NCBI RefSeq assembly: GCF_003987175.1
Contig: NZ_PIPM01000003.1
Span: forward strand, 186,001-250,000
From: Aliidiomarina sanyensis
GTDB lineage: Bacteria > Pseudomonadota > Gammaproteobacteria > Enterobacterales > Alteromonadaceae
DNA length: 64,000 bases
Direction of reading: 5' to 3'
The translations under genes and the position numbers were made by a program. The notes under the pieces were generated by a model. That model was not told the origin of the DNA. It did no database searches and worked only from the letters and a program-made list of their open reading frames with translations. Of this stretch, positions 1 to 64,000 are shown one piece after another; position 1 is the first letter of the stretch, and each line of letters starts with the position of its first letter.

Positions 1-885
1 TTGGTGGCCATGAAAGTGCGCGGCGAAACACCTGAAGAGATCGCGGGGGCTGCCTTGGCGCTTCTCAATGGCTGCAAACAATTTCCCGCTCTCGATTTTC
101 CCGTCGCCGATACCTGTGGAACTGGCGGTGATGGTAGTAACACAATTAATATTTCCACTGCGGCAGCTCTCGTGCTTGCCAGCATGGGCGTGGCCGTCGC
201 CAAACATGGGAATCGCAGTGTTTCCTCTCGTTCAGGTTCAGCGGATGTGCTTGAAGCGCTCGGTGTACCGCTCGATTTATCGCCTGATGAAAACCATCAA
301 CTTCTTAAAGAACACAAGTTTTGCTTCTTATTTGCCCCCCACTATCACCCGGGTGTGCGCTACGCTATGCCGGTCCGCCAAGAATTAAAAACTCGAACCC
401 TGTTCAATCTGCTTGGCCCGTTAATTAATCCCGCGCGGCCTCAAGCACAGCTCCTTGGTGTCTACACCGAGGCATTATGCCGCCCATTAGCGCAAACACT
501 GCAATTACTGGGGTGTCCTCGTGCGATGGTTGTGCATGGCAGCGGACTTGACGAGGTGGCTTTGCATGGTGCAACCACGGTAGTCGAGGTCAATGGCAAG
601 GAGCTCATTGAGTACCAACTCACACCCGAGGATTTTGGCTTCCCACGCGCAGACATTGAGAGCCTCCGCGGCGGCGACGCTGACCAGAACGCGCGTATGC
701 TAAAAGCCGTTTTTGCCGGCCAAGGTGAGCCTGAACATGCCCATGCAATTGCAATGAATGCCGGCTGCATTCGCTATTTGCTCGGCCATTCAAAGAATGT
801 GCGTGATGGAGCGCATGAGGTCTTAGAACACATCCAAAGCGGGAAAGCACTCACGCACTTACAACGATTGCAGGAGGCATTTTAA
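1..885 (+). CDS. trpD: Anthranilate phosphoribosyltransferase, 5' end cut by window
   Basis: This enzyme transfers phosphoribose from PRPP to anthranilate, the second step of tryptophan synthesis. The visible 294 codons carry the PRPP-binding motif GTGGDGSNTINIST, the AKHGNRSVSS segment and the KTRTLFNLLGPLINP block. By comparison with the E. coli domain about 40 N-terminal residues are missing, so the reading frame enters from outside the window and the first codons seen (TTG, GTG) are not the true start. The TAA stop lies 1 nt before the GTG of trpCF, whose ribosome-binding site is inside trpD. It is a stand-alone TrpD as far as can be seen; a fused TrpG domain upstream cannot be excluded. 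Confidence 0.97.
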   Translation: MVAMKVRGETPEEIAGAALALLNGCKQFPALDFPVADTCGTGGDGSNTINISTAAALVLASMGVAVAKHGNRSVSSRSGSADVLEALGVPLDLSPDENHQLLKEHKFCFLFAPHYHPGVRYAMPVRQELKTRTLFNLLGPLINPARPQAQLLGVYTEALCRPLAQTLQLLGCPRAMVVHGSGLDEVALHGATTVVEVNGKELIEYQLTPEDFGFPRADIESLRGGDADQNARMLKAVFAGQGEPEHAHAIAMNAGCIRYLLGHSKNVRDGAHEVLEHIQSGKALTHLQRLQEAF

Positions 886-886
886 C

Positions 887-2392
887 GTGGCTGTGACTGA
901 ATTTATAAATGCGTCTACCCCGACTGTGCTACAAAAAATCTGCGCCACTCGACAAACGCGTCTTGAGGAGATGCGTGTGCACTATCCGGAGGATACCGTG
1001 TTTCAGGCAGCGGAAGAAATGACTCGCCCGACGCGCGACTTTACGGCTGCACTCCAGACGGATTCGGCAGCTTTTATTCTCGAGTGTAAAAAAGCGTCCC
1101 CATCCAAAGGGGTCATTTGCAGTGATTTTGATCCCGTTGCGATCGCACGGGTGTATCAAAGTTATGCAGCCGCGATCTCGGTCCTTACAGAGCCTGACTA
1201 TTTTCAAGGCGATTTCTCCTACCTTCAAGCGGTCAGCGCCCATGTGCAAGTCCCCGTGTTATGCAAAGACTTTATCTTTAGTCGGTATCAAGTGGCCTTG
1301 GCACGTTACTTTGGAGCAGATGCCATCCTGCTCATGCTCTCTGTCCTTGATGATGAAACCTATCGTGCACTGAGTATTTACGCAGAACAACTTGGATTGC
1401 ACATTTTAACGGAAGTGAGTGATGCGGATGAAATGCGTCGGGCCACGGCATTAAACGCCAAAGTCATTGGCATTAATCATCGAAATCTGCGCGATCTCTC
1501 TGTGGATTTACACCGTAGTGAAGTCCTGAGCGCACTTGCACCCAATGAAGCCGTGCTGATTGCTGAATCGGGAATAGAAACAAATGAGCAGGTCCGCCAA
1601 ATTGCGCCATTTGTGAATGGCTTTCTCGTGGGAGGTGCGCTGACCGCACAAACGGATATTGACGCTGCCTGTCGTCGGCTGCTTTACGGTGCGCACAAGG
1701 TGTGTGGATTGACTCGCCCCGCTCATGCATTGATGGCGCGAGATGCCGGCGCATGCTTTGGTGGCCTGATATTTGCCAAACGGTCTCCTCGGTGTATTTC
1801 GCTGCAACAGGCGAAGTCGATCTGCGCGGTCGGTGGATTGCAGTATGTGGGCGTTTTTGCTCTCGATGACTATCACGGATTGTCGGCCACAGAAATCGCT
1901 GGGAACTTGGTGCGTATCGCGCAAGAGCTGCAACTGCGTGCGATCCAGTTACATGACGTTCCTGACTTCCTCGCGCGCCAACCTGATGCAGCAAAAACAC
2001 TCGCGCTCGCATTGACTCGAGCCTTGCCTAGCATCTGCGAACTGTGGGTTGCAGTCAAGGCAGATGAGGTCAACACCATTCAAGCGCAGTTACCGGGAGT
2101 GAATCGCTGGCTACTCGATACTGGGAAAGGTGGCAGTGGCAAGACTTTCAATTGGTCACAAATTCCAACCCATGGACGGGAACACATGATGCTCGCCGGT
2201 GGCCTCAATGCAGAAAATATTACCGCGGCGCTGCGCCTCAACTTGGCCGGGTTTGACGTTAACTCGGGTGTGGAAGTAAGTCCCGGCGCGAAGTGTTCGC
2301 AGCGCGTCCATGGTTTTTTTAACCGGCTGCGCACTTACGGACGCGCGTCTGAAGTCCAAACCACCAAGGCTGAAAAGCAGCCGGTGGAATAA
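887..2392 (+). CDS. trpCF: Bifunctional indole-3-glycerol-phosphate synthase / phosphoribosylanthranilate isomerase
   Basis: The 501-residue protein fuses TrpC (roughly residues 10-265) and TrpF (roughly 268-460), two TIM-barrel enzymes catalysing consecutive tryptophan steps. TrpC hallmarks are [12 protein letters not shown] and LTEPDYFQG; TrpF hallmarks are [10 protein letters not shown] and the phosphate-binding AGGLNAENI with GFDVNSGVE. The chosen GTG start at 887 is preceded by a strong GGAGG at 873-877. The protein is about 45 residues longer than E. coli TrpCF; much of the excess is a basic tail (ending near TKAEKQPVE) without recognisable domain. It sits between trpD and trpB in one operon. 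Confidence 0.97.
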
Positions 2393-2402
2393 GGAGACGA
2401 AT

Positions 2403-3680
2403 ATGCAACCGAATCACACGAAATCTGAACGAAATACGAGTAAAGAAACCATGAACGAAGCCGAACACACAGCAACGCGGGAGCGATTGAGTCCCTACTT
2501 TGGAGATTTTGGTGGCCAGTTTGTCCCCGAGATTCTTCTTCCTGCCCTCGATCAGTTGGAAAACGCGTTTCTTGACGCCCAAGCAGACCCTGAATTTCAA
2601 GCGGAATTTAAGCACCTGCTCGATACCTACTTGGGCCGCCCCACGCCCCTGAGCTTATGTCAAAACCTAACCCAAGGTTCCCCCGCAAAGATTTACATGA
2701 AGCGCGAGGATCTATTGCATGGTGGCGCGCACAAAACCAATCAAGTACTCGGTCAAGCGTTGCTCGCCAAACGAATGGGCAAAACGCGTATTATTGCCGA
2801 AACCGGCGCCGGCCAGCATGGAACTGCGACCGCGCTAGCCTGCGCACTATTGGGACTTGAGTGCATTATTTACATGGGACGAAAAGACGCGGAGCGGCAA
2901 CAACCCAACGTATTTCGTATGGAGCTGATGGGTGCCAAAGTGGTCCCTGTGGATGCGGGCAGCGGCACACTCAAAGACGCGGTCAATGAAGCCATGCGGG
3001 ATTGGACTGCGAGCTATCCAACGACCCATTATTTACTTGGAACGGCAGCAGGTCCCCACCCATTCCCAACCATTGTTCGTGAATTCCACCGGATGATTGG
3101 AGCCGAAGCAAAAGCTCAGATTTTGGCAGCCGAAGGCCGTCTGCCTGATGAAGTCATTGCCTGTGTCGGAGGTGGCTCCAATGCCATTGGCATGTTCGCA
3201 GAATTTATTGATGAACCGGGCGTTCGTTTGACCGGTGTTGAGCCGGCCGGACGCGGGGTCGAAAGCGGTCATCACGGGGCCACCCTAAGTGCTGGGAAAC
3301 CCGGTGTTTTGCACGGCTGCCGGTCGTTCTTAATGCAGGATCCGGATGGTCAAGTCGAAGAGTCCTACTCGGTCTCTGCAGGATTGGACTATCCTGGCGT
3401 GGGGCCCCAGCACGCGCATCTGCATGCCATCGGGCGTGCACAATATACCAGTGTTACCGACGAACAGGCGCTCGAAGCGTTCCAGCTTATTTCCCGACAC
3501 GAGGGAATTATTCCTGCACTTGAATCGGCCCACGCGATGGCCTACGCCATCGAGCGAGCGAAGCATGCGACCAAGCCTGAGATCCTGCTGGTGAATCTAT
3601 CGGGTCGTGGTGACAAAGACATTGATCACGTACGACGCATTTTTGCAGCACAGGCGGCAGCAAACGGAGGTGCAAAATGA
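2403..3680 (+). CDS. trpB: Tryptophan synthase beta chain
   Basis: This PLP enzyme condenses indole and serine to tryptophan in the alpha2-beta2 complex. The Schiff-base lysine is in [11 protein letters not shown] (about residue 111 from this start) and the phosphate cup is [11 protein letters not shown] place the start at the ATG 2403 because AAGGAG lies at 2391-2396. This gives 425 residues, about 25-30 more than usual, all in a polar N-terminal extension. A second ATG at 2451 would restore the usual length but has only a weak AAAGAAA upstream. It follows trpCF after 10 nt and overlaps trpA. Confidence 0.96.
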
Positions 3681-4489
3681 GCCAACGTTATGCCTCCATG
3701 TTCACCGCCTTACAACAGAAGAATCAAGGCGCTTTCGTTCCATTCGTGACCTTGGGTGATCCCGATTTGGCGCAGAGCGAAGCCATCATCCGTACACTCA
3801 TAGACGCCGGAGCCGATGCGCTCGAATTGGGCCTGCCTTTTTCTGATCCGGTCGCGGACGGGCCCGTCATTCAAGCTGCCAATATTCGTGCATTGAAACA
3901 CCACGTGCGCATCCAAGATTGCTTTGATCTGATTGCCAGGGTTCGTGCGGACTTCCCCGAAATTCCCATCGGGCTTTTAGTATATTGCAACCTTGTGGTC
4001 GCCAATGGCAGTGACAGCTTTTATCAGCGGGCCGCTGCGGCAGGTGTCGATTCTGTGCTAGTCGCAGATGTGCCCTTACGTGAAGGAAAGCGTTTCATGT
4101 CGGATGCGAAGGCCCACGGAATTGCCCCCATTTTCATCGCGCCACCGGATGCCTCGGAAGCCACCTTAAAACAAGTTGCAGAGTACAGCGAGGGGTACAT
4201 CTATTTACTCAGCCGCGCGGGGGTAACTGGGGCGAATGATACCGTCAATGCACCGGCCGAAGCGCTCATTCAAACACTCAAAGATGCCGGAGGCGCACCT
4301 GCCTTGCTCGGATTCGGCATTGCGCGTCCCGAGCATGTCCAAGCAGCAGTGCGGGCGGGCGCTGGTGGTGCGATCAGTGGATCCGCAATTGTCTCCATTA
4401 TCGCCAATAATTTGGATGCCCCCGATACCATGCTCAAGGAGCTACACACCTTTGTGCAAGGAATGAAAGCAGCAACGATTCGCGATTAA
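3677..4489 (+). CDS. trpA: Tryptophan synthase alpha chain
   Basis: TrpA cleaves indole-3-glycerol phosphate and passes indole to TrpB through the intersubunit tunnel. The 270-residue TIM barrel has the catalytic glutamate and aspartate in [15 protein letters not shown] (Glu50 and Asp61), and the phosphate-binding segment [12 protein letters not shown] near residue 230. The ATG overlaps the trpB stop as ATGA, implying translational coupling. It is the last gene of the trp operon, and a terminator-like hairpin follows. Confidence 0.97.
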
Positions 4490-4497
4490 AGAAACCT

Positions 4498-4528
4498 GTT
4501 TAAGCCATCCCGCTTAAGACTTTTCTTT
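4498..4528 (+). terminator. Candidate Rho-independent terminator of the trp operon
   Basis: GTTTAAGC (4498-4505) pairs with GCTTAA-G-AC (4512-4520, one bulge) around a six-base loop and is followed by TTTTCTTT. It begins 8 nt after the trpA stop and just precedes the 3' end of the convergent perM gene. The stem is A/T-rich, so it may be weak. Confidence 0.55.
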
Positions 4529-4534
4529 ATCCGC

Positions 4535-5659
4535 TCACTCGGTTGGATTTGCCGGCGCGTCTTGTGCCGGCTTATTTTGTACCGGCTTATTTTGTGCAGG
4601 TAGGTCCAACTCATGAGCATGGTGTTTGAGCTCATCACCACTGAGCATGATAGCCAACCAACGGGTATTGGGATTTTCTTCAAATCCAATTTTTACCATC
4701 ATGGTTAACGGCACTGATAACAGCATACCGACCGGCCCAAGGAGCCAACCCCAAAAGATCAATGACAAAAAGACCACCAAAGTTGACAGACCCAAACCCC
4801 GGCCCATCACACGAGGTTCAATCAGATTTCCCATCACCAGATTAATCGCTAGGTAGAGCGCAGCAACCGCACCCGCCATCAAAGGCGAGAACTGAATCAA
4901 TGCCATAATAACCGCAGGAATTGCGGCTAAGATCGAGCCGATATTGGGGATATAGTTAAATAAAAAGGCGACCACAGCCCACAAAATAAAGTGGTCAACA
5001 CCGAGCAACCATAGACCAAAACCTACTAAGAATCCGGTCACCAAACTAATAATGGTTTTCAGCGCAAGATACTTATTGATAGCGATCAGCATCGATGAAA
5101 AGCGCTTCATTTGCTTTTCTGGCTGCCCAAAAGCCAAACTAATCTTTTTTGGAATAAGGGCCGATTCCGCCAACATAAATGCGACAATCAGAAGGATCAG
5201 CAGGGTGTTGGTCAGCATCCCACCCAGACTCGATAAAATGTTCACCGCCATTGACATCAATCGGGCCGGATCGAACTGTTCCTGCAGAAGTGCTTGATTC
5301 AAATGAATATTGAACTGTGCGGCAAAGGTCACCAACGCGGAAAATTGCTCTGTCATGCGTGCCCGGTACACAGGCATGTTCAGGGTGAATTCATTGACCG
5401 ATTGGACAATCAGGCCCGCCAACGCAAAGCCCGCCACCAAAATGACCATCACAATCGCGACAATCGCTGCAAACGGCGGGAGATTCTTTAACCGAAACCA
5501 TTGAATGACCGGTTGAAAAATGATGGTAATAAATAAAGCGAGCAGAAAAGGCACGACAATCACGCTAGCGGCCTTCACTCCAGCCAAGATGACAACAATA
5601 GCGGCCGCCACCACGAAAATTTTACTCATCGATGAAAGTGCCGAAGACTGGTCTGACAT
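4535..5659 (-). CDS. AI-2E family transporter (PerM/TqsA type)
   Basis: This is a 374-residue inner-membrane protein with about seven or eight hydrophobic segments spread from residue 10 to 330. It has the arrangement of the AI-2E transporter family, including the FNYIPNIGSILAAIPAV region and the C-terminal GWLLGPVGMLLSVPLT segment. Members export small molecules such as autoinducer-2 or act as ion antiporters; the substrate here cannot be read from sequence. The cytoplasmic C terminus ends in an imperfect repeat of PVQNKPAQ-type units, an unstructured tail. The start has a GGAG 8-10 nt upstream. It is convergent with trpA and divergent from the epimerase gene. Confidence 0.88.
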   Translation of the reverse strand: MSDQSSALSSMSKIFVVAAAIVVILAGVKAASVIVVPFLLALFITIIFQPVIQWFRLKNLPPFAAIVAIVMVILVAGFALAGLIVQSVNEFTLNMPVYRARMTEQFSALVTFAAQFNIHLNQALLQEQFDPARLMSMAVNILSSLGGMLTNTLLILLIVAFMLAESALIPKKISLAFGQPEKQMKRFSSMLIAINKYLALKTIISLVTGFLVGFGLWLLGVDHFILWAVVAFLFNYIPNIGSILAAIPAVIMALIQFSPLMAGAVAALYLAINLVMGNLIEPRVMGRGLGLSTLVVFLSLIFWGWLLGPVGMLLSVPLTMMVKIGFEENPNTRWLAIMLSGDELKHHAHELDLPAQNKPVQNKPAQDAPANPTE

Positions 5660-5752
5660 ACGGTGCTCTCCGTATCTGTTGTTTTAGTGCTAAGCTGATG
5701 ACGATACGTCATTATTCGAGGCCTCACAAGTTCAACTGATTCGGAGCAGCCC

Positions 5753-6646
5753 ATGAAAATTCTAATGACCGGTGGAACGGGGTTTGTCGGTTCAGCCTTT
5801 ATCAAACGCTATGGTGATCAACACGAAATCACCGTGGTATCCCGTCATCCTATACAGGCCAAGAAAACCCTTGGTCCGACGGTGTCCGTTCTGCCCAGTC
5901 TTGCGGAACTTGAGCACCTCAATGCGTTTGATGCGGTGATTAATTTAGCAGGCGAACCTATCGCGGATAAACGCTGGACTGATGCGCAGAAAGAGCGTAT
6001 TGAACAATCTCGCTGGCATATCACAGAGACATTAGTTGGCCTCTGTGCTGCCTCGGATCACCCACCACACACCTTTCTATCCGGTTCTGCCATCGGCTAC
6101 TACGGACGACAAGGCGCGACGCCTGTCACCGAAGATGACAACACGCCCCATGACGAATTCAGTCATCAATTATGTAAGCGCTGGGAAGCAATTGCTCAGG
6201 AGGCCGCCTCTGAACAGACTCGGGTGTGTTTGTTACGCACTGGTGTGGTGTTGGCGGGTCACGGTGGCGCCCTGAAAAAAATGCTGCCCCCATTTCGTCT
6301 CGGGCTCGGTGGACCCATTGGTGACGGCCAGCAAATGATGTCCTGGATTCATTTGGATGATATGGTGGCTGGAATTCAATTTCTCCTTGAACATGATCAG
6401 TGCCAAGGACCCTACAACTTTACCGCACCTCATCCAGCCTCCAACGAAGCGTTCAGTAAAACCTTAGGGAAAGTCTTGCATCGACCCGCCTTCTTCAGGG
6501 TCCCAGCGTTTGTCCTGCGTACTGCGCTGGGTGAAATGTCGGATTTACTGCTAACCGGACAAGCTGTGTTACCCCAGCGGCTTGAACAAGCTGGATTTGT
6601 CTTTGAATACCCACAATTAGAGCAGGCGCTACACGCAAGCGTATAG
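5753..6646 (+). CDS. TIGR01777-type NAD(P)-dependent epimerase (YfcH family)
   Basis: This 297-residue extended short-chain dehydrogenase has the N-terminal Rossmann motif GGTGFVG (residues 7-13), the VINLAGEPIADKRW segment typical of the SulA/YfcH family, and SAIGYYG where SDR enzymes place the catalytic tyrosine. The C terminus holds the family's AVLPQRLEQAGFVF block. The physiological substrate of this family is not established. The ATG at 5753 is preceded by GGAG. It is divergent from perM, and 14 nt separate its end from the end of the ybbP-like gene. Confidence 0.85.
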   Translation: MKILMTGGTGFVGSAFIKRYGDQHEITVVSRHPIQAKKTLGPTVSVLPSLAELEHLNAFDAVINLAGEPIADKRWTDAQKERIEQSRWHITETLVGLCAASDHPPHTFLSGSAIGYYGRQGATPVTEDDNTPHDEFSHQLCKRWEAIAQEAASEQTRVCLLRTGVVLAGHGGALKKMLPPFRLGLGGPIGDGQQMMSWIHLDDMVAGIQFLLEHDQCQGPYNFTAPHPASNEAFSKTLGKVLHRPAFFRVPAFVLRTALGEMSDLLLTGQAVLPQRLEQAGFVFEYPQLEQALHASV

Positions 6647-6660
6647 CACCTGTTCGTTTG

Positions 6661-9159
6661 TTACGCTAGGTTCCGGATTAAATGGCCAGTGCGCTGTCGT
6701 AACATGCGCCAGCACACGGCCCACCCAAGCACTGCAACCACCAAGGCGCCTAAGCCGGGACCCAGAATCCAGAAACGTAAGTGGAGTGCGGGTTGCATGT
6801 TGAAGACTTGCGTTTGGAGCAGATAGATCGACAGCTCCATCGCTAAAGTAGCGATCAATCCTGCCAGCGCTCCGAGTACAACAAACTCATAGGTCACCGC
6901 ACGCGATAGAAGCTTTGAGCGCGCCCCAAGGGTTCGCAAAATAACCAGCTCTTGCTGCCGCTCTTCAAGCGAGGCTTGAACCTGCGCTACCAAAACCAAT
7001 GCTCCAGCCAGTATCACGAGGATCATCACGAAGGTGATCGCTAGAGACACATGACCAATGACGTCGCGAATTTGCGTCAAGATATCTTCCACGTCAATCA
7101 GGGATGCCTGTGGGAAGTCCCGGAAGAGTGAATACAATTCCGCGCGACGCTCAGGTGGCAAATAGAAACTTGCGATATAAGTCGCTGGCATGTCTTCTAA
7201 CAAGTCGGGGCTAAACACCATATAGAAATTCGGCTGCATGGTATTCCAATCGACTTCACGAATATTGGTCACGGGCACGGTAAACTCATCGGCCGCCACG
7301 CGGAACGTCAATTCATCTCCGAGACCGATATTGATCCGCTCCGCGACTTGTGATTCCACCGAAACGCCCGGCTCACCTTCGCGAAACCACTCGCCCCGTA
7401 ACAGAGTATTTTCCGCCGGAAGATCTCGCCGCCACGTCAATTGCAGCTCCCGACCGAATCCTTCCCGGAATTCACTTTCATCGCGCTCTTCCTTCGTGAC
7501 CGCGTCGCGGACCAAATCGCCATTGATGGCCACCAAGCGACCCGGAACGATAGGATATAAATCGGTTGCTCGAATATGCTGACGCTCAAACATGCTTTGC
7601 ATCGGCTCAACCTGATGGGGCGCGACATTCACCACAAAATAGTTCGGTGCATCATCCGGCAATTGATTCTGCCAATCTTCCAACAGCTCGTGACGCAGGG
7701 CCAACACCAGTAAGAACAGCATAACTGCCACAGAGAAACTAAGCATCTGCATGCTGTTTTCCGCAGCACGACGCTGCAATCCTGCCATCGCAAGACGCCA
7801 GCTACTTCCCGCTTGCATCCCCGCCTGCCGGCTCGCCCGAATAAACAAACGACTGATCCCCAGCAGCAAAAACATCGCAAAAATTCCGCCCGCGAATAAC
7901 GCTGATGACAGAATAAACGACCCACTATATAACACCATCAAGGTATATACGGTGCCGCCTGCAATCACCCAGTGAACCCACTTCGCCAGCCCACTCGCAA
8001 GCATATCGCGGCGCAAAACACGCAAAGGAGGAATCTTGAGGAGACGTAACAATGGGTAGAGGCTAAACATAATCGCGCACAACAGGCCGGTTGCAATGGC
8101 GAGCACATAAGGTCCCGTGCCCCCTTCCGGAAGCACATATCCGAGTTGTGCACTGACCCACCCCGTCACGCTCCATTGCAACGCGGTTCCGAGGAGCAAT
8201 CCAAGTAGAATGCTCACCCCCGTGAGTAGCAATAAGTGCAGAGTGAAAATGCGACCAATTTGCCCAGTGCGTCCACCGAGGGTTTTCATAATGGCAACCG
8301 CGTCAAAATTTCGCTGCGCGTAGCGTTGCGCAGCAACCGCCACTGCCGTCGCCGCCAATACAACACCCAACAAACTCGCGAGGAGCATAAATCGCTCCGC
8401 TCGGTTCAGGGCACTCGACAACGGAGAGTCACCGTCCTGAATGCTAGTCCACCGCTGGGTGACATCATCCAGTTGTGGCATCAACCAGTTCTCAAAGCGC
8501 TGGATATTGCCCGGATCTCCGGCAAACAGGTAATTGTAGTTCACACGACTTCCGGGTTGAATTAAGCCAGTCCGGTCCAACTCATCAATATATATCAGCA
8601 CCGTGGGGCTATCCGTAAACACACTGAACCCGGCATCCGGCTGATGGGCCAAAATCTGCGTTACGGTGAATTCCGCATCACCAATCTCGATCGACTCGCC
8701 GATATCGAGTGCGAGTGTATTGAACAGACTTCCTTGTACCCAGGCCTCACCCGGCGCTGGGAGCATGTCGGTTCGTTCGCCATCTACATAAGGCGCTTGC
8801 GCGATTTCTAAATGACCACGCAGCGGATAACCGGAGCTAACCGCTTTTACTTCCACCAGCGTCAATTCACCATTCGCGAACGCCATGGAATTAAACGTCG
8901 TTCTCCGCGCCCACGCCACATCATCCTGCTCTGCACGTTCAAGCCATTCGGTTGGTATTTCTGCGCCGCGCGAACGCAGCACACGGTCTGCCGCAAGGAA
9001 TTCAGCACTGCGATCGAGCAAACCCAGCTGCAAACGCTCGCTAAATACCGACAGCGACAACACCGCACACACCGCGAGTGCAACCGCCGCCGCCATAATG
9101 GTGAGTTCGCCCCGACGCAACTCATGTTTTAATAATCGCCACGAGATCTTATGCCACAT
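6661..9159 (-). CDS. ybbP: ABC transporter permease, FtsX-like (YbbP family)
   Basis: This is an 832-residue membrane protein with an N-terminal transmembrane segment, a large periplasmic domain, and FtsX-like four-helix permease blocks near residues 250-400 and 690-815, with further helices around 405-500. This double FtsX layout matches E. coli YbbP, the partner of the YbbA ATPase and a relative of lipoprotein-type mechanotransmission exporters. The start overlaps the end of ybbA by 11 bp, so the two are co-transcribed and probably coupled. Substrate unknown; in E. coli the pair lies beside tesA, as here. Confidence 0.9.
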   Translation of the reverse strand: MWHKISWRLLKHELRRGELTIMAAAVALAVCAVLSLSVFSERLQLGLLDRSAEFLAADRVLRSRGAEIPTEWLERAEQDDVAWARRTTFNSMAFANGELTLVEVKAVSSGYPLRGHLEIAQAPYVDGERTDMLPAPGEAWVQGSLFNTLALDIGESIEIGDAEFTVTQILAHQPDAGFSVFTDSPTVLIYIDELDRTGLIQPGSRVNYNYLFAGDPGNIQRFENWLMPQLDDVTQRWTSIQDGDSPLSSALNRAERFMLLASLLGVVLAATAVAVAAQRYAQRNFDAVAIMKTLGGRTGQIGRIFTLHLLLLTGVSILLGLLLGTALQWSVTGWVSAQLGYVLPEGGTGPYVLAIATGLLCAIMFSLYPLLRLLKIPPLRVLRRDMLASGLAKWVHWVIAGGTVYTLMVLYSGSFILSSALFAGGIFAMFLLLGISRLFIRASRQAGMQAGSSWRLAMAGLQRRAAENSMQMLSFSVAVMLFLLVLALRHELLEDWQNQLPDDAPNYFVVNVAPHQVEPMQSMFERQHIRATDLYPIVPGRLVAINGDLVRDAVTKEERDESEFREGFGRELQLTWRRDLPAENTLLRGEWFREGEPGVSVESQVAERINIGLGDELTFRVAADEFTVPVTNIREVDWNTMQPNFYMVFSPDLLEDMPATYIASFYLPPERRAELYSLFRDFPQASLIDVEDILTQIRDVIGHVSLAITFVMILVILAGALVLVAQVQASLEERQQELVILRTLGARSKLLSRAVTYEFVVLGALAGLIATLAMELSIYLLQTQVFNMQPALHLRFWILGPGLGALVVAVLGWAVCWRMLRQRTGHLIRNLA

Positions 9160-9829
9160 TGCGTTGCTCCGTCAGCACACCGCCATCGAGGTGGAGAATT
9201 CGATCACAGCGCTCGGCCAGACTATTATCATGGGTGACCATCACCAGCGTCGTTCCAAACTCTCGGTTCAATTCAAAGAGCAGTGCCTCAATCCGTTCGC
9301 CGGTTTTGCTGTCCAGATTACCCGTAGGTTCATCCGCAAATAAAATTTGTGGTCGGCCAATAAACGCCCGCGCAATCGCCACACGCTGCTGCTCTCCCCC
9401 AGAAAGTTGATTTGGATAGTGAGTTAAACGTTCTTCAAGGCCAACTTTCTTCAATAGTTCACGAGCCTGTTGCTCAGGATGTTTGCTGCCTGCTAATTCA
9501 GCGGGCAGCATCACGTTTTCGAGGGCCGTTAAACTCTGAATAAGAAGAAAAGATTGAAAAATGAATCCAATCTTTTGCCCACGCAGAATTGCACGCTGCT
9601 CTTCATCCAATTCACTTAAATTTACGTTATCTATGGTAATGTGTCCGGAGCTGGGTAGATCCAAACCGGCCATGAGCGAGAGCAATGTAGACTTCCCTGA
9701 ACCTGATGCCCCGACGACAGCGACCGCTTCACCGGCATCAATAGTAAAATCCATAGGCTGAAGAATTTGCAATTCACCTTGGGTCGTCACAACATTGCGA
9801 GAAACGGACTGAACTTGAATAAGTGCCAT
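9149..9829 (-). CDS. ybbA: ABC transporter ATP-binding protein (YbbA family)
   Basis: This is the 226-residue cytoplasmic ATPase of a LolD/MacB-type transporter. Walker A is GASGSGKS (about residue 40), the signature is LSGGEQQR, and Walker B is ILFADEPTGNLDS with the catalytic glutamate present. The switch histidine is in VTHD. It powers the YbbP permease encoded immediately downstream. Its ATG (minus strand, 9829) directly abuts the ATG of tesA on the other strand, so the two starts are back to back with no intergenic DNA. Confidence 0.95.
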   Translation of the reverse strand: MALIQVQSVSRNVVTTQGELQILQPMDFTIDAGEAVAVVGASGSGKSTLLSLMAGLDLPSSGHITIDNVNLSELDEEQRAILRGQKIGFIFQSFLLIQSLTALENVMLPAELAGSKHPEQQARELLKKVGLEERLTHYPNQLSGGEQQRVAIARAFIGRPQILFADEPTGNLDSKTGERIEALLFELNREFGTTLVMVTHDNSLAERCDRILHLDGGVLTEQRNVA

Positions 9830-10459
9830 ATGCTGAAAAAATTCCTTTACGTCATTTTGGTTGCGCTCATTGCGCTGTCTTCCACAGTACGTGCGAGCGA
9901 GTCAAATGTATCATTAATGGTGCTCGGTGATAGCCTTGCCGCAGGGTATGGCATCGCGGAAGCCGATACATGGGTTGCAGATATTGGTCGAACATGGCGA
10001 ACCCATCATCCCCGACTCCAGATCATCAACGCGAGCATTAGTGGTGAGACCACCCAAGGGGGACTGTCTCGTCTTGAAAGTCTGTTAGATCGCCATGCGC
10101 CTGATGTTGTTTTTATTGAGTTGGGCGGCAACGATGGGTTGCGTGGCTTCAACTTGAACACGATGGAGTCTAATCTACGCCAGATGGTTGAGATCCTCCA
10201 GTCCAGAAACGTGAAAGTTGCCATCAGTGAAATTGAGATCCCACCGAATCTCGGACGCCGATACACACAAATGTTCCGGGATGTCTTTCACCGGGTCGCA
10301 GACGATATGGAGATTCCATTGATTCCCTTTTTCATGCGGGAAATTGCACTCAATCCAGATTACATGCAAAGCGACGGCATTCACCCGAATCTTTCGGCCC
10401 AGCCGGTCATTGCGGATATTATGGAACCGCAATTGCGTGCTTTGTTGGAGGCCCTGTGA
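9830..10459 (+). CDS. tesA: Periplasmic acyl-CoA thioesterase / lysophospholipase (GDSL family)
   Basis: TesA hydrolyses acyl-CoA, lysophospholipid and arylester substrates in the periplasm. The 209-residue protein starts with a signal peptide (hydrophobic residues about 5-18, cleavage near VRA-SES). It has all SGNH blocks: nucleophile Ser35 in LGDSLAAGYG, Gly in SISGETTQGG, Asn in GGNDG, and the Asp-His pair in DGIHPN. The ATG at 9830 gives a good signal peptide, but no clear Shine-Dalgarno precedes it. Any promoter must lie within ybbA. The stop overlaps the GTG start of folK. Confidence 0.93.
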   Translation: MLKKFLYVILVALIALSSTVRASESNVSLMVLGDSLAAGYGIAEADTWVADIGRTWRTHHPRLQIINASISGETTQGGLSRLESLLDRHAPDVVFIELGGNDGLRGFNLNTMESNLRQMVEILQSRNVKVAISEIEIPPNLGRRYTQMFRDVFHRVADDMEIPLIPFFMREIALNPDYMQSDGIHPNLSAQPVIADIMEPQLRALLEAL

Positions 10460-11007
10460 GTCGATACTATTACGTGAGCCTTGGCAGTAATATCGAGCCT
10501 GAAAAACACTTTGCCGACGCCTTCGCCCAACTGAGCGCCCGTTTTGGGACTTTGCTTGTGATGCCCGTGGTCAAAACGGCCCCGTGTGCGATCGATACAG
10601 CGAATGACTTTCTGAACACCTTAGTCGTGTTTGCATCCACGTTGTCGACTCACGAACTCAAAGCTTGGTTTAATCAGCTAGAAACGCAGCATGGACGTGA
10701 TCGAAACGACCCGATGCGCAGTGCGAAAGATCGCACCCTGGACCTTGATATTCTCGCCAGCCAGGAGCACCTCGACTTCTCAACGACCGCTACATTTGAA
10801 GAACCCTACACGCAAGCCTGCGTAGATGCGCTCATCCACCCTCAGGCCACGCAAGAGATTGTCTTGCAGGGACAGCGGCTAGGTCACCGAGCGTCCGCCA
10901 TCGACACGGATCACCGCAGCGGTCATATATTCGTTATTGAGGATACTTTGGATCGCCTGCTCGAGCGCCTCGAACCCGCCTTCAACCGGGAGCAAGGTCT
11001 CGCTTAA
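10456..11007 (+). CDS. folK: 2-amino-4-hydroxy-6-hydroxymethyldihydropteridine pyrophosphokinase
   Basis: HPPK transfers pyrophosphate from ATP to 6-hydroxymethyl-dihydropterin in folate synthesis. The N-terminal YYVSLGSNIEPE and the signature GRDRNDPMRSAKDRTLDLDIL-type stretch (about residues 76-96) identify it. The start is GTG, overlapping the tesA stop, with GGAG upstream. The protein is 183 residues, longer than the roughly 160 usual. The last 43 codons lie antisense to the conserved 3' end of folM and show no HPPK-like sequence, so they look like a secondary extension. A second HPPK copy elsewhere in the genome is possible. Confidence 0.88.
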   Translation: MSRYYYVSLGSNIEPEKHFADAFAQLSARFGTLLVMPVVKTAPCAIDTANDFLNTLVVFASTLSTHELKAWFNQLETQHGRDRNDPMRSAKDRTLDLDILASQEHLDFSTTATFEEPYTQACVDALIHPQATQEIVLQGQRLGHRASAIDTDHRSGHIFVIEDTLDRLLERLEPAFNREQGLA

Positions 11008-11601
11008 CACCTGTTTTTTATCGCCGTCGCTGTGCTCCGGTAAAAATTTAATCGGCCCAGGCTGAATAGCGTTCACACGGACCCGCGGCGCCAAGCGCTT
11101 TGCAAAACTCAGCATGAGATTCTCTAAGCCCGCTTTTGTTGAGCAATAGAGCGCGTATTCCGGATTCGGATTACTCGCATAAATATCCGTCACATGAATA
11201 ATATTTGCAGTTGGCCGCTGACTGTTTTGCAGAAGCGTACTGAGTGCTTGGTTCAGGCGTGCGGGCAACTTCATGTGAATCTGGTATAACGCATCATAAA
11301 AGGCACATTCGTCTTCCGCATGGGCTGCGTCTTTTTCGTAAATAGACGCATTGTGCAGGATGAAATCGAGGCTGTTCGTTTCAGCCTTGATCGCCGTAAT
11401 CGCTTCGTCCACGCTTCGATCATCCAATGCATCACAGGCGATAACCGTGAGGTTTTGGTTGGCCACAGCCATGTCTCCAAGCTCACCACCGGTACTCCGC
11501 GACAGGGCCATGACCCGCCAGCCCTGCTCTAACAGCCCTTTCGTCATATGCAAACCCAGGCGGCGACCCGCGCCCGTTATTAATGCGACTGCTTGTCCCA
11601 T
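10879..11601 (-). CDS. folM: Dihydromonapterin/dihydrofolate reductase-like SDR (FolM family)
   Basis: This 240-residue classical short-chain dehydrogenase has the cofactor motif TGAGRRLG (residues 10-17). The arginine-containing form of that motif is typical of pteridine reductases and FolM rather than generic SDRs. The catalytic tyrosine and lysine are in YCSTKAGLE, and the C-terminal RVDGGRSVT is typical of the family. FolM reduces dihydromonapterin and weakly dihydrofolate. AGGAGG precedes the ATG at ideal spacing. The last 129 bp overlap the 3' end of folK on the opposite strand, so two pterin-pathway genes are physically interlocked. Confidence 0.85.
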   Translation of the reverse strand: MGQAVALITGAGRRLGLHMTKGLLEQGWRVMALSRSTGGELGDMAVANQNLTVIACDALDDRSVDEAITAIKAETNSLDFILHNASIYEKDAAHAEDECAFYDALYQIHMKLPARLNQALSTLLQNSQRPTANIIHVTDIYASNPNPEYALYCSTKAGLENLMLSFAKRLAPRVRVNAIQPGPIKFLPEHSDGDKKQVLSETLLPVEGGFEALEQAIQSILNNEYMTAAVIRVDGGRSVT

Positions 11602-11796
11602 AAATCCTCCTCATCACTCGCGCTATCTTAACGCATCGCAGGCATAAAGCGATCACCGGATACTTAGCACGCCTTGCCGCTTGTTTTCATTTGTTATGAA
11701 AAAAGTCTAAAACTATCTCAACAACGCAGTTTTTATTGATATTTCACTGATCTGCGCCACTATCAAGAGGCCACATTTACTTTTATTGAGGTCGTT

Positions 11797-13128
11797 ATGA
11801 AGTTTGCATATGGAATTGGAGTCGTTCTTTGCTTGATATTCGCCCCGTTGGTTGCACACGCCGATGTTATCGCCATAGAAAATGTCTATGTATTTGATAG
11901 TCGCGAAGCGACTCGCTCTTCTCAACCTCAGGTTGTGCTTGTGCAAGGAAGCCGTATTCTAGACGTCGTTTCAGAAATTCCCGACAACATCTCCCCGAGC
12001 CGCATTGTAAACGGCAAAGGGGGGACCTTGATTCCTGGCCTCATTGATGCGCACTGGCACGCAGCGCTTGCGGCGCCGAGCCAGATTGACGCCCTGACCG
12101 CCGATCCGGGTTATTTACATGTGCTTGCTGCCAACCTCGCCAAAACCACTGTACTGCGTGGATTCACCACCGTCCGCGACATGGGAGGCCCGACCTTTGG
12201 TCTACGCCGCGCGATTGAACAAGGCATTACCCCGGGCCCACGTATCTTCCCCTCAGGCGCGATGATCTCCCAAACCGGAGGCCATGGAGACTTTCGCTTG
12301 CCCCATGAGGTTCCGCGTGGCTCAACGACCCCTTTGAGTCATACAGAGCTGCAAGGCGCCGCTGCGATTGCCGATGGCGAAGCGGAAGTGTTACGGCGCG
12401 CCCGTGAGCAATTAATGCTCGGGGCCACCCAAATCAAACTGATGGCCGGTGGCGGTGTATCTTCTCTCTATGACCCGCTTGATGTGACGCAGTATACCCA
12501 TGATGAACTAACAGCAGCCGTGGCTGCAGCGGAGAACTGGGGAACATATGTAACGGTCCATGCTTATACCTCGCGCGCTATTCAGATAGCGATCGGTGCG
12601 GGTGTGAAAAGCATTGAGCACGGCCAGTTGGTCAATGAAGAAACCGTCCAATTGATGGCCGAGCGCGACATCTGGTGGAGCTTGCAGCCATTTTTAGATG
12701 ATGAAAATGCCAACCCTAAAACAGGCCTCGCCCGCCAGAAGCAATTACAAGTTGCCCAAGGCACGGATACCGCCTATGCCCTTGCTCGTCAATATGGCGT
12801 CAAGGTCGCGTTTGGAACGGACGTATTATTTAGCGGTGGTAACGCGGAGTCGCAAATGCCCCGACTACTCTCCATGCAACGATGGTTCACACCCGCGGAA
12901 GTTCTGCAGATGGCCACCTACAACAATGGTCAGCTACTCCAGCTCTCCGGACCACGGTACCCTTACCCAGGCCCTCTTGGACTCATTGAAGCGGGTGCAA
13001 TGGCTGACTTGATTATTGTGCGGGGCAACCCGCTCGAAGACTTGAATCTACTCTTGAATCCCGAAGCCAACTTCCAGGTAATCATGAAAAATGGAGTGAT
13101 TTACCAGACGCTTGAGAGCGCGCAGTAA
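11797..13128 (+). CDS. Secreted amidohydrolase, Xaa-Pro dipeptidase/imidazolonepropionase-like
   Basis: This is a 443-residue metal-dependent hydrolase of the amidohydrolase superfamily. A signal peptide (hydrophobic residues 4-20, cleavage near AHA-DV) sends it to the periplasm. Metal ligands appear as the HxH in DAHWHA, a likely carboxylated lysine in IKLMAGGG, histidines in TVHAY and SIEHG, and the aspartate in FGTDV. The pattern resembles the subfamily of periplasmic prolidase-like enzymes cleaving aminoacyl-proline or N-acyl amino-acid substrates; the exact substrate is inference. GAGG precedes the ATG. It is monocistronic and ends in a strong terminator. Confidence 0.85.
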   Translation: MKFAYGIGVVLCLIFAPLVAHADVIAIENVYVFDSREATRSSQPQVVLVQGSRILDVVSEIPDNISPSRIVNGKGGTLIPGLIDAHWHAALAAPSQIDALTADPGYLHVLAANLAKTTVLRGFTTVRDMGGPTFGLRRAIEQGITPGPRIFPSGAMISQTGGHGDFRLPHEVPRGSTTPLSHTELQGAAAIADGEAEVLRRAREQLMLGATQIKLMAGGGVSSLYDPLDVTQYTHDELTAAVAAAENWGTYVTVHAYTSRAIQIAIGAGVKSIEHGQLVNEETVQLMAERDIWWSLQPFLDDENANPKTGLARQKQLQVAQGTDTAYALARQYGVKVAFGTDVLFSGGNAESQMPRLLSMQRWFTPAEVLQMATYNNGQLLQLSGPRYPYPGPLGLIEAGAMADLIIVRGNPLEDLNLLLNPEANFQVIMKNGVIYQTLESAQ

Positions 13129-13147
13129 AACCCGCAGGCGAGAAACG

Positions 13148-13178
13148 AAAAACGCCTGCAGGTGCAGGCGTTTTCTAT
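13148..13178. terminator. Bidirectional Rho-independent terminator
   Basis: The inverted repeat AACGCCTGCA-GG-TGCAGGCGTT is flanked by A-rich sequence on the left and TTTT on the right. It can end the amidohydrolase transcript (+) and the tRNA-Ala/Glu transcript (-), which converge here. Confidence 0.85.
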
Positions 13179-13227
13179 GTATTTTTCACGTGTTGCGCAC
13201 ATGAAAGATGCTTTCGCATCGAATATG

Positions 13228-13303
13228 TGGCGTCCCCTAGGGGATTCGAACCCCTGTTGCCGCCGTGAAAGGGCGGAGTCCTAGGCCTCTAGACGAAGGG
13301 GAC
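13228..13303 (-). tRNA. tRNA-Glu (TTC), copy 3 of operon
   Basis: This is a 76-nt cloverleaf with acceptor GTCCCCT/AGGGGAC, anticodon loop CTTTCAC, T-loop GGTTCGAATCC and encoded CCA. It is identical to the two copies upstream and is the promoter-distal gene of the tRNA-Ala/Glu operon. Confidence 0.98.
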
Positions 13304-13353
13304 CCAGAAAAAAGCTTACCGAATTGGCCGCGCGGTAAACCCTGTGCAAATGA

Positions 13354-13429
13354 TGGCGTCCCCTAGGGGATTCGAACCCCTGTTGCCGCCGTGAAAGGGC
13401 GGAGTCCTAGGCCTCTAGACGAAGGGGAC
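13354..13429 (-). tRNA. tRNA-Glu (TTC), copy 2 of operon
   Basis: The sequence is identical to the neighbouring copies, with anticodon TTC and CCA encoded. It is separated by 50 nt from copy 3 and 27 nt from copy 1, with unrelated spacer sequence. Confidence 0.98.
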
Positions 13430-13456
13430 GCAGACATTTGCATTTGCGCGAAGAAG

Positions 13457-13532
13457 TGGCGTCCCCTAGGGGATTCGAACCCCTGTTGCCGCCGTGAAAG
13501 GGCGGAGTCCTAGGCCTCTAGACGAAGGGGAC
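13457..13532 (-). tRNA. tRNA-Glu (TTC), copy 1 of operon
   Basis: This is a 76-nt tRNA with anticodon TTC and encoded CCA. It lies 26 nt downstream of tRNA-Ala in the same transcript. The glutamyl-tRNA synthetase gene lies about 0.9 kb away on the same strand. Confidence 0.98.
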
Positions 13533-13558
13533 GCATTTCTTGGTGCGCGCCGAATGTT

Positions 13559-13634
<76 letters not shown>

Positions 13635-13683
13635 ACATTCGGGTCTCGCTGATAAAGGACTTCTGTCCCCGACAGCGAGGCGC

Positions 13684-13712
13684 ATTCTAAGAATCCAGTG
13701 TATCGCTGTCAA
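13684..13712 (-). promoter_or_regulatory. Sigma-70 promoter of the tRNA-Ala/Glu operon
   Basis: On the minus strand TTGACA (13712-13707) is separated by 17 nt from TAGAAT (13689-13684) and followed by a G/C-rich GCGCC discriminator, as in stringently controlled stable-RNA promoters. It lies 50 nt upstream of tRNA-Ala. Confidence 0.85.
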
Positions 13713-13809
13713 CTGTTTTTTCGGACTTACGGCTTGTTCGCCTATTTTTTTGCCAATATGATTTCTTTTTCAACAAATCCGCAAAATTTGAGGCAGAACA
13801 CACGCTTAC

Positions 13810-14457
13810 TTAATCATCGGAATCTTCGTCAGAGCCATACTGATAAATCGGCTCAACCCCATCTTTACCGGTAATCGTGCACCCTAAATCTTTGAGCAAT
13901 CCATCTTTTACAGCGTATATCCAGCCGTGGATCGAGACTTTTTGCCCCCGATCCCACGCCTCTTGAACAATGTGATTTCGTGACAAATTACGCACTTGTT
14001 CAACCACATTGAGCTCACACATCTGTTCAAATCGAGCATCATAAGGCAATGTCTTTAATTCCCCTTCATGGACTCGATAAATATCTTTGATGCCGTGCAG
14101 CCATTGGTCGACCATCCCGTGTCGATTAGTTTCCATCGCGGCCGCCACGCCACCGCATCCGTAATGCCCTACCACGAGGATATGACGGACTTGCAACACA
14201 TTGATTGCATACTCAATCACTGCGAGGCAATTGAAGTCTGTTTGAATGACCTGATTCGCGATATTTCGGTGAACAAACACTTCACCCGGCGCCAGCCCAA
14301 CGATTTGATTAGCCGGAACTCGGCTGTCGGAACAGCCGATCCACAAATATTCTGGTTTTTGCTGCTGAACTAAGCGTTCGAAAAACTCAGGGTCCTGCTC
14401 CACTTGGGTCTGCGCCCAGGCTTTATTATGTGCTAGCAGTTCACGAATTTTCGGCAT
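13810..14457 (-). CDS. can: Beta-class carbonic anhydrase
   Basis: This zinc enzyme interconverts CO2 and bicarbonate in the cytoplasm. The 215-residue protein has Cys42-Asp44-Arg46 in GCSDSR and His98/Cys101 in GHYGCGG, the complete beta-class zinc set and the Asp/Arg dyad. I chose the ATG at 14457 because AGGAG lies about 10 nt upstream of it, whereas the ATG at 14466 is only 1 nt from that site. The gene begins 1 nt after the gltX stop, so the two are co-transcribed, an uncommon pairing. Confidence 0.95.
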   Translation of the reverse strand: MPKIRELLAHNKAWAQTQVEQDPEFFERLVQQQKPEYLWIGCSDSRVPANQIVGLAPGEVFVHRNIANQVIQTDFNCLAVIEYAINVLQVRHILVVGHYGCGGVAAAMETNRHGMVDQWLHGIKDIYRVHEGELKTLPYDARFEQMCELNVVEQVRNLSRNHIVQEAWDRGQKVSIHGWIYAVKDGLLKDLGCTITGKDGVEPIYQYGSDEDSDD

Positions 14458-14458
14458 G

Positions 14459-15868
14459 TCAGGCATTCTCCTCACGGGCTTGAATAAACTCCAGCGCGAG
14501 CCCAATACGCTCTACCACAACCGCTTGCGGTATAAGAGCGAGTGTGACATCCAACGAGGGTGAATTACCACCCCCTGTGGTTGCAACGCGTAAGGGCATG
14601 CCCACTTTCCCCATACCCACATCCAGTGCCGCACAGGTATCTTGAATCGCTTGCTGTATCGTCTCTGGGGTCCAGCTTGTTAATGCCGCGAAGCGCTGCT
14701 GCACATCGCGCAGTGGTTCACCCGCCACAGGACGCAAATGCTTTTTCGCTGCTTGCTCTTCAAAGCCCGTGACTGGTTCATAAAAATAGCGGCTAATTTC
14801 GGCCATCTCCCGCAAGGTCTTTACCCGTTCCGCTTGCAAGCCCACAATCGCGGTCAAGGCCGGGCCACCGGTCGTAGCAATTCCGAGCTGCTCAAAATGC
14901 CATGCGAGCTCAGCCGCCACTTGCTCAACAGGCAGGGTCTTCATGTAATGCTGGTTGAGCCAATTAAGTTTTTCCGTATTGAAGGCCGACGCTGCTTTGT
15001 TAATATCACTCAGCTTAAAGATGCTGATGAGCTCATCGCGACTAAATACTTCTTGATCACCGTGAGACCAGCCGAGTCGCACCAAATAATTAATCATTGC
15101 TTCCGGCAAATAGCCTTTGTCTCGATACTCTGTGACGCTCACAGCGCCATGACGCTTAGATAACTTCTTTCCATCGTCACCCAAAATCATCGACACGTGC
15201 GCATACTCAGGAATCGGTGCACCAAGCGCCTGCAGGATATTGATCTGCCGCGGTGTATTGTTGATATGGTCCTCACCACGCACCACGTGGGTGATTCCCA
15301 TATCCCAATCGTCCACTACAACACAGAAATTGTAGGTCGGAGTTCCGTCGGTCCGAGCAATAATCAAGTCATCCAATTCTTTGTTTGAAATCTCGATCCG
15401 GCCCCGGACATGATCATCAAAAACCACGCTACCCTCTTGCGGATTGCGAAAACGGATTACGTACGGCTTGCCAGGTTGATCTTCAAGCCCATAACATTTG
15501 CCGTCATAGCGCGGCTTTAAACCGGCCGCCATCTGTTCTTCACGCATTGTCTCGAGCCGCTCATGCGAGCAGTAACACTTGTACGCCTTACCTTCAGCCA
15601 ACAACTGATCAATCACTGTTTGATAACGATCAAAGCGCTTCGTTTGGTAAATGGGAGGCTCATCCCAAGTTAAGCCAAGCCACTCCATCCCTTCAAAAAT
15701 GGCATCGATCGCTTCTTGAGTTGACCGTTCGCGGTCCGTGTCTTCGATCCGAAGCACAAATTTACCACCGGCAGCCCGTGCCACGAGCCAAGCATAAAGC
15801 GCGGTACGTGCACCACCCACGTGGAGATAGCCCGTTGGGCTCGGAGCAAAACGCGAAACAACTGACAT
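14459..15868 (-). CDS. gltX: Glutamyl-tRNA synthetase
   Basis: This class Ib synthetase charges tRNA-Glu. The 469-residue protein carries the HIGH-type signature ([15 protein letters not shown], residues 7-21) and the KMSKS equivalent KLSKRHG near residue 238. The reading frame is open 39 codons further upstream, but the family start [13 protein letters not shown] corresponds to the ATG at 15868. A TATACT -10-like element lies at 15909-15914 (minus strand), between the upstream RNA terminator and the gene, with no good -35. It is followed directly by can. Confidence 0.97.
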
Positions 15869-15947
15869 GCAAGAATCCCTACCATTAAAGTCAAAATGAA
15901 TGGGCCGAAGTATATCAGAAACGAAAAACGACAGGTACGGGCGGGGG

Positions 15948-15979
15948 AAAAAGAAAAGCCGGCGTATCGCTACGCCGAC
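15948..15979 (-). terminator. Rho-independent terminator of the GGA-hairpin RNA
   Basis: On the minus strand GTCGGCGTA-GCGA-TACGCCGGC is followed by TTTTCTTTTT. It separates the RNA unit from gltX, which therefore needs its own promoter in the remaining 79 nt. Confidence 0.85.
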
Positions 15980-16119
15980 TTTCACAAATTAGGGAGCAAC
16001 ATCCGTGTCGCCAATTTCATCCAGAAAGAATGCTTATCCTGCAAACATGTACCGGCATATCCGTGCCGTAAAAACGCAACCGGAACTTCACGGTCCTTAT
16101 GAACGAGCCATTACGTTAT
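15948..16119 (-). ncRNA. Candidate CsrA/RsmA-sequestering RNA (CsrB/RsmY type)
   Basis: No open frame of interest lies here, but the minus strand can fold into five successive hairpins, each with GGA in its loop. They are UUCA-UAAGGACCG-UGAA (16103-16087), CGGCA-CGGAUA-UGCCG (16068-16053), UGC-AGGAUAA-GCA (16043-16031), UUUC-UGGAU-GAAA (16027-16015) and GCGACA-CGGA-UGUUGC (16011-15996). A Rho-independent terminator follows. GGA in a hairpin loop is the established CsrA recognition element, and arrays of them define CsrB, CsrC and RsmX/Y/Z. A TAGACT -10 (16131-16126) with a poor -35 would fit an activator-dependent promoter. The 5' end is estimated. Confidence 0.7.
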
Positions 16120-16163
16120 GGGTGTAGTCTAAAGAACAACAGTTCAGGAAGAAACCGAAGATT

Positions 16164-16192
16164 TGTTACAAAATATTTCAAACTTCGTAACA
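16164..16192. promoter_or_regulatory. Inverted repeat upstream of the GGA-hairpin RNA
   Basis: TGTTAC (16164-16169) and GTAACA (16187-16192) form a 6-bp inverted repeat with a 17-bp A/T-rich spacer, centred about 60 bp upstream of the estimated RNA start. The position suits an activator site. It does not match the known GacA/UvrY box (TGTAAG-N6-CTTACA), so the factor is unknown. Confidence 0.35.
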
Positions 16193-16242
16193 TTCGTGAG
16201 ATGGCGTCGCAGCGGGGCTACTAAATTTATTCGAGAGCAGAA

Positions 16243-16269
16243 ACAAAAAAACTGCCGAGTGGCAGTTTT
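16243..16269 (-). terminator. Terminator of the tRNA-Val operon
   Basis: On the minus strand AAAACTGCC-ACTC-GGCAGTTTTTTT forms a short G/C stem with a T run. It begins 6 nt after the second tRNA-Val. Confidence 0.85.
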
Positions 16270-16274
16270 AGAAA

Positions 16275-16350
16275 TGGTGGATGGTACTGGGTTCGAACCA
16301 GTGACCCCCGCCTTGTAAGGGCGGTGCTCTCCCAGCTGAGCTAACCATCC
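16275..16350 (-). tRNA. tRNA-Val (TAC), distal copy
   Basis: This is a 76-nt cloverleaf with acceptor GGATGGT, anticodon loop CTTACAA and encoded CCA. It is identical to the proximal copy. Confidence 0.98.
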
Positions 16351-16381
16351 ACTGAGATTTCTATGACGTCGATGACATAAC

Positions 16382-16457
16382 TGGTGGATGGTACTGGGTT
16401 CGAACCAGTGACCCCCGCCTTGTAAGGGCGGTGCTCTCCCAGCTGAGCTAACCATCC
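16382..16457 (-). tRNA. tRNA-Val (TAC), proximal copy
   Basis: The sequence and anticodon match the copy at 16275-16350, 31 nt downstream. The strong promoter at 16548-16575 reads into it. Confidence 0.98.
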
Positions 16458-16547
16458 ATTCGGTTTTCAGTGTTGCCACTGACACTCAGTTATGTAATCT
16501 GCAACTCATTATGAGCGCCAGAGCGCTTCCCTGTGTTGCGAGGCGCT

Positions 16548-16575
16548 ATTATAGGGCGGTGCTTTTGCCTGTCAA
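16548..16575 (-). promoter_or_regulatory. Sigma-70 promoter of the tRNA-Val operon
   Basis: On the minus strand a perfect TTGACA (16575-16570) lies 16 nt from a perfect TATAAT (16553-16548), followed by the G/C-rich AGCGCCTCG discriminator typical of stable-RNA promoters. Confidence 0.88.
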
Positions 16576-16691
16576 CAGGAAATTATAAACACATCCACTG
16601 ACTGCTGAAAAAACCAACGCATTGACCTGAGTTTAGCCTGTCTGTGGTGCAAAATCGACCGGTCCCAACCGATGACTCAGGCAAACACAAA

Positions 16692-18713
16692 TCACCCGTA
16701 GGTTTTTAGTTGTTCACGCAGTTCGTGTAATTCGTCACGCAGTCGTGCAGCTTTCTCAAACTCGAGGTTCTCTGCGGCTTTGTACATTGCCTTCTCCTGT
16801 TCAGCAATAGCCTGGCCGATTTCCTTGGGACTTTTGAACTTGGGAATTTTAATACCTCGGGCTACCGCTTCTGCTCGTGCTTTTTCCCGTTTACGTTTCC
16901 CGGCATCACCACCAAGATCCATCACGTCAGTGACCCGTTTGTTCAGCCCCATCGGCGTAATTCCGTGTTGGGTATTATATTCAATCTGTTTAGCGCGACG
17001 TCGGTCGGTTTCATCAATGGCTTTTTGCATGGACTTTGTAATCCGGTCCGCATACAGAATCGCTTTGCCATTTACGTTACGCGCCGCCCGGCCGATGGTC
17101 TGAATCAGCGAGCGTTCGGCGCGTAAAAAGCCCTCTTTGTCGGCGTCCAAAATCGCCACCAATGACACTTCCGGCATATCGAGTCCTTCCCGCAATAGGT
17201 TGATTCCAACCAGCGCATCGAACTCCCCGAGACGCAAATCACGAATAATTTCCATGCGCTCAACAGTATCAATATCGGAATGTAAATAACGCACACGAAT
17301 TCCATGTTCGTCGAGATAGTCAGTCAGGTCCTCTGCCATTTTTTTGGTCAGTGTCGTAATCAATACGCGCTCACCAAGTTCTGCGCGCAGCCGAACTTCT
17401 GACATCACGTCATCGACCTGGGTCCCGACCGGCCGAACCTCAATGGTTGGATCAATCAACCCCGTCGGACGCACAACCTGTTCGATGACTTCGCCTTCAC
17501 AGCGTTTGAGCTCGTAATCACCGGGCGTGGCCGACACATAAATCGTTTGAGGTGCAATTGCTTCAAATTCATCAAACTTAAGTGGCCGATTATCCAGTGC
17601 GGATGGCAAGCGAAAACCGTAGCCGACGAGATTTTCTTTGCGCGACCGGTCGCCCTTATACATTGCACCAACTTGTGAAACCGTTACATGGGATTCGTCA
17701 ATAATCAGAAGTGCATCATCTGGCAAGTAATCCATCAATGTCGGAGGTGGCTCACCCGGCGCGCGACCAGATAGGTAGCGTGAGTAATTTTCAATTCCCG
17801 AGCAATAGCCTAATTCCAGCATCATCTCAATATCAAACTGGGTCCGCTCACGAATCCGCTGCTCTTCAATGAGCTTGCTCTCCCCAAGAAATTGCTCTCG
17901 GCGCTCTTTCAGCTCAACTTTTATCCCTTCAATCGCTTCAATAATTTTTTCGCGCGGGGTGACATAGTGGGTTTTCGGGTACACGGTGAAGCGTGCTAAA
18001 TCTGCTTGCATCACTTGCCCGGTCAAGGGTTCAAAGAGACTAATACGCTCTATCTCATCATCGAACAACTCAACACGCACCGCCATGTCATCGGATTCCG
18101 CTGGAAAAATATCGATCACCTCACCCCGGACTCGGTAGGTACCCCGAGTAAACGCTTGATCATTTCGGGTGTATTGCAAGGTGGCAAGCCGACGCAGAAT
18201 ATCGCGCTGGTCAATGATGTCGCCCCGCCGCAAGTGCAGCATCATTTTCATATAGGAATCGGGATCACCCAAACCGTAAATCGCGGAAACCGATGCAATC
18301 AAAACAACATCGCGCCGTTCCATAAGCGCTTTGGTAGCAGAGAGCCGCATTTGCTCAATGTGCTCGTTAATGGACGCATCTTTCTCGATAAAGGTGTCTG
18401 TGGTCGGTACATAGGCTTCCGGTTGGTAATAGTCGTAATAGGAAACAAAGTATTCCACCGCATTGTTAGGGAAAAACTCCTTCATTTCCCCATATAACTG
18501 AGCCGCCAATGTTTTGTTATGCGCCAAAATAAGCGTTGGACGGTTGGTCCGTGCAATGACATTGGCCATCGTGAACGTTTTTCCCGAACCGGTGACTCCA
18601 AGCAGCGTTTGGTGGGCTAACCCTGCATCGAGGTTGGTCACTAAGCGTTCAATAGCCGCCGGCTGATCACCCGCAGGTTGATACTCAGAAACGAGTTGGA
18701 ATTCACGCGCCAT
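16692..18713 (-). CDS. uvrB: UvrABC excinuclease subunit B
   Basis: UvrB verifies DNA damage and recruits UvrC in nucleotide excision repair. The 673-residue protein has Walker [11 protein letters not shown] (about residue 40), the beta-hairpin [12 protein letters not shown] that inserts between the DNA strands, helicase motif DESH, motif [11 protein letters not shown], and the C-terminal UVR domain (about residues 630-670) that binds UvrC. GGAGAGG precedes the ATG. The first 11 bp overlap the end of the MATE gene, so it is downstream in that operon. I did not spot an SOS palindrome (CTGT-N8-ACAG) just upstream of either gene. Confidence 0.97.
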
Positions 18714-20229
18714 AACGTCCCTCTCCTTCTTTTTGAGTTGCTGAACTTTTTGCTACCGTCGCTTCAGTCACCGGCATCTCAGTTCCCGCTCCAGCCGGTT
18801 TTTTCTCATCGTGTCCATTGCCCCGCTCCGCATCGGTCAAGCGCATAAACCATCGATATGCCATCCAAGCCGTTAAGACGTTCGCAATCACTCCACCAAT
18901 AAATAAGCCAAGGAGACCCGCTAGGTGATTTCCCAACCACGATAACGGAACAAACATGACAAACAAGCGCAATACACTAAGTAACAAAGCCTGCATTGGA
19001 CGGTGCAGCGCATTTAAGGAGGAATTGGTTAAAATAATACAACCCTGAACACCGTACCCCAGCGGCATAATGATAACAAACCAAGCCAATACGTCAGCGA
19101 CCGCCTCTTCCCGCGCAAAAGCGGTTTGAATAATTGGTAAACTCGCCAATAAAACCAAATAAACGGCGGCTTGGAACAGAAGGACAAACCGAAGCGCAAC
19201 TTTGTATGCCTCTTGCACCCGCGTAATCTTTCCTGCACCAAAGTTCTGGCTGATCAGGGGCGGCAAAGTCATCGACAATGCAAGAATCACAATCGATGCC
19301 ATCGATTCCAATCGGGCCCCGGCCCCGAATGCAGCCACTGCAGGAGCACCGTGTGTCGCAACAATGGCCGTTAAAATCCCCAACGAAATCGGCGTCAGCA
19401 TATTCGCTCCCGCCGCCGGTAAACCGATGGTCAAGAGCTTCCGAGAAGACAGGATAAACTCCGTAACGGAAGGTGGGAGCGGGTCAATCAATCGCTTCCG
19501 GCGGATCAGCAAATAAAGAATAATCGAAAACCCAATGCTCCAAGAAATTACGCTCGCAAGTGCTGCACCCTGCATACCAAGCGCAGGGAATGGACCTAAT
19601 CCGAAAATCAGCAATGGATCCAGAATCGCATTCATCAGGCCGCCCAACCCCATGATCAATGAAGGCGTCTTCGTGTCACCAGAGGCCCGCAGGATACTGT
19701 TTCCAACCATCGGAATGACTAATAGGATTGCACCAGCAAACCAAATATTCATGTACGCATCAATGAGGATCTGGATTTCAGCTGAAGCGCCAAGCAGCGC
19801 AAAGATAGGCCGAGAGAACAAAAAGCCGACTAAGGACAGCACCCCCACAAGCAAGGCCGATAACCAGAGCGCGGAACTGCCTACGTGGCGTGCCGCAGTA
19901 TCTTGATCCGCACCGAGCTTGCGCGCGATCACGGCACTGGTACCAATTCCCAAACCAATGGTGAGACTAATGACAGTAAAGGTCACTGGAAACGTAAAAC
20001 CAATCGCCGCGAGCTCTTCGGTGCCAAGCAATGAGATAAAAAATGTATCGACTAAATTAAAACTAATCAGTGTGGCGATACCAAAAATCATCGGCCACGT
20101 CATTCGCCACAGGGTACGGGGAATGGGCGCGTTAAGCATTTCTTGCTTACGCGATTGCGGGGTTGATCGATGCGTTCCACGACGCGCTTTCTCAGAGGAA
20201 TCTGGTGCGTCGACGGGTGGCAGTGACAT
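18703..20229 (-). CDS. MATE family efflux transporter
   Basis: This 508-residue inner-membrane protein has about twelve hydrophobic helices between residues 40 and 465 in the two pseudo-symmetric halves of MATE carriers. MATE proteins export cationic drugs or organic ions using Na+ or H+ gradients. A polar N-terminal tail of about 35 residues and a charged C-terminal tail flank the core. GAGGAGC precedes the ATG. Its stop lies inside uvrB, giving a coupled MATE-uvrB pair. It belongs to a different branch from the NorM-like MATE encoded at 54275-55624. Confidence 0.9.
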
Positions 20230-20389
20230 GCTTGCTCCTCGTTACCACAAAACTACGTCGGCGAACCCGCCGAGCGCGTTGAGGAAAACGCGTAGTATAG
20301 CGAAATTCCGATGAACTGACTATTCACCATCATCCCATGAATACTGCGCAAATTCTGTCAATTTAACGGACGCAAACGGCTGGCCCGAC

Positions 20390-20418
20390 TAGACTTTTGG
20401 ACCTGCTCCACTTATAGT
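20390..20418 (+). promoter_or_regulatory. Candidate promoter of the aminotransferase gene
   Basis: TAGACT (20390-20395) and TATAGT (20413-20418) are separated by 17 nt, placing a start about 50 nt before the GTG codon at 20477. The fit to the sigma-70 consensus is moderate. Confidence 0.5.
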
Positions 20419-20476
20419 GGCTGCCTGATATACACCCCAGGTTTTCTTCCCTACAACATACGCAGACAGGTGCTTT

Positions 20477-21667
20477 GTGGACTACAAACTTTCACAGCGC
20501 GTCAACGCTATCAAACCTTCTCCGACTCTGGCAGTGAGCCAGAAAGCTGCCGAACTCAAAGCGGCTGGCAAAGACGTGATTGGTTTGGGCGTTGGAGAGC
20601 CAGACTTCACTACCCCAGAATTCATTTGCACCGCTGCGAAAGCCGCGATCGACGCTGGCCACACACGTTACACCGCCGTGGATGGCATTCCAGAACTGAA
20701 AAAAGCCGTCTGTGAAAAATTCAAGCGAGATAATCAATTGCACTATGAGCCTAGTGAAATTCTAGTCTCAGCAGGCGGCAAGCATAGTATTTTTAACCTC
20801 CTCACGGCATGGCTCGATGCGGGTGATGAAGTCATCATCCCGGCACCGTATTGGGTTTCCTACCCTGACATGACGCTCTTAGTCGGTGCGGTTCCGGTGG
20901 TTATCGAGGCGGGAATTGAGCAAGCATATAAGATCACGGCAGAGCAGCTAGAAGCGGCCATTACACCCAAAACCAAAATGTTGTTCCTGAATAGTCCATC
21001 CAATCCGACTGGAATGGCCTACAGTGCAGAGGAACTAAAAGCGATTGCGGACGTGCTACGCAAGCACCCGCAGGTATTAATTGCAACCGATGATATGTAT
21101 GAGCACATTCTGTGGACTAACGCTCCGTTCGTAAATCTCCCGATGGTTGCACCAGACCTAAAAGATCGCACAGTCATTCTTTCAGGTGTTTCCAAAGCCT
21201 ACGCCATGACCGGTTGGCGGATTGGATATGCGGCAGGGCCAAAGCCCCTGATCGCCGCCATGAAAAAAGTTCAGTCGCAAAGCACCTCAAACCCAGCGTC
21301 AATTTCACAACATGCTGCGTTAGCCGCATTGACGGGCGACCAATCATTCATTGGTGAGATGGTGACCGAGTTTAAAGCACGTCATGACCGCCTTATCGAA
21401 GGCCTGGCAAAAATTCCCGGACTGAAAGTGCGTCCTGGCGATGGGACCTTCTACGCATTTCCAAATGTGGAAGGCTTAATGGCGATGGTAGGCGTAGACA
21501 GCGATATCGAACTCTGCGAACGCTTACTCAGCGAAGCCAATGTAGCACTCGTTCCCGGTTCCGCCTTTGGGGCTCCTGGACATTTCCGACTTTCTTTTGC
21601 AGCAAGTCGTGAAATCCTCGACGAAGCCGTCAAACGCATCCATGCGTTTGCTGCAAAATATTCGTAA
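20477..21667 (+). CDS. Class I PLP-dependent aminotransferase (aspartate aminotransferase-like)
   Basis: This 396-residue fold-type I aminotransferase carries the PLP lysine in SGVSKAYAMTGWRIGY (about residue 238), NSPSNPTG for PLP contact, and a C-terminal arginine in FRLSFAAS for the substrate alpha-carboxylate. The sequence resembles the subgroup-Ib aspartate/prephenate aminotransferases (MDYKLSQRVNAIKPSPTLAV start) rather than E. coli AspC. The start is GTG with a weak AGGT. The gene stands alone, and its stop codon directly abuts a palindromic repeat array. Confidence 0.88.
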   Translation: MDYKLSQRVNAIKPSPTLAVSQKAAELKAAGKDVIGLGVGEPDFTTPEFICTAAKAAIDAGHTRYTAVDGIPELKKAVCEKFKRDNQLHYEPSEILVSAGGKHSIFNLLTAWLDAGDEVIIPAPYWVSYPDMTLLVGAVPVVIEAGIEQAYKITAEQLEAAITPKTKMLFLNSPSNPTGMAYSAEELKAIADVLRKHPQVLIATDDMYEHILWTNAPFVNLPMVAPDLKDRTVILSGVSKAYAMTGWRIGYAAGPKPLIAAMKKVQSQSTSNPASISQHAALAALTGDQSFIGEMVTEFKARHDRLIEGLAKIPGLKVRPGDGTFYAFPNVEGLMAMVGVDSDIELCERLLSEANVALVPGSAFGAPGHFRLSFAASREILDEAVKRIHAFAAKYS

Positions 21668-21863
21668 CCAACACAACGCGTTGGGTCTGCTCGGGTGGGA
21701 ATCATGCCCGCACACCCAACGCAGTGCGTTGGCTACAATCATCACCCGGTGATAGTATCGCTTCTAGCCCGCACACCCAACGCAGTGCGTTGGCTACAAT
21801 CATCATCCGGTGATAGTATCGCTTCTAGCCCGCACACCCAACGCAATGCGTTGGGTATGATAC
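21668..21863. repeat. REP-like palindrome array, cluster 1, with 61-bp tandem units
   Basis: Four imperfect palindromes with arms CCAACGC/GCGTTGG occur at 21668-21685 (degenerate), 21715-21732, 21776-21793 and 21837-21854. The last three are spaced exactly 61 bp apart, and the 61-bp unit (palindrome, GGCTACAATCATCA, CCGGTGATAG, GCTTCTAG) is tandemly repeated with one substitution. The array begins right after the aminotransferase stop. Confidence 0.9.
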
Positions 21864-22531
21864 CCTGTTCCGCACCGCTCTCTCCTTTTTGTCCGTAAAA
21901 AGCCAATAACCCGCTCTCTTTCGAGGTAGAACAACCGTGGATATGCAAACGTTATAGATTTAATCGCAGAAATGTCACAATTGCATAACGAAAGAAAATG
22001 AGAGTAATCCCTTACAAGCAACTACCCAGAAACTGGTAAATTTATCGTGCATTGTGAATAAATTTTAAGAAATTAATTCACAGGAGTGATCCAAACGTGG
22101 CGGAAATTCACGCGAGAACTGCACAAAAACCATGCCGATCTTCATATACAACCTAAACCATTGATTTATATGGAATATAAAAAGCGTGCCAGAATGTATC
22201 CTTTCCGCTCAATCCGCTATAGCCTACGTTTTGTAACGCAACCCACAGACTTAACCACAAGGTTATCCACAGAAATAGTGGATAAGATCGGGAGCGCTAG
22301 ACACAGCGCGGTTTCGACCCTTCTGTGGATAATTTGTTAACCCCAAAAGCAAAACATTTGGCGAATTTTTAATCAGGTTGATACTCCGCAACGCTAAGTT
22401 ATGCAGGTTTCGAACAATTTCACTACAAAAAGTCGAAATTCTGCGCAATTAAACGTTTGCGATGAAATTTCTCTTTGCAAGATGTTGACAGGGTCGGGGC
22501 ATCCCTTTAAGATTCCGCCCCGTTAAGCGAT
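21864..22531. other. Gene-free A/T-rich interval with DnaA-box cluster
   Basis: No convincing gene is present in this stretch. It is A/T-rich (for example around 22030-22080) and holds two perfect DnaA boxes (TTATCCACA at 22263-22271 and its reverse complement at 22324-22332). Two single-mismatch boxes lie at 22251-22259 (TTAACCACA) and 22277-22285 (reverse complement of TTATCCACT). The tRNA-Asn promoter lies at its right end. An 84-codon frame through it lacks a credible start and crosses the DnaA boxes. Confidence 0.6.
22485..22513 (+). promoter_or_regulatory. Sigma-70 promoter of the tRNA-Asn pair
   Basis: TTGACA (22485-22490) and TAAGAT (22508-22513) are separated by 17 nt, followed by a C/G-rich TCCGCCCC discriminator, 18 nt before the first tRNA-Asn. 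Confidence 0.85.
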
Positions 22532-22608
22532 TCCCCAGTAGCTCAGTTGGTTAGAGCGGTGGACTGTTAATCCATGTGTCGTTGGTTCGAATCCAACCTG
22601 GGGAGCCA
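22532..22608 (+). tRNA. tRNA-Asn (GTT), first copy
   Basis: This is a 77-nt cloverleaf with acceptor TCCCCAG/CTGGGGA, anticodon loop CTGTTAA, T-arm GTTGGTTCGAATCCAAC and encoded CCA. Confidence 0.98.
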
Positions 22609-22650
22609 CGCTTACATCCCAAAAGAAACACGCAAGACCCCCTTTGAAAT

Positions 22651-22727
22651 TCCCCAGTAGCTCAGTTGGTTAGAGCGGTGGACTGTTAATCCATGTGTCG
22701 TTGGTTCGAATCCAACCTGGGGAGCCA
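22651..22727 (+). tRNA. tRNA-Asn (GTT), second copy
   Basis: The sequence is identical to the first copy, 42 nt downstream, and most likely in the same transcript because no separate promoter is visible. Confidence 0.98.
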
Positions 22728-22775
22728 CAAACTCCTTTTCCCTGTCTTTCGCTGCATCCAACACACCGAACAAAC

Positions 22776-22870
22776 AAGTAGCCAACGCACCGCGTTGGGA
22801 CTGAAATTCGAAAGCAACTCCATCCCGAGCAAAACCCAACGCCCCGTTACGGAACATGCGTTGGCTACTT
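22776..22870. repeat. REP-like palindromes, cluster 2
   Basis: A 13-bp perfect inverted repeat, AAGTAGCCAACGC at 22776-22788 and GCGTTGGCTACTT at 22858-22870, encloses one full palindrome (CCAACGC-ACC-GCGTTGG) and one degenerate copy. The right edge touches the TAA stop of the PAP2 gene (22869-22871, minus strand). Confidence 0.85.
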
Positions 22871-23390
22871 AGAGGACGGCGACGGTCAAGCCAGCGATGA
22901 GGGTACCGAGGAAGGCGCCAGCGAGAACATCACTGGGATAATGCACACCGAGGGCAACGCGAGAAATGGCAACGAGCGTGGCCCAGCCGTAAAAAATGGG
23001 GGCCCAGACAGGGAAGCTTGCTATCACCAGCGCAGCAAACAAAAATGCTGCCGTGGCATGTCCGGATGGGAACGAAAATCGATCTGCGGGTTTGATCACG
23101 GGTTTGACTTTTCGACGTAACCACGGACGATCACGCCGCAGCAGATTCTTCAAACCAATAAAAAGCGGAATTTCAATTGCAAAAGCGAGCAGTGCACGCT
23201 GAATAAACAAGACACTCCCTTCGACTGCAGCAATTGCAGCGAACAGAGCAAACAGCGCATAGTATGGCCCGTCACCACTGCGCGACAGCCAAAAGGCCAA
23301 TCTGCTTTTACGGAGCCCTCGGGTCGAGCGGAACATCCAATCGAACGTCCATTCATCGAGCGCGCGTAGTCGTGCAAAAATGTGAACCAA
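22869..23390 (-). CDS. PAP2-family membrane phosphatase
   Basis: This 173-residue integral membrane protein has the three PAP2 catalytic motifs: [10 protein letters not shown] (about residue 80), PSGH (about 109) and [12 protein letters not shown] (about 142-153), between five or six hydrophobic helices. Family members dephosphorylate phosphatidic acid, phosphatidylglycerol phosphate or undecaprenyl pyrophosphate on the periplasmic side; which of these applies is not readable. The start appears to be TTG with AGAGG 8 nt upstream. The 3' end abuts a REP-like repeat. Confidence 0.88.
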
Positions 23391-23585
23391 ACAACCAACC
23401 TCTTGCTGAAAATCCGAACCGAACGGCAGAGCGGACTCATTAGTTTACTTGAAAGCAGGTATTCTGCCTACGGCTTCTTAGGATTCCCTTAAAAATACCG
23501 ACACTGCAAGTTGTTTCTCCTCGCCTAAAACCGGATAATACCCCAAGAAAACTCAATGACCTGAATTGCTCGGTATCTGGACACC

Positions 23586-24170
23586 ATGACCGAAATCGTT
23601 TTGCTGCTTGTGGCCACTGTATTGGTCAACAACTTTGTATTGGTTCAATTCCTTGGATTGTGCCCATTTATGGGGGTCTCAAATAAACTCGAGACCGCTA
23701 TCGGCATGTCCTTGGCAACCACGTTTGTCCTGACCCTCGCCTCGGTCAGCAGTTACCTCGTGAATCAATATATCTTGCAGCCACTGGATCTGATGTCGCT
23801 GCGCACACTGAGCTTTATCCTTGTGATCGCCGTCGTCGTGCAATTCACCGAAATGGTCGTGCAGAAAACAAGCCCAACCCTGTATCGTCTGTTGGGTATC
23901 TTCTTACCGTTGATTACTTCAAACTGCGCGGTTCTCGGGGTCGCACTCTTGAATGTCAATGAACAACATAACTTTATCGAATCGATCGTCTACGGGTTTG
24001 GTGCTGCCGTGGGCTTCTCGCTCGTCCTCGTACTCTTCTCCGCGCTCCGTGAGCGTCTTGCCGCCGCTGATGTGCCGTTGCCGTTCCGCGGCGCCGCCAT
24101 TGGAATGATTACGGCCGGACTGATGTCGCTCGCCTTTATGGGCTTTGCCGGATTGGTGAGTTTCTCATGA
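23586..24170 (+). CDS. rnfA: Electron transport complex subunit RnfA (RsxA)
   Basis: RnfA is a 194-residue inner-membrane subunit with six predicted helices and the conserved [12 protein letters not shown] segment, paralogous to RnfE and NqrE. With RnfE it holds the membrane-embedded iron-sulphur centre of the Rnf complex, which couples NADH-ferredoxin/SoxR-reducing electron flow to ion movement. First gene of the rnfABCDGE-nth-rnt block; no strong Shine-Dalgarno precedes its ATG. Its stop overlaps rnfB as ATGA. Confidence 0.97.
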
Positions 24171-24772
24171 GTTGGATCGTCGGTATCGCAGCACTCAGCA
24201 TCCTCGCGCTCGTCGCAGGACTCATTCTCGGTTTCGCAGCCGTGCGCTTCCGAGTAGAAGGCGACCCCATTGTTGAACAAATTGATGCATTACTACCGCA
24301 AACCCAGTGCGGCCAATGTGGTTATCCGGGCTGCCGTCCTTACGCCCAAGCAATTGCCGATGGCGACGAATTAAATAAATGCCCGCCGGGTGGACAAGCG
24401 ACCATTGACAAGCTAGCCGACTTACTCGGACGCGAAGCAAAACCACTGGATGCAGCCCATGGAAATGAGGATGTGAAGAAGGTAGCGGTTATTCGCGAGG
24501 ATGAGTGCATCGGCTGCACAAAATGCATCCAAGCCTGTCCGGTTGACGCCATCATTGGCGCGACCAAGCAAATGCACACCGTCATTGCCGATGAGTGCAC
24601 CGGATGCGATCTCTGTGTTGAACCCTGCCCCGTCGACTGTATCGATATGCTCCCCGTTCCGGAAAAACCGGAACGCTGGAAGTGGAATCTTGAGCAAATC
24701 CCCGTAGCCGTGCTGGACGCAACGCAAGCGTCTTCATCCCATTCCGTATCTGCGGATGAGGAACACAGATGA
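24167..24772 (+). CDS. rnfB: Electron transport complex subunit RnfB
   Basis: This 201-residue ferredoxin-like subunit is anchored by an N-terminal helix (about residues 5-27). It has the four-cysteine cluster motif CGQCGYPGC...C (about 45-70) and two 4Fe-4S ferredoxin motifs, [12 protein letters not shown] and [12 protein letters not shown], near residues 112-155. It passes electrons between the soluble donor and the membrane subunits. It overlaps both rnfA and rnfC by 4 nt, implying coupled translation. Confidence 0.97.
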
Positions 24773-26592
24773 GCTCATCAGCCAGTGTAAACTCAAACAC
24801 AGTGCAACTCTGGTCCTTTCCGGGTGGAATTCATCCCCCGGAGCGCAAGGCGCCCGCGAATGAAACGCCCATTCGCCGTTTCCCCATTGCGCCAGAACTC
24901 ATTGTTCCTCTGCGCCAACACATTGGCGCCTTGGGTGAACTTGTCGTTCAAGTGGGTGATTATGTCCGCAAAGGTCAAGCCTTAACCCAACCGGGTATTG
25001 AGCACGGCCTGCCCGTCCATGCACCAACGTCGGGAATCATTGTCGAGATAGGCGATTTTCCACTCAATCATCCATCGGCCATGCGGGGTCCAGGTATTCG
25101 CCTGCGCGCCGATGGAGACGACCTATGGATCGATCGTCATCCACTCCCGAATTATCAAAGCAGCACCAGACTACAGGTTCTTGAACATTTACATCAGTAT
25201 GGTATTGCTGGACTCGGGGGCGCCGGTTTCCCCACCGCACGTAAGATTGCGAGCGCCAACGGAATCGACGTACTGATTATCAACGGCGTGGAGTGTGAAC
25301 CCTACATTGCGGCCGATGACCGGCTCATGCGCGAACATGCCGATGCCATCGTCCGGGGGACCGAAGCCCTCCAATGGCTAACCCAAGCAAAACGTGTAGT
25401 CATTGCAATCGAAGACAATAAGCCCGAGGCCATTACGGCCATGCAATCCGCCGCACAGAACGCCACCTCCTCGGTGATCGAGGTCGTCGTGATTCCGACC
25501 AAGTATCCATCGGGTGGCGAGCGTCAGTTGATTCAAATTTTGACTGGAAAGCAAGTACCAGCACAAGGGCTACCCCTCGATATTGGTGTGTTAATGCACA
25601 ATACGGGGACCGCGTTCGCGGTGTCTCGTGCTTTGGAAAAAGGCGAGCCACTCATTGAACGTGTGGTGACACTCACGGGTGAAGCACTGGCAACTCCCTG
25701 CACCGCTTGGGTTCCCCTCGGAACGCCCGTAGCTTACCTTTTGGAGCAAGCAGGATTCACACCGGAACGGGATCAACGTGTCATTATGGGTGGGCCTATG
25801 ATGGGCTTCACTTTACCTCACCTGCAGGTTCCGGTGATAAAAACAACCAATTGTATCTTAGCGCCCACCCGTACAGAGCTTCCAGCTGCAGGCCCAGAGA
25901 TGCCCTGTATTCGCTGTGGTGCATGTGCCGATGTCTGCCCTGCTTCCTTGTTACCGCAACAGTTATACTGGTTTGCAAAATCGAAAGACTATGATGGTCT
26001 CAAAACACATCACCTCCCAGATTGCATCGAATGTGGAGCCTGTGCTTACGTATGCCCAAGTGAAATTCCGTTGGTGCAATACTATCGGCAAGCCAAGGCC
26101 GAAATGCGCGAGCAAGCCATTGAGCATCAAAAAGCCGAAATAGCACGGCAACGGTTCGAAGCACGTCAGGCACGGTTGGAACGAGAAAAACAAGAACGTC
26201 TTGAACGGCATCGTAAAGCCGCAGAAGCCCGTGAAGCAGCGCTTGCTGCTCGCGAACAGAACACCCCAGCGGCCTCTGAGGGGGATAATGACCCTGTGAA
26301 AGCCGCGCTTGCACGCGTGAAAGCGAAAAAAGCAGCGGCCGAGGGAGCGACCACCTCAAGCGCGTCGTCGAAGGACGATCAGGTTGCGGCCGCGGTTGCA
26401 CGAGCAAAAGCGCGTAAAGCGGCTCGCGAGGCAGAGAACCAAACCTCGAACACGCCGGCTAAGCCATCAGCACAAAACGATGCGCCCCGAGTTGAAAAGC
26501 CAGTATCCAATAAAGACCAAGTGGCTGCCGCTGTGGCGCGTGCAAAAGCGCGAAAAGCGGCTCGAGACGCAGAGAAGGATAAAGATTCATGA
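24769..26592 (+). CDS. rnfC: Electron transport complex subunit RnfC
   Basis: RnfC is the NADH-binding, FMN-containing subunit. In this 607-residue protein the SLBB/NADH-binding region holds [12 protein letters not shown] and the GVECEPYI block, followed by two 4Fe-4S motifs, [12 protein letters not shown] and [12 protein letters not shown], near residues 380-430. The last 150 residues are a charged, alanine-rich coiled-coil tail with three repeats of a [14 protein letters not shown]-type unit (about 505, 540, 585), a variable feature of proteobacterial RnfC. Confidence 0.97.
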
Positions 26593-27662
26593 GCTTTTAT
26601 GTCGCTTCATCTCCGCATCATCACCTGCGTCGCAGTACCGCAGATTTAATGCGCCTCGTGTTAATTGCCATGATTCCAGGTATTCTCGCCCAGTGGTATT
26701 TCTTTGGTTGGGGCGTCATCCTGCAACTCGCCCTAGCGATTGCTGTCGCGCTTGCAAGTGAAGCACTCTGTTTGTTAGCGCGCGATCGTGCGCCCAGTTC
26801 TGGGTTGCGGGATTACACCGCGGTCGTGACTGCTGCGCTCCTTGCCGTGAGTATCCCACCCCTCGCCCCGTGGTGGATCATCGTGATTGGGACACTCTTC
26901 TCAATCGTGGTCGTCAAACACCTATTTGGTGGCGTGGGGCAAAACATATTCAACCCGGCCATGGCAGGTTATGTCCTGCTGCTCATCTCCTTCCCTGTGC
27001 AAATGACCAGTTGGCTGCCGCCCAGCAGTCTGACCGAATTACCGGGCTTGTGGGATAGCATTCTTGTTTTCTTGTTTGGTTTTACCGGTGAGGGATTCAG
27101 TCTAGAACAAATTCGTCGAGTCGAGAGCGGTACCTTGCTTGATGCAATTGTAATGGCCACGCCTCTCGATCACATCAAAACCGAACTAGCCCAAGGCTTC
27201 ACCCTCAGTGAAGCCAAGAGCGCACCGATATTTTCCGGTGCTGCAGGAATGGGATGGCAGTGGGTCAATGCCGCCTATCTCCTTGGGGGATTATTCTTAA
27301 TTCAGCAACGCGTTATCACCTGGCATATTCCCGGCGCCTTGCTGGGCAGTCTTGGCCTGTTTGCATTGATAGGCGCATTGATAGCGCCCGACCACCTCCC
27401 CAATGTGGATATTCATTTGTTGAGCGGTGCCACCATGCTCGCGGCCTTTTTTATCGCGACCGATCCGGTCTCGGCCGCGACCTCAACCCGCGGCAAACTC
27501 GTGTACGCCGGTCTTATCGGTGTGCTGATATATGTGATTCGGACCTGGGGTGGTTATCCTGATGCAGTGGCATTTGCCGTTCTTTTGGCGAATTTGTGTG
27601 TTCCCGTGATTGATCAGTACACGCGCCCCACAGTGTATGGACATCGGGAGGAACGTTCATAA
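26589..27662 (+). CDS. rnfD: Electron transport complex subunit RnfD
   Basis: This 357-residue integral membrane flavoprotein has about nine or ten helices and is related to NqrB. The threonine in AIVMATPLDHI (about residue 190) matches the site of covalent FMN attachment, and GATMLAAFFIATDPV is the conserved C-terminal block. It overlaps rnfC by 4 nt and shares its last base with the first base of rnfG. Confidence 0.97.
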   Translation: MSFYVASSPHHHLRRSTADLMRLVLIAMIPGILAQWYFFGWGVILQLALAIAVALASEALCLLARDRAPSSGLRDYTAVVTAALLAVSIPPLAPWWIIVIGTLFSIVVVKHLFGGVGQNIFNPAMAGYVLLLISFPVQMTSWLPPSSLTELPGLWDSILVFLFGFTGEGFSLEQIRRVESGTLLDAIVMATPLDHIKTELAQGFTLSEAKSAPIFSGAAGMGWQWVNAAYLLGGLFLIQQRVITWHIPGALLGSLGLFALIGALIAPDHLPNVDIHLLSGATMLAAFFIATDPVSAATSTRGKLVYAGLIGVLIYVIRTWGGYPDAVAFAVLLANLCVPVIDQYTRPTVYGHREERS

Positions 27663-28339
27663 TGCCGACGTTACGCAAAAGTATTCAACGAAATGGTTTC
27701 ATTTTAGGTGCTTTCGCCGTCATCGCGACGTCTCTGATTATTGGCGTGCAGCTTTTGACCGCAGATCGGATCGCCGAGCAACAACGCAATGATCTCCTGC
27801 GTACATTGAATACCCTCATCCCCCCTGCGATGCATGACAACGATCTCTATGCAGACTGCACGACCGTTTCTGCACCCGATATTCTCGGCCTTGCACAACA
27901 ACCGGTGTATCGAGCGCGGCTTGACGGCGAGCCAACGGGCCTTGCGATCCGCACGACCGCGCCCGACGGTTACAGCGGGCAGATTCACATGTTGGTCGCG
28001 CTGAATCCGACCGGAACGGTCAAAGGCGTTCGTGTTTTACAGCACCGAGAAACCCCAGGACTCGGAGACAAAATTGAAATCGCACGGGATGATTGGATTT
28101 TAAGTTTTGATGGCCAACGCATGCGCAGTGAAACCGATGCACGTTGGGCGGTGCGTCGCGATGGCGGTATGTTTGACCAATTCACTGGCGCGACCATCAC
28201 GCCTCGAGCCGTGGTCAATGCGGTGTCCCGGACGGTGTGGTACGCTCAAAATAATACTGAAGAATTGTTTGCCGCACCTGCCGATTGTTATGGTCAGATA
28301 GAGCCTGTCACGGTCATGAATCCCGAGGAGACTGGATGA
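27662..28339 (+). CDS. rnfG: Electron transport complex subunit RnfG
   Basis: This 225-residue protein has one N-terminal membrane helix (about 12-33) and a periplasmic FMN-binding domain. The covalent FMN threonine sits in [12 protein letters not shown] (about residue 176-180). The family's [12 protein letters not shown] motif is present near residue 122. It overlaps rnfE by ATGA. Confidence 0.97.
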
Positions 28340-29037
28340 TGGATTCAGAGTATCAAACACTCACACGCGACGGCTTGTGGGAAAATAATCCCGCACTGGT
28401 TCAGCTGTTGGGCCTCTGCCCGTTACTCGCGGTCACTGGAACCGTCACAAATGCCTTAGGCTTAGGCCTCGCCACGATGCTGGTGCTCATTGGCTCGAAC
28501 TTGACGGTTTCACTCGTGCGCAACTTCGTCCCAAAAGAAATTCGGATTCCCGTATTTGTCATCGTCATCGCAACCTTTGTCACCCTGGTGGAATTGTTGA
28601 TGAACGCATTCACCTACGGTTTATTTATGGCCTTAGGGATCTTCATCCCCCTGATTGTAACCAACTGCGCGATTATTGGGCGTGCAGAAGCGTACGCATC
28701 GAAAAATCCATGGCCAAAGGCAGCCTATGATGGTTTTGTCATGGGACTTGGCTTTGCGTTTGTCCTTGTGGCACTCGGTGCACTGCGCGAACTGCTGGGT
28801 CAAGGGACATTACTGGATGGTGCCGAGATGCTACTCGGGGAGTGGGCTCGGGACTTACGCATTCAGCTTATCCAGTTTGATTACCCACTGCTCCTGGCGA
28901 TTTTACCGCCGGGGGCCTTTATCGGCATGGGCTTTCTCATTGCTGGCAAAAACTGGCTTGATGCACGTCGACAACGCAAAGCCGCCCAGAGTCCGGTGGT
29001 GAAAGCGCAGCGCGCTCGCGTAACGACGGTAAACTAA
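28336..29037 (+). CDS. rnfE: Electron transport complex subunit RnfE
   Basis: This 233-residue, six-helix membrane subunit is a paralogue of RnfA, with [17 protein letters not shown] as the family hallmark. GAGGAG at 28325-28330 and the tandem ATG codons at 28336 and 28339 mark the start; upstream in-frame codons lie within rnfG. The stop is 18 nt before nth. No rnfH gene follows. Confidence 0.96.
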
Positions 29038-29055
29038 AAACAGGACACAACGCAT

Positions 29056-29691
29056 ATGAACCAACAAAAACGCGTCGCGATCCTTGAGCGGCTTCGGGCA
29101 GCCAACCCGCATCCAACCACAGAACTTAATTTTAGCAATCCGTTCGAATTGCTAATTGCTGTATTGCTCTCCGCACAAGCAACCGATGTTGGCGTCAACA
29201 AAGCGACTGGACCCCTTTTCAAGGTTGCCAATAATCCAGCCGATATGCTCGCACTCGGTGTTGATGGTGTGAAGCACTACATCAAAACCATCGGCCTATT
29301 CAATACGAAGGCCGAAAACGTCATCAAAACCTGCCGTATTTTGGTGGAAGTTCACGGCGGTGAAGTTCCAGAGAATCGCGAGGCGCTCGAGGCACTTCCG
29401 GGCGTGGGCCGAAAAACCGCAAATGTGGTGCTGAACACGGCGTTTGGCTGGCCAACGATCGCCGTCGATACGCATATCTTTCGGGTGAGTAACCGCACCA
29501 AGCTAGCACCTGGAAAGACGGTTGATGCCGTCGAAAAACGACTCCTTAAAGTCGTACCAGCGGAATTTAAAGTGGACGTCCATCACTGGCTCATTCTGCA
29601 CGGCCGATATACCTGCATCGCGCGGAAGCCCCGCTGCGGTTCATGCCTGATCGAAGATCTTTGTGAATTCAAAGACAAAGTCGATTTGTAA
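29056..29691 (+). CDS. nth: Endonuclease III
   Basis: This base-excision-repair glycosylase/AP lyase removes oxidised pyrimidines. The 211-residue protein carries the helix-hairpin-helix [14 protein letters not shown] with the catalytic lysine (about residue 120), the catalytic aspartate in VDTHIFR (about 138), and the C-terminal 4Fe-4S motif C-x6-C-x2-C-x5-C. It follows the rnf genes as in E. coli, which links a Fe-S repair enzyme to a redox operon. Confidence 0.98.
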
Positions 29692-29707
29692 CTCGTTAAG
29701 GATACTC

Positions 29708-30334
29708 ATGACCCAAATCAAGCCTGCGCTAAAAGACCGTTTCCGTGGTTATCTTCCCGTGGTTATTGACGTCGAGACCGGTGGATTTAATGCCAAAACG
29801 GATGCGTTGCTTGAGATTGCTGCCGTTCTTCTCGATTTCAATGGGTCCGGCGAACTGGTGCCGGTTGCGACCCATCACGCGCACATTGAGCCCTTTGAAG
29901 GGGCAAATATCGAGAAAGCAGCCATCGAATTTAACGGGATCGATCCCGCTAATCCTCTGCGCGGCGCCGTCTCAGAGCGCGAGGGTTTGCATGAAATATT
30001 TAAGGCGGTGCGAAAAGCACAAAAGGCTGCAGGATGCCAGCGCGCTGTCTTGGTAGGTCATAATGCAACATTCGATCATGGCTTCGTGATGGCTGCTGCT
30101 GAGCGGGCCGGACTGAAGCGCAACCCGTTCCATCCTTTTGTCACCTTTGATACCACAGCACTCGCCGCGCTGACGGTCGGCCAAACCGTGTTGGTGAAAG
30201 CCTGCCAAGCGGCGGGTATCCCATTTGATGGCAAAGAGGCCCACAGCGCATTGTATGACACAGAGCGCACTGCGGACCTCTTTTGTTGGATGATTAATCG
30301 CTACAAAAACTTAGGCGGTTGGCCCCTCGCTTAG
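29708..30334 (+). CDS. rnt: Ribonuclease T
   Basis: This 208-residue DEDDh 3'-5' exonuclease trims tRNA CCA ends and other stable RNAs. Exo I is VIDVETGGF, Exo II is HNATFDHGF, and Exo III is [11 protein letters not shown]. The ATG at 29708 gives the usual length; the open frame upstream runs into nth. It lies 16 nt after nth. Its stop overlaps, tail-to-tail, the stop of the protease relic on the other strand. Confidence 0.96.
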
Positions 30335-30936
30335 TAGGCAATTTGGACGGGTAACGAACAGGTATCCGTTCCCACTTCGCACAATTGATAGGTCAATACT
30401 CCGCTTCCACGTAATCCGGTATCATCGGTATATCGGCCATTGTTTTCGATATTCCCGAGCACCTGCCAGTGCGGCGACCGAGACAACCGCATCATACGAG
30501 GCAGGGAAAATATAGAAGGTACTGGAGCTATTCCCAGCCGCAGCAACACTTAGCACGCCATTGTTGTTTAAACGGGTGAAGGTGTTTCGTTCCGTGGCTG
30601 AATTCCCAGTGCCGCCTGAACCATTTGAATACCGTACGGCGCATTCGGTTTGAACTCACCCTTTAGCAGTAGGCGCTTTTGGTCCGTTTCGACATAAATG
30701 ACATTGGGGTTGTTCCGAAGGCCACGTAATGCTTGAGGTGGCACTTCTAACGCCATCGCACTCTCGCGACTTAAGTCCACCACAGCGCGTCCGCCTTGAC
30801 GCTCGACAAAGCGCAGAACTTCTGCTTTTGCTCCGGGTTGGAATCCGACAATAACGCGCTCGGACTCACTCCCATGCGCACCTGAAAACACAAAAACAGC
30901 CAGCATGGCTGCCGAAAGATGATGATATTTGATCAT
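30331..30936 (-). pseudogene. Relic of a secreted subtilisin-like (S8) serine protease
   Basis: The first 122 codons encode a signal peptide and a recognisable inhibitor-I9 prodomain (RVIVGFQPG, NPNVIYVETDQKR). The catalytic Asp and His region is missing. After a frame change (about 30590-30480) a second frame reads FTRLNNNGVLSVAAAGNSS and FPASYDAVVSVAA, the oxyanion-hole Asn block of S8 proteases. The catalytic Ser block is missing too. A third frame (about 30460-30331) encodes a typical C-terminal beta domain ending [13 protein letters not shown]. At least two internal deletions have therefore collapsed a gene of perhaps 1.5-2 kb to 0.6 kb. Family assignment is confident; the exact breakpoints are not. 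Confidence 0.82.
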
Positions 30937-30992
30937 GAAGATATGGAAGTTTCCAGAACTAAAAATGTTTATTTTTTATACAGATGGGAAAT

Positions 30993-31019
30993 AAAAAACC
31001 GCGCTAGGCGCGGTTTTTG
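30993..31019. terminator. Terminator after the peroxiredoxin gene
   Basis: The sequence AAAAAACCGCGC-TAG-GCGCGGTTTTTG forms a strong G/C stem with T runs on both strands. On the minus strand it follows the peroxiredoxin stop by about 35 nt. Confidence 0.88.
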
Positions 31020-31053
31020 TATTCATGAATCAAAAAATGATTGAGTCGAGCAG

Positions 31054-31659
31054 TTACAGCTTCGCGCTGTTTTTGCTTAAGTAAGCAGCAACACCTTGAG
31101 CGTCTGCTTTCATACCTTCATCACCTTTGTTCCAACCGGCTGGGCATACTTCGCCGTGCTCTTGGTGGAAGGCAAGTGCATCAACCATACGCAACATTTC
31201 GTCGACGTTGCGGCCTAATGGCAGATCGTTGATGACCTGATGGCGAACAACGCCATTTTCATCAATCAGGAACGAACCACGGAAGGCAACCCCTGCTTCT
31301 GGATGCTCAACATCATACGCCTTGCAGATCTCGTGCTTGACGTCTGCAACCAGTGGGTATTTCACTTCGCCGATTCCGCCTTTCTCAACCGGCGTGTTAC
31401 GCCATGCATGATGCGAGAATTGTGAATCGATGGAAACACCGATGACCTCAACACCACGGCTTTCAAATTCAGCCAAGCGCTTATCAAAAGCAATCAACTC
31501 GGAAGGACATACGAACGTGAAATCCAGAGGATAGAAAAACAACACCGCTTTCTTACCACGGATGTGATCGCTCAACGTAAAGTTTTCAACGATCTCACCA
31601 GTACCTAAGACTGCCGCAGCGGTAAAGTCCGGGGCCTGACGGCCAACTAATACAGCCAT
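31054..31659 (-). CDS. Typical 2-Cys peroxiredoxin (AhpC/TSA family)
   Basis: This 201-residue thiol peroxidase reduces H2O2 and organic hydroperoxides, probably with thioredoxin since no AhpF-type reductase is nearby. The peroxidatic cysteine is Cys51 in FTFVCPSE and the resolving cysteine is in GEVCPAGW near the C terminus; the GGIGEVKYP segment follows the Prx1/AhpC pattern associated with sensitivity to overoxidation. GGAG precedes the ATG. It lies beside glutaredoxin and superoxide dismutase genes, an oxidative-stress neighbourhood. Confidence 0.94.
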   Translation of the reverse strand: MAVLVGRQAPDFTAAAVLGTGEIVENFTLSDHIRGKKAVLFFYPLDFTFVCPSELIAFDKRLAEFESRGVEVIGVSIDSQFSHHAWRNTPVEKGGIGEVKYPLVADVKHEICKAYDVEHPEAGVAFRGSFLIDENGVVRHQVINDLPLGRNVDEMLRMVDALAFHQEHGEVCPAGWNKGDEGMKADAQGVAAYLSKNSAKL

Positions 31660-31835
31660 TTATATCTCCGTTCTAGTTTAGTTAAACAAAAGCTCAGGAC
31701 GTCGTTCTACGCGACGTTTCTTTTTTAAAACTTATGCATTGTAAGGAATGCGATTGAGCGCCACCTGCGTGGCACTCATACAACTCCGCATGGAGAGAGG
31801 AGAGACGAATAACGTCTCAAAACTGCACTTACTAT

Positions 31836-32198
31836 TTATTTTTGCTCGTCTTCAACCGAAGGTGCCGCTTCTTCCACTAGCGGTTGCAACTCACCCGCTT
31901 GGAACATTTCCAGAATAATATCGCAGCCGCCAATCAACTCGCCGTTCACCCACAATTGCGGGAATGTTGGCCAGTCTGCAATACGCGGCAGTTCCGCACG
32001 AATATCTGGGTTTTGCAGAACGTCCACATAAGCGAAAGGCTTGCCACATGCCATCAAAGCTTGCGACGCCTGCGCTGAAAAGCCACAACTTGGAAGCTTC
32101 GGCGAGCCCTTCATATAGAGCAAAACCGGGTTCTCGGCGATTTGTTGACGAATGCGCGCTTCGGTCGTCTGCGTTTGTTCAGGTTGCATATCTTGCAT
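31836..32198 (-). CDS. grxD: Monothiol glutaredoxin (Grx4 type)
   Basis: This 120-residue monothiol glutaredoxin has the active site CGFS (Cys38), preceded by LYMKGSPKLPS, and the glutathione-binding WPTFPQLWVNGELIGGCDI. Such proteins carry and transfer 2Fe-2S clusters. The N terminus has a short glutamine/threonine-rich lead and the C terminus an acidic tail. GAGGA precedes the ATG by about 8 nt. It is transcribed from an extended -10 promoter 37 nt upstream and is divergent from sodB. Confidence 0.95.
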   Translation of the reverse strand: MQDMQPEQTQTTEARIRQQIAENPVLLYMKGSPKLPSCGFSAQASQALMACGKPFAYVDVLQNPDIRAELPRIADWPTFPQLWVNGELIGGCDIILEMFQAGELQPLVEEAAPSVEDEQK

Positions 32199-32234
32199 GA
32201 TAAATCCTCACCGAGTACTCAAATTTGGAGCCGG

Positions 32235-32243
32235 ATTATAACA
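32235..32243 (-). promoter_or_regulatory. Extended -10 promoter of grxD
   Basis: On the minus strand TGTTATAAT (TGn plus a perfect TATAAT) lies 37 nt upstream of the grxD ATG. No good -35 is seen, as expected for an extended -10 element. Confidence 0.65.
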
Positions 32244-32486
32244 TAAGAACCTGCACAGGATGAAGCGGTCCCACGCTTCTGACAAAGTAAAAATGGAGGG
32301 TTGAAAACCAAACGAGATATCCCAATGTATATAGAGTCATGGCAAACCCCGTTATTTTTTGTCTGTGGTTCGCTATACTCAATGGAACGAAATTTCTAAA
32401 TAGCGCGCGGCAAGCGCCGCGTGAGACAAGTCGGTACAGCATTCACGCCGATGTTTTTTTATGACAATCGAAACGGAGAAGCAATT

Positions 32487-33068
32487 ATGGCTTTCGAACT
32501 ACCCGCATTGCCTTATGAGAAAAATGCCTTGGAACCCCACATCTCAGCGGAAACTCTTGAGTACCACTATGGCAAACATCACCAAACCTACGTCGACAAA
32601 CTGAACGGACTGGTTGAAGGTTCAGAGTTCGCGGGCAAGTCGCTCGAAGAAATTGTGAAAACGTCGAGCGGTGGTGTGTTTAATAATGCAGCACAGGTCT
32701 GGAACCATACGTTTTACTGGCACTGCTTAAGCCCGAACGGTGGTGGTGAGCCTACCGGTGCATTGGCAAAAGCCATCAACGCGAAATGGGGCTCATTTGC
32801 TGACTTCAAAAAAGCATTTGATACTGCCGCTGTAAACAACTTCGGCTCAAGTTGGACTTGGTTGGTGAAGACGTCTGACGGAAGCTTAGATATCGTCAAC
32901 ACCAGTAACGCTGCAACGCCATTAACAGACGACAATCTGACGCCTGTTCTAACCGTTGACCTGTGGGAGCACGCATATTATATCGATTACCGGAATGCAC
33001 GTCCGAAGTACTTGGAGTCGTTCTGGAAATTGGTCAACTGGGAATTTGCGAGCAAAAACTTCGGCTAA
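32487..33068 (+). CDS. sodB: Superoxide dismutase [Fe]
   Basis: This 193-residue cytoplasmic enzyme dismutates superoxide. Metal ligands are His27, His74 ([11 protein letters not shown]), Asp158 and His162 (DLWEHAYY). The [11 protein letters not shown] form and overall sequence fit the iron type rather than manganese. The ATG at 32487 is preceded by GGAGAAG; the upstream in-frame ATG lacks family similarity. It is monocistronic with a strong terminator. Confidence 0.96.
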
Positions 33069-33081
33069 GCAACTCGCCCAT

Positions 33082-33111
33082 AAAAAAACCGCAGCATGCT
33101 GCGGTTTTTTT
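33082..33111. terminator. Bidirectional terminator between sodB and fadR
   Basis: AAAAAACCGCAGCATGCTGCGGTTTTTTT is a perfect palindrome with A and T runs, serving the convergent sodB (+) and fadR (-) genes. Confidence 0.9.
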
Positions 33112-33159
33112 GTATCTGCATTTACTCTCAAGATAATGCTCGCTGCCTATGCAGCTTTT

Positions 33160-33870
33160 CTACTCGACCAAGTTCTCGGGGATCGACTCGCGCAGTTCAA
33201 GCCAGATTTTGGCTGAGTCGTACCCGTACTGGCGCACCAGATTCGTACTGCCATTATAATCTGCAGCCGCAACGGTTTGACCTAACGCTGCGTAATAGGT
33301 GCGAGCAAGCTCCCGACCCGTTGCATTAGAAAAGTAAAATTGACCAATGCGTGCATAAAGGCCTTTGAAACCATTCAGCACCAAGACATAAATTGGGTTT
33401 CCAGAAGCTAGCGCGAGTTCATGATTGAGATAGTAATCGAATTCAGCGAAGGCTTTCGCACTGTCTTCAAGAGTCTCCGCACCGCGCAACACTTCTGCAC
33501 ACCGTTCGGGGTTGTTCCGAATCGCCTGGCGAATATAAATCGCACTGATATTCGTTCGAGCCGATAACAAATGGTCGACGAGATCCGGCATCCCTTCTTC
33601 ATCGAGCCGCGCAAGCGTCTCAAGAATGTTCAGGCCCGAGGTTTCCCAAAAGTTATTTACCCGTGTGGGCTTACCATGTTGAATGGTCAACCAGCCATCG
33701 CGCGCGAGACGCTGTAACACCTCACGCAAGGTCGTTCGAGTTACACCGATCAACTCAGAAAGCTCGCGTTCTGCCGGAAGAATAGAGCCTGGAGCAAAGT
33801 CACCTTTCCAAATCGACTTTACAATAAACTCTTCCGCAAACCCCGCGGGGCTTTTCGCTTTGATAAACAT
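33160..33870 (-). CDS. fadR: Fatty-acid metabolism regulator FadR
   Basis: This GntR-family acyl-CoA-responsive regulator represses fatty-acid degradation genes and activates fab genes. The 236-residue protein has an N-terminal winged helix with [21 protein letters not shown] nearly as in E. coli, the [24 protein letters not shown] linker, and the all-helical acyl-CoA-binding domain. The start at 33870 ([15 protein letters not shown]) matches the family, and AAGG lies upstream; a longer frame to 33915 is not needed. A strong FadR-like operator lies 124 bp upstream, suggesting autoregulation. It is divergent from dsbB; the nhaB found between them in E. coli is absent. Confidence 0.96.
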
Positions 33871-33993
33871 AAATGCCTTTTTTCCGTCAGTTGGACTCAC
33901 TCTAGCATATTCCAATACGAGTTAATTCCGCTTATTATGCCGTGAATGATGATTTACTTCGGCACTGTTATAACAATGATTGTAACGTGCCAC

Positions 33994-34010
33994 TAATGGT
34001 CGGACAAGTT
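33994..34010. promoter_or_regulatory. FadR-operator-like palindrome between fadR and dsbB
   Basis: TAATGGTCGGACAAGTT matches 14 of 17 positions of the FadR consensus AACTGGTCNGACCAGTT, including the TGGTC and GAC cores. It lies 124 bp upstream of fadR and 70 bp upstream of dsbB. Occupancy is inferred. Confidence 0.6.
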
Positions 34011-34079
34011 TTATCATCTTTACTTTGAGTCTACTTTGTAGACCGCCCGAATAACGGGTCAACAAACGTCGAGATTGTC

Positions 34080-34610
34080 ATGAATTTCTATCGCCAGCCG
34101 ATTTCAATTTGGCTTACACTGCGCGGCCCTTGGGTACTCCTCGCAGTATCCGCGACCAGTTTAGTGCTCGCTGCTTTGTACTTCCAGCATGTTCAAGGGC
34201 TCATTCCTTGCGTTCAGTGTGTCTACCAACGAACTGCCATGATGGCAGTTGCAATCTTTGCTTGGTTTGGTGCCATAGCCCCGCACAAACCTGCGGTGCG
34301 CACGATTGCTTGGCTCGGTTGGCTCGGAAGCGCTGCAGCAGGTTTTTATTCAGCGCACCACCACATATTCCTGCAAACTCGCGCAAATCCATTATTCACG
34401 AGCTGTAGTCCATTCCCAGACTTTCCAAGTTTTGCGCCGTTGCATGAATGGTTTCCGTCGCTATTCGCAGCGGGAGGACTCTGTACCGAGATCGATTGGT
34501 CTTTCCTCGGGCTCTCGATGCCGGGTTGGTTGCGCGTGATTTTTGCGGTCTACATCATTATCGCATGCACGGTCTTTTTGACGCGGATCGTTCAGCAACG
34601 TCGAATCTAG
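34080..34610 (+). CDS. dsbB: Disulfide bond formation protein B
   Basis: This 176-residue inner-membrane protein reoxidises DsbA and hands electrons to quinone. Four helices are visible, with the first periplasmic loop holding Cys44-Val-Gln-Cys47 and the second holding Cys109 and Cys135. Its TAG stop overlaps the stop of ycgN on the opposite strand (CTAG). Confidence 0.95.
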   Translation: MNFYRQPISIWLTLRGPWVLLAVSATSLVLAALYFQHVQGLIPCVQCVYQRTAMMAVAIFAWFGAIAPHKPAVRTIAWLGWLGSAAAGFYSAHHHIFLQTRANPLFTSCSPFPDFPSFAPLHEWFPSLFAAGGLCTEIDWSFLGLSMPGWLRVIFAVYIIIACTVFLTRIVQQRRI

Positions 34611-35140
34611 GGTACGAAACGCAAAGGCCAGCGGATAATAACACCGTCTTCTGGGTCACATTGGGTTTCCGAAACCACCGAGTGTCCGACGACAGACATG
34701 CCTGCCGCAATCATCGGAGCACGGTCTCCCCCATGCCGTAACGGATGCCACGAAGGAAGGTCATGCCCCTCATAGAGCCGCCGATAAGCACAGGATATGG
34801 GCATATAGTGAATGTGCTCTAAGTTACTTGGCGATAACACCACACACTCGGGCACAGTGGCGAGTCGATCGTCGTAGTCAGTGCACGCACCACGCGTTCG
34901 GTCGAGTAACTGACAGGTTACATTGGTGAAATAAAGGGTTTCCCCCGCTCGCATGGGGTCGTCACTCGAGTCCCCTTGCCCCCCAATGCTTGGGTCGTCT
35001 GCAGGCTCATGACTGATACTGGGCTCAGGGCTGTCTAACAACTTGTGCAGGCAGCATTTTCCGCATCCATCACAGAGGGATTCCCATTGTTCGGGAGTCA
35101 TCTCTGCGAGGGGGATGGTTTTCCAAAAGGGCAATTCCAT
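34607..35140 (-). CDS. ycgN: UPF0260/YcgN family cysteine-cluster protein
   Basis: This 177-residue member of the CxxxCxxC zinc/iron-binding YcgN family has SLCDGCGKCCLHKL near residue 24, then YFTNVTCQLL, PECVVLSP and PISCAYRRL with further conserved cysteines, and DLPSWHPL. Function is unknown in the family. Between CLHKLLD and ETLYFTN it carries an acidic, proline-rich insertion of about 30 residues absent from E. coli YcgN. The start at 35140 is chosen from family similarity (MELPFWKTIPLAEM); no clear Shine-Dalgarno precedes it. It is the last gene of the fadD-rnd-ycgL-mltB-ycgM-ycgN series. Confidence 0.9.
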   Translation of the reverse strand: MELPFWKTIPLAEMTPEQWESLCDGCGKCCLHKLLDSPEPSISHEPADDPSIGGQGDSSDDPMRAGETLYFTNVTCQLLDRTRGACTDYDDRLATVPECVVLSPSNLEHIHYMPISCAYRRLYEGHDLPSWHPLRHGGDRAPMIAAGMSVVGHSVVSETQCDPEDGVIIRWPLRFVP

Positions 35141-35162
35141 AGGCACGAAACCAGTCCGTGAA

Positions 35163-35891
35163 TTAGCCAAAGTGCGAGCGGCTTTGCACCAAAGCTTGCC
35201 AGCCAAACACATTAAAATCAGAGGTCGTTAACTCGAGGTCAAGCGCATCGCCATGTTCAAGGGGACCGACGCCCGCTGGGGTCCCTGTAAGGACCACGTC
35301 CCCGGGTTGCAATCGGAACACCGACGCGATCTCACGCAACAGCTCAGCAATCGAAAAAATCATGCTTCCGACGTGCCCCTCCTGCTGCAGCTGCGCATTG
35401 CGGACTAAGCGAAAACGAAGTCGTTTTAAGTCACCCGCCTGCGATGTGGGCACAAACTCGGTCAACGGGCAGCTTCCGGCAAACGCCTTCGCACGCTCCC
35501 ACGGATGCCCTTTCGCTTTAAGTTGGTCTTGTACATCACGGCGTGTGAGATCGAGCGCCAGACCGACCCCGGCAATCGTTGCCAGCAGCGCATCCGGCTT
35601 ATCTTTCGGAATATGCTGAATCAGTTCAGGTCCCAACGGGCGGCCGATCAACAAAGCGAGCTCAAGTTCATGGTGGCACGCTCCTCCACTTGAAGGGACA
35701 ACCACGGTTGAAACTTCTGCACGTCGCAACGGCTGGTAGGCCGTTGGCGGCTTCATGAACAAAATAGGCGCCTCGGGAACGGTATTTCCCAATTCCTTGG
35801 CGTGATCCGCATAGTTCCGTCCCACACACACAAACTGGCCTAATGCGAAGGGTGTCTGCGCACCATGGATCCAGTACAACGGGGTACTCAT
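35163..35891 (-). CDS. ycgM: Fumarylacetoacetate hydrolase family protein (YcgM-like)
   Basis: This 242-residue FAH-fold protein has the metal-binding glutamates in HHELELALLIG and the conserved VALDLTRRDVQ and GDVVLTGTPAGVGPL blocks. FAH members cleave or decarboxylate beta-diketo acids such as acylpyruvates or oxaloacetate; YcgM-type proteins act on small keto acids. The ATG at 35891 begins 2 nt after the mltB stop; a longer upstream frame overlaps mltB. The same ycgM-ycgN adjacency exists in E. coli. Confidence 0.92.
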   Translation of the reverse strand: MSTPLYWIHGAQTPFALGQFVCVGRNYADHAKELGNTVPEAPILFMKPPTAYQPLRRAEVSTVVVPSSGGACHHELELALLIGRPLGPELIQHIPKDKPDALLATIAGVGLALDLTRRDVQDQLKAKGHPWERAKAFAGSCPLTEFVPTSQAGDLKRLRFRLVRNAQLQQEGHVGSMIFSIAELLREIASVFRLQPGDVVLTGTPAGVGPLEHGDALDLELTTSDFNVFGWQALVQSRSHFG

Positions 35892-35893
35892 GA

Positions 35894-36898
35894 TCAGCGT
35901 CCCATTTGGATACGGTCTGCTAAATGCCCGACGGCCACAACAAAGTAATTTGAGCGATTCCAACGCATCAACACATCCCAGTTGTGGTACGCCAGATAAA
36001 TGCGACCCGTTTGATCATCAGGGATAATCAACGATGCCTCAATGTCACGGGTCGGGAGATCGGTTCCGTCGAAGCGACGCACCCCGAGTGCCTGCCATTC
36101 AGACAGTGATTTTTTTGTGCTTAAACCGGCGACACTGGTGTCAAAGTCCTCTGGAATCCGAACTTGCCGTCCCCAGGTTTTACTGTCATCCCAGCCCACT
36201 TGTGAAAGATAGTTCGCAGCAGAGGCAAACACGTCCGGAAAACTGTTCCAAATATCAATTTTTCCGTCACCATCAAAATCCACCGCATAGCTTAAAAATG
36301 AGCTTGGCATAAATTGGGTTTGACCCATCGCACCAGCCCATGAACCACGCATTTGCTCGGGCTCGATATGCCCCGCATCAATAATTTCGAGAGCCTGCAT
36401 CAGTTGACGCTTAAAAAATGCTTCTCGGCGCCCTTCGTAGGCAAGCGTTGCCAATGCCGATACCACGCGGAAGTTTCCGGTAAAGCCACCATAATTGGTC
36501 TCAATTCCCCACAACGCCACAATGAATCGAGGTTGGACGCCAAATTTCTCGCCAATCTCTTCCAGGAGCTCCCGGTGCTCTTCATATTTGCGAATGCCTT
36601 GCTGCACTTTCCAGTCCGGAACTGCGCGAGGGAGATAGGTATCGAGCGTGATTGTGAATTCCGGTTGGTTCCGGTCTGCACTCACGGCACGCTCATAGAA
36701 GCGAATATCTGCAAACGCGCGCTCAATGGCTTCTTCCGAAATTCCATGCTCTCGTGCTTCCGCTTTGAGCGTTTCTACGTAGGCTGGAAATCCATCGGGA
36801 TCAACAGCGTGCGCTGCGAAGACCAATCCGAACGTGGTTGTGAGAATCACACAGGTCCGAAGACAAGCGCGTTGAAAGGAAGTGAAAAGCTCGCGCAT
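35894..36898 (-). CDS. mltB: Membrane-bound/periplasmic lytic murein transglycosylase, MltB family
   Basis: This 334-residue enzyme cleaves the MurNAc-GlcNAc bond of peptidoglycan with 1,6-anhydro product formation. The catalytic glutamate is in WGIETNYGG (about residue 130), followed by the family's ALATLAYEGRR and GSWAGAMGQTQFMPSSF blocks and the AANYLSQVGW motif. The N-terminal hydrophobic segment (residues 12-30, AHA-VD) is a signal peptide without a lipobox, so the protein is probably soluble and periplasmic. There is no peptidoglycan-binding domain at the C terminus. Confidence 0.93.
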   Translation of the reverse strand: MRELFTSFQRACLRTCVILTTTFGLVFAAHAVDPDGFPAYVETLKAEAREHGISEEAIERAFADIRFYERAVSADRNQPEFTITLDTYLPRAVPDWKVQQGIRKYEEHRELLEEIGEKFGVQPRFIVALWGIETNYGGFTGNFRVVSALATLAYEGRREAFFKRQLMQALEIIDAGHIEPEQMRGSWAGAMGQTQFMPSSFLSYAVDFDGDGKIDIWNSFPDVFASAANYLSQVGWDDSKTWGRQVRIPEDFDTSVAGLSTKKSLSEWQALGVRRFDGTDLPTRDIEASLIIPDDQTGRIYLAYHNWDVLMRWNRSNYFVVAVGHLADRIQMGR

Positions 36899-36922
36899 CA
36901 GGAATAGCCCCCTCTGATGTTG

Positions 36923-37204
36923 TTATGTTTTATCTGACCGCAGTCCGTCTAACAGGTTCTCGGGTGGCGGCGGTACCTGAAGATAGTACCCCTCGTTTTC
37001 AAGCGCTGCCAGTAACTTTACACCGCTTAAACGCGCAAACTGTCTTTCCGCAGTGACATTGAGTCGCAAGGCCTCTTGTTCCGGCGAAAAAAGCGTCTGT
37101 AATGGGGCTGGGAGATCACTGAGCGGAGTGGTTAAAGGCAAGTACAAATAGGTATCGGCCTTCTTCTTTGATTTAAGTACACGGCACAACATAGGTTTTC
37201 TCAC
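36923..37204 (-). CDS. ycgL: YcgL domain protein
   Basis: This small 93-residue cytoplasmic protein of the YcgL family has a KKADTYLYLP strand near the N terminus and the near-invariant GYYLQVPPPPENLL at the C terminus. No biochemical function is established. It appears to start at a GTG overlapping the rnd stop (GTGA), with an internal ATG at 37192 as an alternative. It sits between rnd and mltB in the operon. Confidence 0.9.
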   Translation of the reverse strand: MRKPMLCRVLKSKKKADTYLYLPLTTPLSDLPAPLQTLFSPEQEALRLNVTAERQFARLSGVKLLAALENEGYYLQVPPPPENLLDGLRSDKT

Positions 37205-38355
37205 GTTTTCTGAGACGTCTGAATCAATCGTTTAAGGGCATCGCGGACCAAAGTGCCGCGCCAACCTGAGTAGAGATCCGGTGCCGGTAATCCGGCTCGT
37301 GTGCTTGGGCGCAAGAAGCGCTCCCACACATAGACATCATTCAACTGTTTACGCGAACCAAGCAAAGACACTGGAATGCCTTGCGACTCACCGATTTCCT
37401 TCAATGCTGCCTTCGCCGCTTTAAAATAACGCTTATAATCCCCATCTTGATCATAGCGAGGAATCGGCTCCGGTTGCTCATCCACCGACATCGCCAGTCC
37501 GCGCTCGACACAGTCTAAAATGGCATCCGCATAACGACGCAGCGCCATCGGATGTAAGTCATCTATAGTCGACAGCGCATAGCGAGAACTCGGTTGCGTG
37601 CGCGCTATTTCAACGAGGATGTGATCCTTGGCGATAAAAGGAAGCGCAACATTTTTCTCACGTGCGGTTTTTAATCGCCACTCGGCCAATGCCTTCAGTA
37701 CTGCCCTTCCAGGTCCGTCTAATAATGATAGACCGCCAATATCACGCCATGCCAACGCGGCAGGAAGCTCTCGACCACGGCGTTCAATTTGTTCCGCACA
37801 TTCGGCCATGATCAGCGCTTCTTTGCCTTCTGCGACGGCTTGCGAACGAAGACGTGGGTAAATTTCTGACAAATAGGCGACATCGGCTGCCGCATAGGTT
37901 AACTGAGCTTGAGTCAGAGGTCGCTGCAGCCAATCGGTCCTTGACTGGCTCTTATCCACGGTGACCTGCAACATCTGTTCGACGAGCCCCGCGTAACCAA
38001 TCTGGCTGCCATCCGTAAGAAACGCATAGGCAATCTGCGTGTCAAACAACGTGGCGGGTGTTCCCTGCTTCTGATGCAAGATCTCGAGATCTTCTCCCCC
38101 AGCATGAACCACCGTGAGTACATGAGGATCTCGCAAAAGCGCCCACAATGGGGCTAAATCAACCCCGTTTAATGGGTCAATAAGAATTAGTGAGTCACCC
38201 GCTTTCGCTTGGACGAGGCCAAGTTCTGCGTACAGGGTACGTGTACGAACAAACTCGGTATCCAACGCAATCCAACCTTGCGTCCGGGCCTGATCGCAAA
38301 ACGCCACCAGTTCCCCGGTGGCGTTGATCATTTGATAGGTGATCGGTTCGATCAT
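37201..38355 (-). CDS. rnd: Ribonuclease D
   Basis: This 384-residue 3'-5' exoribonuclease acts in tRNA 3' maturation. The DEDDy exonuclease domain (residues 1-170) begins with [11 protein letters not shown] and contains [10 protein letters not shown] and [11 protein letters not shown]; an HRDC domain follows (about 205-285), and a second helical domain fills the C terminus. The ATG overlaps the fadD stop as ATGA. The fadD-rnd order matches E. coli. Confidence 0.95.
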
Positions 38356-40010
38356 TCGTCTCGCAACTCGCGTCGTAAAATTTTACCGACATTGGTTTTC
38401 GGAAGTTCATCCCGGAAATCAACGAGCTTCGGTACCTTGTACGCCGTTAAGTTTTCACGACAATAATCGATAATTTCTTTCTCCGTGAGAGAATCGTCTT
38501 TCTTCACGACGACAATCTTCACAACTTCACCCGATGCCTCATGTGGCACACCCACGGCCGCGACTTCCAGCACTTTTGGATGGCTTGCCACCACATCTTC
38601 AATCTCATTTGGATAGACGTTAAATCCAGAGACCAAAATCATATCTTTTTTCCGGTCAACGATCCGGAAGAATCCATGCTCGTCAACGGTTCCCATGTCT
38701 CCGGTCGCGAACCACCCATCTTTGATGGCCTCTGCAGTCGCTTCAGGACGTCCGAGGTAACCCGCCATGACTTGCGGACCCTTGGTCCAAATTTCACCGG
38801 TTTCACCTTGAGGAACCTCATTCCCATCCTCATCGACAATTTTCACGTCAGTGGACGGCAAAGGAATTCCGATAGACCCTGTGTAGTGCTCAATATCAAA
38901 CGGATTCGCCGTGACAACCGGCGAACATTCGGTCAGACCATAGCCTTCAAGCAACGCAGAACCGGTCACTTTCTCCCAGTTCTCAGCGACCGCTCGTTGA
39001 ACAGCCATGCCACCACCGAGCGCGATCTTCAAATGACTGAAGTCCAAGTCTTTAAATCCAGGCGTGTTCAGCAAACCGTTGAACAGGGTGTTCACACCTG
39101 AGATCATGGTGAATTGATGCTTGCTGAGTTCTTTGACAAAAGCAGGCATGTCCCGCGGATTGGTGATTAAGATGTTTTTCCCACCAAACTTCAAGAAAGC
39201 CAAGCAGTTCGCTGTCAATGCGAAGATGTGATAGAGCGGCAATGCGGTAATCACGACTTCTTTACCGTCACTCAAACGCGGCAAAATAAACGCGGAGATC
39301 TGGTCGAGGTTGGCCACCATATTACGGTGTGTCAGCATAGCGCCTTTCGAAACACCGGTCGTACCCCCAGTGTATTGCAGGAACGCAAGATCGTCACCGC
39401 TCATGTCTTGTGGGCGGGTATACGAAACTTTCGCGCCAGCAGCCAATACGTCGTTAAATTCAATGGTGTTATCCAAGCTGTACGCTGGAACCATTTTCTT
39501 GACATGCTTAACCACTAGATTAACGATCCAACGCTTGGGAACGGGCAGCATATCGCCGATTCCAGTCAAGATGACCTTGTCGAGGGACACGTCTTTGCTA
39601 ATTTTCTCGAGGGTATGAGCGAAGTTCTTCAGAATCACAATCGCTTTGGTACCGGAATCGGTCAGCTGATGTTTCAGCTCCCGCGCGGTATACAATGGAT
39701 TAACGTTCACCACGACCATGCCCGCCCGGAGAATCCCGAATAATGCGACCGGGTACTGCAATAAGTTCGGCATCATAATCGCAACGGGATCCCCTTTCTT
39801 AAGGCCCAGGCTTTGCAAATATGCGGCGAATTGTTCGGTCAGCTTATCAAGCTCAGCATAAGTGATGTCTTTATCCATGTTGTGAAATGCAACGTTATTC
39901 GCGTACTTCTTGACGCTCTCTTCGAAGATTTCAATTAACGAAGGATAATGATCCGGATTGATTTCTGTAGGGACGCCTTTCGGGTAGCGTTTCAGCCAAA
40001 TCTTTTCCAC
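38352..40010 (-). CDS. fadD: Long-chain fatty-acid-CoA ligase
   Basis: FadD activates fatty acids to acyl-CoA for beta-oxidation and produces the ligand of FadR. The 552-residue ANL enzyme has the P-loop [18 protein letters not shown] (about residue 212), the linker/FACS signature [18 protein letters not shown], and the catalytic lysine in the C-terminal [13 protein letters not shown]. The start is GTG with GGAG 8 nt upstream. A FadR half-site-rich palindrome lies 51-67 bp upstream, overlapping the end of the hydrolase gene. Confidence 0.96.
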
Positions 40011-40060
40011 CGTGAATGCTCCTGAATTAGATATTATTCTTTATGAAAACACTTCATACT

Positions 40061-40077
40061 CTCATATCGGACCAGTT
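40061..40077. promoter_or_regulatory. Candidate FadR operator upstream of fadD
   Basis: CTCATATCGGACCAGTT has a perfect right half (GACCAGTT) and a poor left half relative to AACTGGTCNGACCAGTT. It lies between the hydrolase stop and the fadD start, where repression by FadR would be expected. Confidence 0.5.
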
Positions 40078-40979
40078 GATCCTAGCACTGATCCGCCCAT
40101 TTGTGCATTTCCGGTCAATATTCGCACAACTTCCTCAGGCTGCTCCATATGCACGTGGTGCCCCCCTTTGAGCGTATAGACCGTTTTTTGTGCGACCGTT
40201 GCTCCCCAGGCATCAAGTGCCTGTAAAATTTCTGGCGTTCCGCAATCACCGAGCACCACATCGACCGGACATCGAATGGTCGATAAGAGTTCGTGTGCAT
40301 GGGACGCACTGAAACGAAATAGCGAAGGTAACCGCACCCGAGGGTCCACCGTCCAAGTGTAACCACCAGGCACTTCGCGCAAATTTCGTTCGACTATAAA
40401 ACGCGCCAGATCCGGATTTAGATTGCTCGTTTCCGCCCGAAGCCGAATCAATCGCTCTTTGTCTGAGTATACAGGTGGTCGCTTTTGTGCAAGCTTTCTG
40501 CGTTCAGTCAGCGCATTTTTGAGCTGTGTCACCCACTCGCCATCACGTTTTACCCACAACCCGAAGGCCTCAATCAGGGTCAAACGGGCGACACGCTCCG
40601 GCACCACCGCCGCAACAACTTGTCCGACAAATCCACCCATACTGTGACCGACCAAGTGGACATGCTGCAAGTCGTGATGCTCAAACAAAGCGACGAGATC
40701 CGCCACATACTCGGTAAAATAATACCAAGCCCCTTCGGATCGGTGAAATGACCGCCCATGTCCCGGGAAATCAAGTGCAGCGAGATGACGCTGTGATGGC
40801 CAGTGCGCCAAGAGTGGTGTGAAACTGGCGGCATTATCAAGCCACCCATGCAAACAGAGGGTGAGTGGCTGCTGTGCCGAGGATTGAAACGCAAAATCGC
40901 CGGTGCGAAGACCGGCGATTATTTGTTTTTTGGTTGATCCCGTTTCTAATTCGAATTCCTGCAAGAATTCATTCTCCAT
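40062..40979 (-). CDS. Alpha/beta-hydrolase fold protein
   Basis: This 305-residue hydrolase has the oxyanion-region LCLHGWLDN (about residue 41), the nucleophile elbow GHSMGGF (Ser near residue 116) and the catalytic histidine in GGHHVHMEQPE. It resembles broad esterase/serine hydrolase families (MhpC-like). Its position upstream of fadD suggests lipid or acyl-ester chemistry but does not prove it. The ATG at 40979 has no strong Shine-Dalgarno. Confidence 0.85.
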   Translation of the reverse strand: MENEFLQEFELETGSTKKQIIAGLRTGDFAFQSSAQQPLTLCLHGWLDNAASFTPLLAHWPSQRHLAALDFPGHGRSFHRSEGAWYYFTEYVADLVALFEHHDLQHVHLVGHSMGGFVGQVVAAVVPERVARLTLIEAFGLWVKRDGEWVTQLKNALTERRKLAQKRPPVYSDKERLIRLRAETSNLNPDLARFIVERNLREVPGGYTWTVDPRVRLPSLFRFSASHAHELLSTIRCPVDVVLGDCGTPEILQALDAWGATVAQKTVYTLKGGHHVHMEQPEEVVRILTGNAQMGGSVLGSTGPI

Positions 40980-41004
40980 TATTAAAGACGGTCATTGTAA
41001 ACAA

Positions 41005-41679
41005 TCACTGAATACGATTTTCCCGCGTCGGACGGATACGCTGACTGCCACCTTGCTCTGGTTGGCGCTGACGCTGCTGCGGTGCTTGCTGCGTCGAACG
41101 CGAAGGCGCAGGCTGAATCACGCGCGTTCCGTAGGGGAAGTAATAGGGATGATAGCGGTAAGGACCCGTTCCGTACAAGTAATGGCGATACCATGGCGAG
41201 AACGGATCACGATGCCATACTTCAATCCGTTGCGGATCTTCGCGCCAGAGCTGGAGGCCCCGGGCCGTGACCATCGGGAACTCAAAAACATATTCCCCAA
41301 TTAAGTCTTCACGAAAACCTTGCACATCGCCAAGTACCGTCACCTCACGACCCACACGGTAAACTTCGGGATCTGCGAACCCCGCAACCACAAATCGAAA
41401 CCGACCCGGCGTGTTGTTAGTCACCAGTGGGCGGCCAGTGCCACGCAAGTCAAAGTACACCACCTCAACCTCAGAGTGATCTTGACGATTGTGCACTTGC
41501 GCAATCACGCCGCCCCAACGCACAGGCGTTCCGACAGAATCCTCTCCCGCTTCAATTACGCTACGATAGGTTGTCGTCTCCGTTCCATCCCCGCGGATAG
41601 GCTCTGGCAAGCGCGCAGCGCAACCGCTCAAAAACACGGCGAGCCCGAGGGTCAGTAAGACTTTCTGATACATCTTCAT
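41005..41679 (-). CDS. slp: Slp-family outer-membrane lipoprotein
   Basis: This 224-residue lipoprotein of the Slp/YeaY family has a signal peptide followed by the lipobox LSGC (Cys near residue 19). It also has the conserved VRWGGVIAQVHNRQDHSEVEVVYF-type block (about residues 50-75), a GRFRF...VYRVGREVTVLGDVQG strand series, and a C-terminal tail rich in Gln, Arg and Pro. I chose the ATG at 41679 because GAGG precedes it by 7 nt. E. coli also places slp-like yeaY next to tsaB and fadD. Function in the family is unclear. Confidence 0.9.
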   Translation of the reverse strand: MKMYQKVLLTLGLAVFLSGCAARLPEPIRGDGTETTTYRSVIEAGEDSVGTPVRWGGVIAQVHNRQDHSEVEVVYFDLRGTGRPLVTNNTPGRFRFVVAGFADPEVYRVGREVTVLGDVQGFREDLIGEYVFEFPMVTARGLQLWREDPQRIEVWHRDPFSPWYRHYLYGTGPYRYHPYYFPYGTRVIQPAPSRSTQQAPQQRQRQPEQGGSQRIRPTRENRIQ

Positions 41680-41716
41680 GGTGTTTACCTCAACAGCATG
41701 GGCCATCCAGTTGCCC

Positions 41717-42445
41717 TTATCGGCCTGGCAGCTTTTGCCAAGTCACCTCATTGCGGACATATTCCACATCAAATTGATCTGCAGTCACCGTTTCCCCGCG
41801 AGCCCATGCATCGAAAGCCACCGGCAGCATATCGAGCGCGTGCGGGAAACGAACATCTACGGCGCGCTGTAACCTGACGTGAGGAAGATGCTCTATCAGC
41901 ACATCTCCGTAGGTCTCAAAACCCGTTCCAACCGTGGTCCAGGTTAGGTCAGTTAGTTCATCCACCGAGGGCACTGTTACCTCCGAGGGAGCGCACACAA
42001 CTGCTTTTCCTTGTATACGCATCAGACCGTCAACCCGTTCAAGGGTTCCCCAATAAACTTCCCCCATTCGAGCGTCAATGGCGGCAAGCACATGGCTTGC
42101 ATCATGCAGCCGAACGGCTTGTTGCGCCATCGCAACCAAACTCGATACGGGAATCATCGGGATTGATTGACTAAACGCTAACCCCTGGGCAATACCCGCG
42201 GCAATCCGCACGCCAGTAAAACTACCCGGCCCACTTCCAACCGCGATAGCATCCACGTCCTGCAAGGTCAGCCCCGCCTCATCCAAAACGGACTGCACGT
42301 ACGGTAGGAGCAAGTCCGCGTGCTGTCTCGGGGCTTCTTGTCCTCGCTCAAAAACCCCATCCGCACAGCTCAATGCCACCGAGCAAAACTCAGTTGCGCT
42401 ATCAATCGCAAGAATTGTTGGAATAGGATGGGTCATGTTCGACAT
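41717..42445 (-). CDS. tsaB: tRNA threonylcarbamoyladenosine biosynthesis protein TsaB
   Basis: TsaB is the ASKHA-fold scaffold of the TsaBDE complex that makes t6A37 in ANN-decoding tRNAs. The 242-residue protein shows the N-terminal ILAIDSATEFCSVAL, the QHADLLLPYV segment and the dimer-forming GSGPGSFTGVRIAAG. The ATG at 42445 follows AAAGGATC at good spacing; a TTG one codon upstream is less likely. It lies between yoaA and slp, as in E. coli. Confidence 0.95.
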   Translation of the reverse strand: MSNMTHPIPTILAIDSATEFCSVALSCADGVFERGQEAPRQHADLLLPYVQSVLDEAGLTLQDVDAIAVGSGPGSFTGVRIAAGIAQGLAFSQSIPMIPVSSLVAMAQQAVRLHDASHVLAAIDARMGEVYWGTLERVDGLMRIQGKAVVCAPSEVTVPSVDELTDLTWTTVGTGFETYGDVLIEHLPHVRLQRAVDVRFPHALDMLPVAFDAWARGETVTADQFDVEYVRNEVTWQKLPGR

Positions 42446-42511
42446 CAATAGATCCTTTCTTTACCTGTCATTTACCAAAACAAAGGGTTCCACCGCTATT
42501 ATCCGGACTTT

Positions 42512-44479
42512 TCACTCAGATGGCGAGCTTGATTCAACGGCAGCAATCTCATCCTTGACTTCGGATTCTTGCGCGGTTGCAAGAAATGTCAGCGCTTTGG
42601 TGAGAGAACGGGTGCGTTGCATCGGTGGCAAACTGGCCAAGAATGTCGAACCATAGCCTCGCGTGACGAGTCGGTTGTCGCAGATGATCAATACGCCGTG
42701 ATCGTGCACGTCGCGGACTAACCGTCCAGCGCCTTGTTTCATGGTAATAACCGCTTGCGGGATCTGGATCGTCGCAAACGGGTCCATCCCTCGTAACTTT
42801 GCATCTTCCACACGAGCTTGAAGGAGTGGTTCGTCCGGTGAGCTAAACGGCAATTTATCAATAATAACGCAACGTAACGCATCGCCACGGACATCCACCC
42901 CTTCCCAAAACGAGCTGGTTCCAAACAACACCGCATTCCCTGCTTCAACAAATTGATTGAGCAGCTCACGCTTGGCGGTTTGCCCTTGCACCAGCACCGG
43001 TCGACTTAATTCATCCCGGAGAATGGTTGCCACCAGTTGCAGCATGCGATGACTGGTGAACAAGACAAAGGTTCCACCTGTGTTATGCGCGACCACTTGC
43101 CGCACGATATCGGCGAGCGCGTGGGGCATACCTCGCTCATGGGGTTCTGGAAGATAACGGGGCAAACAAAGCATCGCTTGTTGCTTAAAATTAAATGGGC
43201 TGTCGAGAATCAGCGTGCGCTCGGGGGCTAATCCCAAACGCTCATTGAAATATCGAAAATCACCATTGACGGTCAGCGTTGCCGATGTAAAGACCCACTT
43301 CGCCTCTTGAGCGGCCAGCTGGCGTCCGAACGGTTCAGCGACCGACAATGGCGTCCGATGAATGCTGACATGTCGTGCAGTGCTCTCGTACCAATAGCTG
43401 TAGCCCGTCACTTGGGTATTCTGGAGCAATTCCCAGCGTTTTCGAATCAGCTCAAGGCGCTCGAAACCAAGGTCTAGCTCTTTATCGCGACCAATCAGAG
43501 GTTTGCACATGGCATGGGCTCGGGAGAGCAAATCGCCAAGGCGGCTCGCCGCTTTCGCAATCCCATCGTTATCCAGAGCCTGACGCCAATTTCCCCGTTC
43601 AGGGTCAAGCGCGAAACTTAAACGCAAATCGCGAGCGCCCCGCTCGACCTGATCGGCCATTTGGCTCAAGGAGCGGGCATCACGCACGCTCGTCTTCACA
43701 ATCAATTGAATGTCTTTGCACCAATCAATCACCTGCCGCGTCGAGACCGTATCACTGAAATATTGACTAGCAATATCAGGCAGTTGATGCGCCTCATCAA
43801 ACACAATTAAATCAGCGGCCGGAATCAATTCACCAAACCCAGTATCTTTGAGGACTAAGTCCGCACAAAACAGATGATGATTCACCACCACGATATCGGC
43901 TTCCAGCGCATCTTTACGTGCTTGCACGAGGTAACAATCTTCGTAATGCGGACACTCGCGACCGAGACAATTATCAATAGTACTGGTGACGCGTGGTAGG
44001 ACCGGTGCATCCTCCGGCAAGGCCGTTAATTCACCAAGATCCCCAGTCTTCGTTCGGTTTGCCCAATCGCGAACGGTCTGCAATTGATCGAGGAGGGCCT
44101 CATCGGCATCAACCGGATGCCGGACCGATTGCTCCATCCGCTGAATACAGAGGTAGTTTGAGCGGCCTTTCAACAATGCAGCAACCGATTGTGGGGCGAG
44201 CGCTTCTCTTAAACGAGGCAGGTCACGATGAAAAAGCTGCTCCTGCAAATTACGGGTCCCCGTGGAGAGAATCACTTTCCCGCCCTTCAATAAAGCGGGA
44301 GCCAGATAGGCAAACGTCTTCCCCGTTCCGGTCTCGGCCTCCACCACCAGTTGCGCCCCTGCTTTCTTCAGGTCTGCAATAGCTGCAGCCATTTCCTGCT
44401 GGGCGGGTCGGGGCTGAAATCCGGGTAATGACTGGCTTAATGCGCCACCTGGCGCAAAAATTGCACGAACCTCTGACAT
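42512..44479 (-). CDS. yoaA: ATP-dependent DNA helicase, DinG/YoaA family
   Basis: This 655-residue XPD-like superfamily 2 helicase has Walker A VEAETGTGKT (about residue 47), DEAH box VFDEAH, and the four Fe-S cysteines seen as NYLCIQRM plus NCLGRECPHYEDCY. The C-terminal motif QGAGRLVRD is the arginine-finger motif VI. YoaA helps repair stalled forks with HolC in E. coli. It is the first gene of the long minus-strand cluster and is divergent from the histidine-kinase gene; the start codons are only about 80 bp apart. Confidence 0.95.
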   Translation of the reverse strand: MSEVRAIFAPGGALSQSLPGFQPRPAQQEMAAAIADLKKAGAQLVVEAETGTGKTFAYLAPALLKGGKVILSTGTRNLQEQLFHRDLPRLREALAPQSVAALLKGRSNYLCIQRMEQSVRHPVDADEALLDQLQTVRDWANRTKTGDLGELTALPEDAPVLPRVTSTIDNCLGRECPHYEDCYLVQARKDALEADIVVVNHHLFCADLVLKDTGFGELIPAADLIVFDEAHQLPDIASQYFSDTVSTRQVIDWCKDIQLIVKTSVRDARSLSQMADQVERGARDLRLSFALDPERGNWRQALDNDGIAKAASRLGDLLSRAHAMCKPLIGRDKELDLGFERLELIRKRWELLQNTQVTGYSYWYESTARHVSIHRTPLSVAEPFGRQLAAQEAKWVFTSATLTVNGDFRYFNERLGLAPERTLILDSPFNFKQQAMLCLPRYLPEPHERGMPHALADIVRQVVAHNTGGTFVLFTSHRMLQLVATILRDELSRPVLVQGQTAKRELLNQFVEAGNAVLFGTSSFWEGVDVRGDALRCVIIDKLPFSSPDEPLLQARVEDAKLRGMDPFATIQIPQAVITMKQGAGRLVRDVHDHGVLIICDNRLVTRGYGSTFLASLPPMQRTRSLTKALTFLATAQESEVKDEIAAVESSSPSE

Positions 44480-44557
44480 CCATCCATCCTTTGCGATATG
44501 CTGTGGGCATTATTTCACAAGTCCGGTGGGAAACCGAATAGAATGAGGCCTCGGTTT

Positions 44558-46528
44558 ATGCGTAAGTGCGCTGCACCTCTCTCTCTGCGCAATTTATTTA
44601 GCACCTTGCTCGTCTGGGGTCTGCTGCTATTTGTTGTTCCATTTCATGCTCAAAGCCGCGAAAACTTTACGCCGGAGGAGCTACGCGCTGCGTATCTCAC
44701 GAGTGTGACACAATATGTGACCTGGCCGAATGAAAGTGCTCGAAACACCTTGGTTATTGGAGTCTTGGGTACGTCCGAAGTCTATGAAGAGTTAGCTCGC
44801 GCTCCTCTGAGCGAGGTCCGTGACATGCGCTTGGAAGTCCGCTCATTATCGCGCGCTTCACAACTGACCGGCATCGATCTTGTCTACGTGGCCCCGAACG
44901 CAAGTAATCAACTAAATGCAGTGTTCAACACAGCACGAATTCGACCCCTTCTGGTGATCACCGAGCACAATCAAGTCCGTGAAGACATGATGATTAACTT
45001 GATTGCACCATCACCAAGCCGCCTCGCATTCCAAGTCAACCCCGATCGCATTAACGAATCAGGACTCCGAGCCTCCAATGATCTCCTGGTATTGCGCGGC
45101 AGCGAATTAGAGTCAGCGGTCCAACTGCGCCGGACACAAATTGCACTCGCAGAAACGCAACGTGAACGAAATGCCCTGTCGGCCGAACTTGAGAATCTGC
45201 GCCAACAAAACAATCAGCTGCTCAATCGCATCGATATTCTGGAGCAAACGGTCCGGGAGCGCGATTCGGTCCTGCGCGCACAACAGGGCACGCTCGAAGA
45301 CAAACAACAGGTCATGGAATCACAGCAATCCGCCTTACAAGAACTCCTTGCCGAACTGGATGAGCAGCGTCAATTGCTGTTAGAACGAGAAACCCAGCTG
45401 CAAGAAATTCAACGGACCCTCTCTCAAAGTGAACGGGCGCTGCTTGAGCAACAACAACAGCTGCGCCAAAAAGAGTTTCAACTTCGGCAAAAGCAAGTGG
45501 AGAGTGATGAACTTGCGGAGCGCATTGCAACCAACCGAACGGTGTTAGCGGCGCAACAACAACAACTACGTGATCAACGTGCGGCCTTGGTCGAGCAACA
45601 AGAACTCCTAGAATCTCGGGAGCGCACCATTGACCGTCAGCGGGTCTACCTTTGGACCATTGGCGTCGTCTTCCTGTTTGTCTTGGTGTTCCTCCTGACC
45701 ACTGTGATTTTGTTCTTCCGCAGTCGTCGTCAAGCAGACCAGCTTCGACAAACCCTTGAGGAACTGCATGAAGCCCAGGATAAACTGGTCGAGTCAGAAA
45801 AAATGGCAGCCCTCGGGAACCTAGTGGCTGGTGTAGCCCATGAGGTCAATACGCCCCTTGGAGTCGCGATCACCGCGACATCCATGGTGCATGACCGGTT
45901 ACATGTTCTGGACGAGAACCTTGAACAAGGCAAACTCTCCCGTGAGAGCCTCAAGGGCTTTATCGAACGGGCAAGTGAGTCGCTCTCCTTAACGCAAAAG
46001 AATCTGACCCGAGTGGGTGCACTGATCACCAACTTTAAGCAGATCGCCGTCGATCAAATGGTCGCGGAGCAGCGAGAAATCGACTTAAAAGTCTATCTCG
46101 AGGAGGTCATGTCGACGCTCTCTATTGAACTTCGACGGGCAGGGATCGAATATGACATCGCGATCCCAGATGAAATAAAGATGACCACCATTCCCGGAGC
46201 CATGGCGCAAATCATTACCAATTTAGTGACGAATGCGATTCGTCATGCGTTTACCGAACCGGGCGGCCACCTCAAACTACAAGCGGAGAGTATCGCAGGC
46301 CATCAGGTCCGCCTTACTTTCACGGACAACGGGGCCGGGATGGAAGCAGATATCTTAAACCGCATCTTCGACCCATTCTTTACGACAAAACGCAACGCCG
46401 GCGGCACGGGGCTTGGGATGCCGATTGTATACAACCTCGTACGACAGAAGTTAAAAGGGGATATTTCAGTCACCTCGACGCCTGGTAAAGGGACAACCTT
46501 TACTCTGCTGTTGCCGAAACAGCTGTAG
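44558..46528 (+). CDS. Orphan sensor histidine kinase with YfiR-like domain and periplasmic coiled coil
   Basis: From this start (GAGG 9 nt upstream; ATGs at 44498 and 44543 are alternatives) the protein has 656 residues. It comprises a signal/anchor helix (10-28), a YfiR-like (DUF4154) domain (about 32-170, ELRAAYLTSVTQYVTWP, VLGTSEVYEEL), a glutamine/glutamate-rich coiled coil of about 180 residues, and a transmembrane helix (about 363-387). A HisKA domain follows with His428 in GVAHEVNTP, then an HATPase domain with ITNLVTNAIRHA, DNGAGM and GGTGLGM. No response regulator is adjacent. The architecture suggests a periplasmic signal relayed through a long rigid coil. Confidence 0.88.
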   Translation: MRKCAAPLSLRNLFSTLLVWGLLLFVVPFHAQSRENFTPEELRAAYLTSVTQYVTWPNESARNTLVIGVLGTSEVYEELARAPLSEVRDMRLEVRSLSRASQLTGIDLVYVAPNASNQLNAVFNTARIRPLLVITEHNQVREDMMINLIAPSPSRLAFQVNPDRINESGLRASNDLLVLRGSELESAVQLRRTQIALAETQRERNALSAELENLRQQNNQLLNRIDILEQTVRERDSVLRAQQGTLEDKQQVMESQQSALQELLAELDEQRQLLLERETQLQEIQRTLSQSERALLEQQQQLRQKEFQLRQKQVESDELAERIATNRTVLAAQQQQLRDQRAALVEQQELLESRERTIDRQRVYLWTIGVVFLFVLVFLLTTVILFFRSRRQADQLRQTLEELHEAQDKLVESEKMAALGNLVAGVAHEVNTPLGVAITATSMVHDRLHVLDENLEQGKLSRESLKGFIERASESLSLTQKNLTRVGALITNFKQIAVDQMVAEQREIDLKVYLEEVMSTLSIELRRAGIEYDIAIPDEIKMTTIPGAMAQIITNLVTNAIRHAFTEPGGHLKLQAESIAGHQVRLTFTDNGAGMEADILNRIFDPFFTTKRNAGGTGLGMPIVYNLVRQKLKGDISVTSTPGKGTTFTLLLPKQL

Positions 46529-46571
46529 AGCGGCAACGATCGGGAAAGAAACGAAACCCAACACAAAGCGC

Positions 46572-46599
46572 TTGCAATTTATGGGAGCGCTGTTAAAAT
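46572..46599 (+). promoter_or_regulatory. Promoter of the his operon
   Basis: TTGCAA (46572-46577) and TAAAAT (46594-46599) are separated by 16 nt, with a predicted start about 35 nt before the leader-peptide ATG. Confidence 0.7.
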
Positions 46600-46640
46600 C
46601 CATACAACTTTTAGGTAGAACCTAGTTTATTAAGGCTCAG

Positions 46641-46733
46641 ATGATGATTTATCTATACAACTTTAACACTGCACCGAATCGCACCTCCGTGCGAGGCGTG
46701 TCTGTTGTGCATCATCATCACCATCCCCACTGA
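46641..46733 (+). CDS. hisL: his operon leader peptide
   Basis: This 30-codon frame starts with tandem ATG codons preceded by AAGG and ends VVHHHHHPH before TGA, with six histidine codons among the last seven. Ribosome stalling at these codons when charged tRNA-His is scarce would control the attenuator downstream. The low overall similarity to E. coli HisL outside the His run is usual. Confidence 0.9.
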   Translation: MMIYLYNFNTAPNRTSVRGVSVVHHHHHPH

Positions 46734-46769
46734 GCGGCCTTAGTACGCAGGGAGGTCGCCGTGTTCACC

Positions 46770-46829
46770 GGTACCTTCCAAAAGCAATCGAAAAAAGCCC
46801 CGGAAGCGTACCTTACCGGGGCTTTTTTT
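46770..46829 (+). terminator. his attenuator: terminator and alternative antiterminator pairing
   Basis: The terminator stem is AGCCCCGG-N12-CCGGGGCT followed by seven T (46796-46829). Upstream, GGTACCTTCC (46770-46779) can instead pair with GGAAGCGTACC (46802-46812), which includes the end of the 5' terminator arm and its loop, giving the mutually exclusive antiterminator expected for attenuation. Confidence 0.85.
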
Positions 46830-46907
46830 ATGGTTCATCGCACATCAATCAGATGAACCCAACATTTTGAATCGATAGGATTCGCATAACCAACAGGAAT
46901 GAACCCA

Positions 46908-47804
46908 ATGCGCAGTGAACGTTTAACCATCGCCGTCCAAAAATCCGGCCGACTCAGCAAGGAGTCGATCAAGCTTCTCGAGGCCTGCGGGGTCAAGTTT
47001 AATTTACACGAAGCGCGCTTGATGGCCCACAGCACGAGCCACCCGATCGATTTATTGCGGGTGCGCGATGATGACATTCCGGGATTGGTCATGGATGGCG
47101 TCGTCGATTTAGGTTTGGTTGGCGAAAACGTGCTCGAAGAAGAGCAAATTGAACGAACACTGAAGCAACAACCGAACACCTATCAATCCCTCCGTCGCTT
47201 GGATTTTGGTTTCTGCCGCTTGAGTGTTGCGGTTCCCAAAGAGGAGACCTACCAGGGGCTCGCAAGTTTGGATGGCAAAAAGATTGCCACCACGTATCCG
47301 CGGCTTCTTGAACGCTTTTTGCAGGAGCAAGGCGTAAAAGCCCGAACGGTCATGTTAACCGGCTCCGTCGAAGTCGCCCCCCGCGCGGGGCTTGCCGATG
47401 CAATTTGCGATCTCGTGTCGACCGGTGCGACGCTCGAGGCCAATGGACTCGTTGAACAGGAAGTCATCTTCCGCTCGCAAGTTCAGCTGATTCAACGGGG
47501 CGAATCGCTCTCCGATGAGAAACAAGCACTGGTGTCAAAGCTGCTCACGCGGCTTGATGGTGTGCAACTGGCCAAAGAAAGTAAGTACATCATGCTGCAC
47601 GCACCAAAAGACCGCTTGACGGAAGTAGAAGCAATTCTGCCGGGAGCAGAACGTCCAACAATTCTGCCGCTCAGTCACACCGACGAGCAAGTGGCTGTCC
47701 ACGTGGTGAGTACCGAAAATCTGTTCTGGGAAACCATGGAGAAGCTCAAAGCCTTGGGCTGCAGTTCAATCCTCGTGATGCCAATCGAAAAGATGATGGG
47801 GTAA
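46908..47804 (+). CDS. hisG: ATP phosphoribosyltransferase (long form)
   Basis: HisG catalyses the first, feedback-inhibited step of histidine synthesis. The 298-residue long form has [12 protein letters not shown] at the N terminus, the PRPP-binding [14 protein letters not shown], and the C-terminal ACT-like histidine-binding domain. The ATG at 46908 is chosen because AGGA lies about 9 nt upstream; the ATG at 46899 is in direct contact with it. Confidence 0.96.
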
Positions 47805-47808
47805 CCAC

Positions 47809-49164
47809 ATGCAAGCGATTATTCGTTGGTCTGAAATGACGCCAGAAGCGCAGCAGCAAGCGCTCGAACGTCCAGTTCAAGCGGTCAGTGGAACACTGAA
47901 GACCCAGGTGGCGAGCATTATTGACGCCATTGCTGAGCAGGGAGACCAAGCCTTCCTCGAGCTCACCGCACGGTTTGATGGCGTTACCCTCACGCGCCCT
48001 GAGCTGCCGATGGCACGTGTGCAAGCGCTGGCCGAGCAGACACCGGACGCGGTAAAGCGTGCAATTGATATCGCGTACACGAATATTCGCACGTTTCATA
48101 CGGCTCAGCAGCCGCAGAATATCCAAGTGACCACCATGCCAGGCGTCATCTGCGAACAGCGTTTTGCACCATTGCAATCGGTCGGTCTATATATTCCCGG
48201 AGGCAGCGCGAGTCTTCCCAGCACCGTGCTGATGCTGGGCGTTCCGGCACAACTTGCGAACTGCCCCACCCGGGTTTTGATCAGCCCGCCCAATGCGGAG
48301 GGTGAGCTAACCCCAGCCATCTGCTACGCAGCCCTTCGCTGTGGTATCTTAGCGGTCTATCTCGGTGGTGGCGCCCAAGCAATTGCTGCGCTTGCGCTCG
48401 GGACCGAAACCATCCCCGCGGTCGATAAAATCTTTGGTCCCGGTAACGCCTACGTCACTGAAGCGAAACAGCAAGTCAGCCAACGGGTCGGGGGCCCTGC
48501 CATCGATTTGCCCGCGGGTCCCTCAGAGCTTCTGGTGATCGCAGATGACACCGCGGATCCTGCGTTTGTGGCCGCTGACTTACTGTCGCAAGCGGAACAC
48601 GGACCAGACTCACAGGTCATTTGCGTCAGTCCATCACAGGCGCTGCTTGAGGGAGTACAACAAGCCCTTGCAATCCAGCTAGCCGCACTTCCTCGGCAGA
48701 CCATTGCGACCCAAGCCATGGCCGCCAGTAGTTTGATTTTGACCGATTCGATGCAAACAGCGGTCAACATCAGTGAAGCTTACGCGCCCGAGCACTTGAG
48801 CGTACAGGTTTCCGAACCTGAACCTTGGCTTGCGCAACTCACCCGAGCCGGTTCCATTTTTGTTGGACACTACACGCCAGAATCCGGCGGTGATTATGCG
48901 ACGGGAACCAATCACGTGCTGCCAACGTATGGTTTCGCGCGCAACTACAGCAGTCTCGGATTGCTTGATTTCTATCGTCGCTATACGTTGCAAACGGTTA
49001 CACCCGCAGGATTACAAGATCTCGGTCAGGCCATTATTGATCTTGCTGCGGAAGAATCGCTCGATGCCCACTTGCGCGCGGTATCACTCCGTCTTGAAAG
49101 CGAACGCTTTCAGCAGGATCTTGCATTGAATTCGGCCGCCAACGGGCAAAAGGAGCCTTCATGA
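47809..49164 (+). CDS. hisD: Histidinol dehydrogenase
   Basis: HisD performs the last two oxidations from histidinol to histidine using NAD and Zn2+. The 451-residue protein has VGLYIPGGSASLPST, KIFGPGNAYVTEAKQ, the DLPAGPSELLVIAD block and the Zn-site region SQAEHGPDSQ. The glutamate-histidine catalytic pair is in YAPEHLSV. It begins 4 nt after hisG and overlaps hisC. Confidence 0.97.
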   Translation: MQAIIRWSEMTPEAQQQALERPVQAVSGTLKTQVASIIDAIAEQGDQAFLELTARFDGVTLTRPELPMARVQALAEQTPDAVKRAIDIAYTNIRTFHTAQQPQNIQVTTMPGVICEQRFAPLQSVGLYIPGGSASLPSTVLMLGVPAQLANCPTRVLISPPNAEGELTPAICYAALRCGILAVYLGGGAQAIAALALGTETIPAVDKIFGPGNAYVTEAKQQVSQRVGGPAIDLPAGPSELLVIADDTADPAFVAADLLSQAEHGPDSQVICVSPSQALLEGVQQALAIQLAALPRQTIATQAMAASSLILTDSMQTAVNISEAYAPEHLSVQVSEPEPWLAQLTRAGSIFVGHYTPESGGDYATGTNHVLPTYGFARNYSSLGLLDFYRRYTLQTVTPAGLQDLGQAIIDLAAEESLDAHLRAVSLRLESERFQQDLALNSAANGQKEPS

Positions 49165-50279
49165 GCGTCACGTCATCTTCTAAAAATTCGTTTATCCAAA
49201 ATCTACTGCGGCCGCACCTACGTGATTTTACCCCCTATGCGTCGGCGCGCCGCACCATGTCCGGCGGCAATCTCTGGCTAAACGCCAATGAATCGCCCTA
49301 TGGGCGGCCGTACCGTGTTGAAACCGAAGAGCTGAATCGCTATCCAGATTTTCAGAATCGTGCGCTCAACCAAGCCTACGCGGAATATGCAGGACTGCAC
49401 AGGGATCAAGTCATAAGCCACCGAGGCAGTGATGAGAGTATCGAATTGGTGATTCGCACGTTTTGTGAACCGGGCCGCGATAAAATTCTGATTTGCCCAC
49501 CGACTTATGGCATGTATGGAATTTCCGCTGCGATCAATCACAATGAGACCGTCGCCATTCCTTTACGAGCAGACGATTGGCAATTAGATTTACCCGCGAT
49601 TGAGGCCGCGCTCGCGCAGTCAGACAACCCCATCAAAGTGGTGTTTTTGTGCAATCCTTCCAATCCGCTAGGCAATGCACTGCGCGAGGAAGATATGTTA
49701 AGCGTGATCGAACGCTGTCGCGGCAAAGCCTTGGTCGTGGTAGACGAGGCTTACATTGAGTTTGTTGCAGATCCAGCGCGAACCAGTATGGTTCGTTATT
49801 TGGAGCAATTTGAGAACTTACTGGTCATGCGCACGCTGTCAAAAGCATTTGGCCTTGCGGGCATCCGAGTGGGTTTCAGTTTGGCATCACCAAATATGGT
49901 ACAAGCGCTGCTCCCCGTGTTAGCCCCTTACCCACTTCCTGACGTAAGTGTGCAAATTGCCCGACAGGCCTTGACCCTTGATCAACTCATCGCAACACGA
50001 CAAAACACCTTTGAAGTGGTCTCCGAACGAACGCGTCTAATGAATTCACTTCAAGAGTTACCTTGGGTGCAGAAGGTCTACCCAAGCGTGACAAACTTTA
50101 TTTTACTTCAGGTCACGGATGCAAACGCCCTTATGGCGCACTGTCAAGCAGAGGGCGTTTTGATTCGGAATCAATCGTCTCAACTGGGCCTTACCCACTG
50201 CGTGCGGATCACCGTCGGCAGCCCTGAAGAAAACGAACGCTTACTTGAGGTCCTCGCGGCCTTTCGTGACAACGCCTAA
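49161..50279 (+). CDS. hisC: Histidinol-phosphate aminotransferase
   Basis: This 372-residue fold-type I PLP enzyme has NANESPYG at the N terminus, [10 protein letters not shown] for PLP contact, and the Schiff-base lysine in [16 protein letters not shown]. It overlaps hisD by ATGA; 13 nt separate it from hisB. Confidence 0.97.
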
Positions 50280-50292
50280 CCCGGAGGTTTTT

Positions 50293-51366
50293 ATGGCACA
50301 GCAAAAAATTCTTTTTATTGACCGGGATGGCACGCTCGTGGAAGAGCCACCCATTGATAAACAACTCGACTCCCTCGAAAAGCTCGTCTACGAGCCCTAC
50401 GTCGTCAATGCCCTGCAAGCGTTGCAAGCGGCTGGCTACCGATTGGTTATGGTGTCCAATCAAGATGGTTTAGGCACGGATAGCTTTCCACAAGCCGATT
50501 TTGATGCCCCGCAAGAAGCCATCCTCAACTTACTCAAAGCTCATGACGTTGTGTTCGATGAAATCCTGATTTGCCCACACTTCGAGGAAGATAACTGCAG
50601 TTGTCGCAAGCCAAAGCTTGGTTTGGTTCAGCACTTCTTGCAAGAGGGTCGTGTCGATTTTACGCGCTCGGCGGTGATTGGCGATCGCGACACCGACCTG
50701 CAACTTGCTGCCAGCATGGGAATTCAAGGCATTCGCTATGATCGCAAAGAGAATAACTGGAAAGCGATTGTCGCGGCGCTCACCCAAGCCCCTCGAGTTG
50801 CCGAAGTGACACGCACCACCAAAGAAACCGATATTCACATCAAAGTAAATCTCGATGCACCCGGCCCCATTGCAATTCATACCGGTCTCGGCTTCTTCGA
50901 TCACATGCTCGAGCAGATCGCCACCCACGGTGGGTTTTCTCTCGAGGTCGGGGTGACCGGCGACTTGCACATTGATGACCACCACACCGTCGAAGATACA
51001 GCGTTGGCGCTTGGCGAAGCCTTACACAAAGCGCTCGGCGACAAGCGCGGCATTGGCCGATTTGGCTTCGTCCTGCCCATGGATGAATGTCGAGCAGAAT
51101 GTGTTTTGGATATTTCCGGACGGCCATTCCTTGTGTTCGATGCCGATTTTACTGCACAACAAGTCGGCCAGCTCGGTACCCAAATGGTGCCGCACTTTTT
51201 CCGCAGCCTATGCGACACCATGAAGATCTCCTTGCACTTGAGCACCACCGAGGGCAATGCACACCACCAAGTGGAAAGTCTATTTAAAGTATTTGGTCGT
51301 GGACTGCGCCAAGCCATCCGCAAACAAGGCTCTGAAATGCCTTCAAGTAAGGGTGTGTTGGCATGA
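50293..51366 (+). CDS. hisB: Bifunctional histidinol-phosphatase / imidazoleglycerol-phosphate dehydratase
   Basis: The N-terminal HAD phosphatase domain (1-165) has the nucleophile motif FIDRDGTL and a zinc-binding [14 protein letters not shown] loop. The C-terminal IGPD domain (about 168-357) has the metal-binding [14 protein letters not shown] and DDHHTVED motifs. The ATG at 50293 follows GGAGG. It overlaps hisH by 4 nt. Confidence 0.97.
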
Positions 51367-51971
51367 GTCTGGTGATTGTAAACACGCGAGTGGCGAACCT
51401 TGCCTCCGTTGATTTTGCTTTTCAACGATTCGGGGTGCACGCCACCATCAGTGCCGATCCTGCAATCATTCGGGCCGCTGAGCGCGTGGTATTGCCCGGT
51501 GTAGGTACAGCTGGAGCGGCGATGCGTTCGTTACAATCCCTCGAGTTGGTGAATGTATTGCGCGAACTCGAGCAACCCGTGTTGGGGATCTGTTTGGGGA
51601 TGCAAATGCTGGCCGAGTCCTCTCATGAGTCACAAGGCGCACAGGACAAACCGACACCCTGCCTGGGCGTCATTCCAACTCAGATTGAGCGATTACACGA
51701 CGATGGTCGACACCCCCTACCCCATATGGGTTGGAATCAAACGCAGGTGAGTGAACATCCGCTGTTCCGTGGACTGAATAATCCATGGTTTTACTATGTC
51801 CATTCATTCGCAGCACCCGTGAATGATTCAGCCATAGCCGCCTGTGACTACACGCAGCCATTTGCAGCTGCCATCGCCCACAAGAATTTTATGGGCGTCC
51901 AGTTTCACCCCGAGCGTTCAGGTCACGATGGCGCTCAGGTACTCAAAAATTTCTTGGAGATCTCATGTTAA
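51363..51971 (+). CDS. hisH: Imidazole glycerol phosphate synthase, glutaminase subunit
   Basis: This class I glutamine amidotransferase supplies ammonia to HisF. The 202-residue protein has the nucleophile cysteine in [10 protein letters not shown] (about residue 78) and the His/Glu of the triad in [10 protein letters not shown]. It overlaps hisB by 4 nt and hisA by 7 nt. Confidence 0.96.
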
Positions 51972-52702
51972 TTCCTGCGCTTGATCTAATTGATGGCCAA
52001 GTGGTCCGCCTCTATCAAGGTGATTTCAAGCAACAAACCACCTACGATGCGGATCCAGTGGCCGTCGCATGCCGCTACCGCGATGCCGGCGCCGAAGTTC
52101 TGCACTTGGTTGATCTCGATGGTGCCCGCGATGTAACAAAACGTCAGCTACCGTTGCTCAAGGCCATCACCGAAGCGACCGGTCTGCCGATTCAAACCGG
52201 TGGTGGCATTCGAACTCGTGAGGACTTAGTGGATTTATTTGACGCCGGTGTGCAGCGGGCCGTTATTGGCTCAAAAGCCGTGCAAGATCCCGAGACTGTC
52301 TACGCGTGGTTAAACGAATTTGGCCCCGAGGCGATTGTCCTCGCCCTCGACATCATGATTGATGCAGAAGGTCAGCGCTGGCTTGCCACCCACGGATGGC
52401 AAGAAAAGAGCAGCGTCACGCTCGATGCGCTCATGACCGGCTACCGTCAGCGAGGTCTGAAACACGTGTTGTGCACCGACATCAGCAAAGATGGTACCTT
52501 GCAAGGCCCAAATGTCGCGCTCTATCGAGACCTCAAACAAGCCTATCCCGAAATCATCTGGCAAGCCTCCGGTGGCGTAGCTGCGCTTCACGACCTCACC
52601 GAGCTGGCCGCGGTGCAATGCGACAGCGTCATCCTTGGAAAAGCATTACTGACCGGACAATTTACGTTGCAGGAGGCGTTACAATGCTGGCAAAACGCAT
52701 AA
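51965..52702 (+). CDS. hisA: ProFAR isomerase
   Basis: HisA isomerises the ring-opened N'-(ribosyl)formimino-AICAR nucleotide. The 245-residue (beta-alpha)8 barrel has the N-terminal catalytic Asp in [17 protein letters not shown], the mid-barrel QTGGGIRT, and the second catalytic Asp in [14 protein letters not shown]. It overlaps hisH and hisF. Confidence 0.96.
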
Positions 52703-53457
52703 TCCCCTGCCTTGATGTTCGCGACGGTCAAGTCGTCAAAGGCGTGCAGTTTCGCAATCACGAAGTGGTTGGTGATATCGTGCCATTGGCCACGCGCTAT
52801 GCTGCTGAGGGTGCGGACGAACTGGTGTTTTACGACATCACTGCGAGCTCAGACAACCGCGTCGTAGATAAATCGTGGGTCAGCCGGGTCGCAAAAGTGA
52901 TTAACATTCCGTTCGCCGTCGCGGGAGGCATTCAAAGCATTGAGCAAGCACGGGAGATCCTCGCCATGGGTGCGGATAAAATCTCCGTGAACTCCCCGGC
53001 CTTGCGGCGCCCGGATTTGATCAATGAATTGGTCGATGAGTTTGGCCAACAATGTGTCGTGATTGGTGTCGATAGCTTCTACAATCAGGAAACACAGACC
53101 TATGAGGTCTATCAGTTCACGGGAGATGAAACCCGAACGTTAAAAACTCAGTGGCAAACCGCCGATTGGGTTCAGGAAGTCATCGCCCGCGGAGCCGGTG
53201 AAATTGTTCTGAATTGTATGAATCAAGATGGCGTACGAAATGGCTACGACCTGACCCAGCTCAAAGCAATTCGCCAACAGTGTACCGTTCCTCTTATTGC
53301 CTCGGGTGGTGCCGGTGCAATTGAGCACTTTATTGATGTGTTTCAACAGGCAGATGTCGATGGCGCGCTCGCCGCATCGGTATTCCACAAGGGCATCATT
53401 GAGATGGCTGATTTAAAAACTGCATTGCGCGCGGCGCAGGTCTGCATTCGGCCCTAA
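52684..53457 (+). CDS. hisF: Imidazole glycerol phosphate synthase, cyclase subunit
   Basis: The 257-residue barrel closes the imidazole ring with ammonia from HisH. Catalytic Asp residues are in [15 protein letters not shown] (about 11) and [10 protein letters not shown] (about 130). The ATG at 52684, inside hisA, follows a strong AGGAGG; the upstream open frame has no family similarity. It is followed after 35 nt by hisIE. Confidence 0.97.
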
Positions 53458-53492
53458 TCACCCAGCGCCACGGATTTATAAAGGAAACAACC

Positions 53493-54128
53493 ATGAAAAT
53501 TACGGCATCCAATCTCGATCAGCTCGCATGGGAAAAAATGGACGGACTACTGCCCTGCATGGTTCAAGATGCCAGTAGCGGGCGGCTCCTTATGCAAGGG
53601 TATGTGAATCAAGACGCCTTGCAAACTACGCTAAAAAGCGGTCATGTCACGTTCTTTTCCCGCAGCAAGCAACGTTTATGGACCAAGGGCGAAAGCTCAG
53701 GCAATACGCTTTCCTTGGTTTCACTGACCGCCGATTGTGATCGAGATGCAGTCCTTGCCCTCGCACATCCTCATGGTCCCACATGTCACTTGGGAACCGA
53801 ATCATGCTGGGTTCCAGAAACACAACCGGTGGCGAGCGAACTGATTGAACTCGAGCGCACCATTGCCGAACGCAAAATAGCCCTTGCGGCAGGCACGCCA
53901 GGAAAAAGTTACACTGCATCGCTCTTGCAAAGTGGTATTCGCCGTTGCGCGCAAAAGGTCGGGGAAGAAGGCGTTGAAGTTGCCCTCGCTGCCGTTGCAC
54001 AAGATGATGACGCTTTACTCAACGAGAGTGCCGACTTGCTCTACCACCTCTTGGTGGTCCTGCAGGCCCGCAATCTAAGCCTCAGCGACGTCGTCGAGGT
54101 CCTCAGAAGCCGCCGCGCCAACCCGTAG
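53493..54128 (+). CDS. hisIE: Bifunctional phosphoribosyl-AMP cyclohydrolase / phosphoribosyl-ATP pyrophosphatase
   Basis: The 211-residue fusion performs steps 2 and 3 of the pathway. The HisI domain (1-110) has MLVQDASSG-like and FFSRSKQRLWTKGE blocks and zinc ligands in DCDRDA and HTCH-type positions (PTCHLGTESCW). The HisE domain (115-211) has the helical RKIALAAGTPGKSYTASLL and KVGEEGVEVALAA motifs. Its TAG stop is provided by a degenerate REP-like GTAGC sequence. It is the last gene of the his operon. Confidence 0.97.
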   Translation: MKITASNLDQLAWEKMDGLLPCMVQDASSGRLLMQGYVNQDALQTTLKSGHVTFFSRSKQRLWTKGESSGNTLSLVSLTADCDRDAVLALAHPHGPTCHLGTESCWVPETQPVASELIELERTIAERKIALAAGTPGKSYTASLLQSGIRRCAQKVGEEGVEVALAAVAQDDDALLNESADLLYHLLVVLQARNLSLSDVVEVLRSRRANP

Positions 54129-54278
54129 CAAACGCAGACTCCCTAACGCGGCGTTGGGTGCCTATTCCGGCACCGGCATTTTGGCCCGGGGTGGGTAATG
54201 ATCGTAGCCAACGCATTGCGTTGGGCATAAGGCTTACGGCATTTATCAATTTCGGACCCAACGCGATGCGTTGGCTAC
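54125..54278. repeat. REP-like palindromes, cluster 3, between hisIE and norM
   Basis: Full palindromes lie at 54204-54229 (GTAGCCAACGC-ATT-GCGTTGGGCAT) and 54256-54278 (ACCCAACGC-GAT-GCGTTGGCTAC), in opposite orientation. Degenerate copies lie at 54125-54158. The repeats occupy most of the interval between two convergent genes and contain the stop codons of both. No separate terminator is visible, so they may also form the transcript ends. Confidence 0.88.
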
Positions 54279-55624
54279 CCTTGGACCCAGCGGCGGTGGA
54301 TGATGCGTAAGCGTATGGTGAGGAGCACCGCGGCGACGCTGAGCCCGGAAATAAAGCCAATCCAGAAGCCCGCCGCCCCCATGCGTGGGACAATCCAATC
54401 GGTTAAGCCCAAGACGATGCCGATACTCAAGCCAAATGGCCAATAAGCGATGAAGGTTACAATCATCGAGGCGCGGGTATCTTTGTAGCCGCGCAATGCC
54501 CCGATCGAAATGGCCTGAAAAGTATCGGATACGGTGAAGATTGCCGCGAGTCCCAGAAGCGTTGCTGCAAGCTGAATGATCTCGGCATTCTCGGTGTATA
54601 AACTGGCAAGCCAGCGTCCACCAAGCCACATCCCAAGCCCATTGACGACTGCGAAGCTCACACCCAGCAGCAACGCAACCTTGAATGCATTCATGGCGTC
54701 ATCTGCTTGCTTTGCGCCCAGCGCAAAACCAACTCGTAGTGTCACCGCCATACTCAAGCTAAGGGGTACCATATACACCAATGATGAAACATTGAGTGCA
54801 ATTTGGTGGCCAGACACCATGATGGCCCCGAGGGGTGCGATCAAAATAGCGACGGCAGCAAATAAACTGGTCTCAAAAAATAGCGCCATGGAAATGGGAA
54901 AACCAAGGCGGACAAAGTGCCAAATATCATCCCAGGCCGGTGGATGCCAGCGTGAAAATATCTTCATTGGCCGGTATCGTTTTGAATACATGACGTATAC
55001 CAATAAGCTCAGCGCCATCCCCCACAATACAATAGCCGAAGCAACCCCTGCACCCGCGCCACCTAACGCAGGCATACCGAGTTTTCCGTAGATAAATACA
55101 TAGTTGGCGGGGATATTAATGAGCAGGCCGATCACGCCGATGACGAGCGATGGCATAGTGTGTGAGAGCCCCTCACAGAAATTGCGCAGCACCACATACA
55201 ATACAAACGCCGGCAATCCCCACATAATATATTGCAGGTAATCTAAGGTCATGGTGCGAAACGCGGGTTCCACATCCATCATGGCAAGAAAATAAGGGGC
55301 AAAAAAGAGCAGCGCACCCGTGAGTAAAGCAGCAATAATGCAGGTGTACAGGCTTTGCTGAACATGGCGCCCTACCTCAGTCCGGTCACCTGCACCATCA
55401 CAGTGAGAAATAACCGGTGCAAGCGCGAGACCCATCCCGAAAATGAGAAGCGTCAACGGAATCCAAATCGAACCGCCGACAGCGACCGCCGCCAAATCGG
55501 TTGCGCCGACACGGCCAGCCATGACCGTATCCACGACACCCATCAACATTTGGGTGAGCTGTGCGATCAAAATCGGACCGGTAAGCAACGCAAGCTTTTT
55601 CGTTTCAGGCCACAAGTGGCGCAT
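54275..55624 (-). CDS. norM: MATE efflux transporter (NorM-like)
   Basis: This 449-residue membrane protein has twelve helices and the classic MATE repeats. Hallmarks are GRVGATDLAAVAVGGSIWIP in the first half, and GHQIALNVSSLVYMVPLSLSMA and ALRGYKDTRASM in the second. NorM-type proteins are Na+-coupled multidrug exporters. GGAG precedes the ATG. It is third in a MAPEG-hydrolase-norM series with short gaps. The stop TAG is read from the REP-like GTAGCC sequence, so the last residues may have been altered by the repeat. Confidence 0.92.
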   Translation of the reverse strand: MRHLWPETKKLALLTGPILIAQLTQMLMGVVDTVMAGRVGATDLAAVAVGGSIWIPLTLLIFGMGLALAPVISHCDGAGDRTEVGRHVQQSLYTCIIAALLTGALLFFAPYFLAMMDVEPAFRTMTLDYLQYIMWGLPAFVLYVVLRNFCEGLSHTMPSLVIGVIGLLINIPANYVFIYGKLGMPALGGAGAGVASAIVLWGMALSLLVYVMYSKRYRPMKIFSRWHPPAWDDIWHFVRLGFPISMALFFETSLFAAVAILIAPLGAIMVSGHQIALNVSSLVYMVPLSLSMAVTLRVGFALGAKQADDAMNAFKVALLLGVSFAVVNGLGMWLGGRWLASLYTENAEIIQLAATLLGLAAIFTVSDTFQAISIGALRGYKDTRASMIVTFIAYWPFGLSIGIVLGLTDWIVPRMGAAGFWIGFISGLSVAAVLLTIRLRIIHRRWVQG

Positions 55625-55642
55625 AGATCACTCCGATCGTTC

Positions 55643-56413
55643 TCAATCGAGACCAGCAAGCAAGGTGTGTAAAGCCTGCACAAGATGTGGGTTGACGCGT
55701 TCAGGATGGGTAAGAGGGCCCATATGACCCGCATCCACAGTAATCCTATGACATACAGGTACATGTGCTGCCAAAATATCGGCAACCGTTCGACTCGAGA
55801 GCGGTGACTGATTCCCGTGTAAGAGCCACACTGGACAGGCTATTTCAGCATAATCCTCGGCCCGTGCAGGTTCATCGAATAACGCATGAAAATCTGCGGA
55901 AACCTTGCGCTGTTGTGTGATCATAGCACGCTGCAAGCGCGGTGGGAGCGCGGCAAAGTAGCCGGGTTGATTCCAGTAATCGACGAACGCCGCACAAGCT
56001 TGCGACAAAGAGGATGTATCCATTGTTTTCGCGATGGCGACAATCTCAGACCGCGCAGGATGCGCCGCGGGAAGCACATGGAAGGCGACTGGCTCATAGA
56101 CAATCACACCGACCACGCGGTCACCGAGCTCTCGTGCTAACCGCAAGGCCAGCGCGCCACCGTATGAGTGCCCAATGAGCACCAGCGGTGTGTCATCGGC
56201 AAACGTCCCTGTTGCCTGTAAAGCAGCAATTTCATCATCAAATCGAAAGTCCGCTGCAAGCTTATCCAGCACTGGGCCTTGGCCATATCCAATCAAGTCG
56301 AGCCCCTCAAGTGGGCTGTCAGGCCAATGATGATGAATATCCTGTTGCAGTGCTCGCCATTGACCACTGTGACTTTGCGAACTATGGAACGCAAGAATTC
56401 TCACATGTTGCAT
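55643..56413 (-). CDS. Alpha/beta-hydrolase fold protein
   Basis: This 256-residue hydrolase has LAFHSSQSHSGQWRAL near the oxyanion region, the nucleophile elbow VLIGHSYGGAL (Ser about residue 87) and the catalytic His in DAGHMGPLTHPE. It resembles general esterases; the substrate is unknown. The ATG at 56413 gives a family-like start, while a TTG 7 codons upstream would extend it. It lies 26 nt after the MAPEG gene and 18 nt before norM, so the three are probably co-transcribed. Confidence 0.85.
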   Translation of the reverse strand: MQHVRILAFHSSQSHSGQWRALQQDIHHHWPDSPLEGLDLIGYGQGPVLDKLAADFRFDDEIAALQATGTFADDTPLVLIGHSYGGALALRLARELGDRVVGVIVYEPVAFHVLPAAHPARSEIVAIAKTMDTSSLSQACAAFVDYWNQPGYFAALPPRLQRAMITQQRKVSADFHALFDEPARAEDYAEIACPVWLLHGNQSPLSSRTVADILAAHVPVCHRITVDAGHMGPLTHPERVNPHLVQALHTLLAGLD

Positions 56414-56439
56414 GGAAATACCAATGTCTCTCAATAACG

Positions 56440-56838
56440 TTAAAGCTGACTGCCCAACACATAACCCAACAGGTAGGCGGCACTAATCAAAAGCATCGTA
56501 AACGTACCAAGCACACCAATGGTCCGATAAATCGTCGGCCCCACAGAGCGTGTCAGTCCAATCGCGTGATTGATTCGGGCAACAAATAGCAATCCACCCA
56601 GACCATACATCAACATTGGATGCGCCCCAGTGAACTCAATTAAAGCCAGTAATACGAGCGCCAAAGGAACATACTCAATAAAGTTGCCATGAATACGCAC
56701 CGCGACTTCTAATTCCTCGCTTTTCCCCGTGCCAATACCCACTCGATGGCGCCAGCGCAGGCGAATAATACGAACCGATAGGACCAATAACAGCAACGTC
56801 AGCAGCGCTGCAAATAAACTCGTGACTGGAAGTAACAT
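56440..56838 (-). CDS. MAPEG family membrane protein (YecN-like)
   Basis: This 132-residue protein with four hydrophobic helices has the bacterial MAPEG signature RIHGNFIEYVPLALVLL (helix 2) and RINHAIGL. MAPEG members are glutathione- or eicosanoid-related membrane enzymes; the bacterial YecN group is functionally undefined. AGAGG precedes the ATG. It is separated from adk by a terminator. Confidence 0.88.
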   Translation of the reverse strand: MLLPVTSLFAALLTLLLLVLSVRIIRLRWRHRVGIGTGKSEELEVAVRIHGNFIEYVPLALVLLALIEFTGAHPMLMYGLGGLLFVARINHAIGLTRSVGPTIYRTIGVLGTFTMLLISAAYLLGYVLGSQL

Positions 56839-56938
56839 AATCGCCTCTTATTCTTGTGATGTGATTCCCTTTAACTGCATGTGCGCAGATCGCATCAGTA
56901 TACGAGAAAACGTGCAAAAAAAGTGAATTCCATTAAAG

Positions 56939-56966
56939 AAAAGGGCCGCCCAAAGGCAGCCCTTCA
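56939..56966 (-). terminator. Rho-independent terminator of adk
   Basis: On the minus strand AAGGGCTGCC-TTTG-GGCGGCCCTT forms a long stem with one mismatch followed by TTCTTT, about 28 nt after the adk stop. Between the two, a short ATTAACCAAG tandem repeat carries the adk stop codon. Confidence 0.8.
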
Positions 56967-56993
56967 AACAAACATAACCAAGATTAACCAAGA

Positions 56994-57656
<663 letters not shown>

Positions 57657-57676
57657 TTATCGTCATGAGCCACAAA

Positions 57677-57704
57677 ATTTTATGCGCCCAACTTTACCTT
57701 TCAA
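57677..57704 (-). promoter_or_regulatory. Promoter of adk
   Basis: On the minus strand TTGAAA (57704-57699) is 16 nt from TAAAAT (57682-57677), about 39 nt upstream of the adk start and just after the htpG terminator. Confidence 0.65.
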
Positions 57705-57710
57705 AGCTCA

Positions 57711-57739
57711 AAATAACAAGGCCGACCATCGTCGACCTT
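57711..57739 (-). terminator. Candidate terminator of htpG
   Basis: On the minus strand AAGG-T-CGAC-GATG-GTCG-G-CCTT (one mismatch) is followed by GTTATTTTG, 39 nt after the htpG stop. The T run is interrupted, so its strength is uncertain. Confidence 0.6.
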
Positions 57740-57777
57740 GCGCTTTCTCGTGGAACTGTGAGAGCCTGTTAGGCTGG

Positions 57778-59697
57778 CTATTTCAGCGTGAGTAATAGTT
57801 TGTTGAGACGGCGAATAAACTGCGCCGGATCCTTCAAACTTCCTCGTTCTGCCAAGGTTGCCTGGTCCAATAAAACCTCCGCCCATTCCGCGAACTGCCC
57901 TTCATCTTGCTCATCCGCGATCCGTTGCACCAACGCATGCTCAGGGTTCAGCTCAAAGATATACTTGGTTTCCGGCACTTTCTGCCCAGCCGCTTCCATC
58001 AGCTTAGCCATCTGCGTCGACATATCATGATCATCCGTCACAATACACGCGGGGGAGTCAGTCAGGCGATGGGTCACCCGCACCTTCTTCACTTTGTCAC
58101 CCAATACCTTACTGAAGCGCTCACAGGTCGATTGAAAATCTTTTTCCAGCTTTTCTTGCGCTTCTTTATCTGCCTCATCATCCAATTTGCCGAGATCAAG
58201 ATCACCACGGGTCACCGACTGGAATTTCTTCTCCTTGTAATCTTCGATATGGCTCATAAACCATTCATCGATACGATCGGAGAGCAATAAGACTTCAACG
58301 CCCTTCTTGCGGAATACTTCCAATGCAGGATTGTTCTTCGCGGCATCATGGCTGTCCGCCACGATGTAATAGATGGTCTCCTGACCTTCCTTCATCCGCG
58401 CGAGGTAATCATCTAACGAAACTCGTTGCTCCGCTTTGTCATCATGGGTCGACGCAAAGCGCAATAACTCACAAATCTTCTCAATGTTAGCCTGATCTTC
58501 AGCTGGGCCTTCCTTCAACACATTGCCGAAGTTGTCCCAGAAGGTGTGATATTTTTCCGCGTCGTCTTGCGCAAGACGGCTTAATGCCTGCAGCACCTTC
58601 TTCGTACTCGCACTGCGCATCGCGCGCGTCACTTTGTTATCTTGCAAAATCTCACGGGACACATTGAGAGGCAAATCATTCGAGTCCACCAAGCCGCGCA
58701 CAAAGCGCAGATAGGTCGGCATAAACTGTTCTGCATCATCCATAATGAACACGCGCTGAACATACAACTTAATGCCTTTTTGATTCTCTCGGTTCCACAA
58801 ATCCCAGGGCGCGCGCTTTGGAATAAACAGCAAGCTCGTATATTCGTGCTTTCCCTCTACCTTATTGTGGCTCCACAACAACGGCTCATCAAAATCATGT
58901 GCCACCGACTTATAGAACTCTTTATACTCATCGTCACTGATATCGCTCTTATCGCGCAACCACAGCGCTTTCCCAGCATTCACCGTTTCCCAGTGAGCAG
59001 GCTTCGCCGGGATTTTTTCACCGTCCGGCCCATCACGCTCGGCTTCCTCGTCCTTCCACATTTGCACTGGAATGCTCAGGTGGTCAGAGTAAGTTTTCAC
59101 GATAGAGCGCAAGCGCCACGCATCAGCAAATTCTTCAGCATCATCACGCAGGAACAAAGTAATCTCCGTCCCGCGATCCGCTTTCTCAATTGGCGTCAGG
59201 GTAAATTCACCATCCCCAGCCGATTCCCACTGAACCCCTTGGTCTGCTGGCACGCCCGCAGCACGGGTACGCACCACTACTTTATCGGCCACAATAAATG
59301 CTGAGTAGAAACCGACACCGAACTGACCAATCAGCTGTGAATCCTTTGCTTGATCACCCGAAAGCTGACTAAAAAACTCTTTTGTTCCCGACTTTGCAAT
59401 CGTACCCAAGTTACTCATGACTTCGTCGCGGGTCATGCCAATACCGTTGTCCGCAATCGTCAGCGTCTTCGCATCACCATCGACACTCAATTGAACGCGT
59501 AGATCGCCGTCGCCTTCAAACAACGCATTATCCTGCAACGCCTTAAAGCGCAGCTTATCGGCCGCATCCGAGGCATTTGAAATCAGTTCACGAAGGAAAA
59601 TCTCCTTGTTGGAATACAACGAGTGAATCATCAAATGCAGAAGTTGTTTGACCTCTGTCTGGAATCCATGTTTTTCAGCATGCTGACTCTCAGCCAT
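57778..59697 (-). CDS. htpG: Chaperone protein HtpG (Hsp90)
   Basis: This 639-residue cytosolic Hsp90 has the N-terminal GHKL ATPase with [24 protein letters not shown] and [11 protein letters not shown], the middle domain with the catalytic-loop arginine in [10 protein letters not shown], and a C-terminal dimerisation domain. GGGAG precedes the ATG. A near-perfect heat-shock (sigma-32) promoter lies 60-88 nt upstream. Confidence 0.98.
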
Positions 59698-59756
59698 GGT
59701 GAGTAATCTCCCTCAAAGTTAGGTACACACGGGGCCAACCCCCTATCACCCAACAA

Positions 59757-59784
59757 ACATGGGGCCAACCCAGACCCATTTCAA
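59757..59784 (-). promoter_or_regulatory. Heat-shock (sigma-32) promoter of htpG
   Basis: On the minus strand TTGAAA (59784-59779) is followed after 14 nt by CCCCATGT (59764-59757), matching the sigma-32 consensus CTTGAAA / CCCCATNT. This fits the established heat induction of htpG. Confidence 0.82.
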
Positions 59785-59828
59785 CACTTTATCTTCGATT
59801 TTTCCGATACCATGGCCGCGTGATGACC

Positions 59829-59976
59829 GTAGCCAACGCACCGCGTTGGGCATGCGGGTGAAAGCGATGATCGTAGCCAACGCACCGCGTTGGGCATGAG
59901 GGGTGAAAGCGATGATCGTAGCCAACGCACCGCGTTGGGGAGAAGGCATGGTTCCTTTCCCCAACGCGCCGTTACC
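59829..59976. repeat. REP-like palindromes, cluster 4, upstream of htpG
   Basis: Three same-orientation copies of GTAGCCAACGC-ACC-GCGTTGGG start at 59829, 59873 and 59918 (spacing 44 and 45 bp), separated by a conserved GTGAAAGCGATGATC spacer. A degenerate inverse copy lies at 59959-59976. The cluster lies between the sulfotransferase stop and the htpG promoter. Confidence 0.9.
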
Positions 59977-59989
59977 AAATAACCGTTCG

Positions 59990-60781
59990 TTACGATGTAT
60001 AACCGAGGATCGCGCGCAGGCCCGGGGCGTGGACATCCACGAGGCGCTTCTGTGTTTCTGGGAGCTCCTTGGGGAATTCAAAATCTAAACCGCGCAAATT
60101 GTCACGATAAGTGCCTGATTGCTCGCGATCTGCGCCAACCCGAACCCGTTCACGCCAATCTTCCGGTAGCTTATCGTGCCCTAAAATACTCAATAGATCG
60201 CTGAAGTACGCTTCTGCTTCAGGGGTGTCAAGATGCTTCACATGATGAAGTACATCCTCAAACCGAACCAGTTTCGCCCCCGTCCCCAACCACGCAAGCG
60301 CGTTATGCGTATAAATTTCCTGCAAGGTCGGTGCTTTTTGATACATCCCGAAAATCATCAGATTGAGAATTTCTTCCATGCTGACCCGGCCGCTTTTGAT
60401 CACATCCATATTGCCTTCAAAATTATCCGACAACAAAAAGCGAGCGCGTGCAATCACCCAATCATAGGGGTCTCGCACCAAAACAAGCTTGTGCGTTTCA
60501 TGCAATAAAAAGGCTGAGATATCCGAAAACAATAAGTGTCCCCAACTCAGTTCCGGATTTTTCGGATTGAAGGCTTGCTTGTGCTCATCCAAAATCGGTA
60601 ACTGAATAAAGGCTTTTTTGTACTGCTGATCCACCGGCACAAACATCCGAAAGATATTGCGCACAAGGTGAGTCCCACATTTCGGAACCGAATTAATAAA
60701 GACATTACGCGTGAGACGTTCCTGCGCGTAATTTCCATTCAGATCATCTAGGGTATCGGGCTTAGAAACAATTCGAGGCAT
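59990..60781 (-). CDS. Sulfotransferase-domain protein
   Basis: This 263-residue cytoplasmic protein has the PAPS 5'-phosphosulfate loop in NSVPKCGTHLVRN (about residue 30) and the 3'-phosphate-binding region in KLVLVRDPYDWVIARARF (about 96-113), typical of the Sulfotransfer_1 family. The acceptor is unknown; bacterial members modify lipids, glycans or small molecules. It stands alone between htpG and the TonB receptor, with no cys or nod-like genes nearby. A REP-like cluster follows the stop. Confidence 0.8.
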   Translation of the reverse strand: MPRIVSKPDTLDDLNGNYAQERLTRNVFINSVPKCGTHLVRNIFRMFVPVDQQYKKAFIQLPILDEHKQAFNPKNPELSWGHLLFSDISAFLLHETHKLVLVRDPYDWVIARARFLLSDNFEGNMDVIKSGRVSMEEILNLMIFGMYQKAPTLQEIYTHNALAWLGTGAKLVRFEDVLHHVKHLDTPEAEAYFSDLLSILGHDKLPEDWRERVRVGADREQSGTYRDNLRGLDFEFPKELPETQKRLVDVHAPGLRAILGYTS

Positions 60782-60843
60782 GGTGACGTTCCGTTTTTCT
60801 CATTATCACTCAAGAGTATCGACTCCCTTTTTCAAGGGCAAAT

Positions 60844-60873
60844 AAAAATGCCGACTTGCGTCGGCATTTTTTC
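60844..60873 (-). terminator. Terminator after the TonB-dependent receptor gene
   Basis: AAAAATGCCGAC-TTGC-GTCGGCATTTTTT is a strong stem-loop with T tracts on both strands, 17 nt after the receptor stop. Confidence 0.9.
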
Positions 60874-60889
60874 GTCAAGCTCACTTCAA

Positions 60890-63876
60890 TTAGAAGCTGT
60901 AAGACAGGTCAATAAAGCCACGACGACCGAGGTTGTCGTATTGGCTATAGAACGCTGAACGGCCTACGCGGCTTGTGAAGTTACTACGGCTCAGAACCGG
61001 TGGATCTTGGTCAAACAAGTTCGCAATACCCGCCGTCAGACGAAGACCCGAATTGAAGTCATACGTGCCTGATACGGAGTGGTAGAAAATGCTTGGTGTT
61101 GCAAGAACCACACGAACCGGCTCACCCCAGAATGAAGCGTCGTCACGGAATGTACCCTGACCATACCACTCATGGTTCGATGATTTACCAACATAACGCG
61201 TGGTCCAGTTTACTGACCAGTTGTCGCGGTCAAAGCCGACCAAAAGCGTACCCACGTGTTCTGGGCGACCCAAACGGCCCGCACGATCTTCCCGCTCACT
61301 CGTCTCAAACAACTGACGTGAAGCTTCAATCGTATAGGTGTGGTTGTACCGAACGGATACACGACCGAAGTCGAAATCGTGGAAGTAACTTGCAATCAAG
61401 TCATATCCGCGGTTGCGCTCACTCGCGATGTTCTGATAGTTCGCACGGACCGTATCGATACGGAAGTCATCATCCCGATCAAACTGGTTACAGAAAGGTT
61501 CGGTCGCGAAGTTTTCCGACATGTAACAGCCCATCACCACTTGTCCTGCAGACAACTGCGTCACTTCTCCTTTGATTTCGATATCGAAGTAATCGATGCT
61601 CAAACCAAAGTTAACAGAGTCAGGAGTCCAGACGAAACCAAGTGTACGCGCCAGTGAAGTTTCCGCTTCAAGCTCACCGAAACCACCACCTGAGCGAACC
61701 GTCGTGCTAATAGCAGCACCGGCATAATCACCAGGGATACCATCGGCCGCACAGTTTTGTGCCACGATGTCTGGAATGTTGCCGTTTGCCAAGGCATTTT
61801 CCCAGTTCACACAAGGGTCGATACCACGCGTGAAGCTCGTTTGATCGTTCAGGTATAGCTCATACAAAGCCGGCGAACGGAACGAGGTTCCCTGTGAACC
61901 ACGGATGCGGTAACCGCGCGCGATGTCCCAGTTAAATCCAGCTTTATACGTGGTGTCATTGCCTGAAGCAGACACATCCGTATGACGAGCAGATAGCTCA
62001 ACGTTCAAGCGGTCTGCAAAGCGCGCACCGTAAAGCACTGGAATCTGCAACTCACCAAAGACTGCACGGGTGTTTGACGAACCCGTCGTAATACCCGCAG
62101 ACGTGCTACCCCAGGTGTTGCTTGCCAGAGTCACTTCTCCAGGAGTATCGGTGATTTCATCCCGCTGATACTGAGCACCAAATGCCGCTTGCATCATCCC
62201 CGCAGGCAACTCATAGAGCTCCCCAGAGAAAATAGCTTCCACTGTATGTTGCTTGTACACAGTATTACCTGTTTCTTCACCGAATAAGAAATCACGATAC
62301 TGCTGTGAAATATTTCCAGCTAAGAACTCAGGATCGAGCCACGGTAAATCAACGCAGGGTACGCCACGAACTGGTGTAGGTTGGCCAGCACATGGTGCGC
62401 CAATCCCTTGCTGCGGAGTAATCGCATCGTTAAAGATGATCTTCGTTCGATAGTCACCATCGCTACGGCTGGTTTGAGCATTCACATCCCACGACCAGTC
62501 GCCAATGTAACCTTCCGCACCGACCACAAAGCGCGTGTAATCAACGGTAATGGTCTCACCACTCCAGTCAGTGATAGGCGTCGAGCTCAGGATGAACGCA
62601 CCGGTCCAGCCTTCACTCAACGGGCTGCCAGTACCGAGCCACTGGTCACCATCTTCGGTGTAATGGAACAAGTTCCAGAACTGACGGTAGCCATTTCGAA
62701 TCGTTTCACGACGGTTCAATAATGCTTCTGCGAATAGCGTCGTGCGATCAGATAACCAATATTCACCATGGGCGAAAACCGTTTGAGTTTCACGCTCAGG
62801 GGACAACGTGGTTAAGTCTTGGAATGGATGACTCGCGTTGGTTAAGCCAGCAGATGTGCGGTCATAGTTGACTGGGAACCAGCCTTCTGGCGTCCGCAAG
62901 TGCGCTGGGTTGTTTGGATCTGCTTGATAGCCAGGGATCCATTGGGCAAGGTTTCCGTCGTAATCGAACTGGGCAAGACGTGAGCCGCCACCCGCCGGAC
63001 GTTACTGGTTCCATCTTCGAAGAAACGCGTGTAGTCGTACAACCACACGTGCCCCCACGGAAGATCGCTACAGTGGAATTCACCGGTCCGCGGATCGATC
63101 ACGTCAGCACGCGCGCCGCTATCTGGGTTAAAGAAATAAGATTCAGCACAGGCGTAGAAATCTCGGTCGCCACGCGCCAATTCACGGTCTTTCCGGTAAT
63201 CAGCAACCACACGGACCGAACCCCGATCAAATGAACGGCCAATCGAGCCACTCAAGCGCAAGGTCTCGCCACCGCTTTGTTCAGGTTTGCTGTAATTTGC
63301 ATTGAAGACAGACTCATCACCGGTACGGGTGATGATGTTCACAACCCCGGCAACCGCATCTGAACCGTACAAAGAGGACGCGCCGTCTTTGAGGATTTCA
63401 ACCCGATCAACCGCTGCAAGCGGCATGATGTTCAAGTCAAATGCTGAGACCTGACCACGCGTTCCCGCAGGTCCGATCCGACGACCATTTAAGAGAACGA
63501 GCGTCCGGTTGGCACCTAAACCACGCAATGAAACCGTTTCAACACCCGCACCACCTTCAGTAATTGAAGACGATGTGGCTGCAGTGATTTGGTTTGAGCC
63601 GGCAGCAACCGTTGAAGTCCGAAGGAGCTCACCGAGTGAACCTAAACCTTGGCTTAACGCGTCCGCTGCACTAATCACTTCAACAGGTGAAGCTTGATCC
63701 AGACCATCGCTACGAATCCGCGAGCCGAGCACTGTAATGCGCTCTGGCCGCTCAGATGCTTGTTGTTCTTGTTGTTCTTCGTTTTCTTGCGCAGTGACGC
63801 TAAAGACGGTACCCGCAAGTAAACATCCAATCGCTATGCTGATCGGAGTGCGTTTTTGTTCTAAGAATTCACTCAT
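60890..63876 (-). pseudogene. TonB-dependent receptor interrupted by a one-base frameshift
   Basis: The two frames together encode an outer-membrane receptor of about 995 residues. It has a signal peptide (to about residue 29), a TonB-box-like ERITVLGSRI, and a plug domain with VSLRGLGANRTLVLLNGRR and ILKDGASSLYGSDAVAGVVNI. A 22-strand-type barrel follows, ending RRGFIDLSYSF with the terminal Phe needed for BamA recognition. The N-terminal frame runs from 63876 to just past 62990. There the G/C-rich stretch at 62986-63000 has lost one base; the frame GGGSRLAQFDYDG then continues the homology to 60890. All later domains are intact, so this may be a recent mutation, phase variation or a sequencing error. 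Substrate unknown. Confidence 0.85.
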
Positions 63877-64000
63877 AATGAATCGTCCCGGTAAATTGTT
63901 GTTATTCCCTTGTTCCGGTTAGAAAAACTGACCTACCTGGTCGGAATACTGCTTCACTGCGCTTTGGAACATAATTGGAGGGTTATAGTGGTTTTCCACT
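63877..64000. other. Upstream region of the TonB receptor, cut by window end
   Basis: This A/T-moderate sequence holds the 5' untranslated region and presumably the promoter of the receptor. A GACC-TACCT-GGTC inverted repeat lies at 63930-63942. No gene is recognisable. Confidence 0.4.

Follow-up and report, generated by a model that had tools for sequence, protein, structure and literature searches.

Csr sponge RNAs are usually the output of the Gac/BarA-UvrY system. The CsrA consensus reads (A/U)CANGGANG(U/A), and RsmV and RsmW of P. aeruginosa are small extra RsmA-binding RNAs. According to a passage of PMC4005645, RsmZ is 127 nt long and carries four stem-loops and eight GGAs; the same passage gives an ANGGAX hexaloop placed directly on its stem as the best binding arrangement and describes paired GGAs as poor binders. 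For Pseudoalteromonas fuliginea, passages of PMC9927453 and PMC11882849 report little likeness of Pf1 to E. coli CsrB and nine GGAs in Pf3, and PMC9927453 assigns a putative GacA site to Pf1. At the level of titles and abstracts, the literature search returned nothing on an RNA beside gltX or on UvrY loss in the group considered here.

The window, i.e., the whole stretch of DNA analysed, comprises 64 kb of a 2.59-Mb genome (G000:C22:186001-250000), referred to below as the own genome. On its minus strand, a non-coding RNA of about 165 nt with its own promoter and terminator is probably encoded beside gltX and is predicted to titrate CsrA in the manner of RsmX/Y/Z. Taken as a prediction, the sponge reading has good support; as a function it is unproven. 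The gltX-side RNA belongs to a known kind of RNA, of which it is a variant confined to one lineage.

The locus between tRNA-Val and gltX

The order along the minus strand is uvrB, two tRNA-Val(TAC) genes (16275..16457), a terminator, the RNA, a second terminator and gltX (14459..15868), with the gene names in this and the other neighbourhoods assigned by reading ORFs and the ATG of the gltX ORF picked by comparison with relatives. The closest named gltX relative among the matches listed, from which records near the own genome may be missing, is Idiomarina piscisalsi (83%), so that the genome probably belongs to the Idiomarina group. Both flanking terminators named in the sequence-only reading were found, at 16269-16248 for tRNA-Val and at 15983-15954 for the sRNA, the latter an intrinsic terminator of 13 pairs with a T-rich tail. 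The proposed sRNA (15954..16120, minus strand) holds five GGA motifs; its 3′ end is placed from this terminator and its 5′ end, provisionally, from the -10 described below.

The RNA is present in the own genome and in two of the 16 other genomes of the genus (G016 and G013), each time in the gap that separates tRNA-Val from gltX. The sequence-only reading had seen no credible gene here. A 68-aa plus-strand ORF (15896-16102) does cross the locus, but overlapping ORFs, of 40-82 aa in all three carriers, differ among them in place, frame and length, and coding therefore looks unlikely.

The upstream element GAAATATTTTGTAACAAAT (16161..16179, minus strand) is identical in the three carriers in 19 of 19 columns, with adjoining stretches at 27-58% identity, and is probably an activator site, a candidate named from sequence. 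Each carrier genome holds a single copy of its exact 17-mer AATATTTTGTAACAAAT; two mismatches admit one extra site in G013 and two in G016. In the relatives the element reads AATATTT-TGTAAC-AAATATT. The inverted repeat TGTTAC-N17-GTAACA, put forward earlier as the activator site, is indeed present. In the two relatives, however, conservation is limited to the GTAACA half, and the repeat was rejected in that role since its upper arm is not conserved. TAGACT (16126..16131, minus strand) had likewise been proposed as the -10 and is still read as the probable hexamer, with TAGTAT and TATGAT in the relatives; a promoter scan found no promoter on the minus strand. Upstream of the RNA, the best GacA-type boxes in the three carriers score 10-11/17 (shuffle p 0.41-0.88), and no sigma54 promoter for the RNA rose above chance.

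Downstream of the RNA, no terminator was found in G016 or in G013 (by a crude script in the latter), and the gltX promoter and leader are 58-82% identical among the carriers, as conserved as the RNA. These two observations would suit a locus that is mainly a regulated gltX leader, with read-through into gltX and either CsrA or the fold acting in cis. We consider this unlikely, given the strong terminator between RNA and gltX in the own genome and the TATACT-like box directly before gltX in all three carriers, which suggests a separate promoter. Moreover, Rho could terminate the RNA in G016 and G013, where the sequence separating it from gltX is rich in C (34-36%) and poor in G (10-12%).

GGA motifs, folding and conservation

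The GGAs of the own-genome RNA start at 16096, 16062, 16039, 16022 and 16004, and each can be placed in a loop closed by a local stem of 4-7 pairs. That part of the sequence-only reading stands; its claim that all five stems expose their GGA does not, as the own-genome fold exposes the second and fifth alone (unpaired probabilities 0.87 and 0.97) and leaves the first, third and fourth mostly paired. All features that follow lie on the minus strand, with values for the own genome, G016 and G013 in this order. The GGA of hairpin 1 (16087..16103) is unpaired at 0.16, 0.86 and 1.00, and that of hairpin 2 (16053..16068) at 0.87, 0.89 and 1.00. Hairpin 3 (16030..16048) competes with longer stems (0.20, 0.01, 0.09), and site 4 (16015..16027), a local stem in the own genome, gives 0.05, 0.00 and 0.44, with CTGGATGA retained there in all three carriers. 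Hairpin 5 (15995..16012), an ACGGAT hexaloop on a GCGAC/GTTGC stem, is open in every carrier (0.97-1.00). In G016 and G013 the folds thus leave GGAs 1, 2 and 5 open (0.86-1.00), and 3 and 4 tend to pair (0.00-0.44). Several GGAs in loops or single strands, as expected of the sponge class, are therefore seen, two of them open in all three carriers (GGAs 2 and 5, 0.87-1.00) and a third in two, against a background in which 6.6% of 439 GGAs exceed 0.8.

A hand-chosen 6-bp stem, P0, additional to the five stems read earlier, pairs 16116-16111 with 16079-16074 and encloses hairpin 1 (16074..16116, minus strand). G016 and G013 have it in their minimum-energy folds, and that of the own genome lacks it. 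The chain of five hairpins plus an extra 5′ stem reaches -41.8 kcal/mol, 11 kcal/mol above the minimum of -52.8. Measured against shuffles, the RNA body of the own genome has no folding advantage (z = -0.25), and those of G016 (-1.86) and G013 (-2.18) have a modest one.

Counterparts of all five GGAs are found in the three carriers at RNA-body identities of 52% (own genome and G016), 54% (own genome and G013) and 82% (G016 and G013); a sixth GGA in G016 and G013 is paired within the hairpin 2 stem. All six P0 pairs are possible in each carrier; among them, one shows a double change from A-U to C-G and another a C-G/U-G exchange. The stems of hairpins 1, 3 and 5 are likewise pairable in every carrier, as is that of hairpin 2, where one pair is flipped from G-C to C-G; the hairpin 2 arms entered for G016 were unequal in length and stayed outside the pair scoring, its pairing there resting on a separate comparison. 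With three sequences and hand-picked stems, covariation support is thin.

With stems of at least 4 bp, the locus is the sole five-GGA-hairpin cluster in the window, and one of 40 shuffled 64-kb strands holds five GGA hairpins within 130 nt. When 3-bp stems are admitted, the window yields two further minus-strand clusters of five, and 17 of the 40 shuffled strands reach five, so that the GGA pattern on its own is weak. Such counts speak for a chance array without function; nevertheless, the motifs, the pairable stems and the upstream element are kept between diverged flanks, and we regard chance as very improbable.

GGA conservation, which the sequence-only reading had made a check on itself, holds in both relatives that have the locus and, as judged by model R1, goes no further in the genus. 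Run at E up to 10 on all 17 genomes of the genus, R1 gave 30 matches: three strong ones (104-144 bits), including 15995-16119 on the proposed sRNA (104.7 bits), from which R1 was partly built, and 27 at 24.3 bits or less, with nothing above 24.3 bits in the other 14 genomes. Since R1 was built from the same three sequences that it retrieved, it contributes just the absence elsewhere. Eight of the 27 weak matches were examined, with ORFs listed for two. One of them, in G003 (L153), has four GGA hairpins, antisense to a 206-aa ORF, and the GGA array is absent from the remaining seven. Of 147 genomes sampled from the family, three passed E 0.001, namely the own genome, G016 and G166, with G013 apparently outside the sample; the G166 match (23.8 bits) shows no GGA array. 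gltX was located in 16 of the 17 genus genomes, paralogues alone being matched in G006, with the sequence upstream of gltX extracted for seven of the 16, and a scan of these 16 loci and L038 found clusters of four or more GGA hairpins in the three carriers only. A DNA search of 58 relative genomes with a 331-base query matched four, the own genome included. Three of the matches were short: one in G013 (L007) overlaps the genuine RNA, one in G027 (L005) was discarded as lying inside an NtrC-like gene, and the third is L006 in G026.

Hairpin 5 scores 8/8 for the CsrA consensus in all three carriers and is the sole full fit in the own-genome RNA, a score reached by 0.28% of the 1771 GGAs on both strands of the window. 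The other four own-genome sites score 5-6/8, as do 52% of all window GGAs. The abundance of GGA in the window and the good exposure of just two or three of the motifs would be in keeping with a small RNA that acts in trans by other means, through base-pairing or otherwise, and in which the GGAs are incidental. We hold this to be quite improbable, because the five GGAs have counterparts in three species although the stems change, and because hairpin 5 is a complete CsrA-type site in all three.

UvrY, csrB and the sigma54-type box in the genus

The sponge reading requires CsrA, and the own genome has three csrA genes; their absence would have refuted the sequence-only reading. Copy 1 lies in the order alaS-csrA-tRNA-Ser, and its product matches solved CsrAs almost exactly over 57 residues. 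Besides this alaS-linked gene, copies 2 and 3 (L002 and L003) are on contig G000:C12, one among unrelated ORFs and the other with a Tex-like gene on one side and, on the other side, a GreB-like gene and its neighbour.

None of the 17 genus genomes holds a UvrY/GacA match (NF007018) over the 280-bit cut-off, the best reaching 149.9 bits. Outside the genus, 16 of 17 genomes from elsewhere in the family exceed the cut-off, the seventeenth (G027) giving two pieces below it; in the relatives' set, 34 of the 58 genomes do so. In both the own genome and G002 the best match is one and the same NarL-type regulator, adjacent to a kinase and a PriA-like gene, and for this reason was read as not being UvrY. 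Against this, a passage of PMC7366521 states that Idiomarina has GacS and GacA; it may or may not refer to the genus and the threshold used here, and it lowers the odds of the UvrY-loss scenario given below.

The CsrB model RF00018 is over its cut-off in none of the 17 genus genomes and, at E up to 1, matches in eight, the own genome not among them. Its better full-length matches point to an RNA rich in GGA that is flanked by tadA and a gene for an NhaC-like antiporter. For this genus RF00018 is a weak model, as it missed the csrB-like RNA of G008, which was seen by synteny. With tadA located in all 17 genomes, a csrB-like RNA precedes it in five, namely G005 (L136), G008 (L137), G010 (L133), G011 (L134) and G012 (L135). 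No csrB was found at tadA in the other 12, the own genome included; there tadA follows closely behind the antiporter gene or, in the own genome, comes after repeats. This gap in the own genome (L138) contains, where five genomes have csrB, two copies of a longer repeat with a palindrome like CCAACGCANTGCGTTGG. Ten such palindromes were noted in the window, at 21667-21855, 22781-22799, 54207-54275 and 59832-59939, and the pattern has 20 matches over both strands against 0.14 expected.

A TGGC-N7-TTGC sigma54-type box lies upstream of all five csrB-like RNAs of the genus, none of which has a GacA box above chance. The shuffle p values of the box in these stretches (0.005-0.095) tell only how rare it is, since it was the TGGC-N7-TTGC match that served to position them. 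From other genera of the family, 15 csrB loci were collected, one of which (L200), cut by its contig, was dropped, and the 300 bases before the model match were scored; among the remaining 14, ten have a GacA box of 14-17/17 and four score 9-11, and none attains a sigma54 score of at least 9/11. The GacA consensus used resembles the site given in a passage of PMC9927453. In its passage on Pseudomonas syringae, PMC5568370 predicts an RpoN-like site for RNAs of the RsmA pathway, so that a sigma54-driven sponge has a predicted precedent.

Where tadA has no csrB beside it, a search for the sigma54 box followed by two AGGAs gave hits in two of the 12 genomes, judged from their sequence to be a gene start and coding sequence. 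This pattern is a weak test, since it recovers three of the five known csrB-like RNAs. No second sponge was found in the own genome by RF00018, R1 or this pattern, and by these searches nine genomes (G001, G002, G003, G004, G006, G007, G009, G014 and G015) have neither csrB at tadA nor the gltX-side RNA. An antiporter tree of the 17 genomes splits the five with csrB from the twelve without (100/100) and groups the three carriers as a clade (100/99). In a GltX tree of 16 genomes and three outgroups, eleven genomes without csrB form a clade (100/99), inside which G013 and G016 are joined (99/97) and the place of the own genome is not settled.

It is possible, if rather doubtful, that the whole genus lost UvrY/GacA and rebuilt its sponge control. 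In this scenario csrB would have come under a sigma54-type promoter and later disappeared from its site in a sub-lineage, and in one clade a minimal five-GGA RNA by gltX, controlled through a new activator site, would have replaced it as the sponge. The simplest account would comprise UvrY loss, csrB under sigma54 in one lineage, disappearance of csrB from its site in the other, and acquisition of the gltX-side RNA by a single clade, an order that we infer. The setting, a genus without a UvrY match over the cut-off, is more surprising than the RNA itself.

Proposed function and comparison with known sponge RNAs

The points favouring a sponge are the five GGA counterparts, the changed and still pairable stems, the full consensus fit of hairpin 5, the openness of GGAs 2 and 5 in all carriers, the identical upstream element between diverged flanks and the presence of csrA. 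Counted against it are the pairing of GGAs 3 and 4 (in the own genome also 1), the background-like consensus scores of the other four sites, the unremarkable folding of the own-genome body, a gltX promoter and leader conserved to the same degree, the sixth GGA, the terminator not found in G016 and G013, the missing Rfam match and the thin covariation. The CsrA-sponge reading proposed earlier keeps its csrA genes and conserved GGAs, but the conserved upstream element is a different one and no GacA-type box rises above chance.

We propose that the RNA would be made from the minus strand from its own promoter, be ended by its terminator, bind CsrA through its GGA motifs and thereby draw CsrA off mRNAs. 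Under the rule given in PMC4005645 for ANGGAX hexaloops and paired GGAs, hairpin 5 would be the main site and hairpin 2 the next, with hairpin 1 following; GGAs 3 and 4 would be weak unless CsrA binding opened the longer stem. The likeliest activator would be a protein reading the conserved AT-rich element, and control by BarA/UvrY is improbable since no UvrY exceeds the cut-off in the genus. If true, the genus would be a natural case of a replaced input to a global regulator, in which csrA is kept without a recognisable UvrY and the sponge is, depending on the species, a sigma54-type csrB or a short RNA. It would also indicate how small a sponge RNA can become. Rfam models can overlook such RNAs in ordinary gammaproteobacteria.

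The CsrB family (RF00018), including the five tadA-side RNAs of the genus, shares with the gltX-side RNA a GGA array, a terminator and presumed CsrA titration. RF00018 has no match in the window, and the genus csrB-like RNAs differ in carrying 12-14 GGAs between the sigma54 box and the terminator and in their place between antiporter gene and tadA, whereas the gltX-side RNA has five GGAs, a different place and a different upstream region. RsmV and RsmW resemble it by their general description.

Pf1, Pf2 and Pf3, as presented in the cited passages, are likewise Csr RNAs of a marine gammaproteobacterium, but they have more GGAs, were experimentally tested and, in the case of Pf1, carry a putative GacA site. 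The mode of action of the gltX-side RNA would be closer to that of the short RsmX/Y/Z sponges than to that of the relatives' long csrB. The Rfam models that the sequence-only reading had named as a check (CsrB, RsmX, RsmY and RsmZ) gave no match: none of the six cmscan matches in 15700-16400 at E up to 10 belongs to the RsmX, RsmY or RsmZ families, and the two that touch the RNA, suhB (16.4 bits) and ar35 (14.9), are far below gathering. Apart from this, the gltX-side RNA is unlike RsmX, RsmY and RsmZ in having five GGAs, no GacA-type box above chance and no UvrY over the cut-off; it is like these Pseudomonas RNAs, as far as the passage of PMC4005645 describes them, in being short, with few GGA stem-loops and a terminator, and in the ANGGAX form of its hairpin 5.
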